From contig NC_008609.1 of NCBI RefSeq assembly GCF_000015045.1, forward strand, positions 2,613,501 to 2,677,500: DNA of 64,000 bases. The letters run 5' to 3'. A program made the position numbers and the translations under genes. Under the pieces are notes generated by a model. It did no database searches, had not been told where the DNA came from, and saw only the letters and a program-made list of their open reading frames with translations. Positions 1 to 64,000 of this stretch are shown here, in pieces. Position 1 is the first letter of the stretch, and each line of letters starts with the position of its first letter. Source of the DNA: Pelobacter propionicus DSM 2379 (GTDB taxonomy: Bacteria; Desulfobacterota; Desulfuromonadia; Geobacterales; Pseudopelobacteraceae).

Positions 1-743
1 ACCTCCTGGCCCGCGGCTGGCGCCTCGGACTGCAGCTCGGGCTGTGCTTCCGGCTGGGGTATCTGCGGGGGTGCCGCTTGGGGCGTTGCTGCCGGGGAAG
101 TCACCCCTTGGGGCGCGGGGGCCGGGGGTGGCGGCTTCGGACCATCGAAGAGAGGCTCCTGGTCAAAGGATGCCAGGGACCTGCCCAGGGCCGGATCGTC
201 CTCCTTGCCCGAGGCAAACGACGCCAGGCCGTTCTCGGGCACGGTCACGCCGCGCACCAGGCGGGGGGTGATGGCCAGGACCAGCTCGCTCTTTCTGTTG
301 GATGATTCGGTATTGGTCAGGAGTTCACCCAACAGCGGTATGTCACTGAGCAGGAAGATCTTACTCTTGTTATTGGAGTCAACTTTCTCGATCAGGCCGC
401 CGATCACGCTGGTCTCGCCATCCTTCAGGCTTAAGACCGTCTCCAGGTTGCGGGTGGCGATGGTGACCACGGTGGTGGCGTTTTCAGCACTTCCCACTGT
501 CTGCCTATCGGTATCCTGGCTCACCTCCAGCCCCAGCTTGATCACGATTTCATTGTTGCGCAGAATGGTCGGTTCGGCGTTCAGCTTGACCCCCACATCG
601 ATGTACTGGACATTGACGCTGACCGTTTCGTTGGTGGTGTTGGAGGTGGTGATGGGGATGCGTTTGCCCACCGTGAACTTCGCTTTTTCCCTGTTCTTGA
701 CCCTGATCTTGGGATTGGAGAGCACCTCCGACTTGACCAGGGT
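1..743 (-). pseudogene. gspD: Secretin C-terminal domain, separated from its start by an in-frame TAG
   Basis: This is the outer-membrane pore (secretin) domain of the protein whose N-terminal part is the next entry. Reading on after the TAG at 744-746, the same frame stays open to the window edge and gives typical secretin sequence: 'VLSNPKIRVKNREKAKF', then 'KLNAEPTILRNNEIVIKLGL', 'SLKDGETSVIGGLI', 'DIPLLGELLTNTE' and 'ELVLAITPRLVRG'. A Pro/Ala/Gln-rich tail follows and runs off the window. No start codon with a ribosome binding site lies near the break, so unless the TAG is read through or is a sequence error, this half is not made and the secretin cannot form its ring. Seen: the open frame and the stop. 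Known: these motifs are the conserved secretin core. Inferred: a recent nonsense mutation. Confidence 0.8.
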
Positions 744-1988
744 CTAGCCGAAATTGAACGTGGCCGTGGGCACGGTGGCGTAAGCGCCATAGCCGCTGCT
801 GGAGAAGACCTTGATCAGCTGATCCGTCAGGCTGGGCGTTGTGGTGCTGTCACCGGAAGTGGTCGTCGAAAGGGTTGACGACATCGGATCTCCCGCCGAG
901 TTGAAGGCGCCCATCTGCACGTTGTAGGGGGAGAGCAGCAGCCCCACGTTTTTGGTATCAGTATCACCGATCTCCAGCACCTCCACATCCAGGATCAGTT
1001 CGGCGTCCGGCACGTCACTGGCATCCAGGATCTTCTCCACCACATCCACCACGTCGCGGCTGTCGCGCACCACGATGGAGTTGGACTCCTCGTTGACATA
1101 GATCTTGCGCACTTGGAGCAGGGTGCGGATCAGGTTGATGGCCTTCTTCGCCTCCAGGTAGTTGAGGTGGAAGGTACGCAGGGTCATATCCTCGTACTGT
1201 TTTGATTTTTCCGGCGTCCGGGGATAGATGATCACCGTGCTCTCGTTGGCTACCTTGCGCCCCAGCTTGTACATGTTGGTCAGAAGATCCAGGGCCTGCT
1301 GAAAGGTGGCGTTCTCCAGGTAGATGGTCACCGGCTGGTCCTTGACCCCCTCGTCGAAGATGAAGTTGATCCCGGACAGCTGGGTGATGATGCCAAAGAC
1401 ATCCTTGATCCGGGCATCCCTGAACTTGAGGGTTATGGGACGGGCTGACTTGAGACTCAGCTCGAAACGGTCCAGCCTGTTCCTGCGCAGCCCGAGAACG
1501 CGGGCCAGGGCCGTGCGATATTCGTCGTTGCCCGGCTCCAGTTCCACCGCGCGGTTGTACATCCGGTTGGCATCCTTGAACTTGTTTCCCTTCTCGAACT
1601 CCAGCCCCTCCTGGTAGGCCTGCCGGGCATCCTTGAGGCGCCTGGTCCGCTCCACCAACTGCTCAAAGCGCCCCTGGGTCGGATCGATTCCCAAGCCGGC
1701 CTGGAACTCCGCCAGCGCCGCGGCATAGTTACCCTCCCCGTACAGCCTGGTTCCCTGCTTGTAGCGCAAATCCGCCGCCCTTTCACGGGCCTTGAAAAAA
1801 CGGATCCGGTACTCCCCGGCATCCGGGTCGTTACGAAATGCGTCGGCATAGCTGTACATGGCTTCTTCATACTTACCCTCGGCCTCCAGCTGTTCACCCT
1901 TGTTGAAAGCGGAACTGGCGGTGGAGCAACCGGACAGCCCTATCCCGGCCAGCAGACCGACTATGAGTAGATATGTCAGATTGCGCAT
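744..1988 (-). CDS. gspD: Secretin N-terminal part with TPR repeats (lipoprotein), ends at premature TAG
   Basis: This is the N-terminal 414 residues of an outer-membrane secretin of the type II secretion / type IV pilus family. It has a lipoprotein signal with the lipobox ending in Cys21 ('GIGLSGC'). A TPR-like helical region (about residues 30-180) follows, with repeated 'KFKDANRMYNRAVELEPGN'-like units, as in PilF- or TPR-fused secretins of Geobacter relatives. After that come an N0/STN domain (about 195-250, 'FRDARIKDVFGIITQLSG') and an N1-type domain ('LEAKKAINLIRTLLQVRKI'). The frame stops right after 'ATFNFG', inside the start of the secretin core, and resumes in frame as 'TLVKSEVLSNPKIRV'. 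It is the last visible gene of the operon that begins with gspF. Function as a complete pore is doubtful for this reason. Confidence 0.85.
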   Translation of the reverse strand: MRNLTYLLIVGLLAGIGLSGCSTASSAFNKGEQLEAEGKYEEAMYSYADAFRNDPDAGEYRIRFFKARERAADLRYKQGTRLYGEGNYAAALAEFQAGLGIDPTQGRFEQLVERTRRLKDARQAYQEGLEFEKGNKFKDANRMYNRAVELEPGNDEYRTALARVLGLRRNRLDRFELSLKSARPITLKFRDARIKDVFGIITQLSGINFIFDEGVKDQPVTIYLENATFQQALDLLTNMYKLGRKVANESTVIIYPRTPEKSKQYEDMTLRTFHLNYLEAKKAINLIRTLLQVRKIYVNEESNSIVVRDSRDVVDVVEKILDASDVPDAELILDVEVLEIGDTDTKNVGLLLSPYNVQMGAFNSAGDPMSSTLSTTTSGDSTTTPSLTDQLIKVFSSSGYGAYATVPTATFNFG

Positions 1989-2038
1989 CCGTTGTCTCTC
2001 CTTGCGTACGGGTAAAAAAAGCTCATACGGACTGCCGA

Positions 2039-2620
2039 TTAGCGCTGCGAAAACAGTGGAGCGGATTCCATCAGGGGAATCACGATCTCCTCGCCGGTGT
2101 CGGCAACCCTGATGGTCAGCGCCTGATCGGTGATGGTTGCAGCCTCGTAGCGTTCCGCGAAAACATCACCCTTCCTGACAAGGATAATCTCCCCTCCGTC
2201 CCTGCTCAGGAAAACGGTCCTGTGGTTGTCCTTCTTGAGAAAGCCCAGGAAGGTGAACCGTGCCAGCTCGATCCGGGGAGCGATGTCAACCGGCGGAGGG
2301 AGCGGCGGCGGAGGGGGAGGCGCGGGACGGCGCGATCTGGCGGCATTCCTGGTCTCGTCCATGAAGAGCGGTTTGAACAGGTTGCGGCGGTAGCCGCTGA
2401 AACCGGACGGCTCACGGTCCAGAAGATCAAGCCGTAGCCTGTCTACCCCCTGGCGGGCGCCGGCAACGCTTCCCCGCGGAACGGCCAGCAGGGTCTGCTG
2501 GCCAGGCACGTATTTCAGGGTGGCAACCCTCTTCTGACGGGGCGTGCGCGCATAGCTCCAGATGATGGCCAGAGCCAGCAGGATCGCCAGGCAGAAGAGG
2601 ATCAGTTTCTGCCGGTTCAT
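2039..2620 (-). CDS. GspC/PilP-like inner-membrane linker protein
   Basis: This 193-residue bitopic protein probably links the inner-membrane platform to the secretin in the periplasm. It has a single N-terminal membrane helix (about residues 5-23, 'LILFCLAILLALAIIWSY'). A periplasmic stretch with the 'GYRRNLFKPLF' motif typical of GspC/PilP proteins follows, then a polyproline linker (about 100-112), then a small beta domain ('FTFLGFLKKDNHRTVFLSRD ... VRKGDVFAERYEAATI') resembling the HR domain of GspC and PilP. Its start overlaps the stop of the PilO-like gene by an ATGA, and the secretin gene follows 50 bp downstream, so it sits just where a pilP/gspC gene is expected. Its place and domain order are clear; the choice between the names GspC and PilP is not. 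Confidence 0.75.
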   Translation of the reverse strand: MNRQKLILFCLAILLALAIIWSYARTPRQKRVATLKYVPGQQTLLAVPRGSVAGARQGVDRLRLDLLDREPSGFSGYRRNLFKPLFMDETRNAARSRRPAPPPPPPLPPPVDIAPRIELARFTFLGFLKKDNHRTVFLSRDGGEIILVRKGDVFAERYEAATITDQALTIRVADTGEEIVIPLMESAPLFSQR

Positions 2621-3162
2621 GCATCCTCCCGCAGATAGATCGTCAGGTGGAGATCCATGGTCACCTTTTCCTCCATGAAATCGCCGTTGGTCAGACTGAA
2701 ATCCTCCACGACCACCAGTTCGCGACTGTTCAGCAGATCCGCCAGGAAACTCTTTATGGCGGCGTACCTGCCGCTGACACTCATGGTAACGCCGTAGGCC
2801 AGGAGTTTTTCTTCCCCGATGGCGCGCGGCTTGTAGGAGATCGGGCCTCTGCTCACGCCGCTGGATGCGGCCTGTTCCAGAATCTCGCCCAAAAGTCGCG
2901 GAAACTGGCGCCGGGGGTGAATTCTACCCCTGAGCGTTTCCAGGTCGATGCCGTTCTGCCTGTATACGGCAGAGAGATCGGTGCGACCGGACAGGGCCAC
3001 CTGGCGGCGCAACTCGCTCCATTTCGTCTGGGCGGCGGCGATCCTGGGTGCCTGGTAGCCGTCGACCACGACAAAGAGCGCAATCGTAACCAGAAGAAGA
3101 AGAAACCCCACGATCAACGGACGCCGCTTCAGGCGCAGTATCTCCAGCAGTTGGGCCTTCAC
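2617..3162 (-). CDS. PilO/GspM-like inner-membrane assembly protein
   Basis: This 181-residue protein has a short cytoplasmic N-terminus, one membrane helix (about residues 15-35, 'LIVGFLLLLVTIALFVVV') and a periplasmic part that starts with a coiled-coil-like segment and ends in a ferredoxin-like fold ('LLAYGVTMSVSGRYAAIKSF ... NSRELVVVEDFSLTNGDF'). This is the pattern of PilO and GspM, which pair with PilN/GspL to form the inner-membrane alignment complex of type IV pili and type II secretion systems. It overlaps its neighbours on both sides by ATGA (3159-3162 and 2617-2620), which implies translational coupling. Sequence identity in this family is low, so the call rests mainly on topology and gene order. 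Confidence 0.75.
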   Translation of the reverse strand: MKAQLLEILRLKRRPLIVGFLLLLVTIALFVVVDGYQAPRIAAAQTKWSELRRQVALSGRTDLSAVYRQNGIDLETLRGRIHPRRQFPRLLGEILEQAASSGVSRGPISYKPRAIGEEKLLAYGVTMSVSGRYAAIKSFLADLLNSRELVVVEDFSLTNGDFMEEKVTMDLHLTIYLREDA

Positions 3163-3701
3163 GGCTTCACCGCCCGACAGGAAATGCTGAAACCCACGCC
3201 GCGCCCCTTCTCTCCCAGGTCCAGATCGGCATGGGAGAGGAGCAGGATCTCGCCGAAGCCAGCTGAATCCTCCAGGCGCTCCAGGTAGGAACGCACCTGG
3301 CCGAAATTCCTGGCCCGTCCCTCAATCTTCAGCAGGTTGGCGTCCTTGGCATCAAGGGAGAAGGCTGCCAGGGAGACCTGCCCGGGGGTGGCGTTTTCCA
3401 GCCGCTCCAGCAGTTCCAGCCAGCCGAATGCCTTGCGCTCGATGATCCGGTTATAGAAGCGGATCATTTTCTGCTGGCTCTCCAACTCCTGACCGGAGAC
3501 GGAGGATGGATGGACGCCCAGGCGCCCTTCCAGGGCGGCCATATCGGCATTGAGACGCTCCAGTTCACCCATGTTCGCGCAGAGCCCCATAACCTTCCAG
3601 GCCGACAGCAGCAGCAGGAACAGCAGCGCCCCTCCCAGGATACGGTTGATCAGGCCATGGTCCAGGTACGTCCTGGTGGCAAGATTGATGGTAAAACGCA
3701 T
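3159..3701 (-). CDS. PilN-like inner-membrane assembly protein
   Basis: This protein of about 180 residues begins 'MRFTINLATRTYLD', the conserved PilN N-terminus (INLATR-like motif) that binds PilM in the cytoplasm. A membrane helix follows (about residues 22-40, 'ILGGALLFLLLLSAWKVMG'), then a periplasmic coiled coil and a ferredoxin-like domain ('VSLAAFSLDAKDANLLKIEG'). I place the start at the ATG at 3701, which overlaps the TGA of the PilM-like gene (TGATG); a GTG one codon upstream is the alternative. It lies between the pilM-like and pilO-like genes, the invariant order of this complex. It probably joins the cytoplasmic PilM-like protein to the periplasmic PilO-like partner. Confidence 0.8.
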   Translation of the reverse strand: MRFTINLATRTYLDHGLINRILGGALLFLLLLSAWKVMGLCANMGELERLNADMAALEGRLGVHPSSVSGQELESQQKMIRFYNRIIERKAFGWLELLERLENATPGQVSLAAFSLDAKDANLLKIEGRARNFGQVRSYLERLEDSAGFGEILLLSHADLDLGEKGRGVGFSISCRAVKP

Positions 3702-4648
3702 CACAGACTCCTCAGGGCGGCGCCGATGGCGGCCGTAAAGGGAAAAAGTGTCGCCTGATCCGCCGGAGCGTCCACCAGTGGGGTGACAGCCGACTTGGCT
3801 TCCAGCAGCAGCGTTTCTCCGGCAAGGGCCTCGCTGACCATGTCGCGGAAACCGGGCGCGGCCTCGGGCGCGGCGATGCAGGTCACTCCCTGGGGTATGC
3901 GCTCCGGGAAGCGCTCCCGGTAGGCCAGAAGCGAGTTGCAGATCTCCCGGTAGACACGGCCGTCATGGGGCGACACGCCGGGAAGCTCCTTGACCCGTAT
4001 GAACTCGGGAACCCCATCGGCCATGATCATGATCGACAGGGAGTTGCCGTAGAAGGATATCAGCGTGCACTCATCCTGAAGGGACAGTCGCCTCTCGAAG
4101 GTGCGGTAGAGGTTGAACAGGTTCAGATCGATGCGGGCCGGGACCAGACCCGCAGCCGCGATCAGATCCTCGTACTGGCCGATGACGGAACGGGAAACCA
4201 GGCTCACCAGCAGGAGCATGTCGTTGTTCTCGCTCACCCGCAGTTTCTGGTAATCCAGATGGGTGTCGCCCACGTCCAGGGGCATGCTCTTCTTAAGCTT
4301 CCAGCGGATAATGTCCAAACCCTCGGCTCGGTTCTTGAAGCGCCCCTCCACATCCATCAAAAGGACGCGCCCCACGGCATCGGGCAGGGTAACCGACAGC
4401 ATGGTACCCCCCTGCAACAGCTGCGAGTGAGCCTCCCTCAGGCAGTCGCAGAAGGCCTGGGGATCGGTGATATTGGCTTCGCGCAGGGAGGGCCGCAACG
4501 CGCCGGGCGCCAGCGGGCGAAAAGCAACCCGCTCCAGGCAGGGATTCGTTGAGCTCCCCCCCAGCAGGGCAAAGGCCGCCCCGGCCGGACCGATCTCGAC
4601 CCCCAGTGATTTTCTTCTGAAAAGCGTACCGGAAAAGCGCATGGTCAT
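3701..4648 (-). CDS. PilM-like (GspL cytoplasmic) actin-fold assembly protein
   Basis: This actin/FtsA-fold cytoplasmic protein of type IV pilus or type II secretion platforms starts with 'RFSGTLFRRKSLGVEIGPAG', a phosphate-1-like nucleotide-binding strand. Internal segments such as 'KLKKSMPLDVGDTHLDYQKL' and 'RIDLNLFNLYRTF' match the PilM fold. I prefer the ATG at 4648, preceded by an AGGA-type ribosome binding site, over a TTG thirty bases upstream; an ATG two codons later is also possible. The stop overlaps the PilN-like start. Unlike GspL, which is a fusion, here the PilM and PilN parts are separate genes as in type IV pili, although the ATPase and platform genes sit upstream as in secretion operons. 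It is expected to bind the N-terminal peptide of the PilN-like protein. Confidence 0.75.
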   Translation of the reverse strand: MTMRFSGTLFRRKSLGVEIGPAGAAFALLGGSSTNPCLERVAFRPLAPGALRPSLREANITDPQAFCDCLREAHSQLLQGGTMLSVTLPDAVGRVLLMDVEGRFKNRAEGLDIIRWKLKKSMPLDVGDTHLDYQKLRVSENNDMLLLVSLVSRSVIGQYEDLIAAAGLVPARIDLNLFNLYRTFERRLSLQDECTLISFYGNSLSIMIMADGVPEFIRVKELPGVSPHDGRVYREICNSLLAYRERFPERIPQGVTCIAAPEAAPGFRDMVSEALAGETLLLEAKSAVTPLVDAPADQATLFPFTAAIGAALRSL

Positions 4649-4717
4649 TTCATCCTGTAATGCGGACGGAAAACACAAAACAAAGTTCGCTGAAAACGCT
4701 GCCTGCCCCCCTGTCCG

Positions 4718-6439
4718 TTACTCCACGAAGGTGACACGGTTGATCTCTTTCAGGGTTGTATCCCCCTGGATCAGCTTTTCCACCGCCGAATCGCGCAGGA
4801 ATACCACCCCGCACTCGCGGGCCGCCTGCTTGAGCTGGGTTGCCGGAACCTTGCCGATGATCAGATCACGTATGCGGTCGTTCAGCTCCATCAGCTCCAC
4901 GATTGCCGAACGACCGCGGTAGCCGGTGCCGTTGCAGTCCTCGCAGCCATGGGCCTCGTAGAGGGTTACCCCTCGCACGACCCGGGGATCCACGCCGGCA
5001 GCCAGAAGCTCTTCGTCGCCATAGGTCACCGGACGGCGGCAGGAGGGACAGACGCGCCGCACCAGACGCTGTGCCATGACGCAGTTCAGGCAGGAGACGA
5101 AGTTATAGGGGTCGATCCCCATGTGGATGAAACGGCCGATGACGTCGAAGACGTTGTTGGCATGCACGGTGGTAAAGACCAGGTGGCCGGTCAGGGCCGA
5201 CTGCACGGCGATCTGGGCGGTTTCCGGGTCGCGGATCTCGCCCACCATGATCTTGTCCGGGTCGTGGCGCAGGATGGAGCGCAACCCCTTGGCGAAGGTC
5301 AGCCCCTTCTTCTCGTTGACCGGAATTTGCAGCACCCCGCGCAGCATGTATTCCACCGGATCCTCGATGGTGATGATCTTCTCCTCGCCGGTGTGGATCT
5401 CGGTCAGGGCGGCGTAGAGGGTGGTGGTCTTGCCCGAACCGGTGGGCCCGGTCACCAGCACCATGCCGTAGGGCTCGCGGATCTTTTTCCTGAAACGCCT
5501 GATCTCGCGTTCGCTGATGCCCAGGTTTTCCAGGGAAAGTCCCTTCAGGTCGTTGGCGATGCTCTCCTTGTCCAGGATGCGGATAACGGCATCCTCCCCC
5601 AGGGCGCTGGGCATGATGGAAACGCGGAAGTCGATGGACTTGGAGCCGAAACGGACCTTGAAGCGGCCGTCCTGGGGGATGCGGCGTTCGGAAATATCCA
5701 GTTCGCTCATGACCTTGAGCCGCGAGATGATCGGGGCCTGGAGGTGCAGGTCGATGGGGTCGCTGGCCCGGTAGAGAACGCCGTCGATACGGTACTTAAT
5801 CTCCACCCCTTCATGGCCGGTTTCGATGTGGATATCGCTGGCGCGGCGGTTGAGCGCGTCCAGCAGGGTGGTGTTGATCAGCTTGATGATCGGGCTGATG
5901 TCTTCGGAGATGTTCTCCACCGTGAGGACCTCTTCCCCACGGTCGGTCTCCCTGACCAGTTGCAGCATGAAGTCTTCCGAGACTTCCCGCAGCACGCGGC
6001 GGGTGCCCTCACCGGTTTTGATCACCGAAGCGACGGCGCTTTCCGTGGCAACGGAGATGCTCAGCGGACAGCCCAGCAGCAATTCCAGGTCATCCAGCTT
6101 GACCACGTCGGTGGGATCGGAGACAGCCACACTGAGCACGCCGGACTCCATTGCCAGCGGTACGAAACGGAAGCGGTATATGGCATCGGTGGGCAGGCTG
6201 TTGAGCAGCTCCTCGTTCATCCTGAAGCCGGCCAGATCCACGTATTCCAGATCAAACTGCTCGGCCAGGGCCCGGGCCAGGTCCTGTTCGCCGACGAAAC
6301 CCTCGCGGATACAGATCTCGCCGAAGCGCTGCCGGCTGGATTCCAGCTGCCCCACCACCACGGGGAGCTGTTCCGCCGTCAGACAGCCGCGCTCCATGAG
6401 AATAGCGCCGATATTTCTGCGACCATAGGATTGAGTCAT
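4718..6439 (-). CDS. gspE: GspE/PilB-type secretion ATPase
   Basis: This 573-residue hexameric ATPase drives pseudopilus or pilus assembly. The N-terminal 150 residues form an MshEN/GspE-N domain ('IGAILMERGCLTAEQLPVVV', 'LAEQFDLEYVDL'). The core has the Walker A motif 'GPTGSGKTTTLYAAL', the Asp box 'IITIEDPVEYML', Walker B 'KIMVGEIRDPETAQIA' and the His box 'GHLVFTTVHANN'. A tetracysteine zinc site follows (CPSCRRP and HGCEDCNGTGY), typical of GspE and PilB and absent from the retraction ATPase PilT. It lies 8 bp after gspF and upstream of the pilMNO-like genes. The motif set is complete, so the ATPase should be active. Whether the system secretes proteins or builds pili is not settled by this gene alone. 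Confidence 0.93.
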   Translation of the reverse strand: MTQSYGRRNIGAILMERGCLTAEQLPVVVGQLESSRQRFGEICIREGFVGEQDLARALAEQFDLEYVDLAGFRMNEELLNSLPTDAIYRFRFVPLAMESGVLSVAVSDPTDVVKLDDLELLLGCPLSISVATESAVASVIKTGEGTRRVLREVSEDFMLQLVRETDRGEEVLTVENISEDISPIIKLINTTLLDALNRRASDIHIETGHEGVEIKYRIDGVLYRASDPIDLHLQAPIISRLKVMSELDISERRIPQDGRFKVRFGSKSIDFRVSIMPSALGEDAVIRILDKESIANDLKGLSLENLGISEREIRRFRKKIREPYGMVLVTGPTGSGKTTTLYAALTEIHTGEEKIITIEDPVEYMLRGVLQIPVNEKKGLTFAKGLRSILRHDPDKIMVGEIRDPETAQIAVQSALTGHLVFTTVHANNVFDVIGRFIHMGIDPYNFVSCLNCVMAQRLVRRVCPSCRRPVTYGDEELLAAGVDPRVVRGVTLYEAHGCEDCNGTGYRGRSAIVELMELNDRIRDLIIGKVPATQLKQAARECGVVFLRDSAVEKLIQGDTTLKEINRVTFVE

Positions 6440-6447
6440 ATACTATG

Positions 6448-7656
6448 TTACCCCACCGTTCCCGCGATCTTGAAGATCGGCAGGTACATGGTGATGATGA
6501 TGACCCCGATGACAACCCCCATGACAACCATGACCGCCGGTTCGACGGCAGTTGTCAGGATCTGCATGCGCTCTTCCAGTTCATCCTCAAGGTAGTCCGA
6601 GATGTCCGACAGCATATCTTCCAGGGCGCCGGTGGTTTCACCGACCCCCAGCATGCGCAGGGCCAGCGGCGGCAGGATACCGATGCGCTCGAAGGCGACG
6701 GAGAGCGTCCCCCCCTCCTCGACGAACTTAACCGCCTCGAAGAGCCGCTTTTCCATGTAGGTATTGTTCAGGGTGCCGATGGACATGCGCAGCGACTCGA
6801 TGATCGGAATGCCGCTTCCCAGCACGGTGGAGAGGGTACGGGTAAACCCGGAGACGGAGTATTTCCTGAAGATCTCCCCCAGCAGCGGTACCCTGATCTT
6901 GAAGCGGTCGATCAGGAACCTTCCGTTGTCCGTAGCGGCCCAGGAGCGGAACCAGGCAGCGGCGGCAAACAGCAGCACCAGGCCCACCAGGAAAAAACGT
7001 TTCAGAAACGTCGTGAAAGCGATGAGCATCTGGGTGGGGAGCGGCAACTGCGATCCGGCATCGGCGTAGATCTGGCTGAAGGTGGGCACGACGTACACCA
7101 GCAGCAGCAGAACAGCCAGTGAGGCAACGACAACAATGATGGCGGGATAGAACATGGCCGAGACGACCTTCTTGCGGATAGCCTCAACCCGCTTGAGGTA
7201 CTGGATGTAGCGCCTGGTCGTGTTGATCAGGTCGCCGGTGCGCTCCCCGGCCCGAACCGAGGCGATGTACAGGTGGGGAAACAGGCGGCCATGCCGTTCC
7301 AGGGCCGTGGAGAGGGATGCCCCCCCCTTGACGTCATCCCGCACCTGCCGCAGGACCTCGGTCAGCCGGCTGCCGTCCTGGCGCTGGAGGATGGTGTTGA
7401 GCGCCTGCATGATCGGCATGCCGGCCTTGACCAGCACCAACATCTCCTGGTTAAAGGTGAGCAGGGAGCGGGTATCGAGCTGACGACGGCCGATGCGTTT
7501 GTCAAAGAGAAACTGGAACGGCTTCCTGCTGACCTTAAAAACAAAAAAACCTTGTTCTTCAAGGCTTTTATACAGCAACTCCGGATCGGAAGCTTCAAGT
7601 TCCCGGTAGAGAATCTTTCCGTCTGGTGAGCCGAGTTTGCAGGTAAAGATTGCCAT
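6448..7656 (-). CDS. gspF: GspF/PilC-type inner-membrane platform protein
   Basis: This 402-residue polytopic protein carries two copies of the GspF domain, the usual build. The first copy holds 'LLTFNQEMLVLVKAGMPIMQ' and 'LSTALERHGRLFPHLYIASV', the second 'GFTRTLSTVLGSGIPIIESL' and 'LSVAFERIGILPPLALRMLG'. Hydrophobic helices lie near residues 170-195, 215-235 and 375-395. It recruits the GspE ATPase and extracts pseudopilins from the membrane. It is the first gene of the operon seen here; upstream, 7657-7808 has no gene on this strand and probably holds the promoter. The N-terminus 'MAIFTCKLGSPDGKILYREL' is a normal GspF start. Confidence 0.92.
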   Translation of the reverse strand: MAIFTCKLGSPDGKILYRELEASDPELLYKSLEEQGFFVFKVSRKPFQFLFDKRIGRRQLDTRSLLTFNQEMLVLVKAGMPIMQALNTILQRQDGSRLTEVLRQVRDDVKGGASLSTALERHGRLFPHLYIASVRAGERTGDLINTTRRYIQYLKRVEAIRKKVVSAMFYPAIIVVVASLAVLLLLVYVVPTFSQIYADAGSQLPLPTQMLIAFTTFLKRFFLVGLVLLFAAAAWFRSWAATDNGRFLIDRFKIRVPLLGEIFRKYSVSGFTRTLSTVLGSGIPIIESLRMSIGTLNNTYMEKRLFEAVKFVEEGGTLSVAFERIGILPPLALRMLGVGETTGALEDMLSDISDYLEDELEERMQILTTAVEPAVMVVMGVVIGVIIITMYLPIFKIAGTVG

Positions 7657-7808
7657 TTGCTAAAGATATACCATAGGGTCGGTACAATTAAAACACAAAA
7701 ACCTTGAGCAAAACGGCCTGCAGTGGCGCTTCGGCGGCCCGCGCCACTTGCCGTGGATCAATGGCGGAAACCTGCCCCATCATCCGCCATGAGCCGTTCA
7801 ACGGACAA

Positions 7809-7994
7809 TCAGGCGTTGAGCAGCCCCAGGATCCAGAGAAAAAAGAAGAACAGCAGGGTAGCTCCCCACCTGAGAGCGGGGGCCGGCTCGAAGACCCCGC
7901 GGCGGGGAAAGGCTCGGAAGATAAAAAAAAGCGTCGCCACGATCCAGCCCCACAGGCCGGTCACAAGCACAAGCGACCACAGATCATGCCCCAT
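7809..7994 (-). CDS. Small two-helix membrane protein
   Basis: This 61-residue protein has two hydrophobic segments (about residues 6-26 and 42-59) separated by an Arg/Pro-rich loop ('FRAFPRRGVFEPAPALRWG'). Its start lies 11 bp inside the end of the glycosyltransferase gene, so the two are very likely co-translated. I do not recognise the family. Small membrane partners often follow polyprenol-phosphate glycosyltransferases, where they help anchor the enzyme or flip the lipid-linked sugar; that role is only a guess here. The tight overlap and clean membrane pattern are the reasons to keep such a short gene. Confidence 0.55.
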   Translation of the reverse strand: MGHDLWSLVLVTGLWGWIVATLFFIFRAFPRRGVFEPAPALRWGATLLFFFFLWILGLLNA

Positions 7995-8718
7995 GCCGTT
8001 TCCTCAGAGAACGGAAAAAGAGCGAACCGAGTCGAAGTTTCCAGACCATGACCACCGCCTCGCGCACGATTTTTTTGGACATCTTGGAGCTGCCGGCGTG
8101 ACGGTCGATGAAGATGATCGGCACCTCCACGATCTTGAACCCCTTCTCCCGGCAGCGGTAGTTCATTTCGATCTGAAACGAGTAGCCGTCCGAGCGCACC
8201 CGGTCAAGGTCGATGGCCTCCATGGCGGCCCTGCTGAAGCATTTGAATCCGCTGGTGCAGTCCCTGATATCCAGGCCGGTCACGAAGCGTGTGTAGACGC
8301 TGGCGAAATAGCTCAGCATCAGTCGGCGGATCGGCCAGTTGACCACGCTGACGCCGTGTAAGTAGCGGGAGCCGATTACCAGATCGCACTCCTGGATGGT
8401 TTCCAGAAAAAGCGGCAGTACCGCCGGGTCGTGGGAAAAATCCGCATCCATTTCGATCAGGTAGTCTGCACCCATCTCCAGGGCCGCCTTGAAGCCGACC
8501 CGGTAGGCCGAACCCAGGCCGAGCTTGGCGCTGCGATGGATCACCCGGATTCGCTTCTCGGAGGCCGCCAGCTGGTCGGCGATCTTTCCGGTGCCGTCGG
8601 GCGAATTGTCGTCAACGATCAGAACGTGTAAGGACGGATGCTGCACGAGGATCTTGCTGGTCAGACGGGCTATATTCTCCCGTTCGTTGTAGGTGGGAAT
8701 AATGACGATTGCTTTCAA
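7984..8718 (-). CDS. Polyprenol-phosphate mannosyl/glucosyltransferase (DPM1-like GT2)
   Basis: This 244-residue family 2 glycosyltransferase of the dolichol-phosphate mannose synthase group would transfer a sugar from a nucleotide donor to a polyprenyl phosphate at the cytoplasmic face. Motifs are 'IIPTYNERENIARL' at the N-terminus, 'LIVDDNSPDGTGKIA' (nucleotide binding), 'LIEMDADFSHDP' (the DxD-type metal site) and 'NWPIRRLMLSYFASVYTRF ... IRDCTSGFKCF', diagnostic of DPM1-like enzymes. It has no C-terminal membrane helices, so it is of the soluble bacterial Ppm1-D2 type; the small membrane protein overlapping its 3' end may supply an anchor. It is not obviously part of the exosortase locus, and the sugar is unknown. 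Confidence 0.87.
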   Translation of the reverse strand: MKAIVIIPTYNERENIARLTSKILVQHPSLHVLIVDDNSPDGTGKIADQLAASEKRIRVIHRSAKLGLGSAYRVGFKAALEMGADYLIEMDADFSHDPAVLPLFLETIQECDLVIGSRYLHGVSVVNWPIRRLMLSYFASVYTRFVTGLDIRDCTSGFKCFSRAAMEAIDLDRVRSDGYSFQIEMNYRCREKGFKIVEVPIIFIDRHAGSSKMSKKIVREAVVMVWKLRLGSLFFRSLRKRHGA

Positions 8719-8825
8719 ACGGTCTCTTTCTCCAATTCACGTCAAGGTCTGTGTCTAGACATAAACCAAAGCGGAGCAAAGTACAAACTTTTCCCGCATC
8801 CGAGCTGGATCAGCCATCCAAAACG

Positions 8826-8861
8826 ACGGTGGGGTTATGCGTAACCGCATAACCCCACCGT
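8826..8861 (-). terminator. Perfect 16-bp hairpin downstream of the acetate transporter gene
   Basis: A 16-bp perfect inverted repeat with a 4-base loop (stem ACGGTGGGGTTATGCG, loop gtta when read on the minus strand). On the minus strand it is followed by CGTTTTGG. It sits about 30 bp after the stop of the satP-like gene and fits a rho-independent terminator with a short T tract. Confidence 0.7.
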
Positions 8862-8892
8862 GTCTGTTTCCCGCTTCAGCTCAGGGAGTATG

Positions 8893-9477
8893 TTAGAACC
8901 AGGGCTTCCCGACCGGGAGCTTGATTCCGGACTCGGCGAAGATCGAAACCGTCATCAGGTATAAAGCCAGGAAGGCGCACACCAGCAGGTCGTAGGCAGC
9001 GAAGGTGCCGGCTGCCGCATTACCGGTCAGCTCCTTCAGATCGAGACCGATGAAGCCCAGCACCAGGGTAAAGAAGGTCAGCGCCAGGGCGGTGTGGTGC
9101 CGCATAGAAGCGATGAAAAGGGGAATGGTAAAGATGGTCCAGGCCACCAGATACATGCCCAAGTCAACTTCGCTGAACTTCAGCAGCGGGTAGGACTGCA
9201 CCAGCTCGGCGTTCTTGCCGAACAAGAGCATCAGACAGAGCGAGATCCAGAACGCTCCGTACCCGGTAAAGGCGCAGAAACCGAAATTGTTGTTCTTCTT
9301 GAACTCCATCAGGCCGGCAACCAGCTGTGCCGTACCGCCGAAACAGAGCCCCAGCCAGATCACGGGAGCCAGCCCGCAATAGCCCAGGTTGTGCATCTGC
9401 AGGACAAACGTCGTCAAACCGAATCCAGCCAGACCAACAACCGCGGGGTTTCCCAACTTCACTTCACTCTCACTCAT
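8893..9477 (-). CDS. satP: Acetate/succinate transporter, SatP (GPR1/FUN34/YaaH) family
   Basis: This 194-residue protein with six predicted membrane helices belongs to the AceTr family, which moves acetate (and in some cases succinate) across the inner membrane with protons. The N-terminal signature is 'GNPAVVGLAGFGLTTFVLQM', matching the conserved NPAPLGL motif of the family. It continues with 'VIWLGLCFGGTAQLVAGLME' and 'FGFCAFTGYGAFWISL', both highly conserved. The gene stands alone, has its own terminator, and is preceded by about 230 bp without another gene on this strand that should hold its promoter. An acetate carrier suits an organism that lives on or makes acetate. The direction of transport cannot be read from sequence. 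Confidence 0.9.
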   Translation of the reverse strand: MSESEVKLGNPAVVGLAGFGLTTFVLQMHNLGYCGLAPVIWLGLCFGGTAQLVAGLMEFKKNNNFGFCAFTGYGAFWISLCLMLLFGKNAELVQSYPLLKFSEVDLGMYLVAWTIFTIPLFIASMRHHTALALTFFTLVLGFIGLDLKELTGNAAAGTFAAYDLLVCAFLALYLMTVSIFAESGIKLPVGKPWF

Positions 9478-9707
9478 TCATTTTCTCCTTTTTGTTTGAA
9501 ATCAACCGTGTTTTTACACCATGTTGTTCAATTATTTTAATATGTTATCAACACAATCACGTACTACGGAAAATTTCGACGCACTATACAAAAAATGAAT
9601 CCTGGAGTAAAGACAATAATGCGGTTGTTTCACCTGAATCCGAGGAGCTGGCTCATGCCCCGCATCGACCTCTGCCGTGGCATTCGTCCGAATGGGGTGG
9701 CAACGTT

Positions 9708-11627
9708 CTAGCGACGTCTGAAACCGGCACGCAGCAGGAGCCGCAAGCGCCGATACTCCCCGTCCGTGAGCCGCCTGTCGCGGTACAGCGCGCCGGCATA
9801 GATCCCTACGAATTCCCGCACCCGCTCATCCTCCGCAAGCCCGGCAAGCTCGAACAGCCCCTGCCGCCCCGGTTGAACACGCACTCCGCACTCACGCTCC
9901 AGATGACGGTACAGGCTCCGCAGCAAACGTTCCTCCCGCGGGGGAAACAGGGCGCTGCGCCTGAACAGCAGGAACAGGGCCAGCGCCACGACTGAAAGCG
10001 CCCCCAGCGCCGCCATGCCCCCCTTCAGCAGCCGTTTCGGGGTCAGGGAGTGCAGCCGCCTGGCAGCGCCGCGTGCCACGTCGGCCTGGTGCTCGAAATC
10101 ATAGCCGATCACGGAACGGTTCCAGGCGTGGTCCAGGGAGTCCAGCGCCATGCGCAGACGCAGCAGGGGGGTGCGCCTCCGTTGGCTCCCCCAGAACGCA
10201 TCAGCATTGCGGGCAAAGGAGCTGGGATCGATGCGCAGCCATCCCCTGCCGCCGATGAATACTTCCACCCAGACATGTGCCATCCCCTCGGTCACCAGGT
10301 AATAGCCGCCCACATCGTTATAATCACCCCCCAGATAGCCGCCCACCAGCCGGGCCGGAACACCGGCCGAGCGGGCCAGCAGGGCAAAGGAGGAGGCGAA
10401 GAACTCGCAGTGCCCCTGCCGCGTCTCGAAGAGGAAGCGTTCCAAGGCATGCTCACCAATGGGCAGCCCCTGCATGCTGTAGCGGTAGCCGCCATCGCGG
10501 AAGAAGCGCTCCAGCAGTTCCACCCTGCGCTCATCGCTGGCGCCGGCCGCCCGGATGCTCCCGGCCAGCCTGGTGACGGATTGAGGGACCCCGGAGGGAA
10601 GCCGCAGATAGAAGTCACGATCGATGCCGCCAATAACACGCAGCAGGCCAGCGACGGAAGAATCGGCACGGTAGCTCAGCCGCCGGCTGCCGGACGAGCG
10701 CAGTTCCGCCGTTGCGTCCGGATTCGATCGCGCCCGGAAGGCCCTGACGGATGCCGGGACATCCAGGGCGACCAGGAAGCTGGAGAGCCCCGGCTCAGGG
10801 TAGACGACCTGGCCGATGCGGCGGGAAGCGAAGGCGAGGCGTTCCGGGGGCACCCGGCTGTCGCGCAACCAACGAGTCCCCTCCAGGCGGTTGAAAACCG
10901 TAGCGCGCCAGTAGAGCTGTTGCTGCGGCTGGCGGGCCATTTCCGCCCGGAAGGCCAGCTGGGACGACTGGCTGGTGCGCTCGCTGCTGCCCGGATCGAC
11001 CCTGTCGGTAAAGCCGCTGCTTCCTGAAACAGGGGCGCCGGAAATATTCCAGAGGGGGATCTGGGTGCGGGGGAGCAGCGGGAAAAAGAAGAGCAAGAGC
11101 GGCAGAGAGGCCAGCGGCATCAAAACTCCCGCCGCCACGATCCGCCGCAGGTCGTGGGACGGCAGCCACATGCCGCTGTCCTGATCGAGAAAGGCCAGCA
11201 GCACCAGGGAGAGCGCCACCAGGATCAGCAGCAGCGCCAGGTAGAGCAGAAACAGGGGACTTAAGTCAAACAGGGACGAGGAGGCCAGACAAAAGAGCGA
11301 CAGGGCCAGGATCTGCAGATAGTGACGGCCGGTCTTCTCGCCCCCCAGACGGACGGCCAGCATGACCGCCAACAGGCTCACCACCGGCTGGACCGCGTTG
11401 GAGCTGCTGAATTGGGTTGCGTAGTAGAGGAAAACCGGGACAATGGAGGCGTTCAGCAGCCAGTTCGGCAACGGCCAGGCGCCCCGCAGACTCTGCCAGA
11501 TACCGGCGGCCATGCCGGCAGCCAGCGCAAGACGCGGGGCAGTGGTCAGCCAGGGAAAGAGCGGCACGATGCCGCACAGGGCGGTTGCGTAGCACAAAAA
11601 CGCTATCAGCGAGCTAATGGCGATCAT
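9708..11627 (-). CDS. TgpA-like transmembrane transglutaminase (DUF3488/transglutaminase-like)
   Basis: This 639-residue protein has a run of N-terminal membrane helices (about residues 5-200), a periplasmic transglutaminase-like domain and a final membrane helix near residue 555 with a short cytoplasmic tail. The catalytic triad is visible: Cys in 'TRQGHCEFFASSFALLARSA', His in 'EGMAHVWVEVFIG' and Asp in 'GWLRIDPSS'. This is the TgpA family, known from Pseudomonas as an inner-membrane protein with periplasmic transglutaminase activity. The start overlaps the DUF58 gene by 14 bp and a MoxR ATPase gene comes first, the conserved moxR-DUF58-tgpA order. The substrate is unknown; peptidoglycan-linked or envelope proteins are plausible. 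Confidence 0.88.
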   Translation of the reverse strand: MIAISSLIAFLCYATALCGIVPLFPWLTTAPRLALAAGMAAGIWQSLRGAWPLPNWLLNASIVPVFLYYATQFSSSNAVQPVVSLLAVMLAVRLGGEKTGRHYLQILALSLFCLASSSLFDLSPLFLLYLALLLILVALSLVLLAFLDQDSGMWLPSHDLRRIVAAGVLMPLASLPLLLFFFPLLPRTQIPLWNISGAPVSGSSGFTDRVDPGSSERTSQSSQLAFRAEMARQPQQQLYWRATVFNRLEGTRWLRDSRVPPERLAFASRRIGQVVYPEPGLSSFLVALDVPASVRAFRARSNPDATAELRSSGSRRLSYRADSSVAGLLRVIGGIDRDFYLRLPSGVPQSVTRLAGSIRAAGASDERRVELLERFFRDGGYRYSMQGLPIGEHALERFLFETRQGHCEFFASSFALLARSAGVPARLVGGYLGGDYNDVGGYYLVTEGMAHVWVEVFIGGRGWLRIDPSSFARNADAFWGSQRRRTPLLRLRMALDSLDHAWNRSVIGYDFEHQADVARGAARRLHSLTPKRLLKGGMAALGALSVVALALFLLFRRSALFPPREERLLRSLYRHLERECGVRVQPGRQGLFELAGLAEDERVREFVGIYAGALYRDRRLTDGEYRRLRLLLRAGFRRR

Positions 11628-12444
11628 ACAGCGCCAACTCCGTCAGAAGACGCATGCCGTGGCGGTGGCCAGTTCCCGCCACTATGCCGCGACCGGCCAG
11701 CTTCAATCCCACCGGTCGCTGCATGACCCAGTGCTTCACCAGCCAGGCTGCCGTGGAGAGACGTTCCTCAAGGGTGCGACCGGGCTGCTGCTCCAGATCG
11801 ATGATCAAGGGGTGCATGGCCTGGCGTCCGAATTCCTTGACCAGCAGTTCATCCCCGCGGGCAGACAGCTTCCAGTGGATCATCCTCAGCGGTTCGCGAC
11901 CGGAGTAGCCGGAGATACGTTCCAGCTCCCCATCCAGCCCCCGTGACAGCTGAACGCCGCCCCCCTGGCGCCGCGCCTCGCCGCCATCACCTGCAGCAGA
12001 GCCGGGCAGCAGGCGCGGGAATACCACGAATGAGCTGTCCAGGCTGAAGGTCCAGTAGCGGGTGAAAAAATTGACCGGGAAGGGGGAACTGATGGTGATG
12101 CTGGTCACCCGGGCCTCCCCCCGGCTGGGGAAGGTGAAACCCATGGTGGTGGAAACCGATTCCCCGGCAGGGACCAGCGGGATGCCGACCGGGCGACATC
12201 CCTGGCATTCCAGACGGATCAGGAAGGAAGGGATACGGATTTTAGCGTTGTGCAGCACCAGGCGGAAACCGGCCGGGCTGCCGGCGAAGATCTCCTCCGG
12301 CGCAACGAGCCGGGGAGTAAGCCCCTTGAGGTTGAGCATGCCGGCCATGCCGGTAACGCACATGAAGGCCAAAAGGCCGGAAACCACCAGGAAGAGGAGG
12401 TTGTTTCCGGTATTGACGGCAGAAAACCCCAAGAGGAGCGTCAT
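11614..12444 (-). CDS. DUF58 domain protein (MoxR partner)
   Basis: This membrane-anchored DUF58 protein has two N-terminal helices ('NLLFLVVSGLLAFMCVTGMA') and the conserved block 'ISGYSGREPLRMIHWKLSAR' (about residues 175-195), the hallmark Y-x-G-D/E-x-R-x-IHW motif of DUF58, in a von Willebrand A-like fold. The frame is open upstream of the ATG at 12444 and encodes 'LKISKAGALYIAM', which looks like the usual DUF58 N-terminus, so the true start may be a non-ATG codon near 12480, overlapping the moxR stop. It probably works with the MoxR ATPase on metal or complex assembly in the envelope, as proposed for this gene pair; the exact role is unknown. Confidence 0.85.
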   Translation of the reverse strand: MTLLLGFSAVNTGNNLLFLVVSGLLAFMCVTGMAGMLNLKGLTPRLVAPEEIFAGSPAGFRLVLHNAKIRIPSFLIRLECQGCRPVGIPLVPAGESVSTTMGFTFPSRGEARVTSITISSPFPVNFFTRYWTFSLDSSFVVFPRLLPGSAAGDGGEARRQGGGVQLSRGLDGELERISGYSGREPLRMIHWKLSARGDELLVKEFGRQAMHPLIIDLEQQPGRTLEERLSTAAWLVKHWVMQRPVGLKLAGRGIVAGTGHRHGMRLLTELALYDRH

Positions 12445-12476
12445 GGCGATATACAGCGCCCCGGCCTTGGAGATCT

Positions 12477-13421
12477 TCAGGCCAAAGGCAGCGCGATGTC
12501 GGCGATCAGTTCCCGTAGCAGTTCCCCCCTGTCGACACCATCGTGATCCATGCGCATGACCAGGCGGTGGGCGCAGACCGCCACGGCCACCCCCCGGACA
12601 TCCTCGGGCGCCACGAAATCGCGCCCCTGGAGAAAAGCCGACGCCCGCGCCGCCTGGGCCAGATTTATGGCGGCACGGGTGGAGAGCCCGATAGCGATCA
12701 TGGCATGACTGCGCGTTGTCGATACGATCCGGTAGATATAGTCGGCCACCCTGTCGGAGAGGTAGGTTTCCTCCGCCACGACCCTTCGCGCCTCCAGGAT
12801 GTGGGCGGACGAGGCCAGCGGTTCCATGGCGCCGATTCTCTCACGGATGCTCCCCCCCGCGATGATCCGTTTTTCCAGATCTCCCGGCGGATAGCCGATG
12901 CCGGTGCAGATCAGAAACCGATCCAGTTGGGATTCGGGCAACGGAAAGGTCCCGCTCTGGTCCGAGGGATTCTGGGTGGCGAACACCATGAACGGGTCGG
13001 GCAGGGGGTGGGTGACTCCCTCCACCGTCACCCGCCGCTCCTCCATGGCCTCCAGCATGGCGCTCTGGGTGCGGGGCATGGCCCGGTTGATCTCATCCAG
13101 AAGCACAATATTGTTGAAGATCGGGCCGGGCATGAAGGTGAAGCGCCCCTCTTCTCGGTTGAACACGGAGAGCCCGGTGATGTCCGAGGGGAGCAGATCG
13201 CTGGTGCACTGCACGCGTCCGAAGGAGAGGGAGGTGGCTCCGGCCAGGGCCAGGGCAACGGTGGTCTTGCCCAGTCCGGGCAGATCCTCGATCAGGATGT
13301 GCCCCCCGCCAAGGAGCGCAATGACCGCCAGGCGCACCACCTCTTCCTTGCCCTGCAGATGGGTGGTGCAGAGCGTGTCCAGCAGGTCGGTCATGCTACG
13401 GTTGGGATGCGCGATTGACAT
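12477..13421 (-). CDS. MoxR-family AAA+ ATPase
   Basis: This ATPase of about 314 residues has Walker A in 'EDLPGLGKTTVALALAGA', Walker B and the following helix in 'NIVLLDEINRAMPRTQSAML', sensor 1 in 'VFATQNPSDQSGTFPLPESQ' and the C-terminal lid ('LSTRAAINLAQAARASAFL'). It is in the MoxR branch of AAA+ chaperone-like ATPases that act with DUF58/vWA proteins. I set the start at the ATG at 13421, preceded by GGGGGT, because the 26 residues upstream in the open frame do not resemble the family. It is the first gene of the moxR-DUF58-tgpA operon. The region 13422-13792 between this gene and the divergent nudC should carry both promoters. Confidence 0.9.
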   Translation of the reverse strand: MSIAHPNRSMTDLLDTLCTTHLQGKEEVVRLAVIALLGGGHILIEDLPGLGKTTVALALAGATSLSFGRVQCTSDLLPSDITGLSVFNREEGRFTFMPGPIFNNIVLLDEINRAMPRTQSAMLEAMEERRVTVEGVTHPLPDPFMVFATQNPSDQSGTFPLPESQLDRFLICTGIGYPPGDLEKRIIAGGSIRERIGAMEPLASSAHILEARRVVAEETYLSDRVADYIYRIVSTTRSHAMIAIGLSTRAAINLAQAARASAFLQGRDFVAPEDVRGVAVAVCAHRLVMRMDHDGVDRGELLRELIADIALPLA

Positions 13422-13792
13422 TGGATACCCCCATATTCCGGCTCGACGGTAAAGCGTACAGGCGAAAACCAGCACGGCGCCAAAGGCCTGGAATATCACC
13501 AGAGGAGACGGACTCCGGCATCAGGCTCGCCTCGTTCTTCAGCCATCACCGACTCAGGTAACACTTTACCACAGATACATTCCGCTAAAATCCGCCAATC
13601 AACGGCACCAGGGCCACGGCATGTCACTGGTGACCGCCGGGAGGCATGAGTCGCCGGCCCGTGGCGCAAACCAGTTCTTGATCTTTTCGGAAAAAAGTTC
13701 AATTATCCTTGGCTGGACGCAGCAACCAAACACGACCTACGGCACTGGAAGCGCCGGTTCCAGGATTCCACACCACTCCATGGGAGGCCACC

Positions 13793-14698
13793 ATGACTCT
13801 TTCTTCAACAGGCACAGGCAGGACCGACACATCCGAACTTCCCTACAACGGCAAGGCCGTCAAAGACCGGTTCTCTCCCCTCTCACCGGACAGCGTGCCC
13901 CAGAACAGCCCCGGCTTCTGGGTCATCCTGCAGCGGCAGACCCTGCTGGTCACCACCGCTTCGGCAACGGTCCAGCTTCCCCACGGCCCGCTGCCGGAGG
14001 GGCTCCAACCCCTGGCCGCCCCGGTGGGAATCGGACTCTGGCAGGGCCAGCCGCTGCGCGCCGCACGGATCGCCGAGGATGCCCCCCTGCCCGCGGGGTG
14101 CGAGGCGTTCCCCTTTTTCGGACCGGACCAGCGCCTGGACGTGGGACTGGCAACCCTGGCGGGGCGCGCCAACCAGATCATGCACTGGGAACGGCGCAGC
14201 CGATTCTGCTCCGTCTGCGGGGGAGAGACGACACGCATCCCCACCACCTGGGGCAAGCGCTGCGGAGTATGCAGGGAGATGCACTTCCCCCACATCCACC
14301 CCTGCGTCATCGTACTGGTCAAACGAGGTGACGAATTCATGCTGATCCGCAAGGCCGGAGCAGTGCCGGGGCGTTTCAGCCCCATCGCCGGCTTCGTGGA
14401 TTTCGGCGAGTCTCTCGAGGAGTGCGTCCAGAGGGAGGTGCATGAAGAGGTCGGCCTGAACATCGCCAACATCCGCTACCTGGGCAGCCAGAACTGGCCC
14501 TTCCCCAGCCAGCAGATGATCGGCTTTTTGGCCGACTACGTGGACGGCGAACCGAAACCGGATGGCGTTGAGGTCATCGAGGCGCACTGGCTGACCGGCG
14601 ACGCCATCCCGGATACATCGGGCGGCAGCAGGAGCATCGCCCGCTGGATGCTGGAAAACTTCGCCATCAACGGGCAACAGCCGGCGCCGTGCCGGTAA
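13793..14698 (+). CDS. nudC: NADH pyrophosphatase / NAD-cap hydrolase NudC
   Basis: This 301-residue Nudix hydrolase cleaves NAD(H) to NMN(H) and AMP and, in E. coli, removes NAD caps from RNA. It has the NudC N-terminal domain, then a zinc ribbon with two cysteine pairs ('RFCSVCGG' and 'KRCGVCRE'). The Nudix box follows at about residues 200-222: G-x5-E-x7-REVHEEVGL, read from 'GFVDFGESLEECVQ' onward. The 'SQNWPFPSQQMIGF' motif after it is specific to NudC (the SQPWPFPxS motif). I chose the ATG at 13793, which has a GGAGG ribosome binding site 5 bases upstream; the frame opens earlier without such a signal. The gene stands alone and converges on the amidohydrolase gene. Confidence 0.93.
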   Translation: MTLSSTGTGRTDTSELPYNGKAVKDRFSPLSPDSVPQNSPGFWVILQRQTLLVTTASATVQLPHGPLPEGLQPLAAPVGIGLWQGQPLRAARIAEDAPLPAGCEAFPFFGPDQRLDVGLATLAGRANQIMHWERRSRFCSVCGGETTRIPTTWGKRCGVCREMHFPHIHPCVIVLVKRGDEFMLIRKAGAVPGRFSPIAGFVDFGESLEECVQREVHEEVGLNIANIRYLGSQNWPFPSQQMIGFLADYVDGEPKPDGVEVIEAHWLTGDAIPDTSGGSRSIARWMLENFAINGQQPAPCR

Positions 14699-14747
14699 GT
14701 CGGGACCGATCCGGACAGGCGGAAACCATCGGCGGTGGGCATGGCGC

Positions 14748-15926
14748 CTACCGCCGAAGCAGTTTCAAGGCGGAGAGCACCAGAAACATGATGCCGTTGC
14801 GCAGCGCCCCGTCGTTGAAATCGAAACGGTTGCTGTGCAACTGGGGGCACTCCTCCCCCATGCCGATGAAGAACATGGCCCCCTCGCACCGCTCCAGGTA
14901 CCAGCAGAAATCCTCCGCACCCATGCTGGGGGCGGGAATATCCTTCCACCACGACCTCCCCAGACCACTCAGCACAACCTCACGACAGGTATCGACGACC
15001 CGCGCGGCATTCTGCGTCGGAATGTAGGGGCGCTGATACTCCAGGTGGTAGGATGCGCCGGCATAGTCGCATTCCGCCTTCAGAACCTGCTCGAACAGCT
15101 CCGGCAGGAGCGCACCTCCCTCAGGGGAGAGGTAGCGCGCCGTTCCCTGCAAAACGACCTGGTCGGGGATGACGTTTGCGTTGGAACCGCCATGCATGCT
15201 GCAGACGCTGATCACCACCGGCTCCAGCGCGCCTATGCGCCGCGAGGGGATGGCATAGAGGCTATGGATCACCCGGGTGGCGACCAGGATCGGGTCGATG
15301 GTGCGCTCCGGCCGCGAGCCGTGCCCTCCCCTCCCCCTGATGGTGATGCTAAAGATGTCGGCGGCAGCCATCATCACCCCCGGGCGCGAGCCGATTACCC
15401 CGGTCGGATGCCCGGGCCAGGCGTGCAAGGCCAGCACCGCGTCCGGCTTCGGATCATCCAGAACGCCGGCCGCCACCAGATCCCTGCCGGCGGCCACGAT
15501 CTCCTCACCCGGCTGGAACACGCATCTGACCGACCCGCTGAACAGGTTCCTCAGGCGCTCAAGCACCAGGGCAGCGCCCATCAGCATGGCGGTGTGGCCG
15601 TCGTGTCCGCAGGCGTGCATGACATTGTCGCGGAGCGAGCAATGGGGCAGTTCCGTCTCCTCCCGCATGGGCAGGGCGTCCATATCAGCCCGCAGGGTGA
15701 CATTCCGGCCCGGCTGCCGACCGGAGATCAGCGCCACCACATCCGTTTCCAAAAACGGCGGCAGAAGCCCGATGTTGGGGGAAGCCAGGTTCGATCTGAC
15801 AAAGCGCGCCGTCTCATGTTCGCGCAGGGACAGCTCAGGATGGGCATGCAGGTAGCGTCGCGCGTCCCGCACCCGGGGCAGGATCCGTTCAATTTCCCCT
15901 TCTATTGCCGGAATGTCCGTTTCCAT
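14748..15926 (-). CDS. M20 family amidohydrolase (N-acyl amino acid / hippurate hydrolase type)
   Basis: This 392-residue metal-dependent amidohydrolase of the M20D group contains 'LRADMDALPMREETELPHCS', 'DNVMHACGHDGHTAMLMGAA' (metal ligands His and Asp), 'VFQPGEEI', 'LALHAWPGHPTGVIGSRPG' and the C-terminal 'PAPSMGAEDFCWYLE' with the last metal ligand Glu. Such enzymes remove acyl groups from amino acids or related amides. The ATG at 15926 has a GAGG site eight bases upstream and gives the normal N-terminus, eleven residues shorter than the longest open frame. It is a single gene with no operon partner. The substrate cannot be told from sequence. Confidence 0.88.
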   Translation of the reverse strand: METDIPAIEGEIERILPRVRDARRYLHAHPELSLREHETARFVRSNLASPNIGLLPPFLETDVVALISGRQPGRNVTLRADMDALPMREETELPHCSLRDNVMHACGHDGHTAMLMGAALVLERLRNLFSGSVRCVFQPGEEIVAAGRDLVAAGVLDDPKPDAVLALHAWPGHPTGVIGSRPGVMMAAADIFSITIRGRGGHGSRPERTIDPILVATRVIHSLYAIPSRRIGALEPVVISVCSMHGGSNANVIPDQVVLQGTARYLSPEGGALLPELFEQVLKAECDYAGASYHLEYQRPYIPTQNAARVVDTCREVVLSGLGRSWWKDIPAPSMGAEDFCWYLERCEGAMFFIGMGEECPQLHSNRFDFNDGALRNGIMFLVLSALKLLRR

Positions 15927-16125
15927 GTGAAAGACCTCGCGGGAGAATAGCAAACACACCGGCCTCAGATGTACACCAATCCCCCTGCCAAGTAAACCGC
16001 CGCGCGACAGCCATCTTTTTCATTAACAACAGATATAACCACGTTTTGCCTGTATACAGCACAAAAAAACAGTGGTAGTCTTGCTCACTTGCTTCCCTCA
16101 CCGATGCGTTTGAAAGGAGCGCCCC

Positions 16126-16443
16126 ATGTGCGAACAGACTAAAACAACGGTACGGATGTTTGGTTGCCTGCATACCTATCGCAGGGAACAGGGCCTGGAG
16201 CCCAAGGTTGAGATGACGCTTCCCGCCGCAGGATGTACGGCACTGGAACTGGCCCGCGAGCTTGAGCTTCCCCTGGAGAAGGTCGAAGCGGTCTTCATCA
16301 ACCACCTGGTGTATCCCCTTGACCACCATGTAAGCCCCGGCGACAGGGTTGCCTTCATACCGACCGGCGTTCCCGGCCCCTACCGGCTACTGATCGGCAT
16401 AGCCTCGGGAAAAACGCAGCCGCAGACACCGGACTCCCCCTAG
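16126..16443 (+). CDS. MoaD/ThiS-like ubiquitin-fold protein without a terminal Gly-Gly
   Basis: This 105-residue protein has a beta-grasp fold pattern: 'VRMFGCLHTYRREQGL', 'MTLPAAGCTALELARELELP', 'VEAVFINHLVYPLDHHVSPG' and 'DRVAFIPTGVPGPYR'. The segments match MoaD/ThiS sulfur carriers, including the 'GDRVAFIP' strand. Carriers normally end in Gly-Gly, which is activated as a thiocarboxylate. Here the chain runs on for about 20 residues past the 'PTGVPGPYR' position and has no Gly-Gly end. MoaD-like proteins with a similar ending occur beside aldehyde ferredoxin oxidoreductase genes, but no such gene is next to it. It may be a small accessory or a non-catalytic relative. The family call is good; the role is open. 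Confidence 0.7.
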   Translation: MCEQTKTTVRMFGCLHTYRREQGLEPKVEMTLPAAGCTALELARELELPLEKVEAVFINHLVYPLDHHVSPGDRVAFIPTGVPGPYRLLIGIASGKTQPQTPDSP

Positions 16444-16853
16444 GAGACCGGAAAGCAGGCTTTCCTGAAGTACAACAGACCATGCCTTCCCTCTTCATAA
16501 AGCTGCGTCGGCCGCCTTTACATTAAAACCACACATTAGCAATAGGTATGACTTTTTCCCCACAAAGACAGGCTATTAGCACGCGGGTACGGATTGTGCA
16601 ATAAATGAGAATACCTGGACAGCACGTCATCCTGCAACAGAGCAATGCTTGCCCCCGGAGGCGCACGGCAAAAAGAGAGCGGTTTTTTGTAACAAGAACG
16701 TGGCATCGTTCAGGTGACGGCACGGACTGAACCAATATTCTCTATTTCCTGGCGTCTTTGCGGCGCACATGCAGCTACTGGTCAGCATGGCAGTATATCT
16801 AGTTTTATGCGCATTTCAGGTGAATCCAACTTCCCTGCAAAGGAAAGCGACCA
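16444..16853. other. 410-bp intergenic region with no gene seen
   Basis: Between the MoaD-like gene and the PilZ gene. Short open frames exist on both strands (for example 16523-16735 minus) but lack ribosome binding sites, family features or coding-like composition. I see no strong terminator or riboswitch. It presumably contains the promoter for the PilZ gene. Confidence 0.4.
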
Positions 16854-17207
16854 ATGGAAAACAGAAATTTCATGCGGGTTCAATTCCCTGAATGCGCCTC
16901 CGTTAAGTTCGACGGGCAGATGTTTTTCGCGAACATCAAGGATGCCAGTCTGCAGGGGTTGTATATCAACACCACCCAGAAGCTCCCCGTGAGCACCCCC
17001 CTCCAGATCACCGTCTACATCTCCCCCAGTTCCTCGATACACCTGAACGCCGAAGTCGTCCGCTCCGAAGAGGCGGGAATGGGGGTGCAGATACGGCGCA
17101 TGGACGTCAACTCCTTCGTCAATCTGAGAAACGCCATCTCCCTGCTCTGCAACGACCAGGACCAGATTATGCGGGAAACCTACAAGATAACCGACCGCAT
17201 CCATTGA
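16854..17207 (+). CDS. PilZ domain protein (cyclic di-GMP receptor)
   Basis: This 117-residue stand-alone PilZ protein carries both parts of the cyclic di-GMP binding signature: the RxxxR motif at residues 4-8 ('RNFMR') and the D/NxSxxG motif in 'DASLQGLYI'. The rest is the beta-barrel ('FFANIKDASLQGLYINTTQK', 'IHLNAEVVRSEEAGMGVQIR') with a helical C-terminal tail. It is expected to bind cyclic di-GMP and to signal to a partner, most often in motility, secretion or exopolysaccharide production. It lies just upstream of the exosortase locus and in the same window as a GEMM riboswitch, so second-messenger control of the envelope genes is plausible. The gene is single, with its own terminator. 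Confidence 0.88.
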   Translation: MENRNFMRVQFPECASVKFDGQMFFANIKDASLQGLYINTTQKLPVSTPLQITVYISPSSSIHLNAEVVRSEEAGMGVQIRRMDVNSFVNLRNAISLLCNDQDQIMRETYKITDRIH

Positions 17208-17209
17208 AG

Positions 17210-17242
17210 CCGACCGTTCATTTCGACCTGTCGGTTTTTTTT
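17210..17242 (+). terminator. Rho-independent terminator after the PilZ gene
   Basis: A CCGAC/GTCGG stem with a 15-base loop followed by eight T residues, starting 3 bp after the pilZ stop. A second inverted repeat (GGGGTGCC/GGCACCCC) lies at about 17262-17292. Confidence 0.7.
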
Positions 17243-17521
17243 ACACCGGAGAGAGGGGGGGGTGCCGCGACCAGGGGCACCCCTTCTCCTTTTCGAAACA
17301 GACTCGGACGCAGCACAGCCTTAAAAGGGTAGCGCAGGATGGAGTCTGCCCTCCCTTGAAGGGGGAGGAATCATGCACAGACCATTTTTCCGCCACCACG
17401 AGCCTCAATATTGACGCAGTGCCGCGATTGGTATATCACCATTACTCAGCAGCCATCCTGCCGGTTTCTCACGCTTCACCCCACGCATCAGAATCATTTT
17501 TATTTCTCCGGAGCAGATTAC

Positions 17522-18223
17522 ATGCACGAGCGACATCAGGCCTCTCCAGCGCTGTACCGCTACCTCCCCTTTGCGCTCTTCATGGCCTTCATCGGCCTGG
17601 ACGAACTGCTCCACTTCCTGGGCGAACAGGGGCTCTTCAGGCTGGAAGCGACAACCCTGTACTACCTCTATCCGCTGAAGGCGCTGGCGGTGGGCTACCT
17701 GCTGTTCCGCTTCAGGCACAGGTACGGAGAACTGCGGTTCAGGGACCTGACACACATCCCCACGACCCTGGCAACGATCGGGATCGGCCTGCTGGTGTTC
17801 GTCCTCTGGATCAACATGGACTGGACTTTTGGAAGCGCTGGCGCGCCCCAGGGGTATAACCCGCTGCTGATTCCCGACAGTACCGTACGGATCGTCATGA
17901 TCCTGTTCCGGGTGGCCGGGGCGGTGCTGGTGGTGCCGCTGATGGAGGAACTGTTCTGGCGCTCCTTCCTGATCCGCTACATCATTGACAAGGATTTCGA
18001 CAGGGTTCCCCTGGGCGCCTTCACCTGGGGATCGTTCCTGGTGACGGTGGCGCTGTTCGGCCTGGAGCACAGCTACATCCTGGCGGGGGTTATGGCGGGG
18101 GTGTTCTACAACCTGATCCTCTACCGCACAAAAAGCCTGGCCCAGTGCGTCCTGGCCCACGCCGTCACCAACCTGGCCCTAGCCCTGTACGTGCTCCAGA
18201 GCGGGGAGTGGCGATTCTGGTGA
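17522..18223 (+). CDS. CPBP (CAAX-protease-like) intramembrane metalloprotease, exosortase-associated type
   Basis: This 233-residue polytopic protein has the CPBP/Abi motifs of type II CAAX proteases: EExxxR in 'MEELFWRSFLIRYI', the histidine motif in 'FGLEHSYILAGVMAGVFYN' and HxxxN in 'AHAVTNLALALYV'. A subgroup of this family is found mainly in genomes with exosortase and PEP-CTERM proteins, and the neighbouring genes fit that subgroup. It may process PEP-CTERM proteins after sorting or act on another membrane protein; neither is shown by sequence. I place the start at the ATG at 17522 with a GGAG site upstream, because the 37 upstream residues of the open frame are not family-like. It is transcribed toward the MNT/HEPN pair. 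Confidence 0.82.
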   Translation: MHERHQASPALYRYLPFALFMAFIGLDELLHFLGEQGLFRLEATTLYYLYPLKALAVGYLLFRFRHRYGELRFRDLTHIPTTLATIGIGLLVFVLWINMDWTFGSAGAPQGYNPLLIPDSTVRIVMILFRVAGAVLVVPLMEELFWRSFLIRYIIDKDFDRVPLGAFTWGSFLVTVALFGLEHSYILAGVMAGVFYNLILYRTKSLAQCVLAHAVTNLALALYVLQSGEWRFW

Positions 18224-18392
18224 GTTCGTCACCCTTTACAGAAGATAATGCCAGACAGATTGCGTATTGAGGCGCCACTTGTTACGATTGCTGGACAAAA
18301 CACAGATGAACACCACCAAGCTAATTCGGCACTGAAACGCTCGAAAATGCAGCCTAACCCCACAAGCAACGATTCCCCCTTTGGAGAACCGC

Positions 18393-18728
18393 ATGTTACA
18401 GGTCACCGATAAACTTCTGCAGGAAGTAACCAATCTAATCGTGCAGGAAACAAAACCCCGCAAGATCATTCTCTTCGGCTCCCACGCCCGCGGAACGGCT
18501 CACCCCGACTCCGACCTGGATTTTCTGATCGTTGAAGATGGTCCCTTCGATACGAAACGAAGCCGGCGGGCGGAAATCGCTCGATTGAGCAATGCCCTGT
18601 TCGATTACCTCATACCGATGGATTTTCTTGTGTTTACGCCACAGGAAATAGAGAAATGGAAAGGGGTCAAGAATCATGTCGTGGCCCATGCCTTGAGGGA
18701 GGGAAAAACTCTGTATGAATCACATTGA
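18393..18728 (+). CDS. MNT-type nucleotidyltransferase (antitoxin of an MNT/HEPN pair)
   Basis: This 111-residue minimal nucleotidyltransferase shows the polymerase-beta-like signature GSxxRG plus DxD: 'ILFGSHARGTAHPDSDLDFL'. In characterised MNT/HEPN pairs the MNT protein silences the HEPN RNase toxin by adding AMP groups to it. The start is the ATG at 18393 with a GGAG site six bases upstream; a TTG four codons earlier overlaps that site and is unlikely. The stop overlaps the HEPN start by 14 bp, so the two are coupled. Active-site residues look intact. Confidence 0.87.
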   Translation: MLQVTDKLLQEVTNLIVQETKPRKIILFGSHARGTAHPDSDLDFLIVEDGPFDTKRSRRAEIARLSNALFDYLIPMDFLVFTPQEIEKWKGVKNHVVAHALREGKTLYESH

Positions 18729-19116
18729 GCAGGCAAGGCTGTTGCTGCGGATGGCGGCAAAGGACATGCGAGCCATGGACCTTATGATAGCGCCGGAATC
18801 CATCGATGATGAAATATTCGGGTTTCACGCCCAGCAGGCGGTGGAAAAGTCGCTTAAGGCCTGGATAACTGCGGCGGACGGGTCATACGGCTTCATCCAT
18901 GATTTACGTGTTCTGCTTCTGACTCTTCGTGAGATGGGGTGTGATATTGAACAGTTCAGGCATCTGATCATGCTCACCCCATTTGCCGCGCAACTGCGCT
19001 ACGAACCAATGGAAACCATCGATGCACCACTTGACCGACCGGCATTACGGCAACAGGTTCAGGCACTTCATGATCACGTGCAGTCGGCCATCGCCGCTGC
19101 GAAACCAGTCGCATAG
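18715..19116 (+). CDS. HEPN domain protein (toxin or substrate partner of the MNT)
   Basis: This 133-residue all-helical HEPN protein has the family core 'FGFHAQQAVEKSLKAWI' near residues 35-55 and a second helical part with 'HDLRVLLLTLREMG'. In active HEPN toxins an Rx4-6H motif forms the RNase site; I do not see a clear one in the C-terminal half, where 'HDHVQSAIAAAKP' comes closest. The protein may therefore be of the non-nuclease HEPN type that serves as a nucleotidylation substrate. It overlaps the MNT gene by 14 bp. It may be a toxin-antitoxin module that stabilises this locus; toxicity is an inference. Confidence 0.82.
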   Translation: MNHIEQARLLLRMAAKDMRAMDLMIAPESIDDEIFGFHAQQAVEKSLKAWITAADGSYGFIHDLRVLLLTLREMGCDIEQFRHLIMLTPFAAQLRYEPMETIDAPLDRPALRQQVQALHDHVQSAIAAAKPVA

Positions 19117-19231
19117 CCCATCGAATTCTTTGCTGTCACTCGAGTATTTATAAAAGCTGACATCGGCCCACATCAACAGCGGTCAATGTGCTGCCTGTCG
19201 TCCCCACGCGTCCCGCCATCACTCCAAACAA

Positions 19232-19261
19232 GAAAGGCGGTGCATCTCTGCACCGCCTTTC
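19232..19261. terminator. Terminator between the HEPN gene and the PEP-CTERM gene
   Basis: A perfect 13-bp stem (GAAAGGCGGTGCA) with a 4-base loop. On the minus strand, downstream of the PEP-CTERM gene, it is followed by TTGTTTGG. It lies between convergent genes and can serve both directions. Confidence 0.72.
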
Positions 19262-19293
19262 CTTCAACCAACACAGTTTACTCTATCCCACGC

Positions 19294-20043
19294 TTACGCT
19301 TCCCGGTTCATGCGGCGCTTTCCGAAAATGGCCAGACCGAGCATGCCGGCGCCGAGGAGGACCATGGTGCCCGGCTCGGGGACGGGAGCAATTGATTCAA
19401 CAAAAAAGCCCGCATCGTTGTAATCAAAGTCAGTTCCATCTTCATAAGCAAACGCAGCTCCACTGAGAGTCGGCTCGTATCCAAGTACTCTCGCCTCACC
19501 TTGTGGATTCAAAGAATCAACCGAGTAGTAAAATTCAGAGTTTTCAGAAGCCTGAAAGAAGACACCAAAAAAATCTCTACTAATATCATCGAAATCATGT
19601 TGACTAATAAAATCACCATTTTGATCAAAATAAGTAATTTTACCACTATCAGCAGTATTCCATTTTACAAGTGTAGAATAACCTGCTTTAGCACTTCCAT
19701 CAAAAAGTACAGCTTCTACAGCAGTTGTTCCATTCCAACCAAAAATACCTGCTGATTGAGTTGCGCTATTGCCTGTCCATTCAAATTTGAATTGAGGCGC
19801 AATAACATTCGAACCCGGCGTTGCTATTTTAAACATTCCAACTCCGAGTTGGTCCGCGGAAGCATCTACAACTCCCGCCCCAAAAATACCATTCAATTCT
19901 GTCTGCAAAGAATTTTCACCATTATTCACGACATTAACCGTAGTTGGCCGATTCAAGTAAGGATTCAATGGTGTAGCCATTGCACTCGTTGCTGCCAGCA
20001 TCAACGCCGCCCCTGCCAAAAGTGTTGCCAGTTTCTTAAACAT
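19294..20043 (-). CDS. Secreted PEP-CTERM protein
   Basis: This 249-residue exported protein has a signal peptide ('LATLLAGAALMLAATSAMA', residues 5-23), a beta-rich middle part, and a C-terminal PEP-CTERM sorting signal. The signal is 'PVPEPGTMVLLGAGMLGLA' followed by a basic end 'KRRMNREA'. Exosortase (28217-29083) is expected to cleave near the Pro-Glu-Pro and join or release the protein at the envelope. The mature part is rich in Asn, Asp, Ser and Gly, with 'FFGVFFQASENSEFYYSVDS' and 'DGTDFDYNDAGFFVESI'. The latter resembles motifs seen in other PEP-CTERM proteins of unknown function. A strong sigma-54 promoter and a good ribosome binding site (AAGGAGGAG) precede it. Base composition is lower in GC than its neighbours. 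Confidence 0.88.
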   Translation of the reverse strand: MFKKLATLLAGAALMLAATSAMATPLNPYLNRPTTVNVVNNGENSLQTELNGIFGAGVVDASADQLGVGMFKIATPGSNVIAPQFKFEWTGNSATQSAGIFGWNGTTAVEAVLFDGSAKAGYSTLVKWNTADSGKITYFDQNGDFISQHDFDDISRDFFGVFFQASENSEFYYSVDSLNPQGEARVLGYEPTLSGAAFAYEDGTDFDYNDAGFFVESIAPVPEPGTMVLLGAGMLGLAIFGKRRMNREA

Positions 20044-20106
20044 ACTCTCCTCCTTGTTTGAATGCTTCTGTGTTGGTGGTTTATTGAATTAAATTTTGCC
20101 TATACC

Positions 20107-20124
20107 ATGCAACCACGATGCCAA
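20107..20124 (-). promoter_or_regulatory. Sigma-54 promoter of the PEP-CTERM gene
   Basis: On the minus strand the sequence is TTGGCATCGTGGTTGCAT. It matches TGGCAC-N5-TTGCA with one substitution in the -24 box, and the GG and GC dinucleotides have the right spacing. It lies 64-81 bp upstream of the start codon. PrsR, encoded 1.2 kb away, is a sigma-54 activator. Confidence 0.8.
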
Positions 20125-20129
20125 AACCA

Positions 20130-20559
20130 CATTACACCGTCTTTGCAGCATGTTATACAATTTGACCGCCTCCAGACACAGCCACCTGTAAAAATTTTCA
20201 ACATTAAAAACAATCCCGCTCGCTACCCGACCAGTAACCAGGACGGGCAGGAGACAGCTAGGGGCTTCGGTGACCGACAAGCCATGAAATTCACCCCGTG
20301 AAGAAAGATAAACGGAAACAGCAAGCCAAGAAAAACGCCCAGGAAACAACCTGAATGACAGCTACGGACTCGTTGTCGGAATGTTTTACACGATGTTATC
20401 ACTACAGCCGTCCCCCCTCCGGCACGCTCGGGCCAGCGGGTTTAATATTCCAGCGACCTATCCGTTGCACGAGCTATGGCAGACCATTTGATAGTTGACT
20501 CGTAAACAACCTTCATGGCAAACTGTAACTACAATGTATTTACAAAAGGAGTTAACACC
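20130..20559. other. 430-bp intergenic region with a hairpin, possible PrsR site
   Basis: No gene is seen. It holds a hairpin at 20263-20283 (GGCTTCGGT/ACCGACAAGCC, with a two-base bulge) flanked by GGGG and CCCC. An activator site for the sigma-54 promoter is expected here, but I cannot pick out a clear palindrome. The right end must hold the mazEF promoter. Confidence 0.35.
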
Positions 20560-20805
20560 ATGCTTACCCATCTCGTTTCCATCGGCAATTCAAAGGGCAT
20601 CAGGATTCCTGCCGCGCTGCTGCGCCAGTACGACATCATCGAAGAGGTCGAACTGCTGCCCGGAAAAGACGAAATTGTGCTCCGCCCCGTATCCCGTAAA
20701 CCGCGAAACGGATGGGACGAGGCGTTTGCGCTTATGCGTGAACGCAACGAAGATGCCCTGCTGACGGACGATGTTCTCGACTTGGAGGAGTGGGAATGGA
20801 GCTGA
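20560..20805 (+). CDS. mazE: MazE-like antitoxin (AbrB/SpoVT DNA-binding fold)
   Basis: This 81-residue antitoxin starts with the swapped-hairpin DNA-binding domain 'LVSIGNSKGIRIPAALLRQY', the classic MazE/AbrB motif. It ends in an acidic tail ('DDVLDLEEWEWS') that normally wraps around and blocks the toxin. The ATG at 20560 has an AGGAG site eight bases upstream; the open frame begins 15 codons earlier without such support. It overlaps the toxin gene by 10 bp. MazE proteins usually repress their own operon, so the promoter region just upstream is the likely operator, though I cannot define the site. Confidence 0.9.
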   Translation: MLTHLVSIGNSKGIRIPAALLRQYDIIEEVELLPGKDEIVLRPVSRKPRNGWDEAFALMRERNEDALLTDDVLDLEEWEWS

Positions 20806-21119
20806 ATCAGTATCATGTCTATCTGGTCAATCTGGATCCGACGATCGGACACGAGATCCAGAAGACCCGTCCCTGTGTGGTCATTTCTCCAGATGAAATG
20901 AACCGCCACCTGAAAACCGTCATGATCGCGCCCATGACGACCAAATCCCACGACTATCCCAGCCGGGTGGAACTGCGCTTCAGCGGCACGCGGGCATGGA
21001 TCGTTCTTGACCAGATACGGACCGTGGACCGCGCGCGTCTGGTCAGGGAACTGGGCAAACTCAACCTGCGCCAGATCAGCAGGGTAAAAGAAACCATCAG
21101 GGAGATGCTCGTCGACTGA
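20796..21119 (+). CDS. mazF: MazF-like endoribonuclease toxin
   Basis: This 107-residue PemK/MazF-type ribosome-independent mRNA interferase has the conserved segments 'YLVNLDPTIGHEIQKTRPCV' (catalytic Arg region), 'VISPDEMN' and 'VMIAPMTTKSHDYPSRVEL' (the active-site TTK motif), and 'AWIVLDQIRTVDRARLVREL'. All family motifs are present, so the toxin should be active and held in check by MazE. I place the start at the ATG at 20796, seven bases after a GGAGGAG site; a GTG two codons upstream is possible. It converges on prsR across a terminator-like hairpin. Confidence 0.92.
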   Translation: MELNQYHVYLVNLDPTIGHEIQKTRPCVVISPDEMNRHLKTVMIAPMTTKSHDYPSRVELRFSGTRAWIVLDQIRTVDRARLVRELGKLNLRQISRVKETIREMLVD

Positions 21120-21168
21120 GCGCGGAAGCGTGGGGAATCACCGGTGGTATCTATCCCGACAAACAAAA

Positions 21169-21202
21169 AGCCGGAAACGCTGCGCTTGCAACGCCCCCGG
21201 CT
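21169..21202. terminator. Hairpin terminator between mazF and prsR
   Basis: An AGCCGG/CCGGCT outer stem with an imperfect inner part. It is followed on the minus strand by TTTTTGTTT and on the plus strand, after eight bases, by TTTTCTTT, so it can end both convergent transcripts. Confidence 0.5.
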
Positions 21203-21287
21203 GATTATCGTTTTCTTTACACCCACTCTCCCGGCACTTTTTTCGTAATCGACTCACCCTCGTGAAGGCTTCAAACGCCGCCCGTAA

Positions 21288-22685
21288 TCAGGAGTCGGCC
21301 CCCTTCTCACCCCCGTGCAGCGGCATCAGGCCGTGCTTCTTGATCATGTCGTAGAAGGTCGGCCTGCTGACACCCAGCTCCTCGGCAGCCTTGGCGATGT
21401 TGCCGTTCTGGCGGTCCATGGCCTGCACCAGCAACTCCCGCTCCACCTTGTCCCGCGCCTCCCGCAGCGTTACGATCGGCCGGATTTCCTCGTCAAACTC
21501 AGGCAGCTCCATTTCGCATCCCAGATCATCCGGCTCGACCACCGAGGCATCGCTCATGATGATCGCCCGCTGCACCCGGTTGCGCAGTTCCCGCACGTTG
21601 CCCGGCCATTCGTAGCTCTTCAGGAAGTGGACGGCGGCCGCGCTGAAGCGGCGCACCTTCTTCTTGTGCTCGTCGCTGTACATGCGCAGGAAATAGTTGG
21701 CCAGAAGCAGGATATCCTCCCCCCGCTCCCGCAAGGGGGGCAGGTGGATGGAGATGACGCTGATGCGGTAGTACAGGTCCTCACGGAACCTGCCCTCCTT
21801 GATGGCCTGGGCGATGTTCACGTTGGTTGCGCAGACCGTGCGGGTATCCACCGGGATATCCACCCTGCCGCCCACCCGCTGGATCACCCCTTCCTGCAGG
21901 AAGCGCAGCAGCTTGACCTGCAGGTTGACCGGCAGCTCGCCGATCTCGTCCAGAAACAGGGTCCCCTTGTTGGCGTACTGCAGCTTGCCCTGGACCGTGG
22001 TGTGGGCGCCGGTGAAGGCGCCCCGCTCGTGGCCGAAGAGTTCCGACTCCAGCAGATTCTCCGGGATCGCGCCGCAGTTGATCGGGATGAACGGCCCCTT
22101 CCTGCGCAGGCTGGCGTCGTGCAGGGCCTGGGCTACCAGCTCCTTGCCGGTGCCGTTCTCGCCGGTGATCAGTATGGACACATCCGAAGGGGCCACCTTC
22201 TTGATGGTGGCGAAGATGGTCTGCATCTCGGGACACTGGCCGAGCATGCCTCCCAGATCCATGGACTTCATCTCCACGGCGCGCTGCAGGGTGCGGTTCT
22301 GCTCCTCCAGGCCGGCCACATGGACCGCCCGGCCGATGATCACCTTCAGTTCGTTCAGCACAGGCGGTTTGGGATAAAAGTCGTAGGCCCCCAGCTGCAT
22401 GGCCTTGAGGGCGTTTTCCCGCTCGCTGTTGCCGGTCAGCATGATGATCTTGACGTGCGGGTTAAGCTCCAAAAGCGCCGCCAGGCCGCGGAAACCCTCT
22501 TCCGAGCTGTGCTCGTAGGGGGGCAGGCCCAGATCCAGGATCACCACCGTGGGGTGGTGCTTCTTGAAGGCAACGATCCCCTCCTGCACCGTGCCGGCCT
22601 GCACGACGCTGTACTCGTCGCTCAAGCCCCACTTCAGCTGCTGGCGGATATCGGGATCGTCATCGATTATCAGTATCTTTACCAT
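21288..22685 (-). CDS. prsR: PrsR-type sigma-54 response regulator of the PEP-CTERM/exosortase system
   Basis: This response regulator of about 465 residues has three domains. The receiver (1-125) carries the acidic pocket 'LIIDDDPDI' and the phospho-acceptor Asp in 'VVILDLGLPPYE'. The AAA+ domain (about 150-380) has Walker A 'GENGTGKELVAQAL', the sigma-54 contact 'GAFTGAHTTV' (GAFTGA intact) and Walker B 'GTLFLDEIGELP'. The C-terminal Fis-type helix-turn-helix is 'GNIAKAAEELGVSRPTFYDM'. With PrsK it forms the two-component system that marks exosortase A loci and activates sigma-54 promoters. It starts 9-15 bp after prsK. ATG at 22691 or 22685 is possible; I favour 22685 for its spacing from GAGGG. 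The sigma-54 promoter at 20107-20124 is the nearest candidate target. Confidence 0.92.
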   Translation of the reverse strand: MVKILIIDDDPDIRQQLKWGLSDEYSVVQAGTVQEGIVAFKKHHPTVVILDLGLPPYEHSSEEGFRGLAALLELNPHVKIIMLTGNSERENALKAMQLGAYDFYPKPPVLNELKVIIGRAVHVAGLEEQNRTLQRAVEMKSMDLGGMLGQCPEMQTIFATIKKVAPSDVSILITGENGTGKELVAQALHDASLRRKGPFIPINCGAIPENLLESELFGHERGAFTGAHTTVQGKLQYANKGTLFLDEIGELPVNLQVKLLRFLQEGVIQRVGGRVDIPVDTRTVCATNVNIAQAIKEGRFREDLYYRISVISIHLPPLRERGEDILLLANYFLRMYSDEHKKKVRRFSAAAVHFLKSYEWPGNVRELRNRVQRAIIMSDASVVEPDDLGCEMELPEFDEEIRPIVTLREARDKVERELLVQAMDRQNGNIAKAAEELGVSRPTFYDMIKKHGLMPLHGGEKGADS

Positions 22686-22700
22686 GTGCATTGTCCCTCG

Positions 22701-24773
22701 TCAGCAATGGCCGACCGGGGTACCGCCTTCGCCCCCCTGGCTGAACCAGATCGTAAATGTCGTCCCCACACCCTCTTCACTGTCCACTTCGATTCTACCG
22801 CCAAAAGACTCCACTGTCTGCTTGCACTGGTACAGTCCGATCCCCAGCCCCTTCTTCTTGGTGGTCTTGAAGGGCTTGAACAGCTCCCTGCGCATGAAAT
22901 CAGCCGACATGCCATGCCCCTGATCGTGCACCGCCAGATAGGGATTGCCCAGGTTGCCGACCTGGATCCGCACGCCCCTGTCCGGCCCGGATGCCTCGAT
23001 GGCGTTCATCAGCAGGTTCATGATCACGTTCTGCATCTCGTTTTCATCCACGACCACCGTCTCGGCGCTCCCCTCCACCGTAACGGCAGAGCCACTGGCC
23101 AGACGGGCGGTCTTCTCGGCCAGTTCCAGCAGATTCACCGGTTTGGCCGTGAAATGGTCCCGCTCCCCCAGGTTCCTGAGCCTGCCGATCAGGTGCTGCA
23201 TCTTGGTGACGGTATTGCCCAGGGAGACCAGCATGTCCTGCTGGAAGTCGGGATTCTGGATGAAGCGGCCGGCATTCTCCACGATCAGCGACAGGTTGCT
23301 GACCAGGTTCTTCAGGTCGTGGGCCACGAAGGCGGCGATATTGCCGATGGCCTCCACCTCCCGCGCCTGGGAGAGCTGCTCCGAGAGGCGCTGGTGCAGG
23401 ATCGCCTGGGAGGCCTGGCGGGCGATGGTCTTCATCAGGTCATAATCTTCGTAGATGTACACCTCGTCTTCCTTGATCACCCGCCCCAGGACGATGAACC
23501 CCTCCATGCGCTCGGCGCCAAAGAGCGGGATGACGAAGGATATCTGGTTGTCGCGGAAGAAGGCGCCGTTCTCCTCCATGACTTCGGGGGTATCGTCCCT
23601 GACGTTGACCACCCAGGTGCGCTCGACCATGAACCTGACCAGGGAATTATCCGGCTTGATCAGTGCCCCCATGGGCTGCATGTTGTGGGTCGCCGTCATG
23701 CCGTACCCGCCGCGGTTCTGCTCCAGGAGGAACAGCGCCGCCCCTGCCATGCCGAACACGTCGCAATAGGCGGACAGGATGCGCTGCAAGAGTTCGTCGG
23801 AGGAACGGGAGGTGGCGAGCTGCTCGGTGAAGCGCAGCCACTGGGTGCGGTAGTCGTGCTTGTGCTGGTAGAAGTTCTTGTGCAACGCGACCTTGACCTC
23901 GCGCTGGAAGCGCTGGGAGAGAAGGAGCAGCAGCAGCACGATGCCGGCGATAAAGGCGAAGGAGACGGTCACCGTGCGCTGGAAGGAAACGCCGAAGTAC
24001 TGCATCCCCTCCCCCAAAAGGCCGATCATGATCAGGTACAGCCCGACCGCCACCAGCACGAAGGACTTGAAAGCCGCCTGGCGGGACACCTGGATACGCA
24101 CCCCTCCCCTGCGGAACAGCAGGGAATAGGCCATCAGCCCCAGGCCAACCAGGTAGAGCAGCGAGCGCAGCTGCAGGTAGTTCATGTTCAGGCTGCGGTA
24201 CACCAGGGCCTGGCTGAAGTAGAAGATCAGCACCCCCAGGAAGGCGCCCAGGCCGATGATCTCGAACTTGACCCTGTCCAGCGACTCGGGAGAGGCATTG
24301 GCCAGGGTGGTCTCAAAGTTGACCAGGGCGAATATCAGGGCAGCCATGAGCCCCAGGTAGTAGAAGTAGCCGACATTCCCCAGGAAGAGCAGCCGCTCCA
24401 GCGGGAAATCAGGGGCGTAGAAGAATGAGTCCAGGGGAACGGCAAAGGGGAGCAGACAGAAGAGCAGGGAAAGGGCGATCACTCCCTTGAGCAGCGGGCC
24501 GAACCTCCAGGGGGCGGCCTGACGGGCGTAGGTCAGGCTGCACATGATCCAGAAGAAGGGGAGCAGGGATTCGGCCACAAGCGAGAACCATTTCCACGGC
24601 ACGGCAGCCTGAGGCAGGCTGAGGGACAAGAGGTCGAACAGCTCCAAAAGGGCGGTCAGCAGCAGCGCGCCGCAGAGAAACAGGCCGGCGCGGGAGCGTT
24701 CCCGGTGCAGGGCGTATCCCGCGGCAAACAGCAGGGCAACAATGGCCGCGATGGTGATGACCGAGTCCAGCAT
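22701..24773 (-). CDS. prsK: PrsK-type membrane sensor histidine kinase of the PEP-CTERM/exosortase system
   Basis: This 690-residue kinase has seven to eight N-terminal membrane helices (about residues 5-290) and a GAF domain (about 310-450). The histidine phosphotransfer site is 'FVAHDLKNLVSNLSLIVENA', with the H-box His in 'AHDLKN'. The ATP-binding domain has the N-box 'MQNVIMNLLMNAIEAS', the G1 box 'VHDQGHGMS' and the G2 box 'KKKGLGIGLYQCKQ'. This order is specific to PrsK. The start at 24773 is the ATG that overlaps the epimerase stop region (TGACATG); the much longer open frame upstream is antisense-like filler inside the epimerase gene. The signal sensed by the membrane or GAF part is unknown. 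It forms one unit with prsR. Confidence 0.92.
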   Translation of the reverse strand: MLDSVITIAAIVALLFAAGYALHRERSRAGLFLCGALLLTALLELFDLLSLSLPQAAVPWKWFSLVAESLLPFFWIMCSLTYARQAAPWRFGPLLKGVIALSLLFCLLPFAVPLDSFFYAPDFPLERLLFLGNVGYFYYLGLMAALIFALVNFETTLANASPESLDRVKFEIIGLGAFLGVLIFYFSQALVYRSLNMNYLQLRSLLYLVGLGLMAYSLLFRRGGVRIQVSRQAAFKSFVLVAVGLYLIMIGLLGEGMQYFGVSFQRTVTVSFAFIAGIVLLLLLLSQRFQREVKVALHKNFYQHKHDYRTQWLRFTEQLATSRSSDELLQRILSAYCDVFGMAGAALFLLEQNRGGYGMTATHNMQPMGALIKPDNSLVRFMVERTWVVNVRDDTPEVMEENGAFFRDNQISFVIPLFGAERMEGFIVLGRVIKEDEVYIYEDYDLMKTIARQASQAILHQRLSEQLSQAREVEAIGNIAAFVAHDLKNLVSNLSLIVENAGRFIQNPDFQQDMLVSLGNTVTKMQHLIGRLRNLGERDHFTAKPVNLLELAEKTARLASGSAVTVEGSAETVVVDENEMQNVIMNLLMNAIEASGPDRGVRIQVGNLGNPYLAVHDQGHGMSADFMRRELFKPFKTTKKKGLGIGLYQCKQTVESFGGRIEVDSEEGVGTTFTIWFSQGGEGGTPVGHC

Positions 24774-24774
24774 G

Positions 24775-25863
24775 TCAGTTCCCCACGGGCTCCAGGCCCC
24801 GTGACCCGGCAGCGGGCAAGTTCCCCTCCACCGTGGGGCAGAGGTTATCCACGTACCACGATAGAGAGGCGTCCAGCCCGCTCTGGATGGTGTGGGTCGG
24901 CTGATACCCCAGAAGCCGGGCAGCCTTGGAAATATCGGCCTGGGAATGCAGCACGTCCCCTGCCCGGAAATCCCGGTGCAGCGGCGTGCGATGGGCAAGA
25001 TGGGGGAAACGGGGGACGAGTCGCTGCCGAAGCATGTCGTAGAGCTCATTCAGGGTGGTGCGGGCGTTGACCGCGGTGTTGTACACCTGGTTGACCGCCT
25101 GCGGTTCATCAGCCGTGGCTGCCAGCAGGTTCATCTGGATCACGTTCTCCACGAAGCAGAAATCCCTGCTCGTCTCTCCGCTGCCGTTGATATACACGGT
25201 CTCGTCGATGATCATGGACCTGATCCAGCGCGGGATCACCGCCGCATAGGCCCCTTCCGGGTCCTGGCGCGGGCCGAAGACGTTGAAGTAGCGCAGCCCT
25301 ACCAGTTCCATGGCATAGGTCCGGGCAAAAACATCGGCGTACAGTTCGTTCACGTACTTGGTGACCGCGTAGGGGGAGAGCGGCCTGCCGATCAGCTCCT
25401 CCCGCTTGGGCAGGCCGGGGTGGTCGCCATAGGTGGAACTGCTGGCCGCGTAGACCATTCGCCGCACCTTGGCATCCCGGGCAGCCACCAGCATGTTCAG
25501 GAATCCGCCGACATTGCTCTCGTTGCTGCTGATCGGGTCCTCGATGGAGCGGGGCACCGAACCGAGGGCAGCCTCGTGCAGGATATAGTCGACCCCCTGA
25601 CAGGCGGCGCGGCAGGCGGCGAGCTCGCGGATATCCCCTTCATGGAAGGTGAAGGCAGCCCACTGCCGCGGCGTCACCACCCGGCTGACTTCATCCAGGT
25701 TGGCGCGCTTGCCGGTGGAGAAGTTGTCCAGCCCCACCACCCGCTGGCCAAGCGTAAGCAGGCTCTCCAGCAGGTTGGAGCCGATGAAGCCGGCCACTCC
25801 CGTCACCAGCCAGGTTCGGGGATTCTGTTTCAGCTGTTCTCGTACGATATCGTAGCGGTTCAT
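24775..25863 (-). CDS. UDP-N-acetylglucosamine/glucuronate 4-epimerase (WbpP/TviC-like)
   Basis: This 362-residue extended short-chain dehydrogenase has the NAD motif '[16 protein letters not shown]' (GxxGxxG), '[20 protein letters not shown]', the catalytic YxxxK in '[17 protein letters not shown]' and the preceding Ser triad region '[17 protein letters not shown]'. The 30-residue N-terminal extension before the Rossmann motif and the '[10 protein letters not shown]' segment are typical of WbpP/TviC enzymes that epimerise UDP-GlcNAc or its uronic acid at C4. Together with the TviB-like dehydrogenase upstream it could supply UDP-GalNAc and its uronic acid for the exopolysaccharide. A heptamer repeat fills the space upstream; prsK follows after one base. 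Confidence 0.87.
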
Positions 25864-25870
25864 GTCATTC

Positions 25871-25945
25871 CTTCAGCGTTCAGCGTTCAGCGTTCAGCGG
25901 GCAGCGGGCAGTGGGCAGTGATCAGGAGGCGGCGACTCCCTGTTC
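25871..25945. repeat. Heptamer tandem repeat, short copy (CAGCGTT/CAGCGGG units)
   Basis: Seven-base units run CAGCGTT x3, CAGCGGG x2, CAGTGGG, CAGTGAT and CAGGAGG, then the block GCGGCGACTCCCTGTTCCC. The same terminal block ends the first half of the array at 28046-28250. It fills the 88 bp between the epimerase and dehydrogenase genes. Confidence 0.75.
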
Positions 25946-25951
25946 CCCACC

Positions 25952-27241
25952 TCACAGCCTCCAGACCCGTATGCCGGCGGCAGACATGGCGTCCTGGTCA
26001 TAGATCCCCTTCACATCCACCAACACCGGGTTCTTGCCCATGCGGCGGAGCATCTCGTCCGTCCCCCATTCCAGGAACGGGCGATGGGCAACGGCCACCA
26101 CCACGGCGCAGGCGGGCTTCAGATCATCCACGGCAACCAGGTTGACCCCGTACTCATGGCGCGCCTCACCTAGATCAGCCAGGGGATCGCAGACCTGCAC
26201 GCTGATGCCATAGTCCTCCAGCTCCCGGATGATATCGATCACCTTGGAATTGCGCAGGTCGGGGCAGTCCTCCTTGAAGGTAAGCCCCAGCACGGTCACC
26301 CTGCTGTCCCGGATGCTGTGCCCGCAGTGGATCATCTCCCGGATGGCGCGCTGGGCGACGAACCTGCCCATGCCGTCGTTGATCCGGCGGCCGGCCAGGA
26401 TAACCTGGGGGATGTAGCCGATCTTCTCCGACTTGTGGGTCAGGTAGTAGGGATCTACGCCGATGCAGTGTCCCCCCACGAGCCCCGGCTTGAACTTGAG
26501 AAAATTCCACTTGGTGCCTGCCGCCTCCAGGACATCGTTGGTGTCGATGCCGAGACGGTCGAAGATCAGTGCCAGTTCGTTCATCAGGGCGATGTTCAGG
26601 TCGCGCTGGGTATTCTCGATCACCTTGGCCGCTTCGGCGACCTTGATGGATCTGGCCCGATGGACTCCGGCGGTGACCACCGATTCGTACACCCGGGCGA
26701 CGATCTCCAGGGTGGCGTCGTCCTGGCCGGAGACGACCTTCTTGATCCTGGTGAAGGTATGCTCCCGGTCACCCGGGTTGATCCGCTCGGGGCTGTAGCC
26801 GACCGTAAAATCGCTGCCGCAGGCAAGGCCGGAGACCCGCTCCAGGATCGGCACGCACTCGTCCTCCGTAACACCGGGATAGACCGTGGACTCGTAGACC
26901 ACGATATCCCCCTTTTTCAGCGCCTGCCCAACGGTCTCCGACGCCCGGTGCATCAGGGAGAGGTCAGGCCGGTGGGCCTCGTCAACCGGCGTCGGCACGG
27001 CCACGATGTGGAAATCGGCCGTACGCAGGTCATCGACGGAATCGGTGAAGACGATCCTGGCAGCGCGCAGTTCCTCCTCGCTGACCTCGTCGGTACGGTC
27101 ATAGCCTGCCTTCAGCTCATCGATGCGTGTCCGGTTAACATCGAACCCGATGGTGCGACGCACCCCGCCAAAGGCCACCGCCACCGGCAGGCCGACATAG
27201 CCCAGGCCGACGACCGAAATCACCCGTTCCTGTTTCATCAT
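25952..27241 (-). CDS. UDP-sugar 6-dehydrogenase (TviB/WbpA-like, UDP-HexNAc type)
   Basis: This 429-residue nucleotide-sugar dehydrogenase oxidises the C6 of a UDP-hexose or UDP-HexNAc to the uronic acid with two NAD. Domains in order are the NAD-binding Rossmann domain ('VVGLGYVGLPVAVAFGG'), the central helical domain with 'AEAAKVIENTQRDLNIALMN', the catalytic Cys in 'LVGGHCIGVDPYYLTHK' and the C-terminal UDP-binding domain ('TVLGLTFKEDCPDLRNSKV'). The overall pattern is closest to TviB of Vi antigen synthesis, which fits the TviC-like epimerase next to it. The product, probably a HexNAc uronic acid, would make the exopolysaccharide acidic. Confidence 0.88.
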   Translation of the reverse strand: MMKQERVISVVGLGYVGLPVAVAFGGVRRTIGFDVNRTRIDELKAGYDRTDEVSEEELRAARIVFTDSVDDLRTADFHIVAVPTPVDEAHRPDLSLMHRASETVGQALKKGDIVVYESTVYPGVTEDECVPILERVSGLACGSDFTVGYSPERINPGDREHTFTRIKKVVSGQDDATLEIVARVYESVVTAGVHRARSIKVAEAAKVIENTQRDLNIALMNELALIFDRLGIDTNDVLEAAGTKWNFLKFKPGLVGGHCIGVDPYYLTHKSEKIGYIPQVILAGRRINDGMGRFVAQRAIREMIHCGHSIRDSRVTVLGLTFKEDCPDLRNSKVIDIIRELEDYGISVQVCDPLADLGEARHEYGVNLVAVDDLKPACAVVVAVAHRPFLEWGTDEMLRRMGKNPVLVDVKGIYDQDAMSAAGIRVWRL

Positions 27242-27399
27242 CTACTCCTTTGTTCTCCACCATGGGGATAAAGCGAAAAATGGCCGCGGAGCGCGCGGAG
27301 TTCCCGGAGAAAGCCCGGCAACGTCCGCGGACTCGGGGCCAACACTGTTACAGGGATCAGAGGGCGGCAAGCCGCGGAGACGGACACGCCAGATTCCCC

Positions 27400-28032
27400 C
27401 TACCTGGGGAGGAACTCCCGGATGGAGGGGAGGAATTCCCGGATGAAGCGTTCCCCCAACTCCAGGGCAGCCCGCTCGTCCCCCTCGAAGGAGACCGAAA
27501 CGCGGATGAAAGCGCTGTCACGACGACGCTGCAGCAGGGAACCGCTGATCTCCGCCAGCTTGAGGGAGTACTCGTCGTTCAGGCTCCTGTCGCGCACCTG
27601 GAACCAGTACAGGAACAGCTCCCTCCCCTCCCCCTTGCGGTACACCGACTGCACCAGATTGATCCGTTCAGTGCCGCCTTCCAACTGACGCCGACGACTG
27701 GACTCCTCGTACCAGCCGCTGCCCGGCAGGCAATGCTTGGGTGAGTGGATTCCGCCGCTTCCCTTGCCGCCGCCATGGAAACCGATGTAGAGGGTGACAT
27801 TCCCGCCGCCATCGGCCACGTACTGGCGGTACAGGTAGTCGGTCGGTTTCAGTGCTTCCAGCACCGAATCACTGAACGTCGCCTCCGATGACATGTGCCA
27901 CGAAGCGACCTGGACCGGGAACTGGCTGAAGGGGCGCGTGACCGGTACCGGCAGATCACGGTGCAGGCAGAGGAACAGGGCCGCGGCAGCCAGGAGCAGG
28001 TAGACGATTATGAATCTGACACTAGTGAGCAT
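27400..28032 (-). CDS. epsI: EpsI, exosortase-associated protein (DUF3485)
   Basis: This 210-residue protein has one N-terminal membrane helix (about residues 5-25) and the EpsI domain on the outer side. The family hallmark is present in 'GSGGIHSPKHCLPGSGW' (about residues 88-106), and it goes on with 'RELFLYWFQVRDRSLNDEYS'. EpsI is found with exosortases as a separate protein or as the C-terminal half of the same chain; its function is unknown. The C-terminus ends in a short tandem duplication, 'IREFLPSIREFLPR', with a matching repeat in the DNA at about 27403-27445, probably from slippage. It lies downstream of the exosortase gene; the heptamer repeat separates the two. Confidence 0.9.
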   Translation of the reverse strand: MLTSVRFIIVYLLLAAAALFLCLHRDLPVPVTRPFSQFPVQVASWHMSSEATFSDSVLEALKPTDYLYRQYVADGGGNVTLYIGFHGGGKGSGGIHSPKHCLPGSGWYEESSRRRQLEGGTERINLVQSVYRKGEGRELFLYWFQVRDRSLNDEYSLKLAEISGSLLQRRRDSAFIRVSVSFEGDERAALELGERFIREFLPSIREFLPR

Positions 28033-28045
28033 TCAAGCGTTCCTT

Positions 28046-28250
28046 GTGCAGTGTGCAGTGTGCAGTGGGCAGTGGTCAGTGGACAGTGGACAGTGGACAG
28101 TGGACAGTGGACAGTGGGCAGCGGGCAGCGGGCAGGAGGCGGCGACTCCCTGTTCCCTGTTCCCTGTTCCCTGTTCCCTGTTCCCTGTTCCCTGTTCCCT
28201 GTTCCCTGTTCACTGTTCACTGTTCACTGCCTGTTCTCTGTTCCCTGCCT
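28046..28250. repeat. Two abutting heptamer tandem arrays between epsI and the exosortase gene
   Basis: The left half has GTGCAGT x3, GGGCAGT, GGTCAGT, GGACAGT x5 and GGGCAGC x2, ending in GGGCAGGAGGCGGCGACTCCC. The right half has TGTTCCC in eight perfect copies (28151-28206), then TGTTCAC x3 and degenerate units. The right half reaches into the exosortase 3' end, so its last residues ('GREQRTGSEQ') are repeat-encoded. Confidence 0.9.
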
Positions 28251-29083
28251 TTTAACAGTGCCCCCAGGGAAACCAGCAACAGCATGGCCAGGCCGAACAC
28301 CGCCAGGCCGGCGAATTCGTGAAAGAACCCCTCCGCGGCCCGCGCCCCCATGTACTGGGCCAAAAAGCCGGTCACGATCACCCGGCTGGCATTGGTGACA
28401 ATGGCGATGGGAATCGCCCCACCAACCAGAACCCAGCGTTTCCAGGGTGCAATGCGCAGGAAGAAGGCCAAAGCCACGGCCAGGGCCAACAGGGAGATCA
28501 GCGAGCGTATGCCGCTGCAGGCATCGGCGACCTCCAGGGTGGTGGCGGGAAACATGATGATGTTCCCCTCCCGCAGCACGCTGACACCGGCAATCTTGAG
28601 GGTCGCCACCGAAACCCTGGTCACGAAGAGTTTCAGGGGAAAGGCGACGGCATCGTAGACGATGTAGGGGATCGGCACCATGAAGAGCAAGTAGCCGAGT
28701 GGCAGGGCCATGACCCTGAAGGGAGCAGTTCCAAAGAGGAACAGCACCAGCCCGGCCAGGACGACGACCAGGGATGAACGCATGGTGAAGTACTCCGTAC
28801 CCAGCCAGCCAAGAATCAGCTGCGCCAGACCGAACAGCAGCACCGCCACGCCCCAGTTCCAGGGCACGACCGGGGCACGCCCCAGTTCATCGCGGCGCAG
28901 GTACAGGAAATAGCCGGCGATCAGCGGCACCAGAAAGCCGTGGGAGTAGTTTTCGTCCTGCATCCACTGCTGGACCATATCAGGAACGACACGGTAGTAC
29001 GCGGCGACCAGCAGCGGGACGATCAGCAGCAAGCGTATCCGGTTCCTGGCAAGGGCCTCGGTGAAAGTGATGGTAGGGGGCAT
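28217..29083 (-). CDS. xrtA: Exosortase A (XrtA/EpsH) transpeptidase
   Basis: This 288-residue integral membrane protein of about eight helices is the sorting enzyme for PEP-CTERM proteins. The three catalytic residues are in place: Cys in 'ADACSGIRSLISLLALAVAL', Arg in 'IPIAIVTNASRVIVTG' and His in 'EGFFHEFAGLAVF'. The N-terminal 'DENYSHGFLVPLIAGYFLY' is the other conserved exosortase block. I take the ATG at 29083 as the start, giving 'MPPTITFTEAL'; the frame is open 50 residues further without family-like sequence. PrsK/PrsR, EpsI and the TyrKin/chain-length genes nearby fit exosortase class A. The last residues come from the heptamer repeat and are probably dispensable. Confidence 0.92.
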   Translation of the reverse strand: MPPTITFTEALARNRIRLLLIVPLLVAAYYRVVPDMVQQWMQDENYSHGFLVPLIAGYFLYLRRDELGRAPVVPWNWGVAVLLFGLAQLILGWLGTEYFTMRSSLVVVLAGLVLFLFGTAPFRVMALPLGYLLFMVPIPYIVYDAVAFPLKLFVTRVSVATLKIAGVSVLREGNIIMFPATTLEVADACSGIRSLISLLALAVALAFFLRIAPWKRWVLVGGAIPIAIVTNASRVIVTGFLAQYMGARAAEGFFHEFAGLAVFGLAMLLLVSLGALLKGREQRTGSEQ

Positions 29084-29617
29084 TGAAATGCTGTTTCCTT
29101 GTGGACGATTGATGTACGATGCCTGCACCGGAGCGACGGGGATGCGCCTTCGCATCAACGCCCGCCCCCCGGAAACAGCCGGATGCATATCATACCGTTT
29201 TTTAAGAATATTGCAATGCCAAGCACAATCCATAAGTCATTAAAATAACAAGACATGCTATTTTTGCGTCGGAAGGGGAACACGCATGGGGCCAATGGGG
29301 ACGCGCCGCCGCAACCTGCGCACGCAGGAGTGCACCGCTCTCGACTGTCGTCCGGCAGGCAAGCATGCCTCCCCGGCTTATGACCCGCTACAAAGCAAAG
29401 TAGCGCGTGCAAAGGGATGAAGGGAGACGGCAGCCGATGGTGCCAGCCTGAAATGTAACAGCTTCTTAGTGCTGGCCGTACCCCGGTCATCCGTGGTATC
29501 TCAAAAAGAGAGGCTTCAGGTCCGGGCGATGCTCTTCGGCAGCATCCCCCCGGAGCCTCGGGACCGGGAGGCAAGGCGCCACCGGCGCGGGAGCAGAGAA
29601 GGGAAGGAGTGGAACCA
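29084..29617. other. 534-bp divergent intergenic region between xrtA and the Crp/Fnr gene
   Basis: No gene is seen. It contains a small hairpin at about 29381-29402 (CGCTAC/GTAGCG with loop aaagcaaa) and must hold the promoters for both divergent genes. I found no sigma-54 type -24/-12 pair for xrtA in the first 200 bp. Confidence 0.4.
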
Positions 29618-30334
29618 ATGACTACCGCACCACCGAAAAAACGTAGCGATCAGATCCTTAACAGCATCCCCTTCTTTGCGGGGCTTTCCGATGCGGAGCT
29701 GCAGGAACTGGAGTCCCAGATCAGGCGCAGGCAGATTTCGCGGAACGAGGTGGTGCTCTTCGAAGAGGACACGGCCAACTACATGTACATCGTCTATTCC
29801 GGCAAGGTCAGGGTGGTGAAGATCAACGTGGACGGACGTGAGCAGATCCTGGCCATCCACAGGAAGCGGGATTTCTTCGGCGAGATGTCGCTCCTGGACG
29901 GCAAGACGTCGCCGGCCACGGTTATCGCCATGGAAGACTCGGAGATCGGGCTTTTGGAAAAGGACGACTTCGACCGGTTCATCGAGAACAACGACAAGAT
30001 GCGGCGGCACATCATCGACATGCTCTGCTCCCAGCTGCGCGAGGCCTGGATGATGATCAGGATCATGAGCTTCGATAACGCCGAGAAGCGGATCATGGCG
30101 GTGCTGGACCGCCTGCAGGATCTGTACGGCATAGGAGACGACCGGGGGAGGATCATCAACGTCAAGCTGACCCACCAGCAGATCGCCAGCTACGCCTCGG
30201 TCACGCGCGAGACCGTGACCCGGGTGCTCAATCAGATGAAGAGCGAGGAGTTGATCCGGGTTCTGGAGGGAAAGACGATCCTGCTGACGAAGAAATTCTA
30301 CGACAGGTTCAGCAGCATCGCCCCGAGCCGCTGA
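29618..30334 (+). CDS. Crp/Fnr family transcription regulator
   Basis: This 238-residue regulator has a cyclic nucleotide-binding-like domain (about residues 20-135) with 'FFGEMSLLDGKTSPATVIAM' at the phosphate-binding position. The dimerisation helix follows, then a winged helix-turn-helix ('LTHQQIASYASVTRETVTRV'). There is no cysteine cluster at the N-terminus, so it is not an oxygen-sensing Fnr. The start ATG at 29618 follows AAGGAG; a GTG three codons earlier overlaps that signal. It is transcribed away from xrtA and is a candidate local regulator. The effector (cAMP, a cyclic dinucleotide or none) cannot be told from sequence. Confidence 0.88.
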   Translation: MTTAPPKKRSDQILNSIPFFAGLSDAELQELESQIRRRQISRNEVVLFEEDTANYMYIVYSGKVRVVKINVDGREQILAIHRKRDFFGEMSLLDGKTSPATVIAMEDSEIGLLEKDDFDRFIENNDKMRRHIIDMLCSQLREAWMMIRIMSFDNAEKRIMAVLDRLQDLYGIGDDRGRIINVKLTHQQIASYASVTRETVTRVLNQMKSEELIRVLEGKTILLTKKFYDRFSSIAPSR

Positions 30335-30391
30335 ATCACCTACCATTTCCATCCCGCCCCTGGTCATCTCAACTATTCCCCCGGATTCATG

Positions 30392-31870
30392 TCAGTTTTT
30401 CACGTTTACCCGCGCCGTCGCCTGCCGGCTGTTTCCCGCCGCATCATAGGCCCTGACCAGGAGGGTATGGCGGCCGTTTCCTGTTGTCTTGGTGTTCCAG
30501 CTGTAGCTGTAGGGGGACGTTGTGTCAGCAGCTTTCAGTACGCCGTCAAGGAAGAACAGGACCCTGCTGACGCCAACCGCGTCCGAGGCTTTGGCGCTGA
30601 CCGTGACGGTGCCGCCCACCCGGGAGCCGTCAGAGGGTGATGTGATGGCAATCGCGGGAGCGGTGGTGTCGTTGGACACTATCACCCCTACGCTTGTCGT
30701 GCCCATATTCCCGGCAGCGTCATAGGCCCTGGCCATGAGGGTATGGCTGCCGTTGGCTGCTGTGCTGGTGTTCCAGCTGTAGCCGTAGGGGGCCACCGTG
30801 TCGCTGGCCTTGAGGGAACCGTTCAGGTAGAACTCAACCCTGGTTACCTTCACATTGTCGCTGGCCGCGGCGCTGACCATGACGGTGCCGCTTGCCCGTG
30901 AGCCGGCAACGGGAGAGGTGACAGCAACCTTGGGAGCAATGGTATCGTTGGACACCGTCACCGGTATGCTACTCAGAGCCACGTTTCCGGCAGCGTCGTA
31001 GGCCCTGGCCATGAGGGTATGGCTGCCGTTGGGTGATGTTTTGGTGTTCCAGCTGTAGCTGAAGGGGGCCTTGGTGTCGCTGGCCTTGAGCGAACCGTCA
31101 AGGTAAAACATGACCTTGCCCACCTTCGTTTTGCCGGAGGCAGATGCGCCGACCGTGACGGTGCCGCTCACCACGGAACCGGCGGATGGCGATGTGAGGG
31201 AGACCAGGAGGGAGCCCGTCTGCAGGGACGTGCTCGCCTTGGGCAGGGTGATGGTTACGCTCCTGCCCACTGCGTTGGAGACGTTGCCCGCCCCGTCCCT
31301 GGCCCATGCGTAGAGCGACTTTACGCCAGGGCTGGAGAAGGTATGGGACGTGGGGGGGGCGGCCGACCACCCGGAAGCGCTGGGCTGGGGCATGGTGGTG
31401 GCCCCTTCGGTCAGCAGGTAACCGGTGACGCCGATGTTGTCACTGGCCCTCAGGCTGGTGATCGCAACAGTCAGGGAGCTCGATGTGGAGGGAAGGGAAA
31501 ACGACGACACGCTCGGCGCGGTCGTATCGGCAAGGGGGATGGTTTCCACAATGACATTGGAGTAGGAGCTCTCCAGTCCGGCTGTATTGTAGGCGGTTAC
31601 CGCGAAATAGTAGGTATGCCCCGCCTCCAGGCCGCTCAGGGTGGCCGAGGTAAGGGTTTTGACGTCGATGGGGGCAGCCCCTTCAACTGCTCCGGTGCCG
31701 TTGAAGGGCATTTCGGCCGAGTCCATCCGGTAATAGACCCGGTAGCCGGCCAGATCGCTGTCGCTGTTGGGATCCCACTGTAGGGTCACGCTGCCGGAGG
31801 CGAAGCATGTGCTGTATGCCGCCAGGGAGAGCGCCAGTGCGGTAATCAACGAGAGCAGATTGGTTTTCAT
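30392..31870 (-). CDS. Secreted protein with one FN3 and several Ig-like repeats
   Basis: This 492-residue exported protein has a signal peptide ('LLSLITALALSLAAYSTCFA'), an FN3 domain at about residues 26-115 ('VTLQWDPNSDSDLAGYRVYY ... YYFAVTAYNTAGLES') and a cadherin/Ig-like domain with 'YLLTEGATTMPQPSASGWS'. Three consecutive Big/Ig repeats of about 93 residues follow. Each has 'FYLDGSLKASDT'-, 'YSWNTKT'- and 'LMARAYDAAGN'-type segments, and the gene is visibly repetitive at DNA level. There is no PEP-CTERM signal or membrane anchor. It is probably an extracellular matrix or adhesin-like protein. It stands alone behind a GEMM riboswitch and intrinsic terminator, so a cyclic dinucleotide should control its expression. 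An ATG seven codons upstream is a possible alternative start. Confidence 0.85.
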   Translation of the reverse strand: MKTNLLSLITALALSLAAYSTCFASGSVTLQWDPNSDSDLAGYRVYYRMDSAEMPFNGTGAVEGAAPIDVKTLTSATLSGLEAGHTYYFAVTAYNTAGLESSYSNVIVETIPLADTTAPSVSSFSLPSTSSSLTVAITSLRASDNIGVTGYLLTEGATTMPQPSASGWSAAPPTSHTFSSPGVKSLYAWARDGAGNVSNAVGRSVTITLPKASTSLQTGSLLVSLTSPSAGSVVSGTVTVGASASGKTKVGKVMFYLDGSLKASDTKAPFSYSWNTKTSPNGSHTLMARAYDAAGNVALSSIPVTVSNDTIAPKVAVTSPVAGSRASGTVMVSAAASDNVKVTRVEFYLNGSLKASDTVAPYGYSWNTSTAANGSHTLMARAYDAAGNMGTTSVGVIVSNDTTAPAIAITSPSDGSRVGGTVTVSAKASDAVGVSRVLFFLDGVLKAADTTSPYSYSWNTKTTGNGRHTLLVRAYDAAGNSRQATARVNVKN

Positions 31871-31920
31871 AGCCTGTCCCTTTCCTGTCATCTGGTCCCT
31901 GTTCACCAGCCGGGGGCGGC

Positions 31921-31967
31921 AAAAAAAAGAAACAGTCCGTCGAGCATGCTGCTCGCGGAGCTGTTTC
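31921..31967 (-). terminator. Riboswitch-controlled terminator before the FN3/Ig gene
   Basis: Read on the minus strand: GAAACAG, then an inner stem TCCG-CGAGCA/TGCTCG-A-CGGA, then CTGTTTC and eight T. The 5' arm GAAACAG is the same segment that closes P1 of the upstream aptamer, so aptamer and terminator are mutually exclusive. Confidence 0.85.
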
Positions 31968-32057
31968 TCGCCAACCCGTCTATCCTGACCGATCCACCAA
32001 TCAGGACCCGCGGCTTTGTGTCCCCAGGTTACCCTGGGTTTACCCCTTCGGAAACAG
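31961..32057 (-). promoter_or_regulatory. GEMM-I (cyclic di-GMP class I type) riboswitch aptamer
   Basis: On the minus strand the 97-nt element has P1 CTGTTTC/GAAACAG. Then come GGGGTAAACCCAGG, the GNRA loop GTAA and CCTGGGGAC (the P2 hairpin), the conserved ACACAAAGCC, a P3 stem CGGGTCCTG/CAGGATAGACGGG, and GTTGGCGA before P1 closes. This is the GEMM-I architecture, including the tetraloop and the ACRCAAAGCC core. Hand alignment with the Vibrio Vc2 aptamer puts G at the position of G20 (favours cyclic di-GMP over cGAMP), but the residue aligned with C92 appears to be G. The ligand is therefore not certain; related bacteria also use GEMM-I variants for cGAMP. Ligand binding would hold GAAACAG in P1 and block the terminator, so it should be an ON switch. 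A weak TTGTCA -35-like box lies about 100 bp upstream at 32159-32164. Confidence 0.85.
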
Positions 32058-32346
32058 GACCACTGTTTTTTTGTGGTCTCCACCATCCACGAAAAGGGAC
32101 CGTTCCTGTGTGACCGGAATCACCACAGCTCATGTTAAAAGCGAATAATTCAAATTTTTGACAAAATAAACGACGAAGAGGGGCAATGGCTTGCGATCAT
32201 TTCCGTTTTCGGCACTCCGAGCGGATAGTGACCGCGGCAAGCGGGGAATGAAATCACGTTGGCAACCAGAAGGGGAATGTGACAGTTCTTTGGCAGGGAA
32301 TTGGGGCGGGCTTAACGCGGCATGAATCCGCGCAGGACGGAGAAAC

Positions 32347-32967
32347 TCAGGCAATCACCAGGTAGACCAACAGCTTCAGGTATTCAAGCCAGATGGGGTG
32401 GTACAGCTCGAAGCTGTTCTCCAGCGATGTCGCTGCATAGGGGATAACCCCGACGGCGGAAGGCAGTGACCTCCTGAAGGCCAGCACGGTGCGCCGCATG
32501 TGGGGCGCCGAACTGACCAGCACCAGGCTTTTTACCTGCTTCGACAGATGTCGGGCAACGGCTCTCGCCTCGGCCAGGGTGCCCAGCGCCCCCTCGACCG
32601 GAGACAGGAGCACGATCCGCTCTTTCGGGACTCCGCGCCAGGCCAGGTAGTCAACGGCCCATTGCGTCCTGCTCCAGGAGGTCCGGGCCGTGAAGCGGTA
32701 CTGGCCGCGGGAATCGTCCCGCATCAGCAGGATCAGGGGCACCCGCCCCATCTGCACCAGGTCGGCCGCCGCGTCCAGTCTCTCCCACAACGCCCCCCCG
32801 CCAGCCAGGACATAGCAGGCATCGCCACGGGCATGCATATTCTGGACGACGAGCGGTGCGGCCAGCCAGGCCCGGACCGACGGAACAGAGGGGAAGGCAA
32901 CCAGGATGAGCCACAGGGCGGCGACGATGAATAACCATCTGACATAACGAGTGGTAATCGACTTCAC
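32347..32967 (-). CDS. YdcF-like (DUF218) membrane-anchored protein
   Basis: This 206-residue protein has an N-terminal membrane helix (about residues 10-30) and a DUF218/YdcF domain outside or beneath the membrane: 'ACYVLAGGGALWERLDAAAD', 'GVPKERIVLLSPVEGALGTL' and 'LVLVSSAPHMRRTVLAFRRS'. These follow the YdcF pattern of an N-terminal Gly-rich loop, 'EGxxxxT' and 'SxxxHMxRa'. Family members such as ElyC and SanA are linked to envelope polysaccharide or peptidoglycan precursor metabolism, with unknown chemistry. The final hydrophobic stretch 'LEYLKLLVYLVIA' may touch the membrane. It stands alone, between the riboswitch region and yoeB, and its place in the exopolysaccharide locus may not be accidental. 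Confidence 0.8.
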   Translation of the reverse strand: MKSITTRYVRWLFIVAALWLILVAFPSVPSVRAWLAAPLVVQNMHARGDACYVLAGGGALWERLDAAADLVQMGRVPLILLMRDDSRGQYRFTARTSWSRTQWAVDYLAWRGVPKERIVLLSPVEGALGTLAEARAVARHLSKQVKSLVLVSSAPHMRRTVLAFRRSLPSAVGVIPYAATSLENSFELYHPIWLEYLKLLVYLVIA

Positions 32968-33131
32968 GGCAAATTATCCGGAGAGAGATGATGTCATGGG
33001 GCGGTTACAGGATATCACGGAACACCAGCGGCAGATCCATCGCTGGCCGTCATCCCGGGTCAGGTAATAACCATAAGTGTATCGATTTGTTACGTTTTTC
33101 GGCCAATAGTCCCATCAGACACCTCACACAT

Positions 33132-33392
33132 TCAATAGTGGTAACGACAGGCAATCACGACCAGATCGATGCCATCCACAGCGTATATCAGACGATTCGT
33201 CTCATCAATGCGACGGGACCAGAAGCCGGAAAGATTTTCCCTCAAGGCCTCGGGCTTGCCAATTCCTTCAAACGGACTGCGCATGGCATCCCGGATCAGC
33301 AGGTTGATGCGTTTCAGCGTCTTTTTATCCTGGGTCTGCCAGTACTGATAGTCTTCCCAGGCTGCGAATGTCCAGACCAGTCGGTCAGGCAT
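33132..33392 (-). CDS. yoeB: YoeB-type mRNA interferase toxin
   Basis: This 86-residue ribosome-dependent endoribonuclease of the RelE/YoeB fold shows the family segments 'AWEDYQYWQTQDKKTLKRIN', 'PFEGIGKPEALRENLSGFWS' and 'RRIDETNRLIYAVDG', and ends in 'VIACRYHY', where the catalytic His and the terminal Tyr lie. All key residues (Glu, Arg, His, Tyr) are present. It overlaps the antitoxin gene by 8 bp and is downstream of it, the usual order. It should be active when released from YefM. Confidence 0.93.
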   Translation of the reverse strand: MPDRLVWTFAAWEDYQYWQTQDKKTLKRINLLIRDAMRSPFEGIGKPEALRENLSGFWSRRIDETNRLIYAVDGIDLVVIACRYHY

Positions 33393-33639
33393 CGGTCAGT
33401 TTTTCGTGTACCAGTTGTCCCGCTCGGTACTGTTCGATTGATTTGGCAAGGTGGGCTGCGTTGGCAGGTGTTTTCAGGAGATGAACGGTCTCCATGAGGC
33501 TGTTGAAAGTGTCGAGGGACATGAGAACGGCGCCTGGAGAATCCCGCCTTGAGATGATCGTATAATCCGAATCTTCAATTGTCTGGTCGATCACATGTTT
33601 TAGATGATTGCGTGCATCGGAAAAATTCACAACCCTCAT
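33385..33639 (-). CDS. yefM: YefM-type antitoxin
   Basis: This 84-residue Phd/YefM antitoxin has an N-terminal DNA-binding domain, 'VVNFSDARNHLKHVIDQTIE' and 'YTIISRRDSPGAVLMSLDTF', and a flexible C-terminal tail that binds the toxin. The start codon is 21 bp from a palindrome with the TGTACA core recognised by YefM proteins, so autoregulation is likely. The gene is coupled to yoeB by an 8-bp overlap. Confidence 0.92.
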   Translation of the reverse strand: MRVVNFSDARNHLKHVIDQTIEDSDYTIISRRDSPGAVLMSLDTFNSLMETVHLLKTPANAAHLAKSIEQYRAGQLVHEKLTDA

Positions 33640-33659
33640 GGCGCACCTCTTGTCCTTTT

Positions 33660-33671
33660 AGTTGTACAACT
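33660..33671. promoter_or_regulatory. YefM operator palindrome AGTTGTACAACT
   Basis: A perfect 12-bp palindrome with the central hexamer TGTACA, the core that E. coli YefM-YoeB is known to bind. It lies 21 bp before the yefM start codon, where it would cover the promoter. Confidence 0.7.
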
Positions 33672-33824
33672 ATATCGTCATTGGCTGGGAACAGTCAAGG
33701 ACTGTTGAGCGCCTACACCTGAAAACATTTATGGATGAGAAGAAGAGTCTCATCCTGGATTCAAACGTTATCCCCTGCATCCCCCTCATCCCTGTTAAGA
33801 GAAAAGGGGCTGAGCCACTGCCGG

Positions 33825-34241
33825 CTAGGCCGCCTTACGCCGATCCTCCGCGCCTTCCCGCCTCCCGAGTCCCTCGGAAATGAGCATCAGCACAAGAGTG
33901 TTGATACTGACGCCTTCGGCTTTTGCCCGTGCCTGAAGGGTGGCATGGAGAGAACGGGGAAGCCTCTGAACGAATTTGACCGGCTTGCCCTCCTCGTCGT
34001 AATGCGAAGGTGCCGGGATCTGCCGCCCCATGTCGGTCTGTGCCGATACCCAACTGTTAAAGGCGTCACGTCCGTTGATGAGCGCTTCTTCCATGGTTTC
34101 ACCGTCTGATATGCAACCGGGAAGGTCGGGGAAGGTGATCATGTACCCGCCGCCGTCCTCGGTCGATAGCGGCGCGATGACATGGCCGTAGGCTTCAAAG
34201 GGATAGGATGCAGCAACGGGCTTGATGCGTTTGACGTTCAT
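33825..34241 (-). CDS. HicB-family antitoxin-like protein without a HicA partner
   Basis: This 138-residue protein has the partial RNase H-like HicB domain ('GYMITFPDLPGCISDGETME', 'ALINGRDAFNSWVSAQTDMG') and a C-terminal ribbon-helix-helix ('FVQRLPRSLHATLQARAKAE', 'GVSINTLVLMLI'). The ATG at 34241 follows an AAGGAG site. HicA toxins are usually encoded next to HicB; I find none on either side. The sequence upstream is occupied by a palindromic repeat and a short open stretch without HicA features. It may be an orphan regulator left after loss of the toxin. Confidence 0.82.
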   Translation of the reverse strand: MNVKRIKPVAASYPFEAYGHVIAPLSTEDGGGYMITFPDLPGCISDGETMEEALINGRDAFNSWVSAQTDMGRQIPAPSHYDEEGKPVKFVQRLPRSLHATLQARAKAEGVSINTLVLMLISEGLGRREGAEDRRKAA

Positions 34242-34299
34242 GGCGTCTTCTCCTTGAAAGCCCAGAAGCTTAGCACCTTGTAACGCTAATTTTTTCGCA

Positions 34300-34378
34300 C
34301 CAAACCCCTCCAAACCTCCCCTTATCAGGGGAGACTTAAAGGCTTCCCCCCTGACAAGGGGGGACTGAGGGGGGTTGG
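34300..34378. repeat. Palindromic dispersed repeat (CCCCTTATCAGGGG type)
   Basis: A 79-bp imperfect inverted repeat. CCAAACCCCTCC pairs with GGGGGGTTGG, enclosing two hairpins, CTCCCCTTATCAGGGGAG and CCCCCCTGACAAGGGGGG. This type of extragenic palindrome is common and is often transcribed into hairpins. It lies between hicB and the wecB-like gene. Confidence 0.75.
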
Positions 34379-34397
34379 TTTTAGATGTTACGCGGTA

Positions 34398-35507
34398 CTA
34401 GCACGCCATTTCATCCAGCAGTACCCGTACGATCCTCTCGGCTGCCCTGCCGTCCCACCTGTCCGGCACCCTCCCCTGCGGCAGGTCGCCGGAGAGGATT
34501 TTGCGGGCGCACTCCAGGACCCGGGCGGGGTCGTTCCCCACCAGGAAGTTGGTGCCCAGTTCGCAGGTGATGGGGCGTTCGGTGTTGTTGCGCATGGTGA
34601 TGCAGGGGACGCCCAGCACGGTGGTCTCCTCCTGCAGGCCGCCGCTGTCGGTGAGCACCAGGCGGGCGTTCATGTTCAGATGCAGGAACTCCAGGTACCC
34701 CAGGGGCTCGGTGACCCAGAGCCCGGAGACTGCGTCGCCGCTGGAGAAGAAGTGGCTGAGGCCGAACTGTTCGGCCATCTTGCGGGTGCGGGGGTGGATG
34801 GGGAAGATGATGGGGAGTTGACGGGATATGTCGGCTAGCGCCTCCAGCAGGCCGCCCAGCACAACGGGATCATCCACATTGGAGGGGCGGTGCAGGGTCA
34901 GGGTGGCGAACCCCTTCGGCTTGAGCCCCCACCTGTCCACAAGGCCGACCTCTTTGGCCTTCTCCCGGTGCCTGAGCAGGGTGTCGATCATGACGTTGCC
35001 GACAAAGTGGATCTTCTCCTGCCCTACCCCTTCGGCCAGCAGGTTCTCGTCGGCGAAGTGGTCGGTGGTGAAGAGGAAGTCGCAGAGCACGTCGGTACAG
35101 AGGCGGTTGATCTCCTCCGGCATGCCCATGTCGCGGGAGCGCAGGCCGGCCTCCACGTGGGCCACCTGAATGCCCAGTTTCTTGGCGGTGATGGTGCAGG
35201 CCATGGTGGAGTTGACATCCCCCACGACGATGACCAGATCGGGCTTCTCCCTCAGGCAGACTTTTTCGAATTCGACCATGATCTTGGCCGTCTGTTCGGC
35301 ATGGGAGCCGGAGCCGACCTCCAGGTTGATATCCGGCCTGGGCATGCCCAGGTCGACGAAGAAGGAGCTGCTCATCTTCTCGTCGTAGTGCTGGCCGGTG
35401 TGGACGAGGAGATGGTTAATCTGTTCGGGATATGCGTTCATGGCCTCGATGATCGGGGCCATTTTCATGAAGTTCGGGCGAGCACCGACGATGTTCAGTA
35501 TTTTCAA
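34398..35507 (-). CDS. wecB: UDP-N-acetylglucosamine 2-epimerase (WecB-like)
   Basis: This 369-residue GT-B-fold epimerase converts UDP-GlcNAc to UDP-ManNAc. It begins 'KILNIVGARPNFMKMAPII', the WecB signature with GARPN in place of the usual GTRPE. It continues with 'LLVHTGQHYDEKMSSSFF', 'LVIVVGDVNSTMACTITAKK', 'VAHVEAGLRSRDMGMPEEIN', 'THRPSN'-like 'LTLHRPSNVDDP' and 'LVLTDSGGLQEETTVLGVPC'. I set the start at a TTG at 35507, seven bases after GGAG, because the family sequence begins there; no ATG is available. The product would feed ManNAc-type sugars to the polysaccharide and could be a substrate for the UDP-sugar dehydrogenase encoded at 25952-27241. Confidence 0.9.
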   Translation of the reverse strand: MKILNIVGARPNFMKMAPIIEAMNAYPEQINHLLVHTGQHYDEKMSSSFFVDLGMPRPDINLEVGSGSHAEQTAKIMVEFEKVCLREKPDLVIVVGDVNSTMACTITAKKLGIQVAHVEAGLRSRDMGMPEEINRLCTDVLCDFLFTTDHFADENLLAEGVGQEKIHFVGNVMIDTLLRHREKAKEVGLVDRWGLKPKGFATLTLHRPSNVDDPVVLGGLLEALADISRQLPIIFPIHPRTRKMAEQFGLSHFFSSGDAVSGLWVTEPLGYLEFLHLNMNARLVLTDSGGLQEETTVLGVPCITMRNNTERPITCELGTNFLVGNDPARVLECARKILSGDLPQGRVPDRWDGRAAERIVRVLLDEMAC

Positions 35508-35544
35508 GGCCTGCTCCTCCTCGTATCGTGCCTTCCCGTCAGGT

Positions 35545-36222
35545 TCAAATCCGTTTCCTCGCTCCCCGTCGCCACGCGACCAGAGCAAATCCCGCCAACC
35601 CTGTACCCACGAGGAGCAGTGACGCCGGCTCAGGTGCCGCAATCGCCACATTCCAGGTGCCCGCAACCCAGGGATGGGATGTATCAGCCTGGCTGTCGTA
35701 GCCGTTGATGATAACCAGATCGCCCGAGAGATCGTGCCCCGGCGCAAGGTTATTCAGAGAAATCCAGGGCGGTCCGTATATCCATGCATCCGCATCCGAA
35801 ACCCTGCCGGTGGGTGGCTCGGCGACAAAATTTGATATGTACGGCTCGCCTGCACTCGTGCCGACAAAAGAACCATTCATGGTCAGAAACAGATTTGAAA
35901 AACTGTTTACGGAGAGCGACGCGCTATATTTCGTATTTCCCGCCAGCAGAGCACCGCCCCCTCCAGCCAATGACGGCCCCATGTCCTGCCACTGGCTAGG
36001 GCTGCCCCATGAATTTCCGGTGCTTTCAAACAGGTTGAAGCCGATTGACGAGTCCTGTACCCAGGAAGGAGTGGAATAGTAGGTAAGCGTCAGATTGATT
36101 CGCTGGTTTGGGGTGGCATGAACAACAGAGAGAGGGAAAAATAAGAAAAAAAAGCTGGACAGAAAAAAAATGCGAAACCCCGACAAGCCATAGCAGTTTT
36201 TCCCTGTTTCAAATAGCCACAT
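35545..36222 (-). CDS. Second secreted PEP-CTERM protein
   Basis: This 225-residue exported protein has a long signal peptide (residues about 14-36, 'FRIFFLSSFFFLFFPLSVVHA'), a beta-rich domain with 'INLTLTYYSTPSWVQDSSIG' and 'MGPSLAGGGGALLAGNTKYS', and a PEP-CTERM signal at its end. The signal is 'APEPASLLLVGTGLAGFAL' followed by 'WRRGARKRI'. The ATG at 36222 has GGAGG eight bases upstream and is preferred to the start of the open frame. Exosortase A should process it. I see no sigma-54 promoter upstream, unlike the PEP-CTERM gene at 19294. It lies 37 bp before the TTG-started wecB-like gene, so the two may be one transcript. The mature domain is not recognised. Confidence 0.85.
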   Translation of the reverse strand: MWLFETGKNCYGLSGFRIFFLSSFFFLFFPLSVVHATPNQRINLTLTYYSTPSWVQDSSIGFNLFESTGNSWGSPSQWQDMGPSLAGGGGALLAGNTKYSASLSVNSFSNLFLTMNGSFVGTSAGEPYISNFVAEPPTGRVSDADAWIYGPPWISLNNLAPGHDLSGDLVIINGYDSQADTSHPWVAGTWNVAIAAPEPASLLLVGTGLAGFALVAWRRGARKRI

Positions 36223-36527
36223 TTTTCTACCTCCGTCAGCAGAGATAGAGCAAATTAACACATACTCTAAAACAATGAAACTCAAATCTTCATAGGTTAT
36301 TTATTAGTCGTATGACACCATATACTCTCCGATCTACCAGTAGAATCGCAATAGCGACTACAATCTATTTAGAGTGAAGGCGAAATTTGACCCTACAAGC
36401 TATCTCACTGACACAGCAAGTGCACTACTTATAATTTCAGTTAATTTGATTTATTTACATAAAAACAGGACCATCTATTTATTCAATAAAGAGTCCTGCT
36501 TTATTAATGCCACCAACACAAACAAAA
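36223..36527. other. 305-bp AT-rich intergenic region
   Basis: No gene is seen. It marks the step from GC-rich to AT-rich DNA and should carry the promoter for the PEP-CTERM gene at its left end. No clear terminator for the gene at 36528-38120 was found. Confidence 0.4.
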
Positions 36528-38120
36528 CTATTTTATCAAAGTGCCTTTAAAATTCACAGGAGCCTTAATAGATGTGTCTTCACAAGTAATGAGTATACTT
36601 TCTATGTCAGAATTAGCATTTATTGTACCTCTTCCACGATGCACAGCACACTTTTGATTCTCAGGATGAGATGATATGGTTACATTATAATCAGATCCTG
36701 GCATGTAGTATTTCATAAAAGAGAAGTTTATTGTATTAGCCCTATTGTCAGAATTAACAGCAATTTCGTCTTGACCATTGTTTTTCAATGTCAAATTGCC
36801 TTTCATTAGAATAACAGTACCCTTAACTTTATATGAACTAGAAGCCAATCGAGTCATATCAACCTGAAAAACGTGTATGAGAGGCAATCTATTAGATAAA
36901 TTACTCGTATCGCCGCCAGTTGAAGCAATATATAATCTTTGCGTTGAAGGATCATATGCTGCGGAACCACCATATATATCAACACCAACAAAATCAAATG
37001 GCAGCTTCCAAACGGCATAAGGCAACACATCCCACGGCTTCTTTTGCCCAGCTTTCACCGCAATCAGATCATTAGTATCGTATGCCCACGCTTGATAGAT
37101 ATAAGGATATTGATGTGGCCCTTTTCCACCAACACCTGTTGGATCGTAACATTCGTCATTTACCGTGCCTATCAAAGCAGGATCTCCAGTAGAGCCACCA
37201 TAACAATATGGACCTAGACCGTGATATCCAAAATAAAGCAGACTTCTGCTTCCTGGAATCATCATCATTCCCTTAATCCTCGTGCTTAACGACCAATAAG
37301 CACTTGATGGCTCTCCAAGTGCAGGAGCTGGATTTCCAAGAGTTGAGTTCGTAACAGGGTAATAGAGCAAAGGAACATCTGGCACAGGGGTGACCACTCC
37401 CAAATTAGCAGGGTCAAAAGCAAAAGCCGCTGGCCCCGCCGATGTCCGGCTCACAACAGATATGCAGCCATTTCCAGTCAAAACGGGTCCCCCCAAAGCC
37501 GTTTGCATACTTTCAGGCACCAATGACATAAATCCAGAACGAAAGCTTACTCCACTTGTATCCGAACCAACTTGGAACATTCCTTTAAAATCACCAAGCG
37601 TTGAAAGATTTAGGCCTGAAGTAAAATGTGATGTAGCTACGGAGGGACTTCCAACGCCATAGTAAGAATATGATGTACCTATCAGCTTATTGTTATATAC
37701 AAGCAATCCACCTAGCTTTCCGTATGTGCCACTAATTTTTACACCACCGCTCGCCAAATTACTTATATTTCCTTCGGTAATATCAGAAAAATTTTGTAGT
37801 ACAGTGGCAACCTTAAGACTAGACAAGTTTGCACTGTTCACTGGCTCAGGAATGCTAACTTCTGACACCATTTGGTTTTGATCATGTCCAACAATAAAAA
37901 GCGACTTGTTTGTTGGATTGAAAGTAATTACCGCACTTGCATACGAGAAAGAAGATGCCCCAAACGTTCCAACTGGCAAACGAAAGGCACCAACGTAGTT
38001 TAAATTATTAGCATAAATAAGTGGATCCTCGGCAAAAACAATATCATTCGTCAAAAAACAAATAAACCCAATTAAACAAGACACAAATTTAAACTTCTTT
38101 TTACTTGTCATCAAGTTCAT
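36528..38120 (-). CDS. Secreted protein of unknown function with a C-terminal beta domain
   Basis: This 530-residue exported protein has a signal peptide ('FKFVSCLIGFICFLTNDIVFA'-like, residues 9-28). The main part has regular beta-propeller-like spacing ('LFIVGHDQNQMVSEVSIPEP', 'LLVYNNKLIGTSYSYYGVGS', 'LLYFGYHGLGPYCYGG', 'RLYIASTGGDTSNLSNRLPL'). The last 85 residues ('KGTVILMKGNLTLKNNGQDE', 'YNVTISSHPENQKCAVHRGR') look like a diverged copy of the Geobacter-type extracellular beta domain with 'LQNNGGDDL' and 'QPSGQTCTV' segments. It is not PEP-CTERM tagged. I take the ATG at 38120, eight bases after GGAG. It may recognise or process polysaccharide, but that is a guess. The gene is AT-rich like the cassette that follows. 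Confidence 0.7.
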   Translation of the reverse strand: MNLMTSKKKFKFVSCLIGFICFLTNDIVFAEDPLIYANNLNYVGAFRLPVGTFGASSFSYASAVITFNPTNKSLFIVGHDQNQMVSEVSIPEPVNSANLSSLKVATVLQNFSDITEGNISNLASGGVKISGTYGKLGGLLVYNNKLIGTSYSYYGVGSPSVATSHFTSGLNLSTLGDFKGMFQVGSDTSGVSFRSGFMSLVPESMQTALGGPVLTGNGCISVVSRTSAGPAAFAFDPANLGVVTPVPDVPLLYYPVTNSTLGNPAPALGEPSSAYWSLSTRIKGMMMIPGSRSLLYFGYHGLGPYCYGGSTGDPALIGTVNDECYDPTGVGGKGPHQYPYIYQAWAYDTNDLIAVKAGQKKPWDVLPYAVWKLPFDFVGVDIYGGSAAYDPSTQRLYIASTGGDTSNLSNRLPLIHVFQVDMTRLASSSYKVKGTVILMKGNLTLKNNGQDEIAVNSDNRANTINFSFMKYYMPGSDYNVTISSHPENQKCAVHRGRGTINANSDIESILITCEDTSIKAPVNFKGTLIK

Positions 38121-38340
38121 AGTCATACTCCTTTTTCTAAAGAGCAATTATCAACACGCTACAAAATACTAGATTTACACTCCATAGCACTACCATTATT
38201 TCAAGCATTTAGCATTAAATCAATCATTGTCGGCAATATTATAGCAAAACATTTCCATTAACATCATATTACATTCAAACACCAGAACAATAAATAACAA
38301 AACGCAAATTACATCTAGCATAATATTCATATTCATTTGT

Positions 38341-39453
38341 CTAAAATATCAATCTATCATAAACAACGGCATACTCCCTAGCCATCCTATCATTTGAGTA
38401 ATCTTGTTCAACCTTTAATCTGCCATTATATGCCAGTTTCTCGGTTTTTTCAGGATGATCCATCAGGAATATTAACTGTTCTGAAAGCTGTTGAAAATCT
38501 CCAACTGAAAACAATAAGCCAGTTTCATTATGCGACACAAGAATGCGGTTACCAGGGATATCGGATGCTACGACCGGAATATTCAGCGCCATAGCCTCCA
38601 TAACACACCGTGGTGTCCCTTCGGAAAGAGACGGCAATACAAAACAGTCAAATCCTCTCAGGAAACAAGCGGCATCAGTCCGAAATCCAGCAAAGAATAC
38701 GAGATGTTCTATAGCCAGAGCTTTTGCATGAGCCTTGAGTTGGCGACTGAAATCGCCATCTCCCACTAGAACAAGCTTGACTCTACGTCTAACTTCGGAC
38801 AATGCAGCAACTGAATTCAATAACGTAACAAGATCCTTACTCTCTACCAACCTTCCAACATAACCAATAACATACGAATCATCATCAAAACAGGTATTAG
38901 CAACAGATGAACGCACTTCATCAATATCAACACCATTTGTAATCAAGCGAATATTCCCAGTACAATATCTTTGAACATCACAACACAGTGTCTCAGATAA
39001 AGGACAAACCATATCCATAAACCTGAACAAAAAACGATCAAGTTTTTCATACAACTGAAGCTTCGTATCCTTCTCCACACTCCAACCATGGGGGGTAGTC
39101 AGAATTCTGCATCCTGCCACTTTTGCAGCTAAAATCCCTAATAAATCGGATTTATAGCCATGACCATGAATAATCTCAACTCCCTCATTCCGGGCCCAGC
39201 TTGCCAAGCGCACAGCAGCAAAAGGATTAAACTTACCCCCAGTCACAAAATCAAAAGCGTCTAAGCCACGTTCAGTTGCAGCCAAAACAACTGCAGATTG
39301 CTCCCCTTCGCGATCAACCAAGTTTACCAGAGTCGAGCGAAAGTGTCTGTCATCCATAGCTCGCATGAGCGCAAGGATCCAACGTTCTGCTCCATACAGA
39401 CCGCTACTCCCAATAAGATGAACAACATGGATCTTTTTCTTTCGTTGACTCAA
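38341..39453 (-). CDS. Family 4 glycosyltransferase
   Basis: This 370-residue retaining GT4 has an N-terminal acceptor domain ('HVVHLIGSSGLYGAERWILA', 'EGVEIIHGHGYKSDLLGILA') and a C-terminal nucleotide-sugar domain. The latter has 'IGYVGRLVESKDLVTLLNSV' and the E-x7-E motif in 'LSEGTPRCVMEAMALNIPVV'. It is the last gene of the AT-rich cassette operon, 3 bp after the acetyltransferase gene. It should add one sugar of the repeat unit on the lipid carrier; donor and acceptor are unknown. Confidence 0.88.
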   Translation of the reverse strand: MSQRKKKIHVVHLIGSSGLYGAERWILALMRAMDDRHFRSTLVNLVDREGEQSAVVLAATERGLDAFDFVTGGKFNPFAAVRLASWARNEGVEIIHGHGYKSDLLGILAAKVAGCRILTTPHGWSVEKDTKLQLYEKLDRFLFRFMDMVCPLSETLCCDVQRYCTGNIRLITNGVDIDEVRSSVANTCFDDDSYVIGYVGRLVESKDLVTLLNSVAALSEVRRRVKLVLVGDGDFSRQLKAHAKALAIEHLVFFAGFRTDAACFLRGFDCFVLPSLSEGTPRCVMEAMALNIPVVASDIPGNRILVSHNETGLLFSVGDFQQLSEQLIFLMDHPEKTEKLAYNGRLKVEQDYSNDRMAREYAVVYDRLIF

Positions 39454-39456
39454 GAG

Positions 39457-40065
39457 TTACCTCTCCCTGTCCGACACGCTTTCCGGCAGCCTGTTTTTAA
39501 GCACCTTCGCCGGATTTCCTCCCACGATGCTGAACGGGGGGACATCATTCACCACAACACTACCGGCCGCCACAATACTCTTACGCCCTATATTCGCCAT
39601 AACAACCGAACTGTTACCCAGCCAGCAATCTTCACCGATCACAATCTTCACCAGCTCCCCGCCCTGCTCCCGCATGGGAATATCCAACCGATCAAAACTA
39701 TGCTGCGTCTTCCCACTGATTATGTCCACATTGCTCCCCAACATCACGTCGTCCTCAATCCTGCATAAACCGATACAACAGTTGGTACCGATATAGACAC
39801 GCCTACCAAGCTCGATTCCGTGTTGATTGAGGCGGGTGCCAAATTCAATGCAGCAGTCGTTATGGCATTCAGCAAGAGACAGACAGTAAAATTGTCGACG
39901 CAGATAATTCCCCGGAATGCCGGGAATGAGGCTCAGCAGTTGAGAACATCCCTGAAACATCTGATCAGATTTGATGAAGCTCTCTCCAACGATCAAAACG
40001 GCATAGAGAGGCACAACCAGAATCTTGGCACTAAAATCTGCTATCACTTTGAAAAATGCTTTCAT
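39457..40065 (-). CDS. Hexapeptide-repeat O-acetyltransferase
   Basis: This 202-residue left-handed beta-helix acetyltransferase of the serine acetyltransferase/NodL type has repeats such as 'RVYIGTNCCIGLCRIEDDVM', 'GSNVDIISGKTQHSFDR' and 'IVIGEDCWLGNSSVVMANIG'. It ends in 'GSVVVNDVPPFSIVGGNPAK', the conserved cap of sugar acetyltransferases. The catalytic His is probably in 'KTQHSFDR'. It may acetylate the polysaccharide unit. It overlaps the O-antigen-ligase-like gene by ATGA and lies in the middle of the cassette operon. Confidence 0.85.
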   Translation of the reverse strand: MKAFFKVIADFSAKILVVPLYAVLIVGESFIKSDQMFQGCSQLLSLIPGIPGNYLRRQFYCLSLAECHNDCCIEFGTRLNQHGIELGRRVYIGTNCCIGLCRIEDDVMLGSNVDIISGKTQHSFDRLDIPMREQGGELVKIVIGEDCWLGNSSVVMANIGRKSIVAAGSVVVNDVPPFSIVGGNPAKVLKNRLPESVSDRER

Positions 40066-41369
40066 GCAGGATCAAGTTTCTCCTGACATATCTGCGCAAG
40101 TGAATTGTTGATTATCAACAGAAAAAAGAAGATTTCATAGGTGTTGAGGCTAAGGAACAAAGAACATACCACAAGGCCAGAAAAAGAGATCATACAAGTC
40201 TTATTGTATTGATCAATCCGTTTGGCAGTTTCATCGGACTTTTCAGCATTGCATCGAAGCAATACTCTTCGCGCATTACGATAGAATGTATATATCAGAA
40301 GGACATAGCAGACACCTGCACCAAGCCCAGACTCCGCCGCAAACTGAATGAGTGTGTTATGGGCTACCATGGGACGATGTTCGATAAATATGGGAAGTGC
40401 CGTTACAAATGAACCTAGCCCCACACCAGTGACAGGATGAGTCAGTATCATCTTCACCCCTCCGCCCCAGGCATCCAGCCTGTCAGTTGCAGAACGGTCA
40501 CCCTCATATTCTGCGATTATTTCGCTCCTGTCCTTCATGACGCTACCCGCCTGCCACTGATAGAACATGAAAGCCCCCAACAAAACAGGAATCGCCAGAA
40601 TCTTCCTTTTACTCAAGAAAAGCCCCACAAAGAGAGTCACACAAATACCAAGTAGACCACCACGGGAACCGGTAAGAAAGATTGCATGCCCCCCCAACGG
40701 GATAACTGCCCACAACAGATACCGGAGCCATTTCTTACGGACTTCCATCCCCAGGTAAAAGACAAACGGGAGTCCTGTAACAAAGAACATGGCAAAAGCA
40801 TTTTCATCGCCATAAATTGAGCCACCACCAATGCTCCTCGGTCCCATCAAGCGCCCCATGTTGAACTGGCTCCAGTTGGCGGAGAGATACTGATCATTCG
40901 CCCAGTAAGCCAAATATATGACACTCACCACCATGACGAGCGTGAGATACCGAATTTTTTTCAGATCATCGACGGTAATCGTGGCACAGAAGTAAAACAG
41001 GAACACATTGTTCATGAGCGAAAAAATCTGCTCCGGGGTACGGCCACCAGAAGCATACAAATCGACAAACGGGCCAAGCCAATAGGAAACGGCCAGAAAC
41101 ACCCAGAGGAGCAAAACATAGAGATTGAGGCGGGTCTTGAGGAGTCGAGGGGCAAGGTTTCCCTTTAATAGATCAATGCCAATCCCGGCTATAGCGAATC
41201 CTGCCACAAGAAGCGATACCCGCACCCCATCAAAAACCCACCACCAGATATATTGGGGGCCGAGCAGTGAAAGAAAATAATACGAAGAAATCCCAATCCA
41301 CGGCCTCATCAGAGCGGAAAAACCGGTTACCATAATGAGCAAAAGTAGGAGAATTTTTCCCACAGTCAC
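40062..41369 (-). CDS. O-antigen ligase/polymerase-like protein, exosortase A-associated
   Basis: This 435-residue membrane protein of about eleven helices is in the Wzy/WaaL (O-antigen ligase) superfamily. The long outer loop has 'FLTGSRGGLLGICVTLFVGL', 'RSEIIAEYEGDRSATDRLDA' and 'HPVTGVGLGSFVTALPIFIE', the last being the usual motif around the essential His ('HRPMVAHNTLIQFAAESGLG'). One branch of this family is tied to exosortase A loci as a putative O-glycosylation ligase, which suits its place. It would join polysaccharide units or transfer glycan to a protein. It overlaps both neighbours by ATGA. Confidence 0.85.
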   Translation of the reverse strand: MTVGKILLLLLIMVTGFSALMRPWIGISSYYFLSLLGPQYIWWWVFDGVRVSLLVAGFAIAGIGIDLLKGNLAPRLLKTRLNLYVLLLWVFLAVSYWLGPFVDLYASGGRTPEQIFSLMNNVFLFYFCATITVDDLKKIRYLTLVMVVSVIYLAYWANDQYLSANWSQFNMGRLMGPRSIGGGSIYGDENAFAMFFVTGLPFVFYLGMEVRKKWLRYLLWAVIPLGGHAIFLTGSRGGLLGICVTLFVGLFLSKRKILAIPVLLGAFMFYQWQAGSVMKDRSEIIAEYEGDRSATDRLDAWGGGVKMILTHPVTGVGLGSFVTALPIFIEHRPMVAHNTLIQFAAESGLGAGVCYVLLIYTFYRNARRVLLRCNAEKSDETAKRIDQYNKTCMISFSGLVVCSLFLSLNTYEIFFFLLIINNSLAQICQEKLDPA

Positions 41370-42682
41370 TTCCCTCGCTCTAGGCCAACGTCAACTGTTA
41401 CCTTTACAGGCACTCCCCTGTGGCCAAAAGAATTAACCGAACAGACCGTCAGTGAGTTCCTTCCTTTATGCAGTTTCCAGTTAAATCTTGCAGACTTTTC
41501 GCTAATCCTAAAAGCATCATCCACGGTTATCTCAAAATGAGAATAATTGGGTGTAACTGTATCCATGTATATCGGTATTGTCCTGGTTGATTTATTGGAC
41601 CGAACGAAAGAGACATGCGTCTTGTTGATATCCCAATACAGGGCGTGGGGGTGATTGATCTTTGTCATCAAAGTCAGCACTGGCGGCAACCTTCTGTCAT
41701 CCCAGAAGAGTGTAGCAACGTCGCTCCGTCGCGGATGGCCAGGAAAATATCTATTTGAAAGCCAATCATTTCTCATGTCGACATTGAAACAGCGATAGTA
41801 GTTAAATAATATCGGAATGCGGCGTTCAAACTCAGCATCGGCCCTCCGCCTTCCTTTAACTATCGTAATGCGATCGGTTGTTCGATCCATTACTGCATTA
41901 TGGATCTCGAGGACACTCAAGGGCATAGCGTCACGCTCGTACCAGATGTTGAAATCAGGATCAACGGCGACCCATTTTACATATCGGTTACTCCAAACCT
42001 CGGCAATCGCGTGCATATCGGAGGATTCATAACCGTCCTTTGTCAAGGATACGAGACGAGCCTGATGCCCGAGTGCTGATGCGACCTGAATGAAAGTCAT
42101 GGCATAGACATGGCACCAGAACCGCTTGCCATGACGAGAATGAGAAAGAATAACACCTGCATCGAACTCTCCCGGGGCGAACGCATCCGCTCCGCTCGTT
42201 CCATGCACCCATTGCCCATGAACCCAATCCAATATGGTGATTATCTGCAAGAAATCATCATCAGTCGTAACGGCGAGTTTAGACAGCCCGTATTTCTCTC
42301 TCAAAGAGGCAAGACGGGGATCCGACGATGGTTGATAGGAAAACGGATACCTACTGCGAATGAGAGGACTGTTATCATAACGACTCACCACTACGGTTTC
42401 CCCAGGGAACATACTTCCAATAACCTCTGCCAGTTTTGCGGAAGAAACGAAGCCATCAGGGAAAGTCGTTATTTTATCGGGACCAACAGGACAAGGCATA
42501 GTTATTGGCGCGGGATCATGCAGCGCAACAAGCATGCTGACACCATGGAGAGTCATACCGCGCAACAAAATCCTGGAAACTTCGAGAGGGCTTTTACTGT
42601 AATGCCAGGATATGAGCAATACCCCGATAAGCATTAAAGCTGGTACAGCCCAAAGACATCTTTTCAACACAGGACTTTTCAT
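41366..42682 (-). CDS. Membrane-anchored transglutaminase-like protein
   Basis: This 438-residue protein has an N-terminal membrane anchor (about residues 9-26) and a transglutaminase-like domain in the middle. The triad can be read: Cys in 'HGKRFWCHVYAMTFIQVASA', His in 'SSDMHAIAEVWSN' and Asp in 'VKWVAVDPDFNIWYERD'. A C-terminal Ig-like part follows ('IPIYMDTVTPNYSHFEITVD', 'VPVKVTVDVGLERGK'). Transglutaminase-like proteases of this fold can cleave or crosslink peptides. In a polysaccharide cassette it could attach or trim a protein partner of the glycan, which is speculation. It is coupled by ATGA to the neighbours on both sides. No close named family comes to mind. Confidence 0.75.
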   Translation of the reverse strand: MKSPVLKRCLWAVPALMLIGVLLISWHYSKSPLEVSRILLRGMTLHGVSMLVALHDPAPITMPCPVGPDKITTFPDGFVSSAKLAEVIGSMFPGETVVVSRYDNSPLIRSRYPFSYQPSSDPRLASLREKYGLSKLAVTTDDDFLQIITILDWVHGQWVHGTSGADAFAPGEFDAGVILSHSRHGKRFWCHVYAMTFIQVASALGHQARLVSLTKDGYESSDMHAIAEVWSNRYVKWVAVDPDFNIWYERDAMPLSVLEIHNAVMDRTTDRITIVKGRRRADAEFERRIPILFNYYRCFNVDMRNDWLSNRYFPGHPRRSDVATLFWDDRRLPPVLTLMTKINHPHALYWDINKTHVSFVRSNKSTRTIPIYMDTVTPNYSHFEITVDDAFRISEKSARFNWKLHKGRNSLTVCSVNSFGHRGVPVKVTVDVGLERGK

Positions 42683-43839
42683 CTCTTAGAGGAAAGCTCA
42701 GAAAAAATTCCTTCCGCCTGCCGAATCAACACATTCCAGTCAAATTTCCGGCGGACCCATTCCGCGGCAAAGTGTCCCATAACTCTTAATATTTCGTCAT
42801 CGGAAAGCAATTGCGTCAAAGTATCTGCGATGGCTTCCGGGCTTTCAGCGTCCACCAGCATTCCGGTATAACCCTGGATCATGGTTTCGGCCGTACCACC
42901 CGACATACCGGCAACAACCGGTTTACCACATGACTGCGCTTCAACCAGCACCATGCCAAACCCCTCAAAGTCTCCGTCAACCTCTCGATTAGCCAGAACA
43001 AACAGATCACACTGTTGATAACAGGCAAGCATAGTTGCGTCGTCAACTTTTCCGAGAAGTTGCACATAATCGCCAAGACCATGTGAAGTAACAAGAGATT
43101 CCAAGTAACCTAGCTCTTCCCCATCACCAACGATAGAATATAGAACATTGGGAATACTTTGACGTATACGCTCCATGGCCAATATCACATGATCATGTCC
43201 CTTTCGTTTTTGCAACCTTCCGACCGTCAGGACAACCTTCCTCCCACTCCAACCATATTTTCGACTGATTTCTTCATTTCGATTTGCAGGAGTGAAATAA
43301 GAGGTATCAACCCCCGGGTGCATGATATGAACGGTATCAGACAGTCCCGTATATTTGACAAAGGAGCGATGGGTATTGTTGCTATTTACAACGATACGAT
43401 GTGCATTTGCATAAACCAGTTGAGAGAGGAGTTTGTATTGCCTACTACTATGATAGGTAGGCAATTCCTCCCCGTGAACATAACAAAGATAGGGGATGCC
43501 GAGCCATTTCCATGCAAGCCAGCCCAATAGCCCCTCCGGCAGACCACGACCACAATGAATTACAGAAATATGTTTGAGCTTTACCGTTAAGTGCAGAAGC
43601 TTTATTAGTTTCAGGTACTGTACAATTGCAGAAAAAGACAACAAGCCCCAGCTTGAAAAAGCTAAAGGCCAGCGGATACAACATAGACAATGCTGTAAAT
43701 CAAATTCGGTCGCAAAAGCATCTTTTCCAGCAGCAATAATATAGGATTCATAGTCGAGCCTAGAATATATCTCCCAAAACCAACGACCACTGCCACCAAT
43801 TTTTGGAGGAAAAATCTCTGAAATCAATAATGTTTTCAT
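42679..43839 (-). CDS. Family 4 glycosyltransferase
   Basis: This 386-residue GT4 starts 'LISEIFPPKIGGSGRWFWEI' (Gly-rich acceptor loop) and has 'IPYLCYVHGEELPTYHSSRQ', 'VVLTVGRLQKRKGHDHVILA' (donor domain start) and the E-x7-E motif in 'EGFGMVLVEAQSCGKPVVAG'. The 'GGTAETMIQGYTGMLVDAES' segment is typical of PimB/WcaL-like GT4 enzymes. It overlaps the neighbouring genes by ATGA on each side and belongs to the same operon. The sugar it transfers is unknown. Confidence 0.88.
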   Translation of the reverse strand: MKTLLISEIFPPKIGGSGRWFWEIYSRLDYESYIIAAGKDAFATEFDLQHCLCCIRWPLAFSSWGLLSFSAIVQYLKLIKLLHLTVKLKHISVIHCGRGLPEGLLGWLAWKWLGIPYLCYVHGEELPTYHSSRQYKLLSQLVYANAHRIVVNSNNTHRSFVKYTGLSDTVHIMHPGVDTSYFTPANRNEEISRKYGWSGRKVVLTVGRLQKRKGHDHVILAMERIRQSIPNVLYSIVGDGEELGYLESLVTSHGLGDYVQLLGKVDDATMLACYQQCDLFVLANREVDGDFEGFGMVLVEAQSCGKPVVAGMSGGTAETMIQGYTGMLVDAESPEAIADTLTQLLSDDEILRVMGHFAAEWVRRKFDWNVLIRQAEGIFSELSSKR

Positions 43840-45440
43840 ACTGTAGCAACTTTAAAAAAATCTTTGGCCATATCAATTACATTCGAATAACGATTACCAG
43901 GACTGGGGTTCAAGGCTTTTCTTACAACAGGAGAAAATTCACCTAATTTTTCAGGAATGTATCCCTGATCCCATTGTTGACGTCGTGTTTTAAACTGATC
44001 AATAGTATTAACATCATCATCTACATATGAAGCCAATAAAGCACCAATAGAATAGACATCGGATGCACAGTTCGCTCCACACCCATCAAAAATCTCTGGA
44101 GCATATGTTTGAATAGATGAAATTGCTTTTTTTTCCTTAAGCTCATCGGTCGCCCATCTATCAACCGCACAGCAGTAGCTATTCAAAAGACTACGAACAT
44201 TATTAATATTTATAAGACCTTGATACGGTTCAAAACCAAACCAAGCTAAATGACAACAGGAACTGTCTGCATCAAAATACAGATTATCATTTCTAATTTT
44301 ATTATGAGCAATCATATTCCGGTGCATATCCGCAATACTTGCGTAAATTGATTTAAAAATTTTACCAACAGAAATATTATTCAATTGAAGCTCTTTACAT
44401 TCTCTAATATTGGGCATAAATTTCCAATTTGCATCAATAAAGCGCTCAGATATGTTGTTTGTTTTATTAATCGATATCAACTGTAAAGGACTTTTTATTT
44501 GCCATGTTTTTACAGAATTAAATCTGCTCTCAATTTCATCAATACGCCATCCCAATTTTAAATACGAATCCAACAAATAAAAAGCAATATTTTCTCCATT
44601 TATATTTTCTCCTTCGAATACAAACTCATTACCCCACCGTATGGGAGCAATAATCTTTGGTAAACAAGAAGATCTATCTCTGACAAAAGAAGGTAGGCGA
44701 CTTATGTCATACTTAATGGCGTTCAGAAATTGTCTTAATTTGCCATAGCCACCACCTTCTCCCAAAAAATCGCGTGAAGTTGTCATGCTTCCTTTTGCAT
44801 ATGCTCCTTGCAGACCGATATTTTGGACATAGCTCGGGGTCATACAAATTATCGGGTAATTCTTCAAGCGAGACCAGTGGGTATAAGCCGTATCATAAGC
44901 TATCCCCTCATCTCGGAATGGCCCGACATCCTCGTATACTTTCCGGGGAATCAGCCAGTTCAACGCAGGTTGTTTCCATTTCAGTAGATAGGTTCTTCCA
45001 TTCAAACGCTCAATTGAATGCTCACGCCTGAAAGGCATATTCAAGGCTGAAAATATTCCATTGCGCTCATCGGCAATAAAATCATTGTAGGCGCCTGACA
45101 ACCTAGAAAACCAGTCGCGATGGTAAACCACATCATCATCAACATTTACATAGAAAGGAGCATCATTATATTCTTGGCAAACCATTGAAAATGCATGCTC
45201 TTGACCTGCATTAGGTCCACGATTGATGTGATTTCTAACAACCCTGACTCTTGAATCACTACGAAGCACCTTATCAAAAAAATCAGTCATTCGAGAATCA
45301 GTTGAACAGTCATCATAAATCACAAGTTCAACGCAGCTTGGTAAATTAGATGACAGAATACTAGAAATACTTTTAAATATATATAAAAAATCATAGGATT
45401 CAGAACCAGCCCACGTTTTCATAACTATTGGAATTTTCAT
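43836..45440 (-). CDS. Family 2 glycosyltransferase fused to a protein-kinase-like (pseudokinase) domain
   Basis: This 534-residue two-part protein carries a GT2 at residues 1-260: 'LVIYDDCSTDSRM' (nucleotide binding), 'PFYVNVDDDVVYHRDWFSRL' (DxD metal site at 100-103) and 'NWLIPRKVYEDVGPF'. Residues about 345-530 follow a protein kinase C-lobe: 'ADMHRNMIAHNKIRNDNLYF' in place of the HRD/catalytic loop, 'CCHLAWFGFEPY' in place of DFG, 'TYAPEIFDGCGANCASDVYS' (the APE motif and the SDVYS helix F start) and 'VRKALNPSPGNRYS' (the terminal Arg motif). The catalytic Asp reads Lys, the metal Asp of DFG reads Trp, and no Gly-rich loop or ion-pair Lys is evident, so it looks like a pseudokinase. It is AT-rich and coupled to the GT4 gene by ATGA. 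Confidence 0.8.
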   Translation of the reverse strand: MKIPIVMKTWAGSESYDFLYIFKSISSILSSNLPSCVELVIYDDCSTDSRMTDFFDKVLRSDSRVRVVRNHINRGPNAGQEHAFSMVCQEYNDAPFYVNVDDDVVYHRDWFSRLSGAYNDFIADERNGIFSALNMPFRREHSIERLNGRTYLLKWKQPALNWLIPRKVYEDVGPFRDEGIAYDTAYTHWSRLKNYPIICMTPSYVQNIGLQGAYAKGSMTTSRDFLGEGGGYGKLRQFLNAIKYDISRLPSFVRDRSSCLPKIIAPIRWGNEFVFEGENINGENIAFYLLDSYLKLGWRIDEIESRFNSVKTWQIKSPLQLISINKTNNISERFIDANWKFMPNIRECKELQLNNISVGKIFKSIYASIADMHRNMIAHNKIRNDNLYFDADSSCCHLAWFGFEPYQGLININNVRSLLNSYCCAVDRWATDELKEKKAISSIQTYAPEIFDGCGANCASDVYSIGALLASYVDDDVNTIDQFKTRRQQWDQGYIPEKLGEFSPVVRKALNPSPGNRYSNVIDMAKDFFKVATV

Positions 45441-45485
45441 TCAACACACCAGCCTATAATACTTCACGATTTAAAATTTAATATT

Positions 45486-46958
45486 TTAGATAAATTTCCG
45501 CATTGCAGCATAAATGTTTTTTATAACTATAACTTCTGGTTGTTTTGTAGCAAAGATAAACGCAATCAACAGTATTGGAAAAAGAACGATTAAACATATC
45601 TCTAAAATAATATAATATAATTGATTAGCTATATATGTGTTTTGCTTTATTGCAACCAATGAAACTGCCATTAAAACTACCATTACAAGCCTTGACCACT
45701 CAATATTTACACAATTATACTTTCGGTAGACTATATAACCTCCAATACTAAAACCGAAATAAGTACCAACAGTGGCCCAAGCAGCCCCAAAAGCACCCCA
45801 TTTTGGAACAAGTAGACAATTCAATCCAACGTTGTATATCAGCGTCAGCATGTAATTTATAGTAAATAAGTGCGTTTTTTTTGATAGATTAACACCCACG
45901 CGTACAAAAGTATGCAAAGCATAACCCCAGACGCCCAACGAAATTATTGGAATATATTCGTGCGCAGTAAAGTAGGAAGGTGCAGCAAAAATCTTCATAA
46001 CAAGATCGGACATAACTGCTAAAATGAGAAGAGCATAAGCCAATATTGTCATGAAATAGGTGCATATTTTGCCGTATTGGTAGGAGGCATCGGGGTATTT
46101 AGCTATTTCGTAGATAGAACTTGACTCCCAAATCCGTACAAATGAACTCATAAATACAGTATTGAGCATAAAAGGAAACTGATATGCCAGCGAATAAAGA
46201 CCAACATCCTCCATTGAGGCGAAAAACTTGATAAAAAATCTATCTAAGTTATGCATGGCTGCCGCAGCCAACACAGTCGGAACAAGAGGAAGTGAAAATT
46301 TGAGCATTGGAATTATCACCTTAAAATCAATGACAAGGCCATTCTTAAAAGCTACGAATGCATACAAGCCTACATCAAAAATAAAGGCAACCAATAAATT
46401 TCCTACCAACATTCCAGTAACACCAAGATCTCTGAACACAACTAAATATAAATTCAGTGACGACTGGAACACAACTTGAACAGTATTAATTACAATGTAT
46501 TGCACTGAGTATTTATTAACTGTTAAATATGAATCAGCAACACTTCTAATTATATTGAGCAATATGGTAGCAAATGCAAGTTTAAAGTAGAGTACATTTA
46601 CCCCATTTCCTAAAATGAATTCTGAGATTTGTTTACTAAAAGGAAAAATGCCAAGACCAAAAAAAACAGTAGCAAGCAAGGAAAAACAAGCGCCTGTAGC
46701 CATAACCGTGCGCCTGAAGCAAACATCCGTACTGTCGTTATAAAATCTCACAATAGCAGAACTGAATCCCAACGCACAGAGTATACGTAACAATTCAACA
46801 GAACTATCCAAAATAGAGATGATTCCGTAATCCTGTTGTCCTAAGCAACGGGTGAAGAGGGGCAGCATCCCTAATCGTATTGCAGCGGCAATCCCCCATC
46901 CAAGCATATATATCAAGCTATGTTTGCTGATGTCGCAGAGTGAATTTTTTAATGACAT
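45486..46958 (-). CDS. Wzx-type polysaccharide flippase
   Basis: This 490-residue protein with about 14 membrane helices is in the MATE/MOP flippase superfamily. The N-terminal 'LIYMLGWGIAAAIRLGMLPL' followed by 'TRCLGQQDYGIISILDSSVE' is a typical RfbX/Wzx start. Other pieces are 'FSLPLVPTVLAAAAMHNLDR' and 'ISLGVWGYALHTFVRVGVNL'. It should turn the lipid-linked repeat unit to the periplasmic side for polymerisation. It is the most AT-rich long gene of the window. It lies between a GT4 gene (13 bp) and the GT2-pseudokinase gene (45 bp). Confidence 0.88.
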   Translation of the reverse strand: MSLKNSLCDISKHSLIYMLGWGIAAAIRLGMLPLFTRCLGQQDYGIISILDSSVELLRILCALGFSSAIVRFYNDSTDVCFRRTVMATGACFSLLATVFFGLGIFPFSKQISEFILGNGVNVLYFKLAFATILLNIIRSVADSYLTVNKYSVQYIVINTVQVVFQSSLNLYLVVFRDLGVTGMLVGNLLVAFIFDVGLYAFVAFKNGLVIDFKVIIPMLKFSLPLVPTVLAAAAMHNLDRFFIKFFASMEDVGLYSLAYQFPFMLNTVFMSSFVRIWESSSIYEIAKYPDASYQYGKICTYFMTILAYALLILAVMSDLVMKIFAAPSYFTAHEYIPIISLGVWGYALHTFVRVGVNLSKKTHLFTINYMLTLIYNVGLNCLLVPKWGAFGAAWATVGTYFGFSIGGYIVYRKYNCVNIEWSRLVMVVLMAVSLVAIKQNTYIANQLYYIILEICLIVLFPILLIAFIFATKQPEVIVIKNIYAAMRKFI

Positions 46959-46971
46959 ATTTACTTATAGC

Positions 46972-48033
46972 CTATCGTTCAGAGTAAAGAACGTTACAAT
47001 ACAACTTATTGTAGGACTCGAAAAAAGCCGCGTTACTAAAATGCGTTTGCGCACACCTCTCTGCTTTTGATTGCAGCTTCGCGTAGTTGACAATCATATC
47101 ATCCAGTGCCTGGACAAGCTTATCAACCTGTGGTTCGAAAACCACTCCGCATCTTTCACTAACAATTACATCAGCAATACCTACTCTCGATGAGGCAAGT
47201 ACTGGCCTTCCAGTAGCCAAGCTCTCGACAGCTGAATTGGGACAAGACTTTGTGTTTTTTGCAGTAGTGAATGGTACGATAGCTGCATGGCTTTCCTGAT
47301 AGAATCGGCTCATATCGTTCAGGTCATTATGAATCACAGTGACGTTAGTCACGCCAAGTTCTGCTATCCACTGCTTCAGCAACTCTATTGTATTTCCACG
47401 CTTACGCCACAAAAGGACAAACTTAATGTTGTCTCTCGCTTTTGCCGCTTCCAGCATTAGGCGCACTCCCCGCGACTCCATATATTCCACAGCAAAAGGA
47501 CTACTGGCAAAAACAACCCGGAAGCGGTCCTTGATTGGGGGAGGCGCAACGGCTCTAAACACAGAGAGATCAGTTCCTGGATAGATGACTGTGACTTTCT
47601 CTGGGGGCAGACCAACACTAAGGAGGTGATCGCGATCCCGAACTGACTCCACCACGATCTTACGCACCTTTGCATAGTGGTCGACAGACAGCACATTATC
47701 AACCGAGATGGCAGTCAAGATCATTGGCTTATTACCACGCATTTTCAGATAGTGATAACAGTCGATACCGTGAAACACGTGGATGAGTTGAAAATTTCTC
47801 GCCGCAAGCTGAGCCCAAAACCTAAGCGAAGGCAATAAATTGGCAGGAAAAGCGAAATACCCTTGTGATGGGGAACGCAAAAAACCCCCATCAGGGGAAG
47901 TTCCAATAACACAACTATCCCGGAAATACCGATGCAGCGAGAATACCTCCTTGGAAATGCCCTCCCGGTGAGGTTCTATGGCACCACATAAATACAGGAT
48001 CCTACCTATATTTTCTGACACAATACGATCCAC
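46972..48033 (-). CDS. Family 4 glycosyltransferase
   Basis: This 353-residue GT4 has the N-terminal 'ILYLCGAIEPHREGISKEVF', an acceptor part with 'ARNFQLIHVFHGIDCYHYLK', the donor domain 'FRVVFASSPFAVEYMESRGV' and the E-x7-E region 'NSAVESLATGRPVLASSRVG'. Its start lies 27 bp inside the methyltransferase gene. It is the second gene of the cassette operon. Donor and acceptor sugars are unknown. Confidence 0.85.
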   Translation of the reverse strand: MDRIVSENIGRILYLCGAIEPHREGISKEVFSLHRYFRDSCVIGTSPDGGFLRSPSQGYFAFPANLLPSLRFWAQLAARNFQLIHVFHGIDCYHYLKMRGNKPMILTAISVDNVLSVDHYAKVRKIVVESVRDRDHLLSVGLPPEKVTVIYPGTDLSVFRAVAPPPIKDRFRVVFASSPFAVEYMESRGVRLMLEAAKARDNIKFVLLWRKRGNTIELLKQWIAELGVTNVTVIHNDLNDMSRFYQESHAAIVPFTTAKNTKSCPNSAVESLATGRPVLASSRVGIADVIVSERCGVVFEPQVDKLVQALDDMIVNYAKLQSKAERCAQTHFSNAAFFESYNKLYCNVLYSER

Positions 48034-48770
48034 TCAAGGGGTTGACCGATTTTCGCAGCCTCAACTAATTTCATCAAACGGTATGCCAGTTTTTCGGAAC
48101 GTGGCCCGATCAGTATCTGTATTTTGCTGAGCAGTGAATAACAGCGTTGTACCGCGATATACTCGACAATCCTGAATTGATTCTGTTTCAATTCTTGCTC
48201 AAGCTGTTGAAAATCATATAGTTCATCGTAAATAGGATATTCATCGACTGTGGCATTTGCGCGAAGCGGCTCAGAAACCTGACGGTTTATTGCATCGAAT
48301 ATGAGAAAACCGTTTGGTTCAAGATGCTGATGTATCTGGTTGTAGATCCGATTTCTGTCTTCTTTATGAAAGTGCCGGATGAATCTGAATGAGTATGCAA
48401 GTTGAAAAATATCCTTAAATGGCATGTCAAAGGCATCACCGGCAACAGATTTCCAGTTTTCTGCAAGCCCGGAGGCAGACAACCTTTTTTGCGCCTGTTC
48501 GAGCATATTTACATTGAAGTCCATGATAGTGCCATGCGTCTGACGACACGATGCTCCAATATCTACAGTCAGACGCGCCGGTCCAGGCGCAACTTCCAGA
48601 ACACTTGTGATTCGGTGCTTTGTTATGGCTTCGACCACGAAACTGACTTGCGCTTCGTGCAGAATTCTTCCGATGGCTGAAGAGAACCTGTCTTCAATAT
48701 AAGAGTCAGAGACCTTGTTTTCGGAGTAGGCTTTTTTCAACTGCTCAATATGGTCATCATCGTATGTCAC
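48006..48770 (-). CDS. Class I SAM-dependent methyltransferase
   Basis: This 254-residue methyltransferase has motif I 'ITSVLEVAPGPARLTVDIGA' (GxGxG-like), motif II around 'GTIMDFNVNMLEQAQKRLSA', the post-II acid 'GDAFDMPFKDIFQLAYSFRF' and motif III 'HLEPNGFLIFDAINRQVSEP'. It is the first gene of the AT-rich operon and could methylate a sugar of the repeat unit. The substrate is not known. The start at 48770 follows a CGGAGG-type signal. Confidence 0.85.
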   Translation of the reverse strand: MTYDDDHIEQLKKAYSENKVSDSYIEDRFSSAIGRILHEAQVSFVVEAITKHRITSVLEVAPGPARLTVDIGASCRQTHGTIMDFNVNMLEQAQKRLSASGLAENWKSVAGDAFDMPFKDIFQLAYSFRFIRHFHKEDRNRIYNQIHQHLEPNGFLIFDAINRQVSEPLRANATVDEYPIYDELYDFQQLEQELKQNQFRIVEYIAVQRCYSLLSKIQILIGPRSEKLAYRLMKLVEAAKIGQPLEWIVLCQKI

Positions 48771-48924
48771 GCTACCTCCGCAAAATCAATTAGATAAGTA
48801 TGACTGCTAATACACATTATTCATCATTCCCCAGACGCAAAATATCTCTCTGCCCCGTTTCTGACTGATATCCATCAATACGCCCCTGCTGTTCCCCTGC
48901 AGTACTCATAACAACCCCACTGTT

Positions 48925-48953
48925 CATGGTCTTTAGCAGCGTCACCGATATCC
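48925..48953 (-). pseudogene. Short remnant of a GT4 gene
   Basis: 29 bp that match the neighbouring GT4 gene at 49634-49662 in 26 positions, including 19 identical bases in a row. The match is the 'ISVTLLEAMASG' coding segment; here it would read 'ISVTLLKTMNSG'. The rest of 48771-49025 shows no gene. It is probably a decayed piece of a duplicated glycosyltransferase. Confidence 0.5.
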
Positions 48954-49025
48954 TCCTGGCAGACCATTACACCCCTGGCATCCACAAGCAGTTGCAGTTC
49001 ACGCGCCAACAACAACCGCATCCTG

Positions 49026-49310
49026 TCAGTCACAATTCCACCCGCTGTCAAGCGCAAGCCGTACAAAGGGATCTGAATCATCCGCTGCCACGACGATATC
49101 AATCTTCTGTTCACCGAGAGTCTCGTAGAGTTTCATTTTGATGGCTCTCTTGGTATCTGCTGTTATCTTGCCGGACATGAGCAGCAAATCGATATCTCCC
49201 CCCTTTTTGGTATCATCGACGCGAGAACCGAACAGATACACGCGGGCATTGCTGTCGAAAAATCTCACCGTTGTCAGAATTGCGGCCCGCTCATAATCCT
49301 TGAGCCTCAT
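49026..49310 (-). CDS. MNT-type minimal nucleotidyltransferase, apparently solitary
   Basis: This 94-residue nucleotidyltransferase has the GSxxxD...GDxDLLL pattern 'VYLFGSRVDDTKKGGDIDLL' and the strand with the third carboxylate in 'EQKIDIVVAADDSDPF'. The ATG at 49310 has a GAGG site upstream. Most such proteins are paired with a HEPN or HI0074-type partner directly downstream; here the downstream DNA holds only the GT4 remnant and short frames. The partner was probably lost. Its role may be that of an orphan antitoxin. Confidence 0.75.
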   Translation of the reverse strand: MRLKDYERAAILTTVRFFDSNARVYLFGSRVDDTKKGGDIDLLLMSGKITADTKRAIKMKLYETLGEQKIDIVVAADDSDPFVRLALDSGWNCD

Positions 49311-49381
49311 AATATCGCCTCACCTCGAGAACTGTTTGCGACAAGGCATCATCCCATGTTCCATTGGTCGCACGCTACAAC

Positions 49382-50539
49382 CTACCTGAAATTACTACAC
49401 CCGTACAGTTCGGTATAATTGTTCATCATTCCGGCAACGGAAAATGCCGCCGCAACCCGTTCCCGTGCACGGTCACCCACAGCGGGAGACGAGGACGTAT
49501 CGGCGAGCATCCGGACGACTCTGGCCCCCATGGCACCATCATCATCCACCGCTACCATGAACCCCGTCTCTCCCTCTACCACCACTTCCCGGTTCCCCCC
49601 CACATCTGTCACCACCGCCGGAACCCCGCTGGCCATGGCCTCCAGCAGCGTCACCGATATCCCTTCGGAAAACGAGGTCAGCAGAAACACATCGTACAAC
49701 TGGTAGACCTCGGGAAGGTCAAAGCGAAGACCGATGAATTTCACGCTATCGGCAATGCCCAGTTCAACGGCCAGAGCCTTGAGGCGCTGTTCTTCCTCCC
49801 CCTGCCCCGCTATCACCAGACAGGTGTCCGGTACTTTCTCCACCACCAGCTTCAGCACCCGCAACATCATGTCGATGTTCTTGATGCTGTTGAGCCTGGC
49901 GGCGGTGCCGATGATTCGGCAGGTTGGGCACAGCCCCAGTTCCCGCCGCTTGGCAGCCTTGTCAACGGGAGGATTGAGCCTGGTGGTGTCGATACCGTTA
50001 TGGATGACCCGGATCCGGCGCAGCGGAAAATTGTCGTAGCTGGCCATGGCCTGGGCCGTAGCCCGGGAGATGGATACCAGATGGTCCACCCCCAGGGCCA
50101 ACAGCGGGTTGAAGAGGGTTCGCTTCCAGCTCTTCCGTTCCGGGTAGAAGCGGCCATGCTCGGTGTAGACCAGCTTGACCCTGCCGGCCAGCAGGGCCGC
50201 CGGCACCGCGTAGAAAAGGGGGGAGTACTGGTGGGCATGGACCACATCTGCCTTTTCCCGCCTGATGATGTCCCTGAGCCAGGTGACCATCTCCAGATCC
50301 AGCCCGGGGCGGCGCCCCTTGCAGTAGACCCGGTACCCCTCCCGGATCAGCTTTTCGCCCAACTCCCCCAGGCTGTCCATGCAGCAGACCACCGGGGGAT
50401 TGGCGGCAAAGACCGGATAGCGCACCATATCATAGACCAGCCGCTCGGCCCCGCCAACAACCATGGAAATAACCACGTGGATGATTTTGGGGGTGTGTAT
50501 TTTTGAATCCTGTATGTCCACGGAAAGCACAGAAGCCAC
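49382..50539 (-). CDS. Family 4 glycosyltransferase, probably of the exosortase A-associated type
   Basis: This GT4 of about 385 residues has 'IIHVVISMVVGGAERLVYDM' at the N-terminus, 'EKADVVHAHQYSPLFYAVPA', 'IRVIHNGIDTTRLNPPVDKA', the donor domain 'GTAARLNSIKNIDMMLRVLK' and the E-x7-E motif in 'EGISVTLLEAMASGVPAVVT'. The GGAERLVYD pattern is shared with the PEP-CTERM/EpsH-associated GT4 group. The open frame begins with a GTG at 50539, and the first residues ('ASVLSVDIQDSK') are encoded by the dispersed repeat that lies upstream, so the original start may have been replaced by repeat DNA. GTG at 50521 is another option. Confidence 0.85.
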   Translation of the reverse strand: MASVLSVDIQDSKIHTPKIIHVVISMVVGGAERLVYDMVRYPVFAANPPVVCCMDSLGELGEKLIREGYRVYCKGRRPGLDLEMVTWLRDIIRREKADVVHAHQYSPLFYAVPAALLAGRVKLVYTEHGRFYPERKSWKRTLFNPLLALGVDHLVSISRATAQAMASYDNFPLRRIRVIHNGIDTTRLNPPVDKAAKRRELGLCPTCRIIGTAARLNSIKNIDMMLRVLKLVVEKVPDTCLVIAGQGEEEQRLKALAVELGIADSVKFIGLRFDLPEVYQLYDVFLLTSFSEGISVTLLEAMASGVPAVVTDVGGNREVVVEGETGFMVAVDDDGAMGARVVRMLADTSSSPAVGDRARERVAAAFSVAGMMNNYTELYGCSNFR

Positions 50540-50926
50540 TGAATAATCACCCTTTTTCTAAAAACAGATTCGTGTCCACTGAAATCACGGAAGACACCGA
50601 AAGGTAACTTTCATTCAAACTTTCAGTGTTTTCAGTGTCTTCAGTGGATAATTACGTGTATTTTTAATCCCGATTATCCATGGGAAGCACTGAATAGATC
50701 AACCTTCTTCAAAAACAGATTCGTGTCCACGGAAATCACGGAAGGCACCGAAAGGAAACCTTTCATTCCTTATTCCAAACTTCCTGATTACATATTTTTT
50801 TGCCACAAAACATAGAACCACAAAAGTACCAGTCATTTGCCTTTATTCCAAACTTTCCGTGCTTTCAGTGTCTTCAGTGGACAATCAACCGTTATTTTCT
50901 TTATTTAGAGTATTCAGTGGACATAT
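50540..50926. repeat. Dispersed CCACTGAA/TTCAGTGG repeats, left side of the GxxExxY gene
   Basis: Two direct copies of a unit that begins AAAAACAGATTCGTGTCCAC (50563 and 50713), continues with CGGAAGRCACCGAAAG and ends in the inverted match (TTTCAGTG, TCTTCAGTGGA). Each unit is an imperfect palindrome. The region holds no gene. Confidence 0.75.
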
Positions 50927-51334
50927 TTATAGCACAATCCGTTCTACGGTTGCTTTTGGATAACACCCGAAATTGACGAGAAGACCAAGCCGCTTCTCCG
51001 ATGCTTTCAGATAATTCAAAACCTGGGCTTTATGTTCTCCGGTTGTGGCAGAAAGTGCTTTGATCTCGACAATGATGGAATCAAAACAGACAAAATCGGG
51101 ACGATATGTTTGATTTAACGGAGTACCTTTGTAGCTCAGTTTCAGTTCCTGTTGCGCAGCACATGGAATACCGCATCTGTTGAACTCTTTTTCCAGGCAC
51201 TCCTGATACACAGCCTCCAGAAATCCGCACCCCATTTCCCGATAAACCTCAAATACGACTCCACGTATGGCGTAAGTTTCCTTCTCGTAAAGAAGAGTTG
51301 TGTCAACTGAAGTTGCAAACAGGTCACCGCTCAT
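50927..51334 (-). CDS. GxxExxY protein (small PD-(D/E)XK-like nuclease family)
   Basis: This 135-residue protein has the name-giving motif in 'GCGFLEAVYQECLEKEF' (G-x2-E-x2-Y). A nuclease-like core follows: 'YRPDFVCFDSIIVEIKALSA', where Asp and the E-x-K of 'VEIKA' match the PD-(D/E)XK pattern. The end 'QVLNYLKASEKRLGLLVNFG' is also conserved. The fold suggests a DNA or RNA nuclease, but no function is established. Both flanks are occupied by duplicated copies of the CCACTGAA repeat. Members of this family are often scattered in genomes at such repeats, so it may be part of, or a rider on, a small mobile or repeat-associated element. Confidence 0.85.
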   Translation of the reverse strand: MSGDLFATSVDTTLLYEKETYAIRGVVFEVYREMGCGFLEAVYQECLEKEFNRCGIPCAAQQELKLSYKGTPLNQTYRPDFVCFDSIIVEIKALSATTGEHKAQVLNYLKASEKRLGLLVNFGCYPKATVERIVL

Positions 51335-51339
51335 CTATC

Positions 51340-51658
51340 ATTCCTCATTCCGTTTTTTGTACTATCTGTCCACGGAAAACACGGAAAACACAGAAAAAAC
51401 AAATATGCAATTCCCACAACAGACATGAACAACATTTCTTCAGATTTCTATTGCCCGATTATCTCTAATTTCAGTGCCTTCCGTGATTTCAGTGGATGAT
51501 TCACAGGGAAAACACGTGTCCACGGAAAACACGGAAGACACCGAAAAAAAAATGATGCATTTCCCTCAATAAATATGAACAACCATTTGTTCAGATTTCT
51601 ATTGCCCGATTATCTTCTCATTTCAGTGCCTTCCGTGATTTCAGTGGACAGATACCGA
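51340..51658. repeat. Dispersed CCACGGAA/TTCAGTGG repeats, right side of the GxxExxY gene
   Basis: Two direct copies (about 51367-51497 and 51517-51652) of a unit that begins GTCCACGGAAAACACGGAA, has the shared middle TCAGATTTCTATTGCCCGAT and ends CCTTCCGTGATTTCAGTGGA, again an imperfect palindrome. The unit is longer than the copies on the left. No gene is seen. Confidence 0.78.
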
Positions 51659-54223
51659 TTACAACCGCGCCTTCAGCCATGCCAGTTCTCTTTTTATATT
51701 TATTTCCCTGAAGGCCTGTACAATGCCAGATGAAGCTCTCAACAACACGCTCCACAGGGTGAGATAGGGAACCGGACGACCTAACGGTTTATGGCCGTCC
51801 ATGTAAGATTCCTCGGGAACCTCAGCTGACAACCGCTCCCCTACCCAGCCATTCTGCAGCATGAGCACCAGCGGCCGGGCATAGCATGAACTGGGAAACC
51901 GGGACAACTCGCCACAGGCGTATTCGTAATAAAACCTCGCCTTTACCAGGAAGGCATCCCTGGTCCGCGGTGAATCCGCATATCGGGCAGCTTGGCAGAA
52001 GATCACACTCTTCCTCAGATCCTGGGCCACCCAGGTCTCGTTGGGGTACTCCAGAATCTCCGGCTTTTCCAGGTAGGGGTACTCGTTCTCCAGCATCCAC
52101 CCCGCATAGACAAGCAGGGATGCCCGGGCATGGGCGAAACCGGCATCCTGTTCCCCCAACTCCACCTTTTTATCGAGATACTTGCCAACCGCCACCAGAA
52201 GGACCGTATAGGACCAGGCTATCTCCGCGTTGAGCAGGTCCCGACGGACAATGTCGTCTTCAGGGTGCAGGGTATCCCTGATCAAGCGCTCAGCTTCATC
52301 CAGAAATCGTCGCCCCCCTCCGGCCTCGAAGGCATCGATGCAGGCCGAGATGGCGTTGCCGGTGCCCCGGGTCAGGGGGTGACGGGGAAAGAGCCGCTTC
52401 TCTCCCCGACAGGAGCGCCAGAGGGAGACATAGCCCAGGCCGCGCTTCAGGGCCGCCAGCACAGCTGCCGGCCCCATGAGGGCACTCAGCTCCCACTGGG
52501 CCAGATCCAGCACCGCCTGCCTGAAATCCTCGTTTCCGGTCTGGAAGTAGTGATACATCAGGCCACTGGTGTAGCAGTGCTCAGCCCCCGGTCCGCCGCC
52601 GCAGAAGCGCGGATCCTTGTTTTTCAGATGCTCTCGTGAAAATGAACGATGGGTGGAAAGGCCGGCGTCGATGTAGTGGTCAGTGTGCCAGAAGAGGCCG
52701 TGGTTGTACTCCTCGCGATCCCCGTCGGTGTGGTAGAGGTCGATGTCCCGCACATGGCGGGCGAGGTCCGCGGCCAGATCCCGCCATCCCGGATCCCCCG
52801 TGGCGAAGAATTTGCGGTAAAGCCCGGCAATGAAATCGTACTGGTTGTTGTAGTGGGAAACGAAGGTCTCCTGGCCTTTGTGAAAGACAGCCTCGTGATC
52901 GGCAGGGATCTCACCGAAATTGCGCCAGCCGTACTCGTCGGCAACCTCCCGTTTGGCCAGCAGATCCTTTGTGGTGACGAACCGATCCACCAGATCGTCA
53001 TTCCCCGGGAGGTCGTAGATGACTCCCGACTCCCGATACACCTCCGGAGCGGCATGGACAACGAGCGGTGCAAGCGTCCAGACCAAGCCATCCCTTCCCG
53101 TTGCAAAATCAACCCAGAACCCATGACTCTTCTGCTCCCCCCCCTGCAGTTCGTGCGGACCGGGAAAACGGGCAGGGAAGGGTGAAAAGCAGAGAATTCC
53201 CTCGTCCACCGCGATCTCGGCGGGGAATTCCTGCCAAAACCGGGGAACGGCTACTGATATCCCGGTCTGTCCCTGCCCCTGCCACACCAGCGGTGTTGCC
53301 CGCAGTCCGGATGATGTCTCCTTTCCGTTGACCTCGGTCACAAAGCCGCGACGTTGCATGGGCACCCGCCCCTCATGGTTGCGGTGCACCGGACTGCGCC
53401 AGTTCTCGCCGCCGCTGGATTCCTGATACAGGGAGAAAGGGGAAGCGCCGGGAACGGCCAGGGGAGTCCCCCCCGGAGCCGGGATGCAGCAGGTCTCTCC
53501 TCCCACCCCATTGGCGGCGAAAGAAAAAACGAGGCTCCTGAACAACAGTGAGCCTTCGTCACCCAGATCCCACAGCCCGCCCCGGTGACGGGCGGCAGCC
53601 GGGTTGTGCAGGGTGAATTCTATTTTCACGGCGCTGCTGTCGGCCAGGAAATGCAGGCGGCAGAAGAAGCGGGCCTTTTCGGAAAAACGCCCCGCCAGAC
53701 GGACAATAGCCCGCAGCGGCCCGGCTTCCTCCAGGGTAATCTCTTGGATGTCGGCAGCGGTTTGAGCGGCACCACCGCTGCTGAGCAGACAGGAACTGGC
53801 TGACGGTCGCAGCACATCCACGCCGTCTATCATCACGGCAGTGAAGGGGCGGAATGTGCGGGCGTCGATGGTGAAAGCGGCTTTTCCGGTGTCGACGTAC
53901 CAGGCTTCATCCCCCGGCTGCACCCGTATCGTGCCGGCAACCGCCGAGGCATCCCCTGCCGCTAAAAAGGAATATTCCGACGACCCTCCGGCGCCAACCG
54001 TTGCGGAAAAATCCAGCAGAATCCACTTTGACGAACCATCCGGCCACTGTTTCAGCACCCTGCTCTGACAAGGTAGCTGCTCCCCTCCCGGGCCGGAGAG
54101 CGCCACCGGTTGACCGGCCGGGAATTCGCCACGGGCACAGGGAACGCCCAGCCTGACGATCTCACCACAGCGGGAAATGCCCGCGGTCTCTCGGACGAGG
54201 ATGTGCCTGGTCGTGGTCATCAT
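51659..54223 (-). CDS. PcRGLX/YetA-like large protein (possible polysaccharide lyase-type enzyme)
   Basis: This 854-residue protein has an N-terminal beta part of the PcRGLX/YetA RIFT-barrel type ('IVRLGVPCARGEFPAGQPVA', 'SRVLKQWPDGSSKWILLDFS'). A large alpha/alpha-toroid-like part follows ('DREEYNHGLFWHTDHYIDAG', 'HCYTSGLMYHYFQTGNEDFR', 'HPLTRGTGNAISACIDAFEA'). His- and Tyr-rich segments in the toroid are candidates for the active site. Relatives are exo-acting rhamnogalacturonan lyases. There is no signal peptide, so it may act in the cytoplasm or be exported another way. The gene overlaps the amidotransferase gene by 4 bp and ends the exopolysaccharide operon. It may trim or turn over the acidic polysaccharide; the reaction is inferred. 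Confidence 0.7.
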   Translation of the reverse strand: MMTTTRHILVRETAGISRCGEIVRLGVPCARGEFPAGQPVALSGPGGEQLPCQSRVLKQWPDGSSKWILLDFSATVGAGGSSEYSFLAAGDASAVAGTIRVQPGDEAWYVDTGKAAFTIDARTFRPFTAVMIDGVDVLRPSASSCLLSSGGAAQTAADIQEITLEEAGPLRAIVRLAGRFSEKARFFCRLHFLADSSAVKIEFTLHNPAAARHRGGLWDLGDEGSLLFRSLVFSFAANGVGGETCCIPAPGGTPLAVPGASPFSLYQESSGGENWRSPVHRNHEGRVPMQRRGFVTEVNGKETSSGLRATPLVWQGQGQTGISVAVPRFWQEFPAEIAVDEGILCFSPFPARFPGPHELQGGEQKSHGFWVDFATGRDGLVWTLAPLVVHAAPEVYRESGVIYDLPGNDDLVDRFVTTKDLLAKREVADEYGWRNFGEIPADHEAVFHKGQETFVSHYNNQYDFIAGLYRKFFATGDPGWRDLAADLARHVRDIDLYHTDGDREEYNHGLFWHTDHYIDAGLSTHRSFSREHLKNKDPRFCGGGPGAEHCYTSGLMYHYFQTGNEDFRQAVLDLAQWELSALMGPAAVLAALKRGLGYVSLWRSCRGEKRLFPRHPLTRGTGNAISACIDAFEAGGGRRFLDEAERLIRDTLHPEDDIVRRDLLNAEIAWSYTVLLVAVGKYLDKKVELGEQDAGFAHARASLLVYAGWMLENEYPYLEKPEILEYPNETWVAQDLRKSVIFCQAARYADSPRTRDAFLVKARFYYEYACGELSRFPSSCYARPLVLMLQNGWVGERLSAEVPEESYMDGHKPLGRPVPYLTLWSVLLRASSGIVQAFREINIKRELAWLKARL

Positions 54224-56097
54224 CCGCTGGTCCCCAGATAATTCATGCGCCAGAGAGAAAAGGAAAACAGGGTCCAGAGCAGTGTGCCATGATCCATCTT
54301 CTTATCCTGGTGCTCTTGCCAGAGGCGCCGCAGGCAGGCCGGCGAGAAATACTCCTCCATCCCGGGCCCCAGCAGATGTTCCTCGGCCACCCCACGCAAG
54401 TCCCGACGGAACCAGTCGCCCAGCGGAACCGTGAAACCATGCTTGCGCCGGTGGAGGATGGAATCGGGAAGCACCTTACGGAAGGATTGCTTCAACAGGT
54501 ATTTCTTGGTGGCACCGCGGATCTTCCAGGAACTGGGCAGGGAGGCAGCGAACTCGATGACACGGTAATCCAGAAGCGGAGCCCGGACCTCCAGGGAATG
54601 GGCCATGCTCATACGGTCAACCTTTACCAGGATGTCATCGGGAAGATAGGTTTTGAGATCAGTGTAGAGCATGCAGGCAACATGATCCGCCCCCCGCATC
54701 TTATCCCAGGCATCCACGGTGTGCCGCGACGGATCATAGCCGCTGGTTCCGCGCCTGAGGCGTTCACCCAGCAGTTCATTGAGAAGATCGTCCTCTATGA
54801 AGGTATTGGTACGGTAGAAAGCCACGGCCGGATCGGAGAGGGCGCCTCCGGTCAGTGTGCGGACCTTGCGGGCCACCACTCCCGGCTGACCCTGGGCAAC
54901 CCCCCGCAGAAACCTCAGAATTGGACGCGGAACCAGTTGACGCGCCTGGTGCTCGCGCCGGTCGATAGTGTATTTCTCGTAGCCGCCGAAGCTCTCGTCA
55001 CCGCCATCGCCGGCCAGGGCCACCGTGACGTCCTGGCGGGCCAGCCTGGAGACATGATAGGTGGGGACGGAGGAGGAATCGGCAAAGGGTTCGTCGAAAA
55101 AGCGCGCCTGACGCAGCACTGTTTCCGGCAGGTTTTCCCGAACCATGTACTCCCGGTGATCGGTGCCGAACAGGGCCGCAACCTCGCGCGCATAGGGAGT
55201 TTCGTCATGTGTCCGGTCAGAAAAGCCGATGGAGCAGGTCCTCACCTTTTCGTTGGAGACGCCAGCCATCAGGGCAACCACGGCGCTGGAATCGATGCCG
55301 CCACTGAGAAAGGCACCCAAGGGAACGTCGGAGATCATGCGGCAACGGGTGGCATCCCGCATGAGGTACAGCAGCTCATCGGCCGCATCCTCGATGCTTC
55401 CGCCTCTCGTGCGCGAGAAGTCCACATCCCAGTACTGGCCGATCCTCGGTTCACTCCCCACCCGCAGTTCCAGCCAGTGCCCAGCCGGGAGTTTGTGGAT
55501 ATTGCGAAAAATCGATTTCGGAGCCGGCACATACAGGTACTTGAGGTAATCCACCACCGCGGTCGGATCAATCTCCCGCGAGATCCCGGGAACCTGCAGG
55601 AGCGCCTTGATCTCCGAGGCGAATGCCAGGCGGTCGCCGCCTGCATGGTAGTAGTAAAGCGGCTTCTTGCCGATCCGGTCACGGGCCAGAAAGAGGGTCT
55701 TCTCCATTCTGTCCCACAGGGCGAAGGCGAACATGCCGTTCAGGTCGTTCAAGCATTCGCGCCCCTTTGCCGCGTACAGGGCCAAGATCACTTCGGTGTC
55801 GCTGCGGGAATTGAAGACGGTTCCCGCTCTCTCCAGTTCATCTTTCAGTTCGCGATAGTTATAGATTTCTCCGTTGAAGACGATCACGTAGCGACCATCC
55901 CCGAAAAACATCGGCTGGTTGCCATCGCTGGAGAGGTCGATGATGCTCAGGCGACGGTGGGCCAGTCCGACATGTTCGTCCAGGTACTCGCCACCGGCAT
56001 CCGGCCCGCGGTGACGTATCGCCTCACCCATCCGGCGAAGTACCGATTCATCGGCACCAGGGGCGCAGGATCTGAAGAAGCCGGCTATGCCGCACAT
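54220..56097 (-). CDS. Asparagine synthase-like amidotransferase, exosortase A-associated
   Basis: This 625-residue protein has an N-terminal glutaminase domain starting 'CGIAGFFRS' (catalytic Cys2 after Met removal), with 'RHRGPDAGGEYLDEHVGLAH' and 'FNGEIYNYRELKDELERAGT'. A synthetase domain follows, with the PP-loop 'GAFLSGGIDSSAVVALMA' and 'LEVRAPLLDYRVIEFAASLP'. This is AsnB architecture; one branch is a fixed part of exosortase A loci and probably amidates the polysaccharide rather than free aspartate. Amidation of a uronic acid would fit the UDP-sugar dehydrogenase in the locus. It overlaps the PcRGLX-like gene by 4 bp. Confidence 0.88.
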   Translation of the reverse strand: MCGIAGFFRSCAPGADESVLRRMGEAIRHRGPDAGGEYLDEHVGLAHRRLSIIDLSSDGNQPMFFGDGRYVIVFNGEIYNYRELKDELERAGTVFNSRSDTEVILALYAAKGRECLNDLNGMFAFALWDRMEKTLFLARDRIGKKPLYYYHAGGDRLAFASEIKALLQVPGISREIDPTAVVDYLKYLYVPAPKSIFRNIHKLPAGHWLELRVGSEPRIGQYWDVDFSRTRGGSIEDAADELLYLMRDATRCRMISDVPLGAFLSGGIDSSAVVALMAGVSNEKVRTCSIGFSDRTHDETPYAREVAALFGTDHREYMVRENLPETVLRQARFFDEPFADSSSVPTYHVSRLARQDVTVALAGDGGDESFGGYEKYTIDRREHQARQLVPRPILRFLRGVAQGQPGVVARKVRTLTGGALSDPAVAFYRTNTFIEDDLLNELLGERLRRGTSGYDPSRHTVDAWDKMRGADHVACMLYTDLKTYLPDDILVKVDRMSMAHSLEVRAPLLDYRVIEFAASLPSSWKIRGATKKYLLKQSFRKVLPDSILHRRKHGFTVPLGDWFRRDLRGVAEEHLLGPGMEEYFSPACLRRLWQEHQDKKMDHGTLLWTLFSFSLWRMNYLGTSG

Positions 56098-56123
56098 ATG
56101 GATTCAACCTTTCCGGACATCAG

Positions 56124-57095
56124 TTATCTCCAGCGCAGGCTCGCCAACCCGCGGGCGAGAAAATAGATGTTGAACAGCACGTACAGTTGCGACACTGCGA
56201 CAACTCTGCTGGAGCGGATCTTCCAGAAGGCCAGCACCACCAGCGGCACCTGCCAGATCAGTAGGAGACCGGCAAGGCCGTACAGAAGCAGATCCCGGGG
56301 AAGAAAAGCCCCTGCCAGAAGCAACGCTGCCAGGGCAAAAACCAGCAGGCAGTAGATGATCGGCAGCGCCACACTCGGCAGTTCCCGCCACTGAAAGGAA
56401 TGACTCCCCAAACCCCGCAGGTTACCCAGCGCCCGCCAATGCTCCTTGCGGAAGAAGTGCAGCAAGGAGGCTGCCTCGCCGTGGTGCACGGCAACGATCC
56501 GATCGTCGGAAACCAGGCGCCCCAGACGACGCAAACGAAGCGAGAGATCGTAGTCTTCGCAGGTAACAAGTGCGGCATTGAAGCCACCCACCTGCTGGAA
56601 GGCCTGGCGCCGGACAAACATGTTCATGGACTCCAGCCAGTCAGTATCAGTGATCCCCTCTTTCCTGCGAACCCAATACCATGCCCTTTGCACCCAGGTG
56701 CTGTCCGGGGGAACAACCGGGGGGCTGCCGAAGCAGACCACGTCTTCGGTGTCGAGGTAGCGCGCAGCCTCACGAAACCAGGTGCGGGGGACGGTACAGT
56801 CGGCATCCAGAAACACCAGTATCTCTCCCCGGGACTGGGCGGCGCCGTAATTACGCAAGGCAGCGACAGTATCTCCGGGCCGGACAAAGACCGTAGCGCC
56901 GTGGAGGCGTGCGATGGCCGGCGTAGCGTCGGATGAGCCGTTGTCGATGAGCAGAACCTCTACATCATCGTCCGGCCAGTCAACCGCATCAATGGACTGG
57001 AGGCAATGGCCGATATTGCGCTCCTCGTTCCGAGCCGGAATGATCACCGAATACGTCGTCTTCAGGGTTTCTCCCGACACCCTCGCTCTCATCAC
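56124..57095 (-). CDS. Family 2 glycosyltransferase with C-terminal membrane helices
   Basis: This 323-residue GT2 has 'YSVIIPARNEERNIGHCLQS', 'VLLIDNGSSDATPAIARLHG', 'EILVFLDADCTVPRTWFREA' (DxD site) and 'SMNMFVRRQAFQQVGGFNAA ... ALVTCEDYDLSLRLRRLGRL' (acceptor ED). Two to three hydrophobic segments follow ('IIYCLLVFALAALLLAGAFL', 'LLLYGLAGLLLIWQVPLVVL'). It overlaps the GT gene upstream by 4 bp. It would add a sugar to the lipid-linked unit at the inner face of the membrane. Confidence 0.87.
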   Translation of the reverse strand: MMRARVSGETLKTTYSVIIPARNEERNIGHCLQSIDAVDWPDDDVEVLLIDNGSSDATPAIARLHGATVFVRPGDTVAALRNYGAAQSRGEILVFLDADCTVPRTWFREAARYLDTEDVVCFGSPPVVPPDSTWVQRAWYWVRRKEGITDTDWLESMNMFVRRQAFQQVGGFNAALVTCEDYDLSLRLRRLGRLVSDDRIVAVHHGEAASLLHFFRKEHWRALGNLRGLGSHSFQWRELPSVALPIIYCLLVFALAALLLAGAFLPRDLLLYGLAGLLLIWQVPLVVLAFWKIRSSRVVAVSQLYVLFNIYFLARGLASLRWR

Positions 57096-58357
57096 TCCAC
57101 CACCGGAAACGGAGCACTATCGGCGGATGCTCCCCGCAAGAGTTCATCCAGTGCCTGCAACCTCGCGCTCCACGAGTATTTCTCCTCCACTGCTCGGCGT
57201 GCGTGGAGGGCCATATCGTGACGCCAGCCCAGCTCACGGAGCATCTCTATGGCTTTCGCCGCAAAGAGTTCCGGTTCGGCCGGGACCACGAGCAGATCCC
57301 TTCCCGCCTCTACCTCCAACCCTTCGAACGCCTGGGGAGTTACCAGCGTGGCGATACCCATGGCCATGGCTTCCAGCACCTTGTTCTGGATGCCGCGGGC
57401 GATGCGGATCGGCGCCACCGAAAGGTCAGACTCCCAGACAAACGGGCGAACATCCGCTACCCGTCCCGTCACCCTGACCCCCGGATACGTTTCCAGTACC
57501 CGGACCTCTTCACCTGCCCCGCCGCCTACTATCCAGAATTCAACATCTCCCAGCGTTTCCCGGATGCGCGGAAGCACCTCGCGGGCGAACCAACAGACGG
57601 CGTCGATGTTGGGCAGATAACCCATGGCGCCGCAGAAACTGATCCTGAGGTTCCGTTGGCCCGTTGTTTCCACAGAGGGATGAAAATAGGCCAGATCAAC
57701 ACCATTGCCGACGGCGTGTATTTTATGTAGGAGACCGGTCCGGTTCCGGAAGACGTCGGCCTCCGCCTCGGAAACCAGCGCCACCGCGTCGAACCAATGG
57801 GTTATCTGTTGCTCGTAGCGCCGGAGAAGCCAGCCTTCGAGCCGGAAGACCCATTTGAGCGGTACGGCATGACGTTGCGCGTACTGTTCCCATTTGTCCG
57901 AATCCACATCCACCAGATCCATGACACAGGTCATCTGCCGGTCAGATGCCTGCGACAAGGGGGTGCAGGATGACCGGCGCAGGTATTCGGCTATCGGACC
58001 ACAGAAGCAGAGCACAGCCGAAACAGGGTGATGCGAAAGGATCTGATCAACCTTTTTCTGAAGATCGGAACTGTAAAAAAAACGCGCGCTCATAGGGAGG
58101 CCACGCAGGGGAGCAGATAGGCTTCGTATCTTTTGAAACAGGGGATTGATTGGCTCAATGGCAACCGTAGCGCAGAGCCTGCCCAGTTCTTCGACATGCC
58201 CCAGGTCAACCGGGTCGTCGGCCAGAGCGCAAAGGTGAACTCGCCAGCCTTGTTCTGTAAGAAACCTGAGTTGGTTATAGGAGCGGATTTTATCCCCTTT
58301 GTCGGGAGGATAGGGTACCCGATGTACGATCATGAGCAGGTCGCCTCTGACCGTCAT
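57092..58357 (-). CDS. XrtA-system glycosyltransferase (GT4, TIGR03087-like)
   Basis: This 421-residue glycosyltransferase starts 'MIVHRVPYPPDKGDKIRSYN' near its N-terminus, the hallmark of the PEP-CTERM/EpsH-associated sugar transferase group. It continues with 'RGLPMSARFFYSSDLQKKVD', 'CVMDLVDVDSDKWEQYAQRH' and 'ISFCGAMGYLPNIDAVCWFA'. The donor-site region is 'IRIARGIQNKVLEAMAMGIA' with 'TLVTPQAFEGLEVEAGRDLL'. One base separates its start from the FemAB gene upstream, so it is part of the same operon. The specific sugar is unknown. Confidence 0.9.
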   Translation of the reverse strand: MTVRGDLLMIVHRVPYPPDKGDKIRSYNQLRFLTEQGWRVHLCALADDPVDLGHVEELGRLCATVAIEPINPLFQKIRSLSAPLRGLPMSARFFYSSDLQKKVDQILSHHPVSAVLCFCGPIAEYLRRSSCTPLSQASDRQMTCVMDLVDVDSDKWEQYAQRHAVPLKWVFRLEGWLLRRYEQQITHWFDAVALVSEAEADVFRNRTGLLHKIHAVGNGVDLAYFHPSVETTGQRNLRISFCGAMGYLPNIDAVCWFAREVLPRIRETLGDVEFWIVGGGAGEEVRVLETYPGVRVTGRVADVRPFVWESDLSVAPIRIARGIQNKVLEAMAMGIATLVTPQAFEGLEVEAGRDLLVVPAEPELFAAKAIEMLRELGWRHDMALHARRAVEEKYSWSARLQALDELLRGASADSAPFPVVE

Positions 58358-58358
58358 A

Positions 58359-59393
58359 TCAGGGAATGTTCCGCACGATGTGCGGACCTAACAGCCTGGT
58401 CAGGCTCAAGGGGAGTTTCCGCCAGATCTTGATCGCCATCTCGTACTTGGGGTTGTTGGGATTCAACTCCGGCAAGGCTTTCCCCTCTTCCATCAGGTAC
58501 TGCCAGTGAAGCTGCACCGCTAACGCGCCCCACTGCTTCTTGAAGTTGAAGGTGCCCTCGTTGGGGGTGGAACGGCCGAAGTCGAATTTCTCGAATCCCG
58601 CGCCTATGGCGAACCTGATCGCCTCCCAATAGAGCATGTTGTTGGGGCACATGCTCTTGAAGTCGGCAATCGATGAAGCCCAGGGGATCTCAATGGTATC
58701 CCGGAACCACGTGACAATGCCGGCGGCGATGACCCTGCCATTGTGGCTGACACTGATGATATGGCTCGCTTCGGGCAGTTCGGTCAGAACGTTGCGGAAA
58801 AAGTCCTTACCGTACACCGGCGTCCCCAGGTCGCGCATGTTGCGGGCAAAGACATCGTAGAATCCATCCAAAAGCTCAAGACCACCCAGAGCGGGAACAA
58901 GGCCGCTCTTCTCCGCCTTGCGCACCTGATTCCTCAGTTTGGCGTTGAACCCCTTCCACTGGGCTTCCTCGCTCTTCTCCAGGGAGAGAATCATGGTGAC
59001 CTTGTGCTGTTTTGACGGCAAGGATTCAACAACGTTGCCACAGTGGCGTAGCTCAACGTGGCCGGCGTTGAGTTCAGCTCTCAGTTCACCAGCCTTGCGC
59101 AGCAGGCAGCGCGTCGCTTCGCTGGAGTCAGCCAACAGTCCACCGTAGTTGAAGAAGGGGAGCGAGACCAGAAACGAGCCGAACAGCCTGCTGTCCATAT
59201 GCACCAGAGGCAATACCCCCCTGATGCGCCCGGCATCATCCGTTGCCGCCAGATAGTGGGTCCGGTGGCCGAAGCTGCGCTCGACCACCCTCCTCCAGGG
59301 ACTCTGGTGGTAGTTGGTCGCCTCGGGGTGGGACGTGACGTAGTTATCCCATCCCACATGCGAACCGTCTATTGTCTCGACGCGAAGATTCAT
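58359..59393 (-). CDS. FemAB-like XrtA/PEP-CTERM-associated protein
   Basis: This 344-residue protein has a double GNAT fold of the FemAB group: 'NYHQSPWRRVVERSFGHRTH', 'GVLPLVHMDSRLFGSFLVSL', 'QWKGFNAKLRNQVRKAEKSG' (typical FemAB helix) and 'AIGAGFEKFDFGRSTPNEGT' with 'FNFKKQWGALAVQLHWQYLM'. FemAB enzymes add amino acids from aminoacyl-tRNA to muropeptides or sugars. The exosortase-associated branch may aminoacylate the polysaccharide or a glycan-bound group. The ATG at 59393 overlaps the deacetylase stop (ATGA) and has AAGG upstream; the open frame continues 160 codons further but only as antisense to the deacetylase. Confidence 0.9.
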   Translation of the reverse strand: MNLRVETIDGSHVGWDNYVTSHPEATNYHQSPWRRVVERSFGHRTHYLAATDDAGRIRGVLPLVHMDSRLFGSFLVSLPFFNYGGLLADSSEATRCLLRKAGELRAELNAGHVELRHCGNVVESLPSKQHKVTMILSLEKSEEAQWKGFNAKLRNQVRKAEKSGLVPALGGLELLDGFYDVFARNMRDLGTPVYGKDFFRNVLTELPEASHIISVSHNGRVIAAGIVTWFRDTIEIPWASSIADFKSMCPNNMLYWEAIRFAIGAGFEKFDFGRSTPNEGTFNFKKQWGALAVQLHWQYLMEEGKALPELNPNNPKYEMAIKIWRKLPLSLTRLLGPHIVRNIP

Positions 59394-60295
59394 CGACCTT
59401 CCACCATTCTCACCCTCAAAACACTGCTTATCTTGTTTTCCGAGTTCTGTTCCACTGTCCTTAATACACTTTCCATTGTCCCGAAACGGGCATTGCCGAT
59501 TATGTGGCGTAACTTCCCTTCCGTACTGTTTAAATTCAGGTAGTGCCTGAATCGCGACTTGAAACCGGCCTTGATGCGCGGCTGGTCCGGATCGATCTCC
59601 CAGGGATGGAAGTAGAGCACGGCAGGCTGGTTTTCCCGTTCGTTGATGGCGGCAATACAACGCCGCAGCAGGTGAGCGGGAAACAGGCGCAGGTAGCCTC
59701 CCCCGGCAATGGGCAGGCGGTATTCCCTGCTGCCACATTTCAATGGATAGGTGGTCAGGGGGAATTCGGCGATGCTCCCCGACTGGCGTGTGATGACGTG
59801 CGGAAAACGGGGCGCATCGGGTATGCCATAGGTGTCGTGGTACACCGGGAAGATGCTGGAGTCGTAGCAAAACCCCTCCTCGATGAGGATATCCAGCGCC
59901 CAGAGCGACTGCCTGGTGATGGAGTAACTGGGGGCGCGGTAACCGCGGACCTTCTCGCCGATGATATCCTCCAGAATTTCCTTGGCCTTGCGAATATCCC
60001 GCCGAAAGGCATCCGGGCCGATGACGTAGACCAGTTCATGTCCATAGCCGTGGCAGGCTATCTCGTGCCCCCGGCCATGGATCTGGCGCACCAGGGTCGG
60101 CACCCGCTCCGCTACCCATCCCAGCACGAAAAAGGTGGCCTTGACCTGGAACTCGTCCAGCATGTCCAGGATGCGACGGGTGTTGGCTTCCACCCGCAGG
60201 GGATAGCCATCCCACTGCTCGCGCCCGATGTGCCGGGCAAAGGCGTTGACCTGGAAATAGTCCTCAACGTCTATGGTCAGGGCGTTCAGCCTCAA
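59390..60295 (-). CDS. XrtA-system polysaccharide deacetylase
   Basis: This 301-residue carbohydrate esterase 4 has 'NALTIDVEDYFQVNAFARHI' (motif 1 with Asp pair), 'GHEIACHGYGHELVYVI' (the H-x3-H metal motif), 'GYRAPSYSITRQSLWALDIL' (motif 3) and 'YFHPWEIDPDQPRIKAG' (the catalytic His). The C-terminal DUF3473 part is the mark of the exosortase-associated branch. It has no signal peptide, so it probably acts on a lipid-linked sugar at the inner face of the membrane rather than on the finished polymer. It overlaps neighbouring genes by ATGA on both sides. Confidence 0.92.
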   Translation of the reverse strand: MRLNALTIDVEDYFQVNAFARHIGREQWDGYPLRVEANTRRILDMLDEFQVKATFFVLGWVAERVPTLVRQIHGRGHEIACHGYGHELVYVIGPDAFRRDIRKAKEILEDIIGEKVRGYRAPSYSITRQSLWALDILIEEGFCYDSSIFPVYHDTYGIPDAPRFPHVITRQSGSIAEFPLTTYPLKCGSREYRLPIAGGGYLRLFPAHLLRRCIAAINERENQPAVLYFHPWEIDPDQPRIKAGFKSRFRHYLNLNSTEGKLRHIIGNARFGTMESVLRTVEQNSENKISSVLRVRMVEGR

Positions 60296-61644
60296 AATGT
60301 TTTCCGCACCTCAAGGATCACCCTGTTGACGTCGATGGAGTCCGAGGTGGAGTCCAGGTCGCGGAGTTGCGTGTCGTAGCTGTAGGTCAGGCCCAGTGAC
60401 AAGTCGTCCTTGAAGGCATAGTTCAGTCTGACCGATCCGATGAGGCGATAGGGGTAATCTTCGTCGTACTCCGAGTCCAGCTGATTGTAATCGGAATCAT
60501 AGTCGGTATGCTCCCCGGTCACGGACAGGCCGAGATTCAGTTTTTCGTAGATCTCGTAGGCTCCAAAAAGCCTGAGGGCAAGCTTGTCGCGGGAAGAGCC
60601 GCTGTCCTGGGTGTCATCGTACTCCGTATAGGTGGTGGAAAAACCCATGGAACCGCGCTCGAATTTCTTGTCGATACGGCCCATGTAACTGGTCTGCTTG
60701 GTGGAGACGCTCAAGGGGTCGACCGATGAGGAGGAGCTTGCCGTGCCGAACGAACCGTTCTGGGGATCGGAGGAATTCTCCACCCGCGTCTCAAAGGTCG
60801 CCGTGAACAGGGAGAAGTCGTGGGTTATGCCCGCGTTCCAGAAGATGTAGTCCGTGGAGTCCCCACCGGAGAACAGCTGCCAGGTGTTGCCCACCTGGCC
60901 GTAGACAAAGGAGTTGTCGGCGTACTGATACCGGAAGCCGCCGTAGGCGTCGTGCTTGTCGTAGTCGGTGTCGTCGGACAACAGGCGGGTGAAGCCGTAC
61001 CCGGCCGTGAGGCTGAGTTTGGAGGTCAGTTCATAGCTGAAATCGGCGAACGCGCCGTGCTCGCGCCTGTCGATCCCCTCGCCCCAGTAGCGCACATCGG
61101 TGTAACGGTAGCCGGTCTTGAGGGTACCCTTCTCACCCAGGCGCCAGAGCATGTAGGGGGAGATGGTGGCATTGTTTTCGTCGGTCTGGTTGAGAAACAG
61201 GCTGCTCTCGGTTTCCCTGCTGCGGGTGACATCCAGGGTGGTTCTGCGGTAGGTGTCCCGCAGGTCGAGGAAGAGGAAGTTCTCGACCAGGGTAACCGTG
61301 CCCCGCAGGCTGGCGTCGTGGTTGTACTCGTCCCCCTCGCTGTTGCGGGCGTACTTGAGATACTCGAAGTAATAGGAGACATCGCCTTGCAGCCGCGGGG
61401 CGAGATAGCGCAGCGTCGCGCCGGGCCGGACGCGGGTAATGTAGTCCGAGCGTTTGTTAGTGGCGGTTTCATACACATTGTCGTTGTATTCCTCGCTGAC
61501 GGACAGGGACGGCACCAGTTCCATCTCCGCAGCACGGACAGGCTGGCAGGCGCCCGCAACCATCACCCAGGCACCAAGGACTCCGCCAACCCTCAGGGTT
61601 TGAGCCACACCGTTTTTCATGAATTGTTTACCACGCGCTTTCAT
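60292..61644 (-). CDS. Exosortase A-associated outer-membrane beta-barrel protein
   Basis: This 450-residue protein has a signal sequence (up to about residue 39, 'GGVLGAWVMVAGACQPVRAA') and a long set of alternating beta strands rich in Tyr, Asp and Ser ('SLSVSEEYNDNVYETATNKR', 'GDVSYYFEYLKYARNSEGDE', 'YRLIGSVRLNYAFKDDLSLG'). It ends in 'DVNRVILEVRKTF', with the Phe typical of outer-membrane barrels. It matches the TIGR03016-like family found only with exosortase A loci. It may form the outer-membrane exit for the polysaccharide, although no polysaccharide export (Wza) protein is seen here. It overlaps the ATPase gene by ATGA. Confidence 0.88.
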   Translation of the reverse strand: MKARGKQFMKNGVAQTLRVGGVLGAWVMVAGACQPVRAAEMELVPSLSVSEEYNDNVYETATNKRSDYITRVRPGATLRYLAPRLQGDVSYYFEYLKYARNSEGDEYNHDASLRGTVTLVENFLFLDLRDTYRRTTLDVTRSRETESSLFLNQTDENNATISPYMLWRLGEKGTLKTGYRYTDVRYWGEGIDRREHGAFADFSYELTSKLSLTAGYGFTRLLSDDTDYDKHDAYGGFRYQYADNSFVYGQVGNTWQLFSGGDSTDYIFWNAGITHDFSLFTATFETRVENSSDPQNGSFGTASSSSSVDPLSVSTKQTSYMGRIDKKFERGSMGFSTTYTEYDDTQDSGSSRDKLALRLFGAYEIYEKLNLGLSVTGEHTDYDSDYNQLDSEYDEDYPYRLIGSVRLNYAFKDDLSLGLTYSYDTQLRDLDSTSDSIDVNRVILEVRKTF

Positions 61645-62819
61645 TTTGAGAAGGAACCGCCGCCAAAGACCCGGCGAACGAAACCGACTTTCGCCGTCTC
61701 TCCCGGAACAAGCCGTTCCGCGGACGTTGGGGGACGCAGCTGCTCGATTTTCCTGTTCAGATCCTGGATCTGCGCATTGGTCTGCGTCACATGGGATGCT
61801 ATGCCTGTCTGCAGGGAGGTCAGCCGGTCGCTCTGCTCCTTGAGGGCGGCCTGCAGGGGAGCCGCTATGGAATTCTCCAGGGATTCCATCCTGCGCGAGA
61901 TCTCGGAAACCATGCCGAGAAGCTCGTCGGATACCGGGAGCGGGGGCGCGGCAGCGGCATCCGTTGCAGCCGGAGTCCGTTCATCCCTGACAACGCTGCC
62001 GGACCAGTAGTAGTTATCGAAGTCAAGGTCCCCCACCACATCCTGCACCATGTCCAGGGAGATGCGGTTGGTCTCGTCGGCAAAGGCGGAAAGCATCAGG
62101 AAATCGCAGATGATGTTGATCAGGCGGGGAATCCCCCTGCTGTACCGGTACACCGCGTCCAGCGCTTCGGGGGAGAAGCCGACCGCCGCCCCGTTGCCGG
62201 CCACATCCAGACGATGCAGTATGTACTGCTCCACCTCAGCCCGGTTCAAGGCCTGCAGGTGGCAGTTGATGTTGATGCGCTGACGCAGCTGACGCAGCTC
62301 CGGGGAGGAGAGTGTTGCGCGCAGCTCGGGCTGGCCGACCAGAATGATCTGCAGGAGCTTGCTGTCCGATGCCTCCAGGTTGGAGAGCATGCGCACCTCC
62401 TCCAGCAGGTCCGGCGCCAGGTTCTGGGCCTCGTCGATGATCAGGATCGGCTGGTTGCCGAGGGCGTACTGCTCCACCAGGAAACCGTTCAGGTCATGGA
62501 TCAGGGTTACCTTGTCCTTCCCCTGGGTGGCAAGACCGAAGTCGTCGTTGATCATCGCCACCAGCTGCTCCGAGGTAACCCGGGTGTTGAAGACCTTGGA
62601 GAGCACGGCGCGCTCGTAATGCTTGGCCAGCAGATCCCTGATCAGGGTGGTCTTGCCCGAACCCACCTCGCCGGTGAGCAGGATGAAGCCGGAGCGTTCC
62701 CTGATGCCGTAATCCAGATAGGTCAGCGCCTTTTTGTGGGACGTGCTGAGGAAGATGAACCGGGGATCCGGGAGCAGGTCAAAGGGTTTGGCGCGCAGGT
62801 TGAAATACGATTCATACAT
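61641..62819 (-). CDS. XrtA-associated secretion ATPase (ExeA-like)
   Basis: This 392-residue ATPase of the ExeA/GspA type has Walker A 'LLTGEVGSGKTTLIRDLLAK', Walker B 'ILIIDEAQNLAPDLLEEVRM', sensor 'LLQIILVGQPELRATLSSPE' and an arginine finger region 'RQRININCHLQALNRAEVEQ'. The last 100 residues are a coiled coil ('SDELLGMVSEISRRMESLEN') and a low-complexity end. This subfamily is specific to PEP-CTERM/exosortase A loci. It may power or gate export in the inner membrane. The gene is 18 bp after the tyrosine kinase gene and overlaps the barrel gene by 4 bp. Confidence 0.9.
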   Translation of the reverse strand: MYESYFNLRAKPFDLLPDPRFIFLSTSHKKALTYLDYGIRERSGFILLTGEVGSGKTTLIRDLLAKHYERAVLSKVFNTRVTSEQLVAMINDDFGLATQGKDKVTLIHDLNGFLVEQYALGNQPILIIDEAQNLAPDLLEEVRMLSNLEASDSKLLQIILVGQPELRATLSSPELRQLRQRININCHLQALNRAEVEQYILHRLDVAGNGAAVGFSPEALDAVYRYSRGIPRLINIICDFLMLSAFADETNRISLDMVQDVVGDLDFDNYYWSGSVVRDERTPAATDAAAAPPLPVSDELLGMVSEISRRMESLENSIAAPLQAALKEQSDRLTSLQTGIASHVTQTNAQIQDLNRKIEQLRPPTSAERLVPGETAKVGFVRRVFGGGSFSK

Positions 62820-62837
62820 TGCTGCTGACTCCAGGTA

Positions 62838-63686
62838 TCAGGCGCTCTCGCCAGGGCTGACCGCAGCGTAGCTGCGATAGGAATAGTAGCGCTCGACGTT
62901 CTGGGTAATGGTGGTGTCGTTGTAGACGATCCCCAAAAGGTCAGCGCCTTTGAGCGCCTCGATGGCATCACTGACATTGTCCTTGGTCGCCGTCTGTTCC
63001 TTGACCACGAACACGACGCCATCCACCAGATGCGCCAGGGAGCGGGTCTCGGCAAAGGGAAGCAGGGGAGGAGTGTCGAAAATAATGTAGCGGTCGGTAT
63101 AGCGGTGCTTGATCTCTTCGACAAAGGTCTTCATCCTAGCGGAGGACAACAGCTCCGCCGGATTGGATACGGCACAACCGGCCGTTACCACCGACAGCTT
63201 GCCGATCCCGGTGGGAATGATCGCCTCCCCCAGGTCAACCCCCCTGGTGAGACAATCGGCCAAACCGACGTTGCGCTCGATGTTCAGGTAACGGTGAAGA
63301 CTGGGGCGCCGCAGGTCGGCATCCAGGAGCAGCACCGTGTGGTCGTATTCCTGGGCCAGGCTGATGGCAAGGTTCAGTGAGGTGAGGCTCTTACCCTCAT
63401 TGGGGATAGCGCTGGTCACCATCAGCACGTTCTTGAAGGGGTGGACACTGGTCATCTTCACCAGAATGGCCTTCAGCTTGCGATACTCTTCCGCCACGGG
63501 CGAGGCGGGATCGTTCAGGGAAACCAGCAGCGGGTCGTCCGACATCACCTTGTTGACCACCATGTCGGGCAGGGGAGCGGTGTGGACCATGCCGCTCCGC
63601 GCCGCCGTTTCCTGGGGCTGCCGCATAACACCGGCACTGTTGCGCACCTGCGCGGCCCGTTCCATTGCCTTTTCAATTCTGCTCAT
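62838..63686 (-). CDS. XrtA-associated tyrosine autokinase (BY-kinase)
   Basis: This 282-residue cytoplasmic BY-kinase has Walker A 'TSAIPNEGKSLTSLNLAISL', Walker A' 'TVLLLDADLRRPSLHRYLNI' and Walker B 'DRYIIFDTPPLLPFAETRSL'. The C-terminal Tyr cluster is 'VERYYSYRSYAAVSPGESA', with four tyrosines that would be autophosphorylated. In exosortase loci this kinase is separate from the membrane chain-length protein, which lies just upstream. Cycles of phosphorylation set polymer length and export. The sequence is complete. Confidence 0.92.
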   Translation of the reverse strand: MSRIEKAMERAAQVRNSAGVMRQPQETAARSGMVHTAPLPDMVVNKVMSDDPLLVSLNDPASPVAEEYRKLKAILVKMTSVHPFKNVLMVTSAIPNEGKSLTSLNLAISLAQEYDHTVLLLDADLRRPSLHRYLNIERNVGLADCLTRGVDLGEAIIPTGIGKLSVVTAGCAVSNPAELLSSARMKTFVEEIKHRYTDRYIIFDTPPLLPFAETRSLAHLVDGVVFVVKEQTATKDNVSDAIEALKGADLLGIVYNDTTITQNVERYYSYRSYAAVSPGESA

Positions 63687-63758
63687 CGATTATCCTCGCA
63701 CATAGTCATGCCGGGCACACAGCCGTACCCCTCTCCAGCCATAGCAGCCACCCGACCT

Positions 63759-64000
63759 CTACCGCACCTGATCCTTGACGTTCTGGACCAGGTTCGCCGG
63801 CCTGAGGGCATCCACCAGGGTATCCATGAAGGTCAAACCGATGAGTTCCGACAGGGGAAAGCAGAGCAGAAACAGGAAATACGCTCCAGCGTACAGGCAC
63901 AACCGCTTGGTGCGCCTGCGTTGCAGTTCAATGTCGCGCTGGATGCGTATGCGGGAGATGACCGCCAGCACGGGGACACCGAACTGCTTGAGGAAATCCA
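63759..64000 (-). CDS. XrtA-system polysaccharide chain-length determinant (Wzz-like), C-terminal end only
   Basis: Only about 80 codons of the 3' end are in the window; the open frame continues past the edge at 64000 ('DFLKQFGVPVLAVISRIRIQ'). The piece holds 'QRRRTKRLCLYAGAYFLFLL', a membrane helix preceded by a basic segment, and a short tail to 'NLVQNVKDQVR'. This is the pattern of the C-terminal membrane helix of a Wzz/PCP protein of the exosortase-associated type. The tyrosine kinase gene follows 72 bp downstream, which supports the call. Confidence 0.8.
   Translation of the reverse strand, partial: DFLKQFGVPVLAVISRIRIQRDIELQRRRTKRLCLYAGAYFLFLLCFPLSELIGLTFMDTLVDALRPANLVQNVKDQVR

Follow-up and report, generated by a model that had tools for sequence, protein, structure and literature searches.

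What might a protein-kinase-like domain do at the C-terminus of a glycosyltransferase when its catalytic residues are gone? This question is raised by a gene of Pelobacter propionicus DSM 2379, which we analyzed within a stretch of 64,000 nucleotides (the window). An initial annotation, made from the letters of the DNA, had described a GT2 glycosyltransferase and a kinase-like domain in one frame. Both domains are real and lie in one frame, which is open over 534 codons and has a full-length homologue in another genome. In our best explanation, to which we give a probability of about 0.6, the GT2 half would be an intact, working glycosyltransferase of an XrtA/PEP-CTERM-linked Wzx/Wzy-type exopolysaccharide pathway, and the pseudokinase would serve in non-catalytic docking or in allosteric regulation of the fused GT2.

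Organization of the Fusion Gene

The gene runs uninterrupted from an ATG at 45440 to a stop at 43836 on the minus strand, encodes 534 aa and is laid out as follows.

43836..45440 (-), GT2-pseudokinase fusion gene, an open frame with a full-length homologue (L009)
44751..45440 (-), GT2 domain, residues ~1-230, with DDCS at 43-46, DDD at 101-103 and YDTAY at 182-186
44655..44750 (-), linker, residues ~231-262, basic and poorly conserved (17% identity)
43839..44654 (-), pseudokinase domain, residues ~263-534

Residues 23-118 matched Glycos_transf_2 of Pfam (E 2.5e-8; 34.5 bits against a cut-off of 23.3), and the DDD at 101-103 (the DxD) is the same in all four GT2 homologues aligned, so that profile and DxD alike place the N-terminal half among normal GT2 enzymes, as had been claimed. 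Pfam found no domain in the 534-aa protein beyond the GT2 and the kinase-like half. The maximum KD19 was 1.1 and a long hydrophobic segment is absent; the fusion protein is therefore probably cytoplasmic or membrane-peripheral.

The homologue lies on a contig assigned to a Nitrospirae MAG (L009, 5995-7608, plus strand, 537 aa). It is 39% identical to the window fusion over residues 2-524 with the same domain order end to end, and the halves differ in identity (GT2 57%, pseudokinase 26%). The two genomes with the fusion are assigned to different phyla.

Fold and Active Site of the Kinase-Like Half

Pkinase of Pfam matched residues 352-473 of the window fusion (E 6e-4, or 4.6e-5 when the C-terminal part was used by itself), the scores of 19.7-23.4 bits lying under the gathering cut-off of PF00069. 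The C-terminal part of L009 alone reached 41.1 bits against the cut-off of 31.7 and covered nearly the whole profile (15-260); because this homologue clears the cut-off, the resemblance to kinases is not a matter of chance. A profile built from the two pseudokinases only retrieved canonical bacterial kinases (L013 at 6e-11) and 185 distinct PDB sequences at E <=0.01, with kinases accounting for all of the 60 matches listed. When both fusions were aligned by residue with 16 kinase domains drawn from 15 loci, 16/16 fitted without conflict at H379, K381 (Asp), N386, W400 (Asp), G402, E449, D461 and R517. At E <=10, the Pfam matches of the window fusion and L009 besides GT2 were Pkinase and PK_Tyr_Ser-Thr only; the HipA, Fam20, SelO and WaaP profiles, which had been put forward for comparison, matched neither protein at that threshold. 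The PADLOC matches PD-T4-6 and MkoA over the kinase-like region were taken as general kinase similarity.

An AF2 model of the pseudokinase (pLDDT 75.6, pTM 0.80) had the standard bilobal layout, and among the top Foldseek chains listed it matched kinases at Z 18-20, PknB at Z 18-19; in a listing of top chains only, the absence of WbdD and MviN carries no weight. Because canonical kinases sat in the 17-sequence input alignment, which biases the result toward a kinase fold, the model indicates that the sequence is compatible with that fold and is not independent proof of it. The run from sequence without an alignment gave pLDDT 33, and that model was not used. The proposed fold check was passed to this extent, as the C-terminal domain both models (with kinases in the AF2 alignment) and aligns as a kinase. 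As judged by these comparisons, the C-terminal half is a complete Hanks-type protein-kinase-like domain.

Its motifs are IRWG (267-270), HNKIRNDN (379-386), WFG (400-402), APE (447-449), SDVYS (460-464) and R517, and the landmarks of a kinase C-lobe noted at the outset, namely the HRD-like loop, APE, SDVYS and the terminal Arg, were thereby all located. The Gly-rich loop, described as not visible, is in position yet degenerate, with the canonical G replaced by W269 (W in L009). The VAIK Lys is Y288 (F in L009) and the C-helix Glu is N308 (Q in L009); the reported changes of the HRD Asp to Lys and the DFG Asp to Trp were confirmed as K381 and W400, with K and W again in L009. The fold-defining residues H379, N386, G402, E449, D461 and R517 are retained in both fusions, and K381, R383 and R268 are identical in L009. 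Neither protein thus has the VAIK Lys, C-helix Glu, HRD Asp and DFG Asp that mark an active Ser/Thr kinase, and both combine a kinase-like fold with a loss of catalytic motifs shared across homologues, which marks a pseudokinase. Every key phosphotransfer residue is replaced in the same or a similar way in both fusions, and phosphotransfer by this domain is unlikely.

Genomic Context

The fusion belongs to a glycan cassette at ~36-49 kb of the window, and the GC content of 0.35-0.50, against 0.56 for the whole window, agrees with its earlier description as AT-rich and suggests horizontal acquisition. The most AT-rich pair in it consists of the fusion (GC 0.366) and the flippase (GC 0.362). The surroundings of the cassette (36000-49000) have a GC content of 0.56-0.60. 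The annotated neighbors are as follows.

40062..41369 (-), Wzy/O-ligase-like membrane protein of exosortase-A-associated type, Wzy_C 5.5e-15
41366..42682 (-), transglutaminase-core protein, 438 aa, Transglut_core 9.9e-8
42679..43839 (-), GT4 glycosyltransferase, ATG with a 4-bp overlap of the fusion stop codon
45486..46958 (-), Wzx-type polysaccharide flippase directly upstream of the fusion, Polysacc_synt_3 4.3e-17
46972..48033 (-), GT4-type glycosyltransferase
48006..48770 (-), SAM methyltransferase

The Wzy/O-ligase-like protein matched TIGR03097 at 8.8e-38, under the cut-off of that model, and the transglutaminase-core protein between it and the GT4 had no NCBIfam match. The frame 28217-29233 reads as an exosortase, followed by an EpsI-like frame, by inspection of the sequence rather than by profile. 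On the evidence of its sequence, the locus is of the XrtA/PEP-CTERM exopolysaccharide type. Homologues of the flippase in L009 and L010 are 33-34% identical; it adjoins the fusion in the window and stands several genes apart in L009. The cassette also holds a small nucleotidyltransferase-like protein (49026-49310, minus strand, 94 aa) with a weak PADLOC match to PDC-S09 (1.4e-4). A protein of 539 aa (36528-38147, minus strand) had no Pfam match at 0.01; over its part 41-117 it shares 41% identity with a partial frame that ends L010, likewise near a Wzy-like gene.

Relatives With and Without the Tail

A phylum search yielded a GT2 relative (L007, 44% identity) from which the tail is absent, and this relative opened the way to a motif scan across 85,000 species, which returned three loci: L009, L010 (Desulfofervidaceae) and L011 (a deltaproteobacterial MAG). 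The GT2 proteins of L010 and L011 are 43-44% identical to the GT2 domain of the window fusion and have no kinase tail; in a four-sequence alignment, the L011 protein stops at the end point of the window fusion's linker. L011 also carries homologues of the methyltransferase (36%), of one GT4 (33%) and of the second GT4, 42679..43839 (51%). Because these three accompany a tail-less GT2, a related cassette exists, by homology, both with and without the pseudokinase.

The same fusion had been suggested as worth seeking elsewhere, and one was found, L009. Searches of the relatives, the class, the phylum and Nitrospirota left only the window and L009 as carriers, and the phylum and order of the L011 genome and the order and class of the L009 genome added none; these taxon samples overlap and make up a small fraction of all species. 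The C-terminal half as a direct query found nothing close in relatives, class and genome contigs, the contig scans having been made with short peptide patterns that divergent members would escape. Plasmid, phage and viral-contig sequences held no member of the fusion. L013 and L014, weak matches from the Nitrospirota search, were rejected as relatives of the fusion since they are canonical kinases.

Conservation of the Altered Active Site

Two segments of the pseudo-active site were identical at 17/25 positions between the window fusion and L009, against 26% over the whole pseudokinase domain. In a circular-shift test, 17/25 was reached by 1 of 269 placements, the unshifted one, and the 268 other shifts fell short. 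Canonical kinase pairs of similar divergence gave 0.62 for the same segments against 0.70 here, a comparable excess; conservation at the altered site therefore roughly matches that of a functional one. With two members known, the comparison is that of a single pair, and within that pair no part of the pseudokinase domain is better conserved than the pseudo-active site. Such conservation supports a function either for the altered pocket itself or for the structure that it takes when filled. Because the altered site is the most conserved part and L009 carries the same fusion, the tail is probably a maintained pseudokinase with a dedicated task in regulation or docking, and neither the relic of an enzyme nor a product of merged genes.

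Possible Role of the Pseudokinase

First, we favor a tail that would perform no phosphorylation. The aromatic residues W269, Y288/F and W400 probably plug the nucleotide pocket, as in the MviN pseudokinase, and the domain would either place the GT2 beside the neighboring flippase or glycosyltransferases or gate its activity. The flippase has no special claim as the docking partner, because it lies several genes away in L009. Docking would probably be direct rather than via phospho-threonine, because this genome is without FHA domains (no match to PF00498; three in the genome of L009).

The closest working analogue, by comparison of domains, is the MviN/MurJ pseudokinase of Mycobacterium tuberculosis, a member of the ActPs3 family that works with PknB and FhaA (PMC12599244). 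It too is of Hanks type and shares a chain with a protein of envelope-glycan assembly; its catalytic motifs are all lost, and bulky aromatics occupy the ATP site. However, its partner domain is a flippase rather than a glycosyltransferase, its motifs (VALT, Lsidhpsr, Y--) differ from those found here (IAFY, HNKIRNDN, WFG), which leaves our domain outside ActPs3, and it uses FhaA, whereas no FHA protein was found in this genome. The CP1 pseudokinases (Leptospira Q8F6Y5: Hnqigpss, WLG) likewise open the catalytic loop with His-Asn and replace the DFG Asp by Trp (PMC12599244), but they are all tied to COG3899 ATPase domains, which the window fusion lacks and which set it apart from CP1, and the listed examples have neither Lys at the HRD Asp position nor a glycosyltransferase. 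EcpK of Myxococcus xanthus is a suggested scaffold pseudokinase in Wzx/Wzy exopolysaccharide synthesis (PMC12004946); in contrast, it has a bacterial tyrosine-kinase (Walker) fold and is a separate protein whose partner is the PCP protein EpsV.

Second, the main rival to direct docking or allostery is a ligand sensor, an unlikely though serious reading, in which the altered pocket would bind an anionic ligand without metal through K381, R383 and R268 and signal to the GT2, with a nucleotide, a nucleotide sugar or a lipid pyrophosphate as candidates. With these residues the pocket could be cationic and ligand-binding instead of plugged: all three are identical in L009, they belong to a domain whose pseudo-active site is its best conserved part, and cationic pockets that bind ATP without metal have been described in ULK4 and proposed for the DLHK pseudokinases (PMC12599244). 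Nevertheless, W269, Y288/F and W400 sit where a nucleotide would clash, the bulky aromatics of the MviN pocket are tied to its failure to bind ATP and Mg (PMC12599244), and R268 and R383 are common or conservative in active kinases (R in 7/16; K in 15/16). It is somewhat more doubtful that the two proteins represent a new pseudokinase family, marked by HNKIRxDN and HLAWxGxEP, whose cationic pocket would bind a glycan-assembly intermediate and gate the GT2 allosterically.

Third, a non-canonical or divergent kinase acting on a glycan or a lipid carrier, like WbdD (Escherichia coli O9a) or ORF6 (Klebsiella pneumoniae O7), is improbable. Kinases fused to glycan enzymes do terminate O-antigens (PMC3482155, PMC11231755), these two proteins are, like ours, fusions of a kinase-fold domain with glycan-assembly enzymes, GT2 modules occur in the O7 ORF6 chain (PMC11231755), and other activities are known in the pseudokinases SelO and SidJ (PMC12599244). 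Yet WbdD and O7 ORF6 are active kinases, with a methyltransferase and coiled coil and an ABC-transporter pathway, and their kinases are antibiotic-kinase-like (O7) or of WbdD type; WbdD retains the DFG Asp, and the kinase of O7 ORF6 depends on its catalytic Asp D441. The VAIK Lys, C-helix Glu, HRD Asp and DFG Asp are gone in both of our homologues, which likewise disfavors the divergent sugar kinase that had been considered initially.

The genome's only other protein-kinase match (L034, C3:3769850-3770497) is of an AAA-linked sensor type in an 1863-aa frame, with HRDINPGN (HRD intact) and DFD where DFG is expected. A switch like that of MviN, in which an active Ser/Thr kinase would phosphorylate the pseudokinase and so recruit an FHA protein, has the precedent of MviN itself (PMC12599244) and could draw on this HRD-intact kinase, but it is slightly less probable still, given the type and DFD of that kinase and the lack of an FHA match here against the three in the L009 genome. 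Finally, a frame artificially merged from two genes, or the relic of a kinase in decay, as the AT-rich cassette and the mere two examples could suggest, is scarcely credible, since L009 holds the fusion full-length with the same domain order and lesions, both frames are open, and the pseudo-active site is the best conserved segment.

Significance

One chain that combines GT2 modules with an active, unrelated kinase was already known in K. pneumoniae O7 ORF6 (PMC11231755), from which the present fusion differs. In line with the initial annotation, which knew of no such protein, a GT2-pseudokinase fusion was not found in the open-access literature searched, which is weak evidence of absence, and the main text of a 2025 review of bacterial pseudokinases has 0 occurrences of glycosyltransferases. 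Bacterial pseudokinases are largely uncharacterized, and one that is conserved and shares a chain with the enzyme presumed to be its client offers a directly testable case, for which the tail-less GT2 homologues are natural controls. A GT2 fusion of this kind would extend to a glycosyltransferase the pattern of MviN and EcpK, in which dead kinases take part in envelope glycan assembly.
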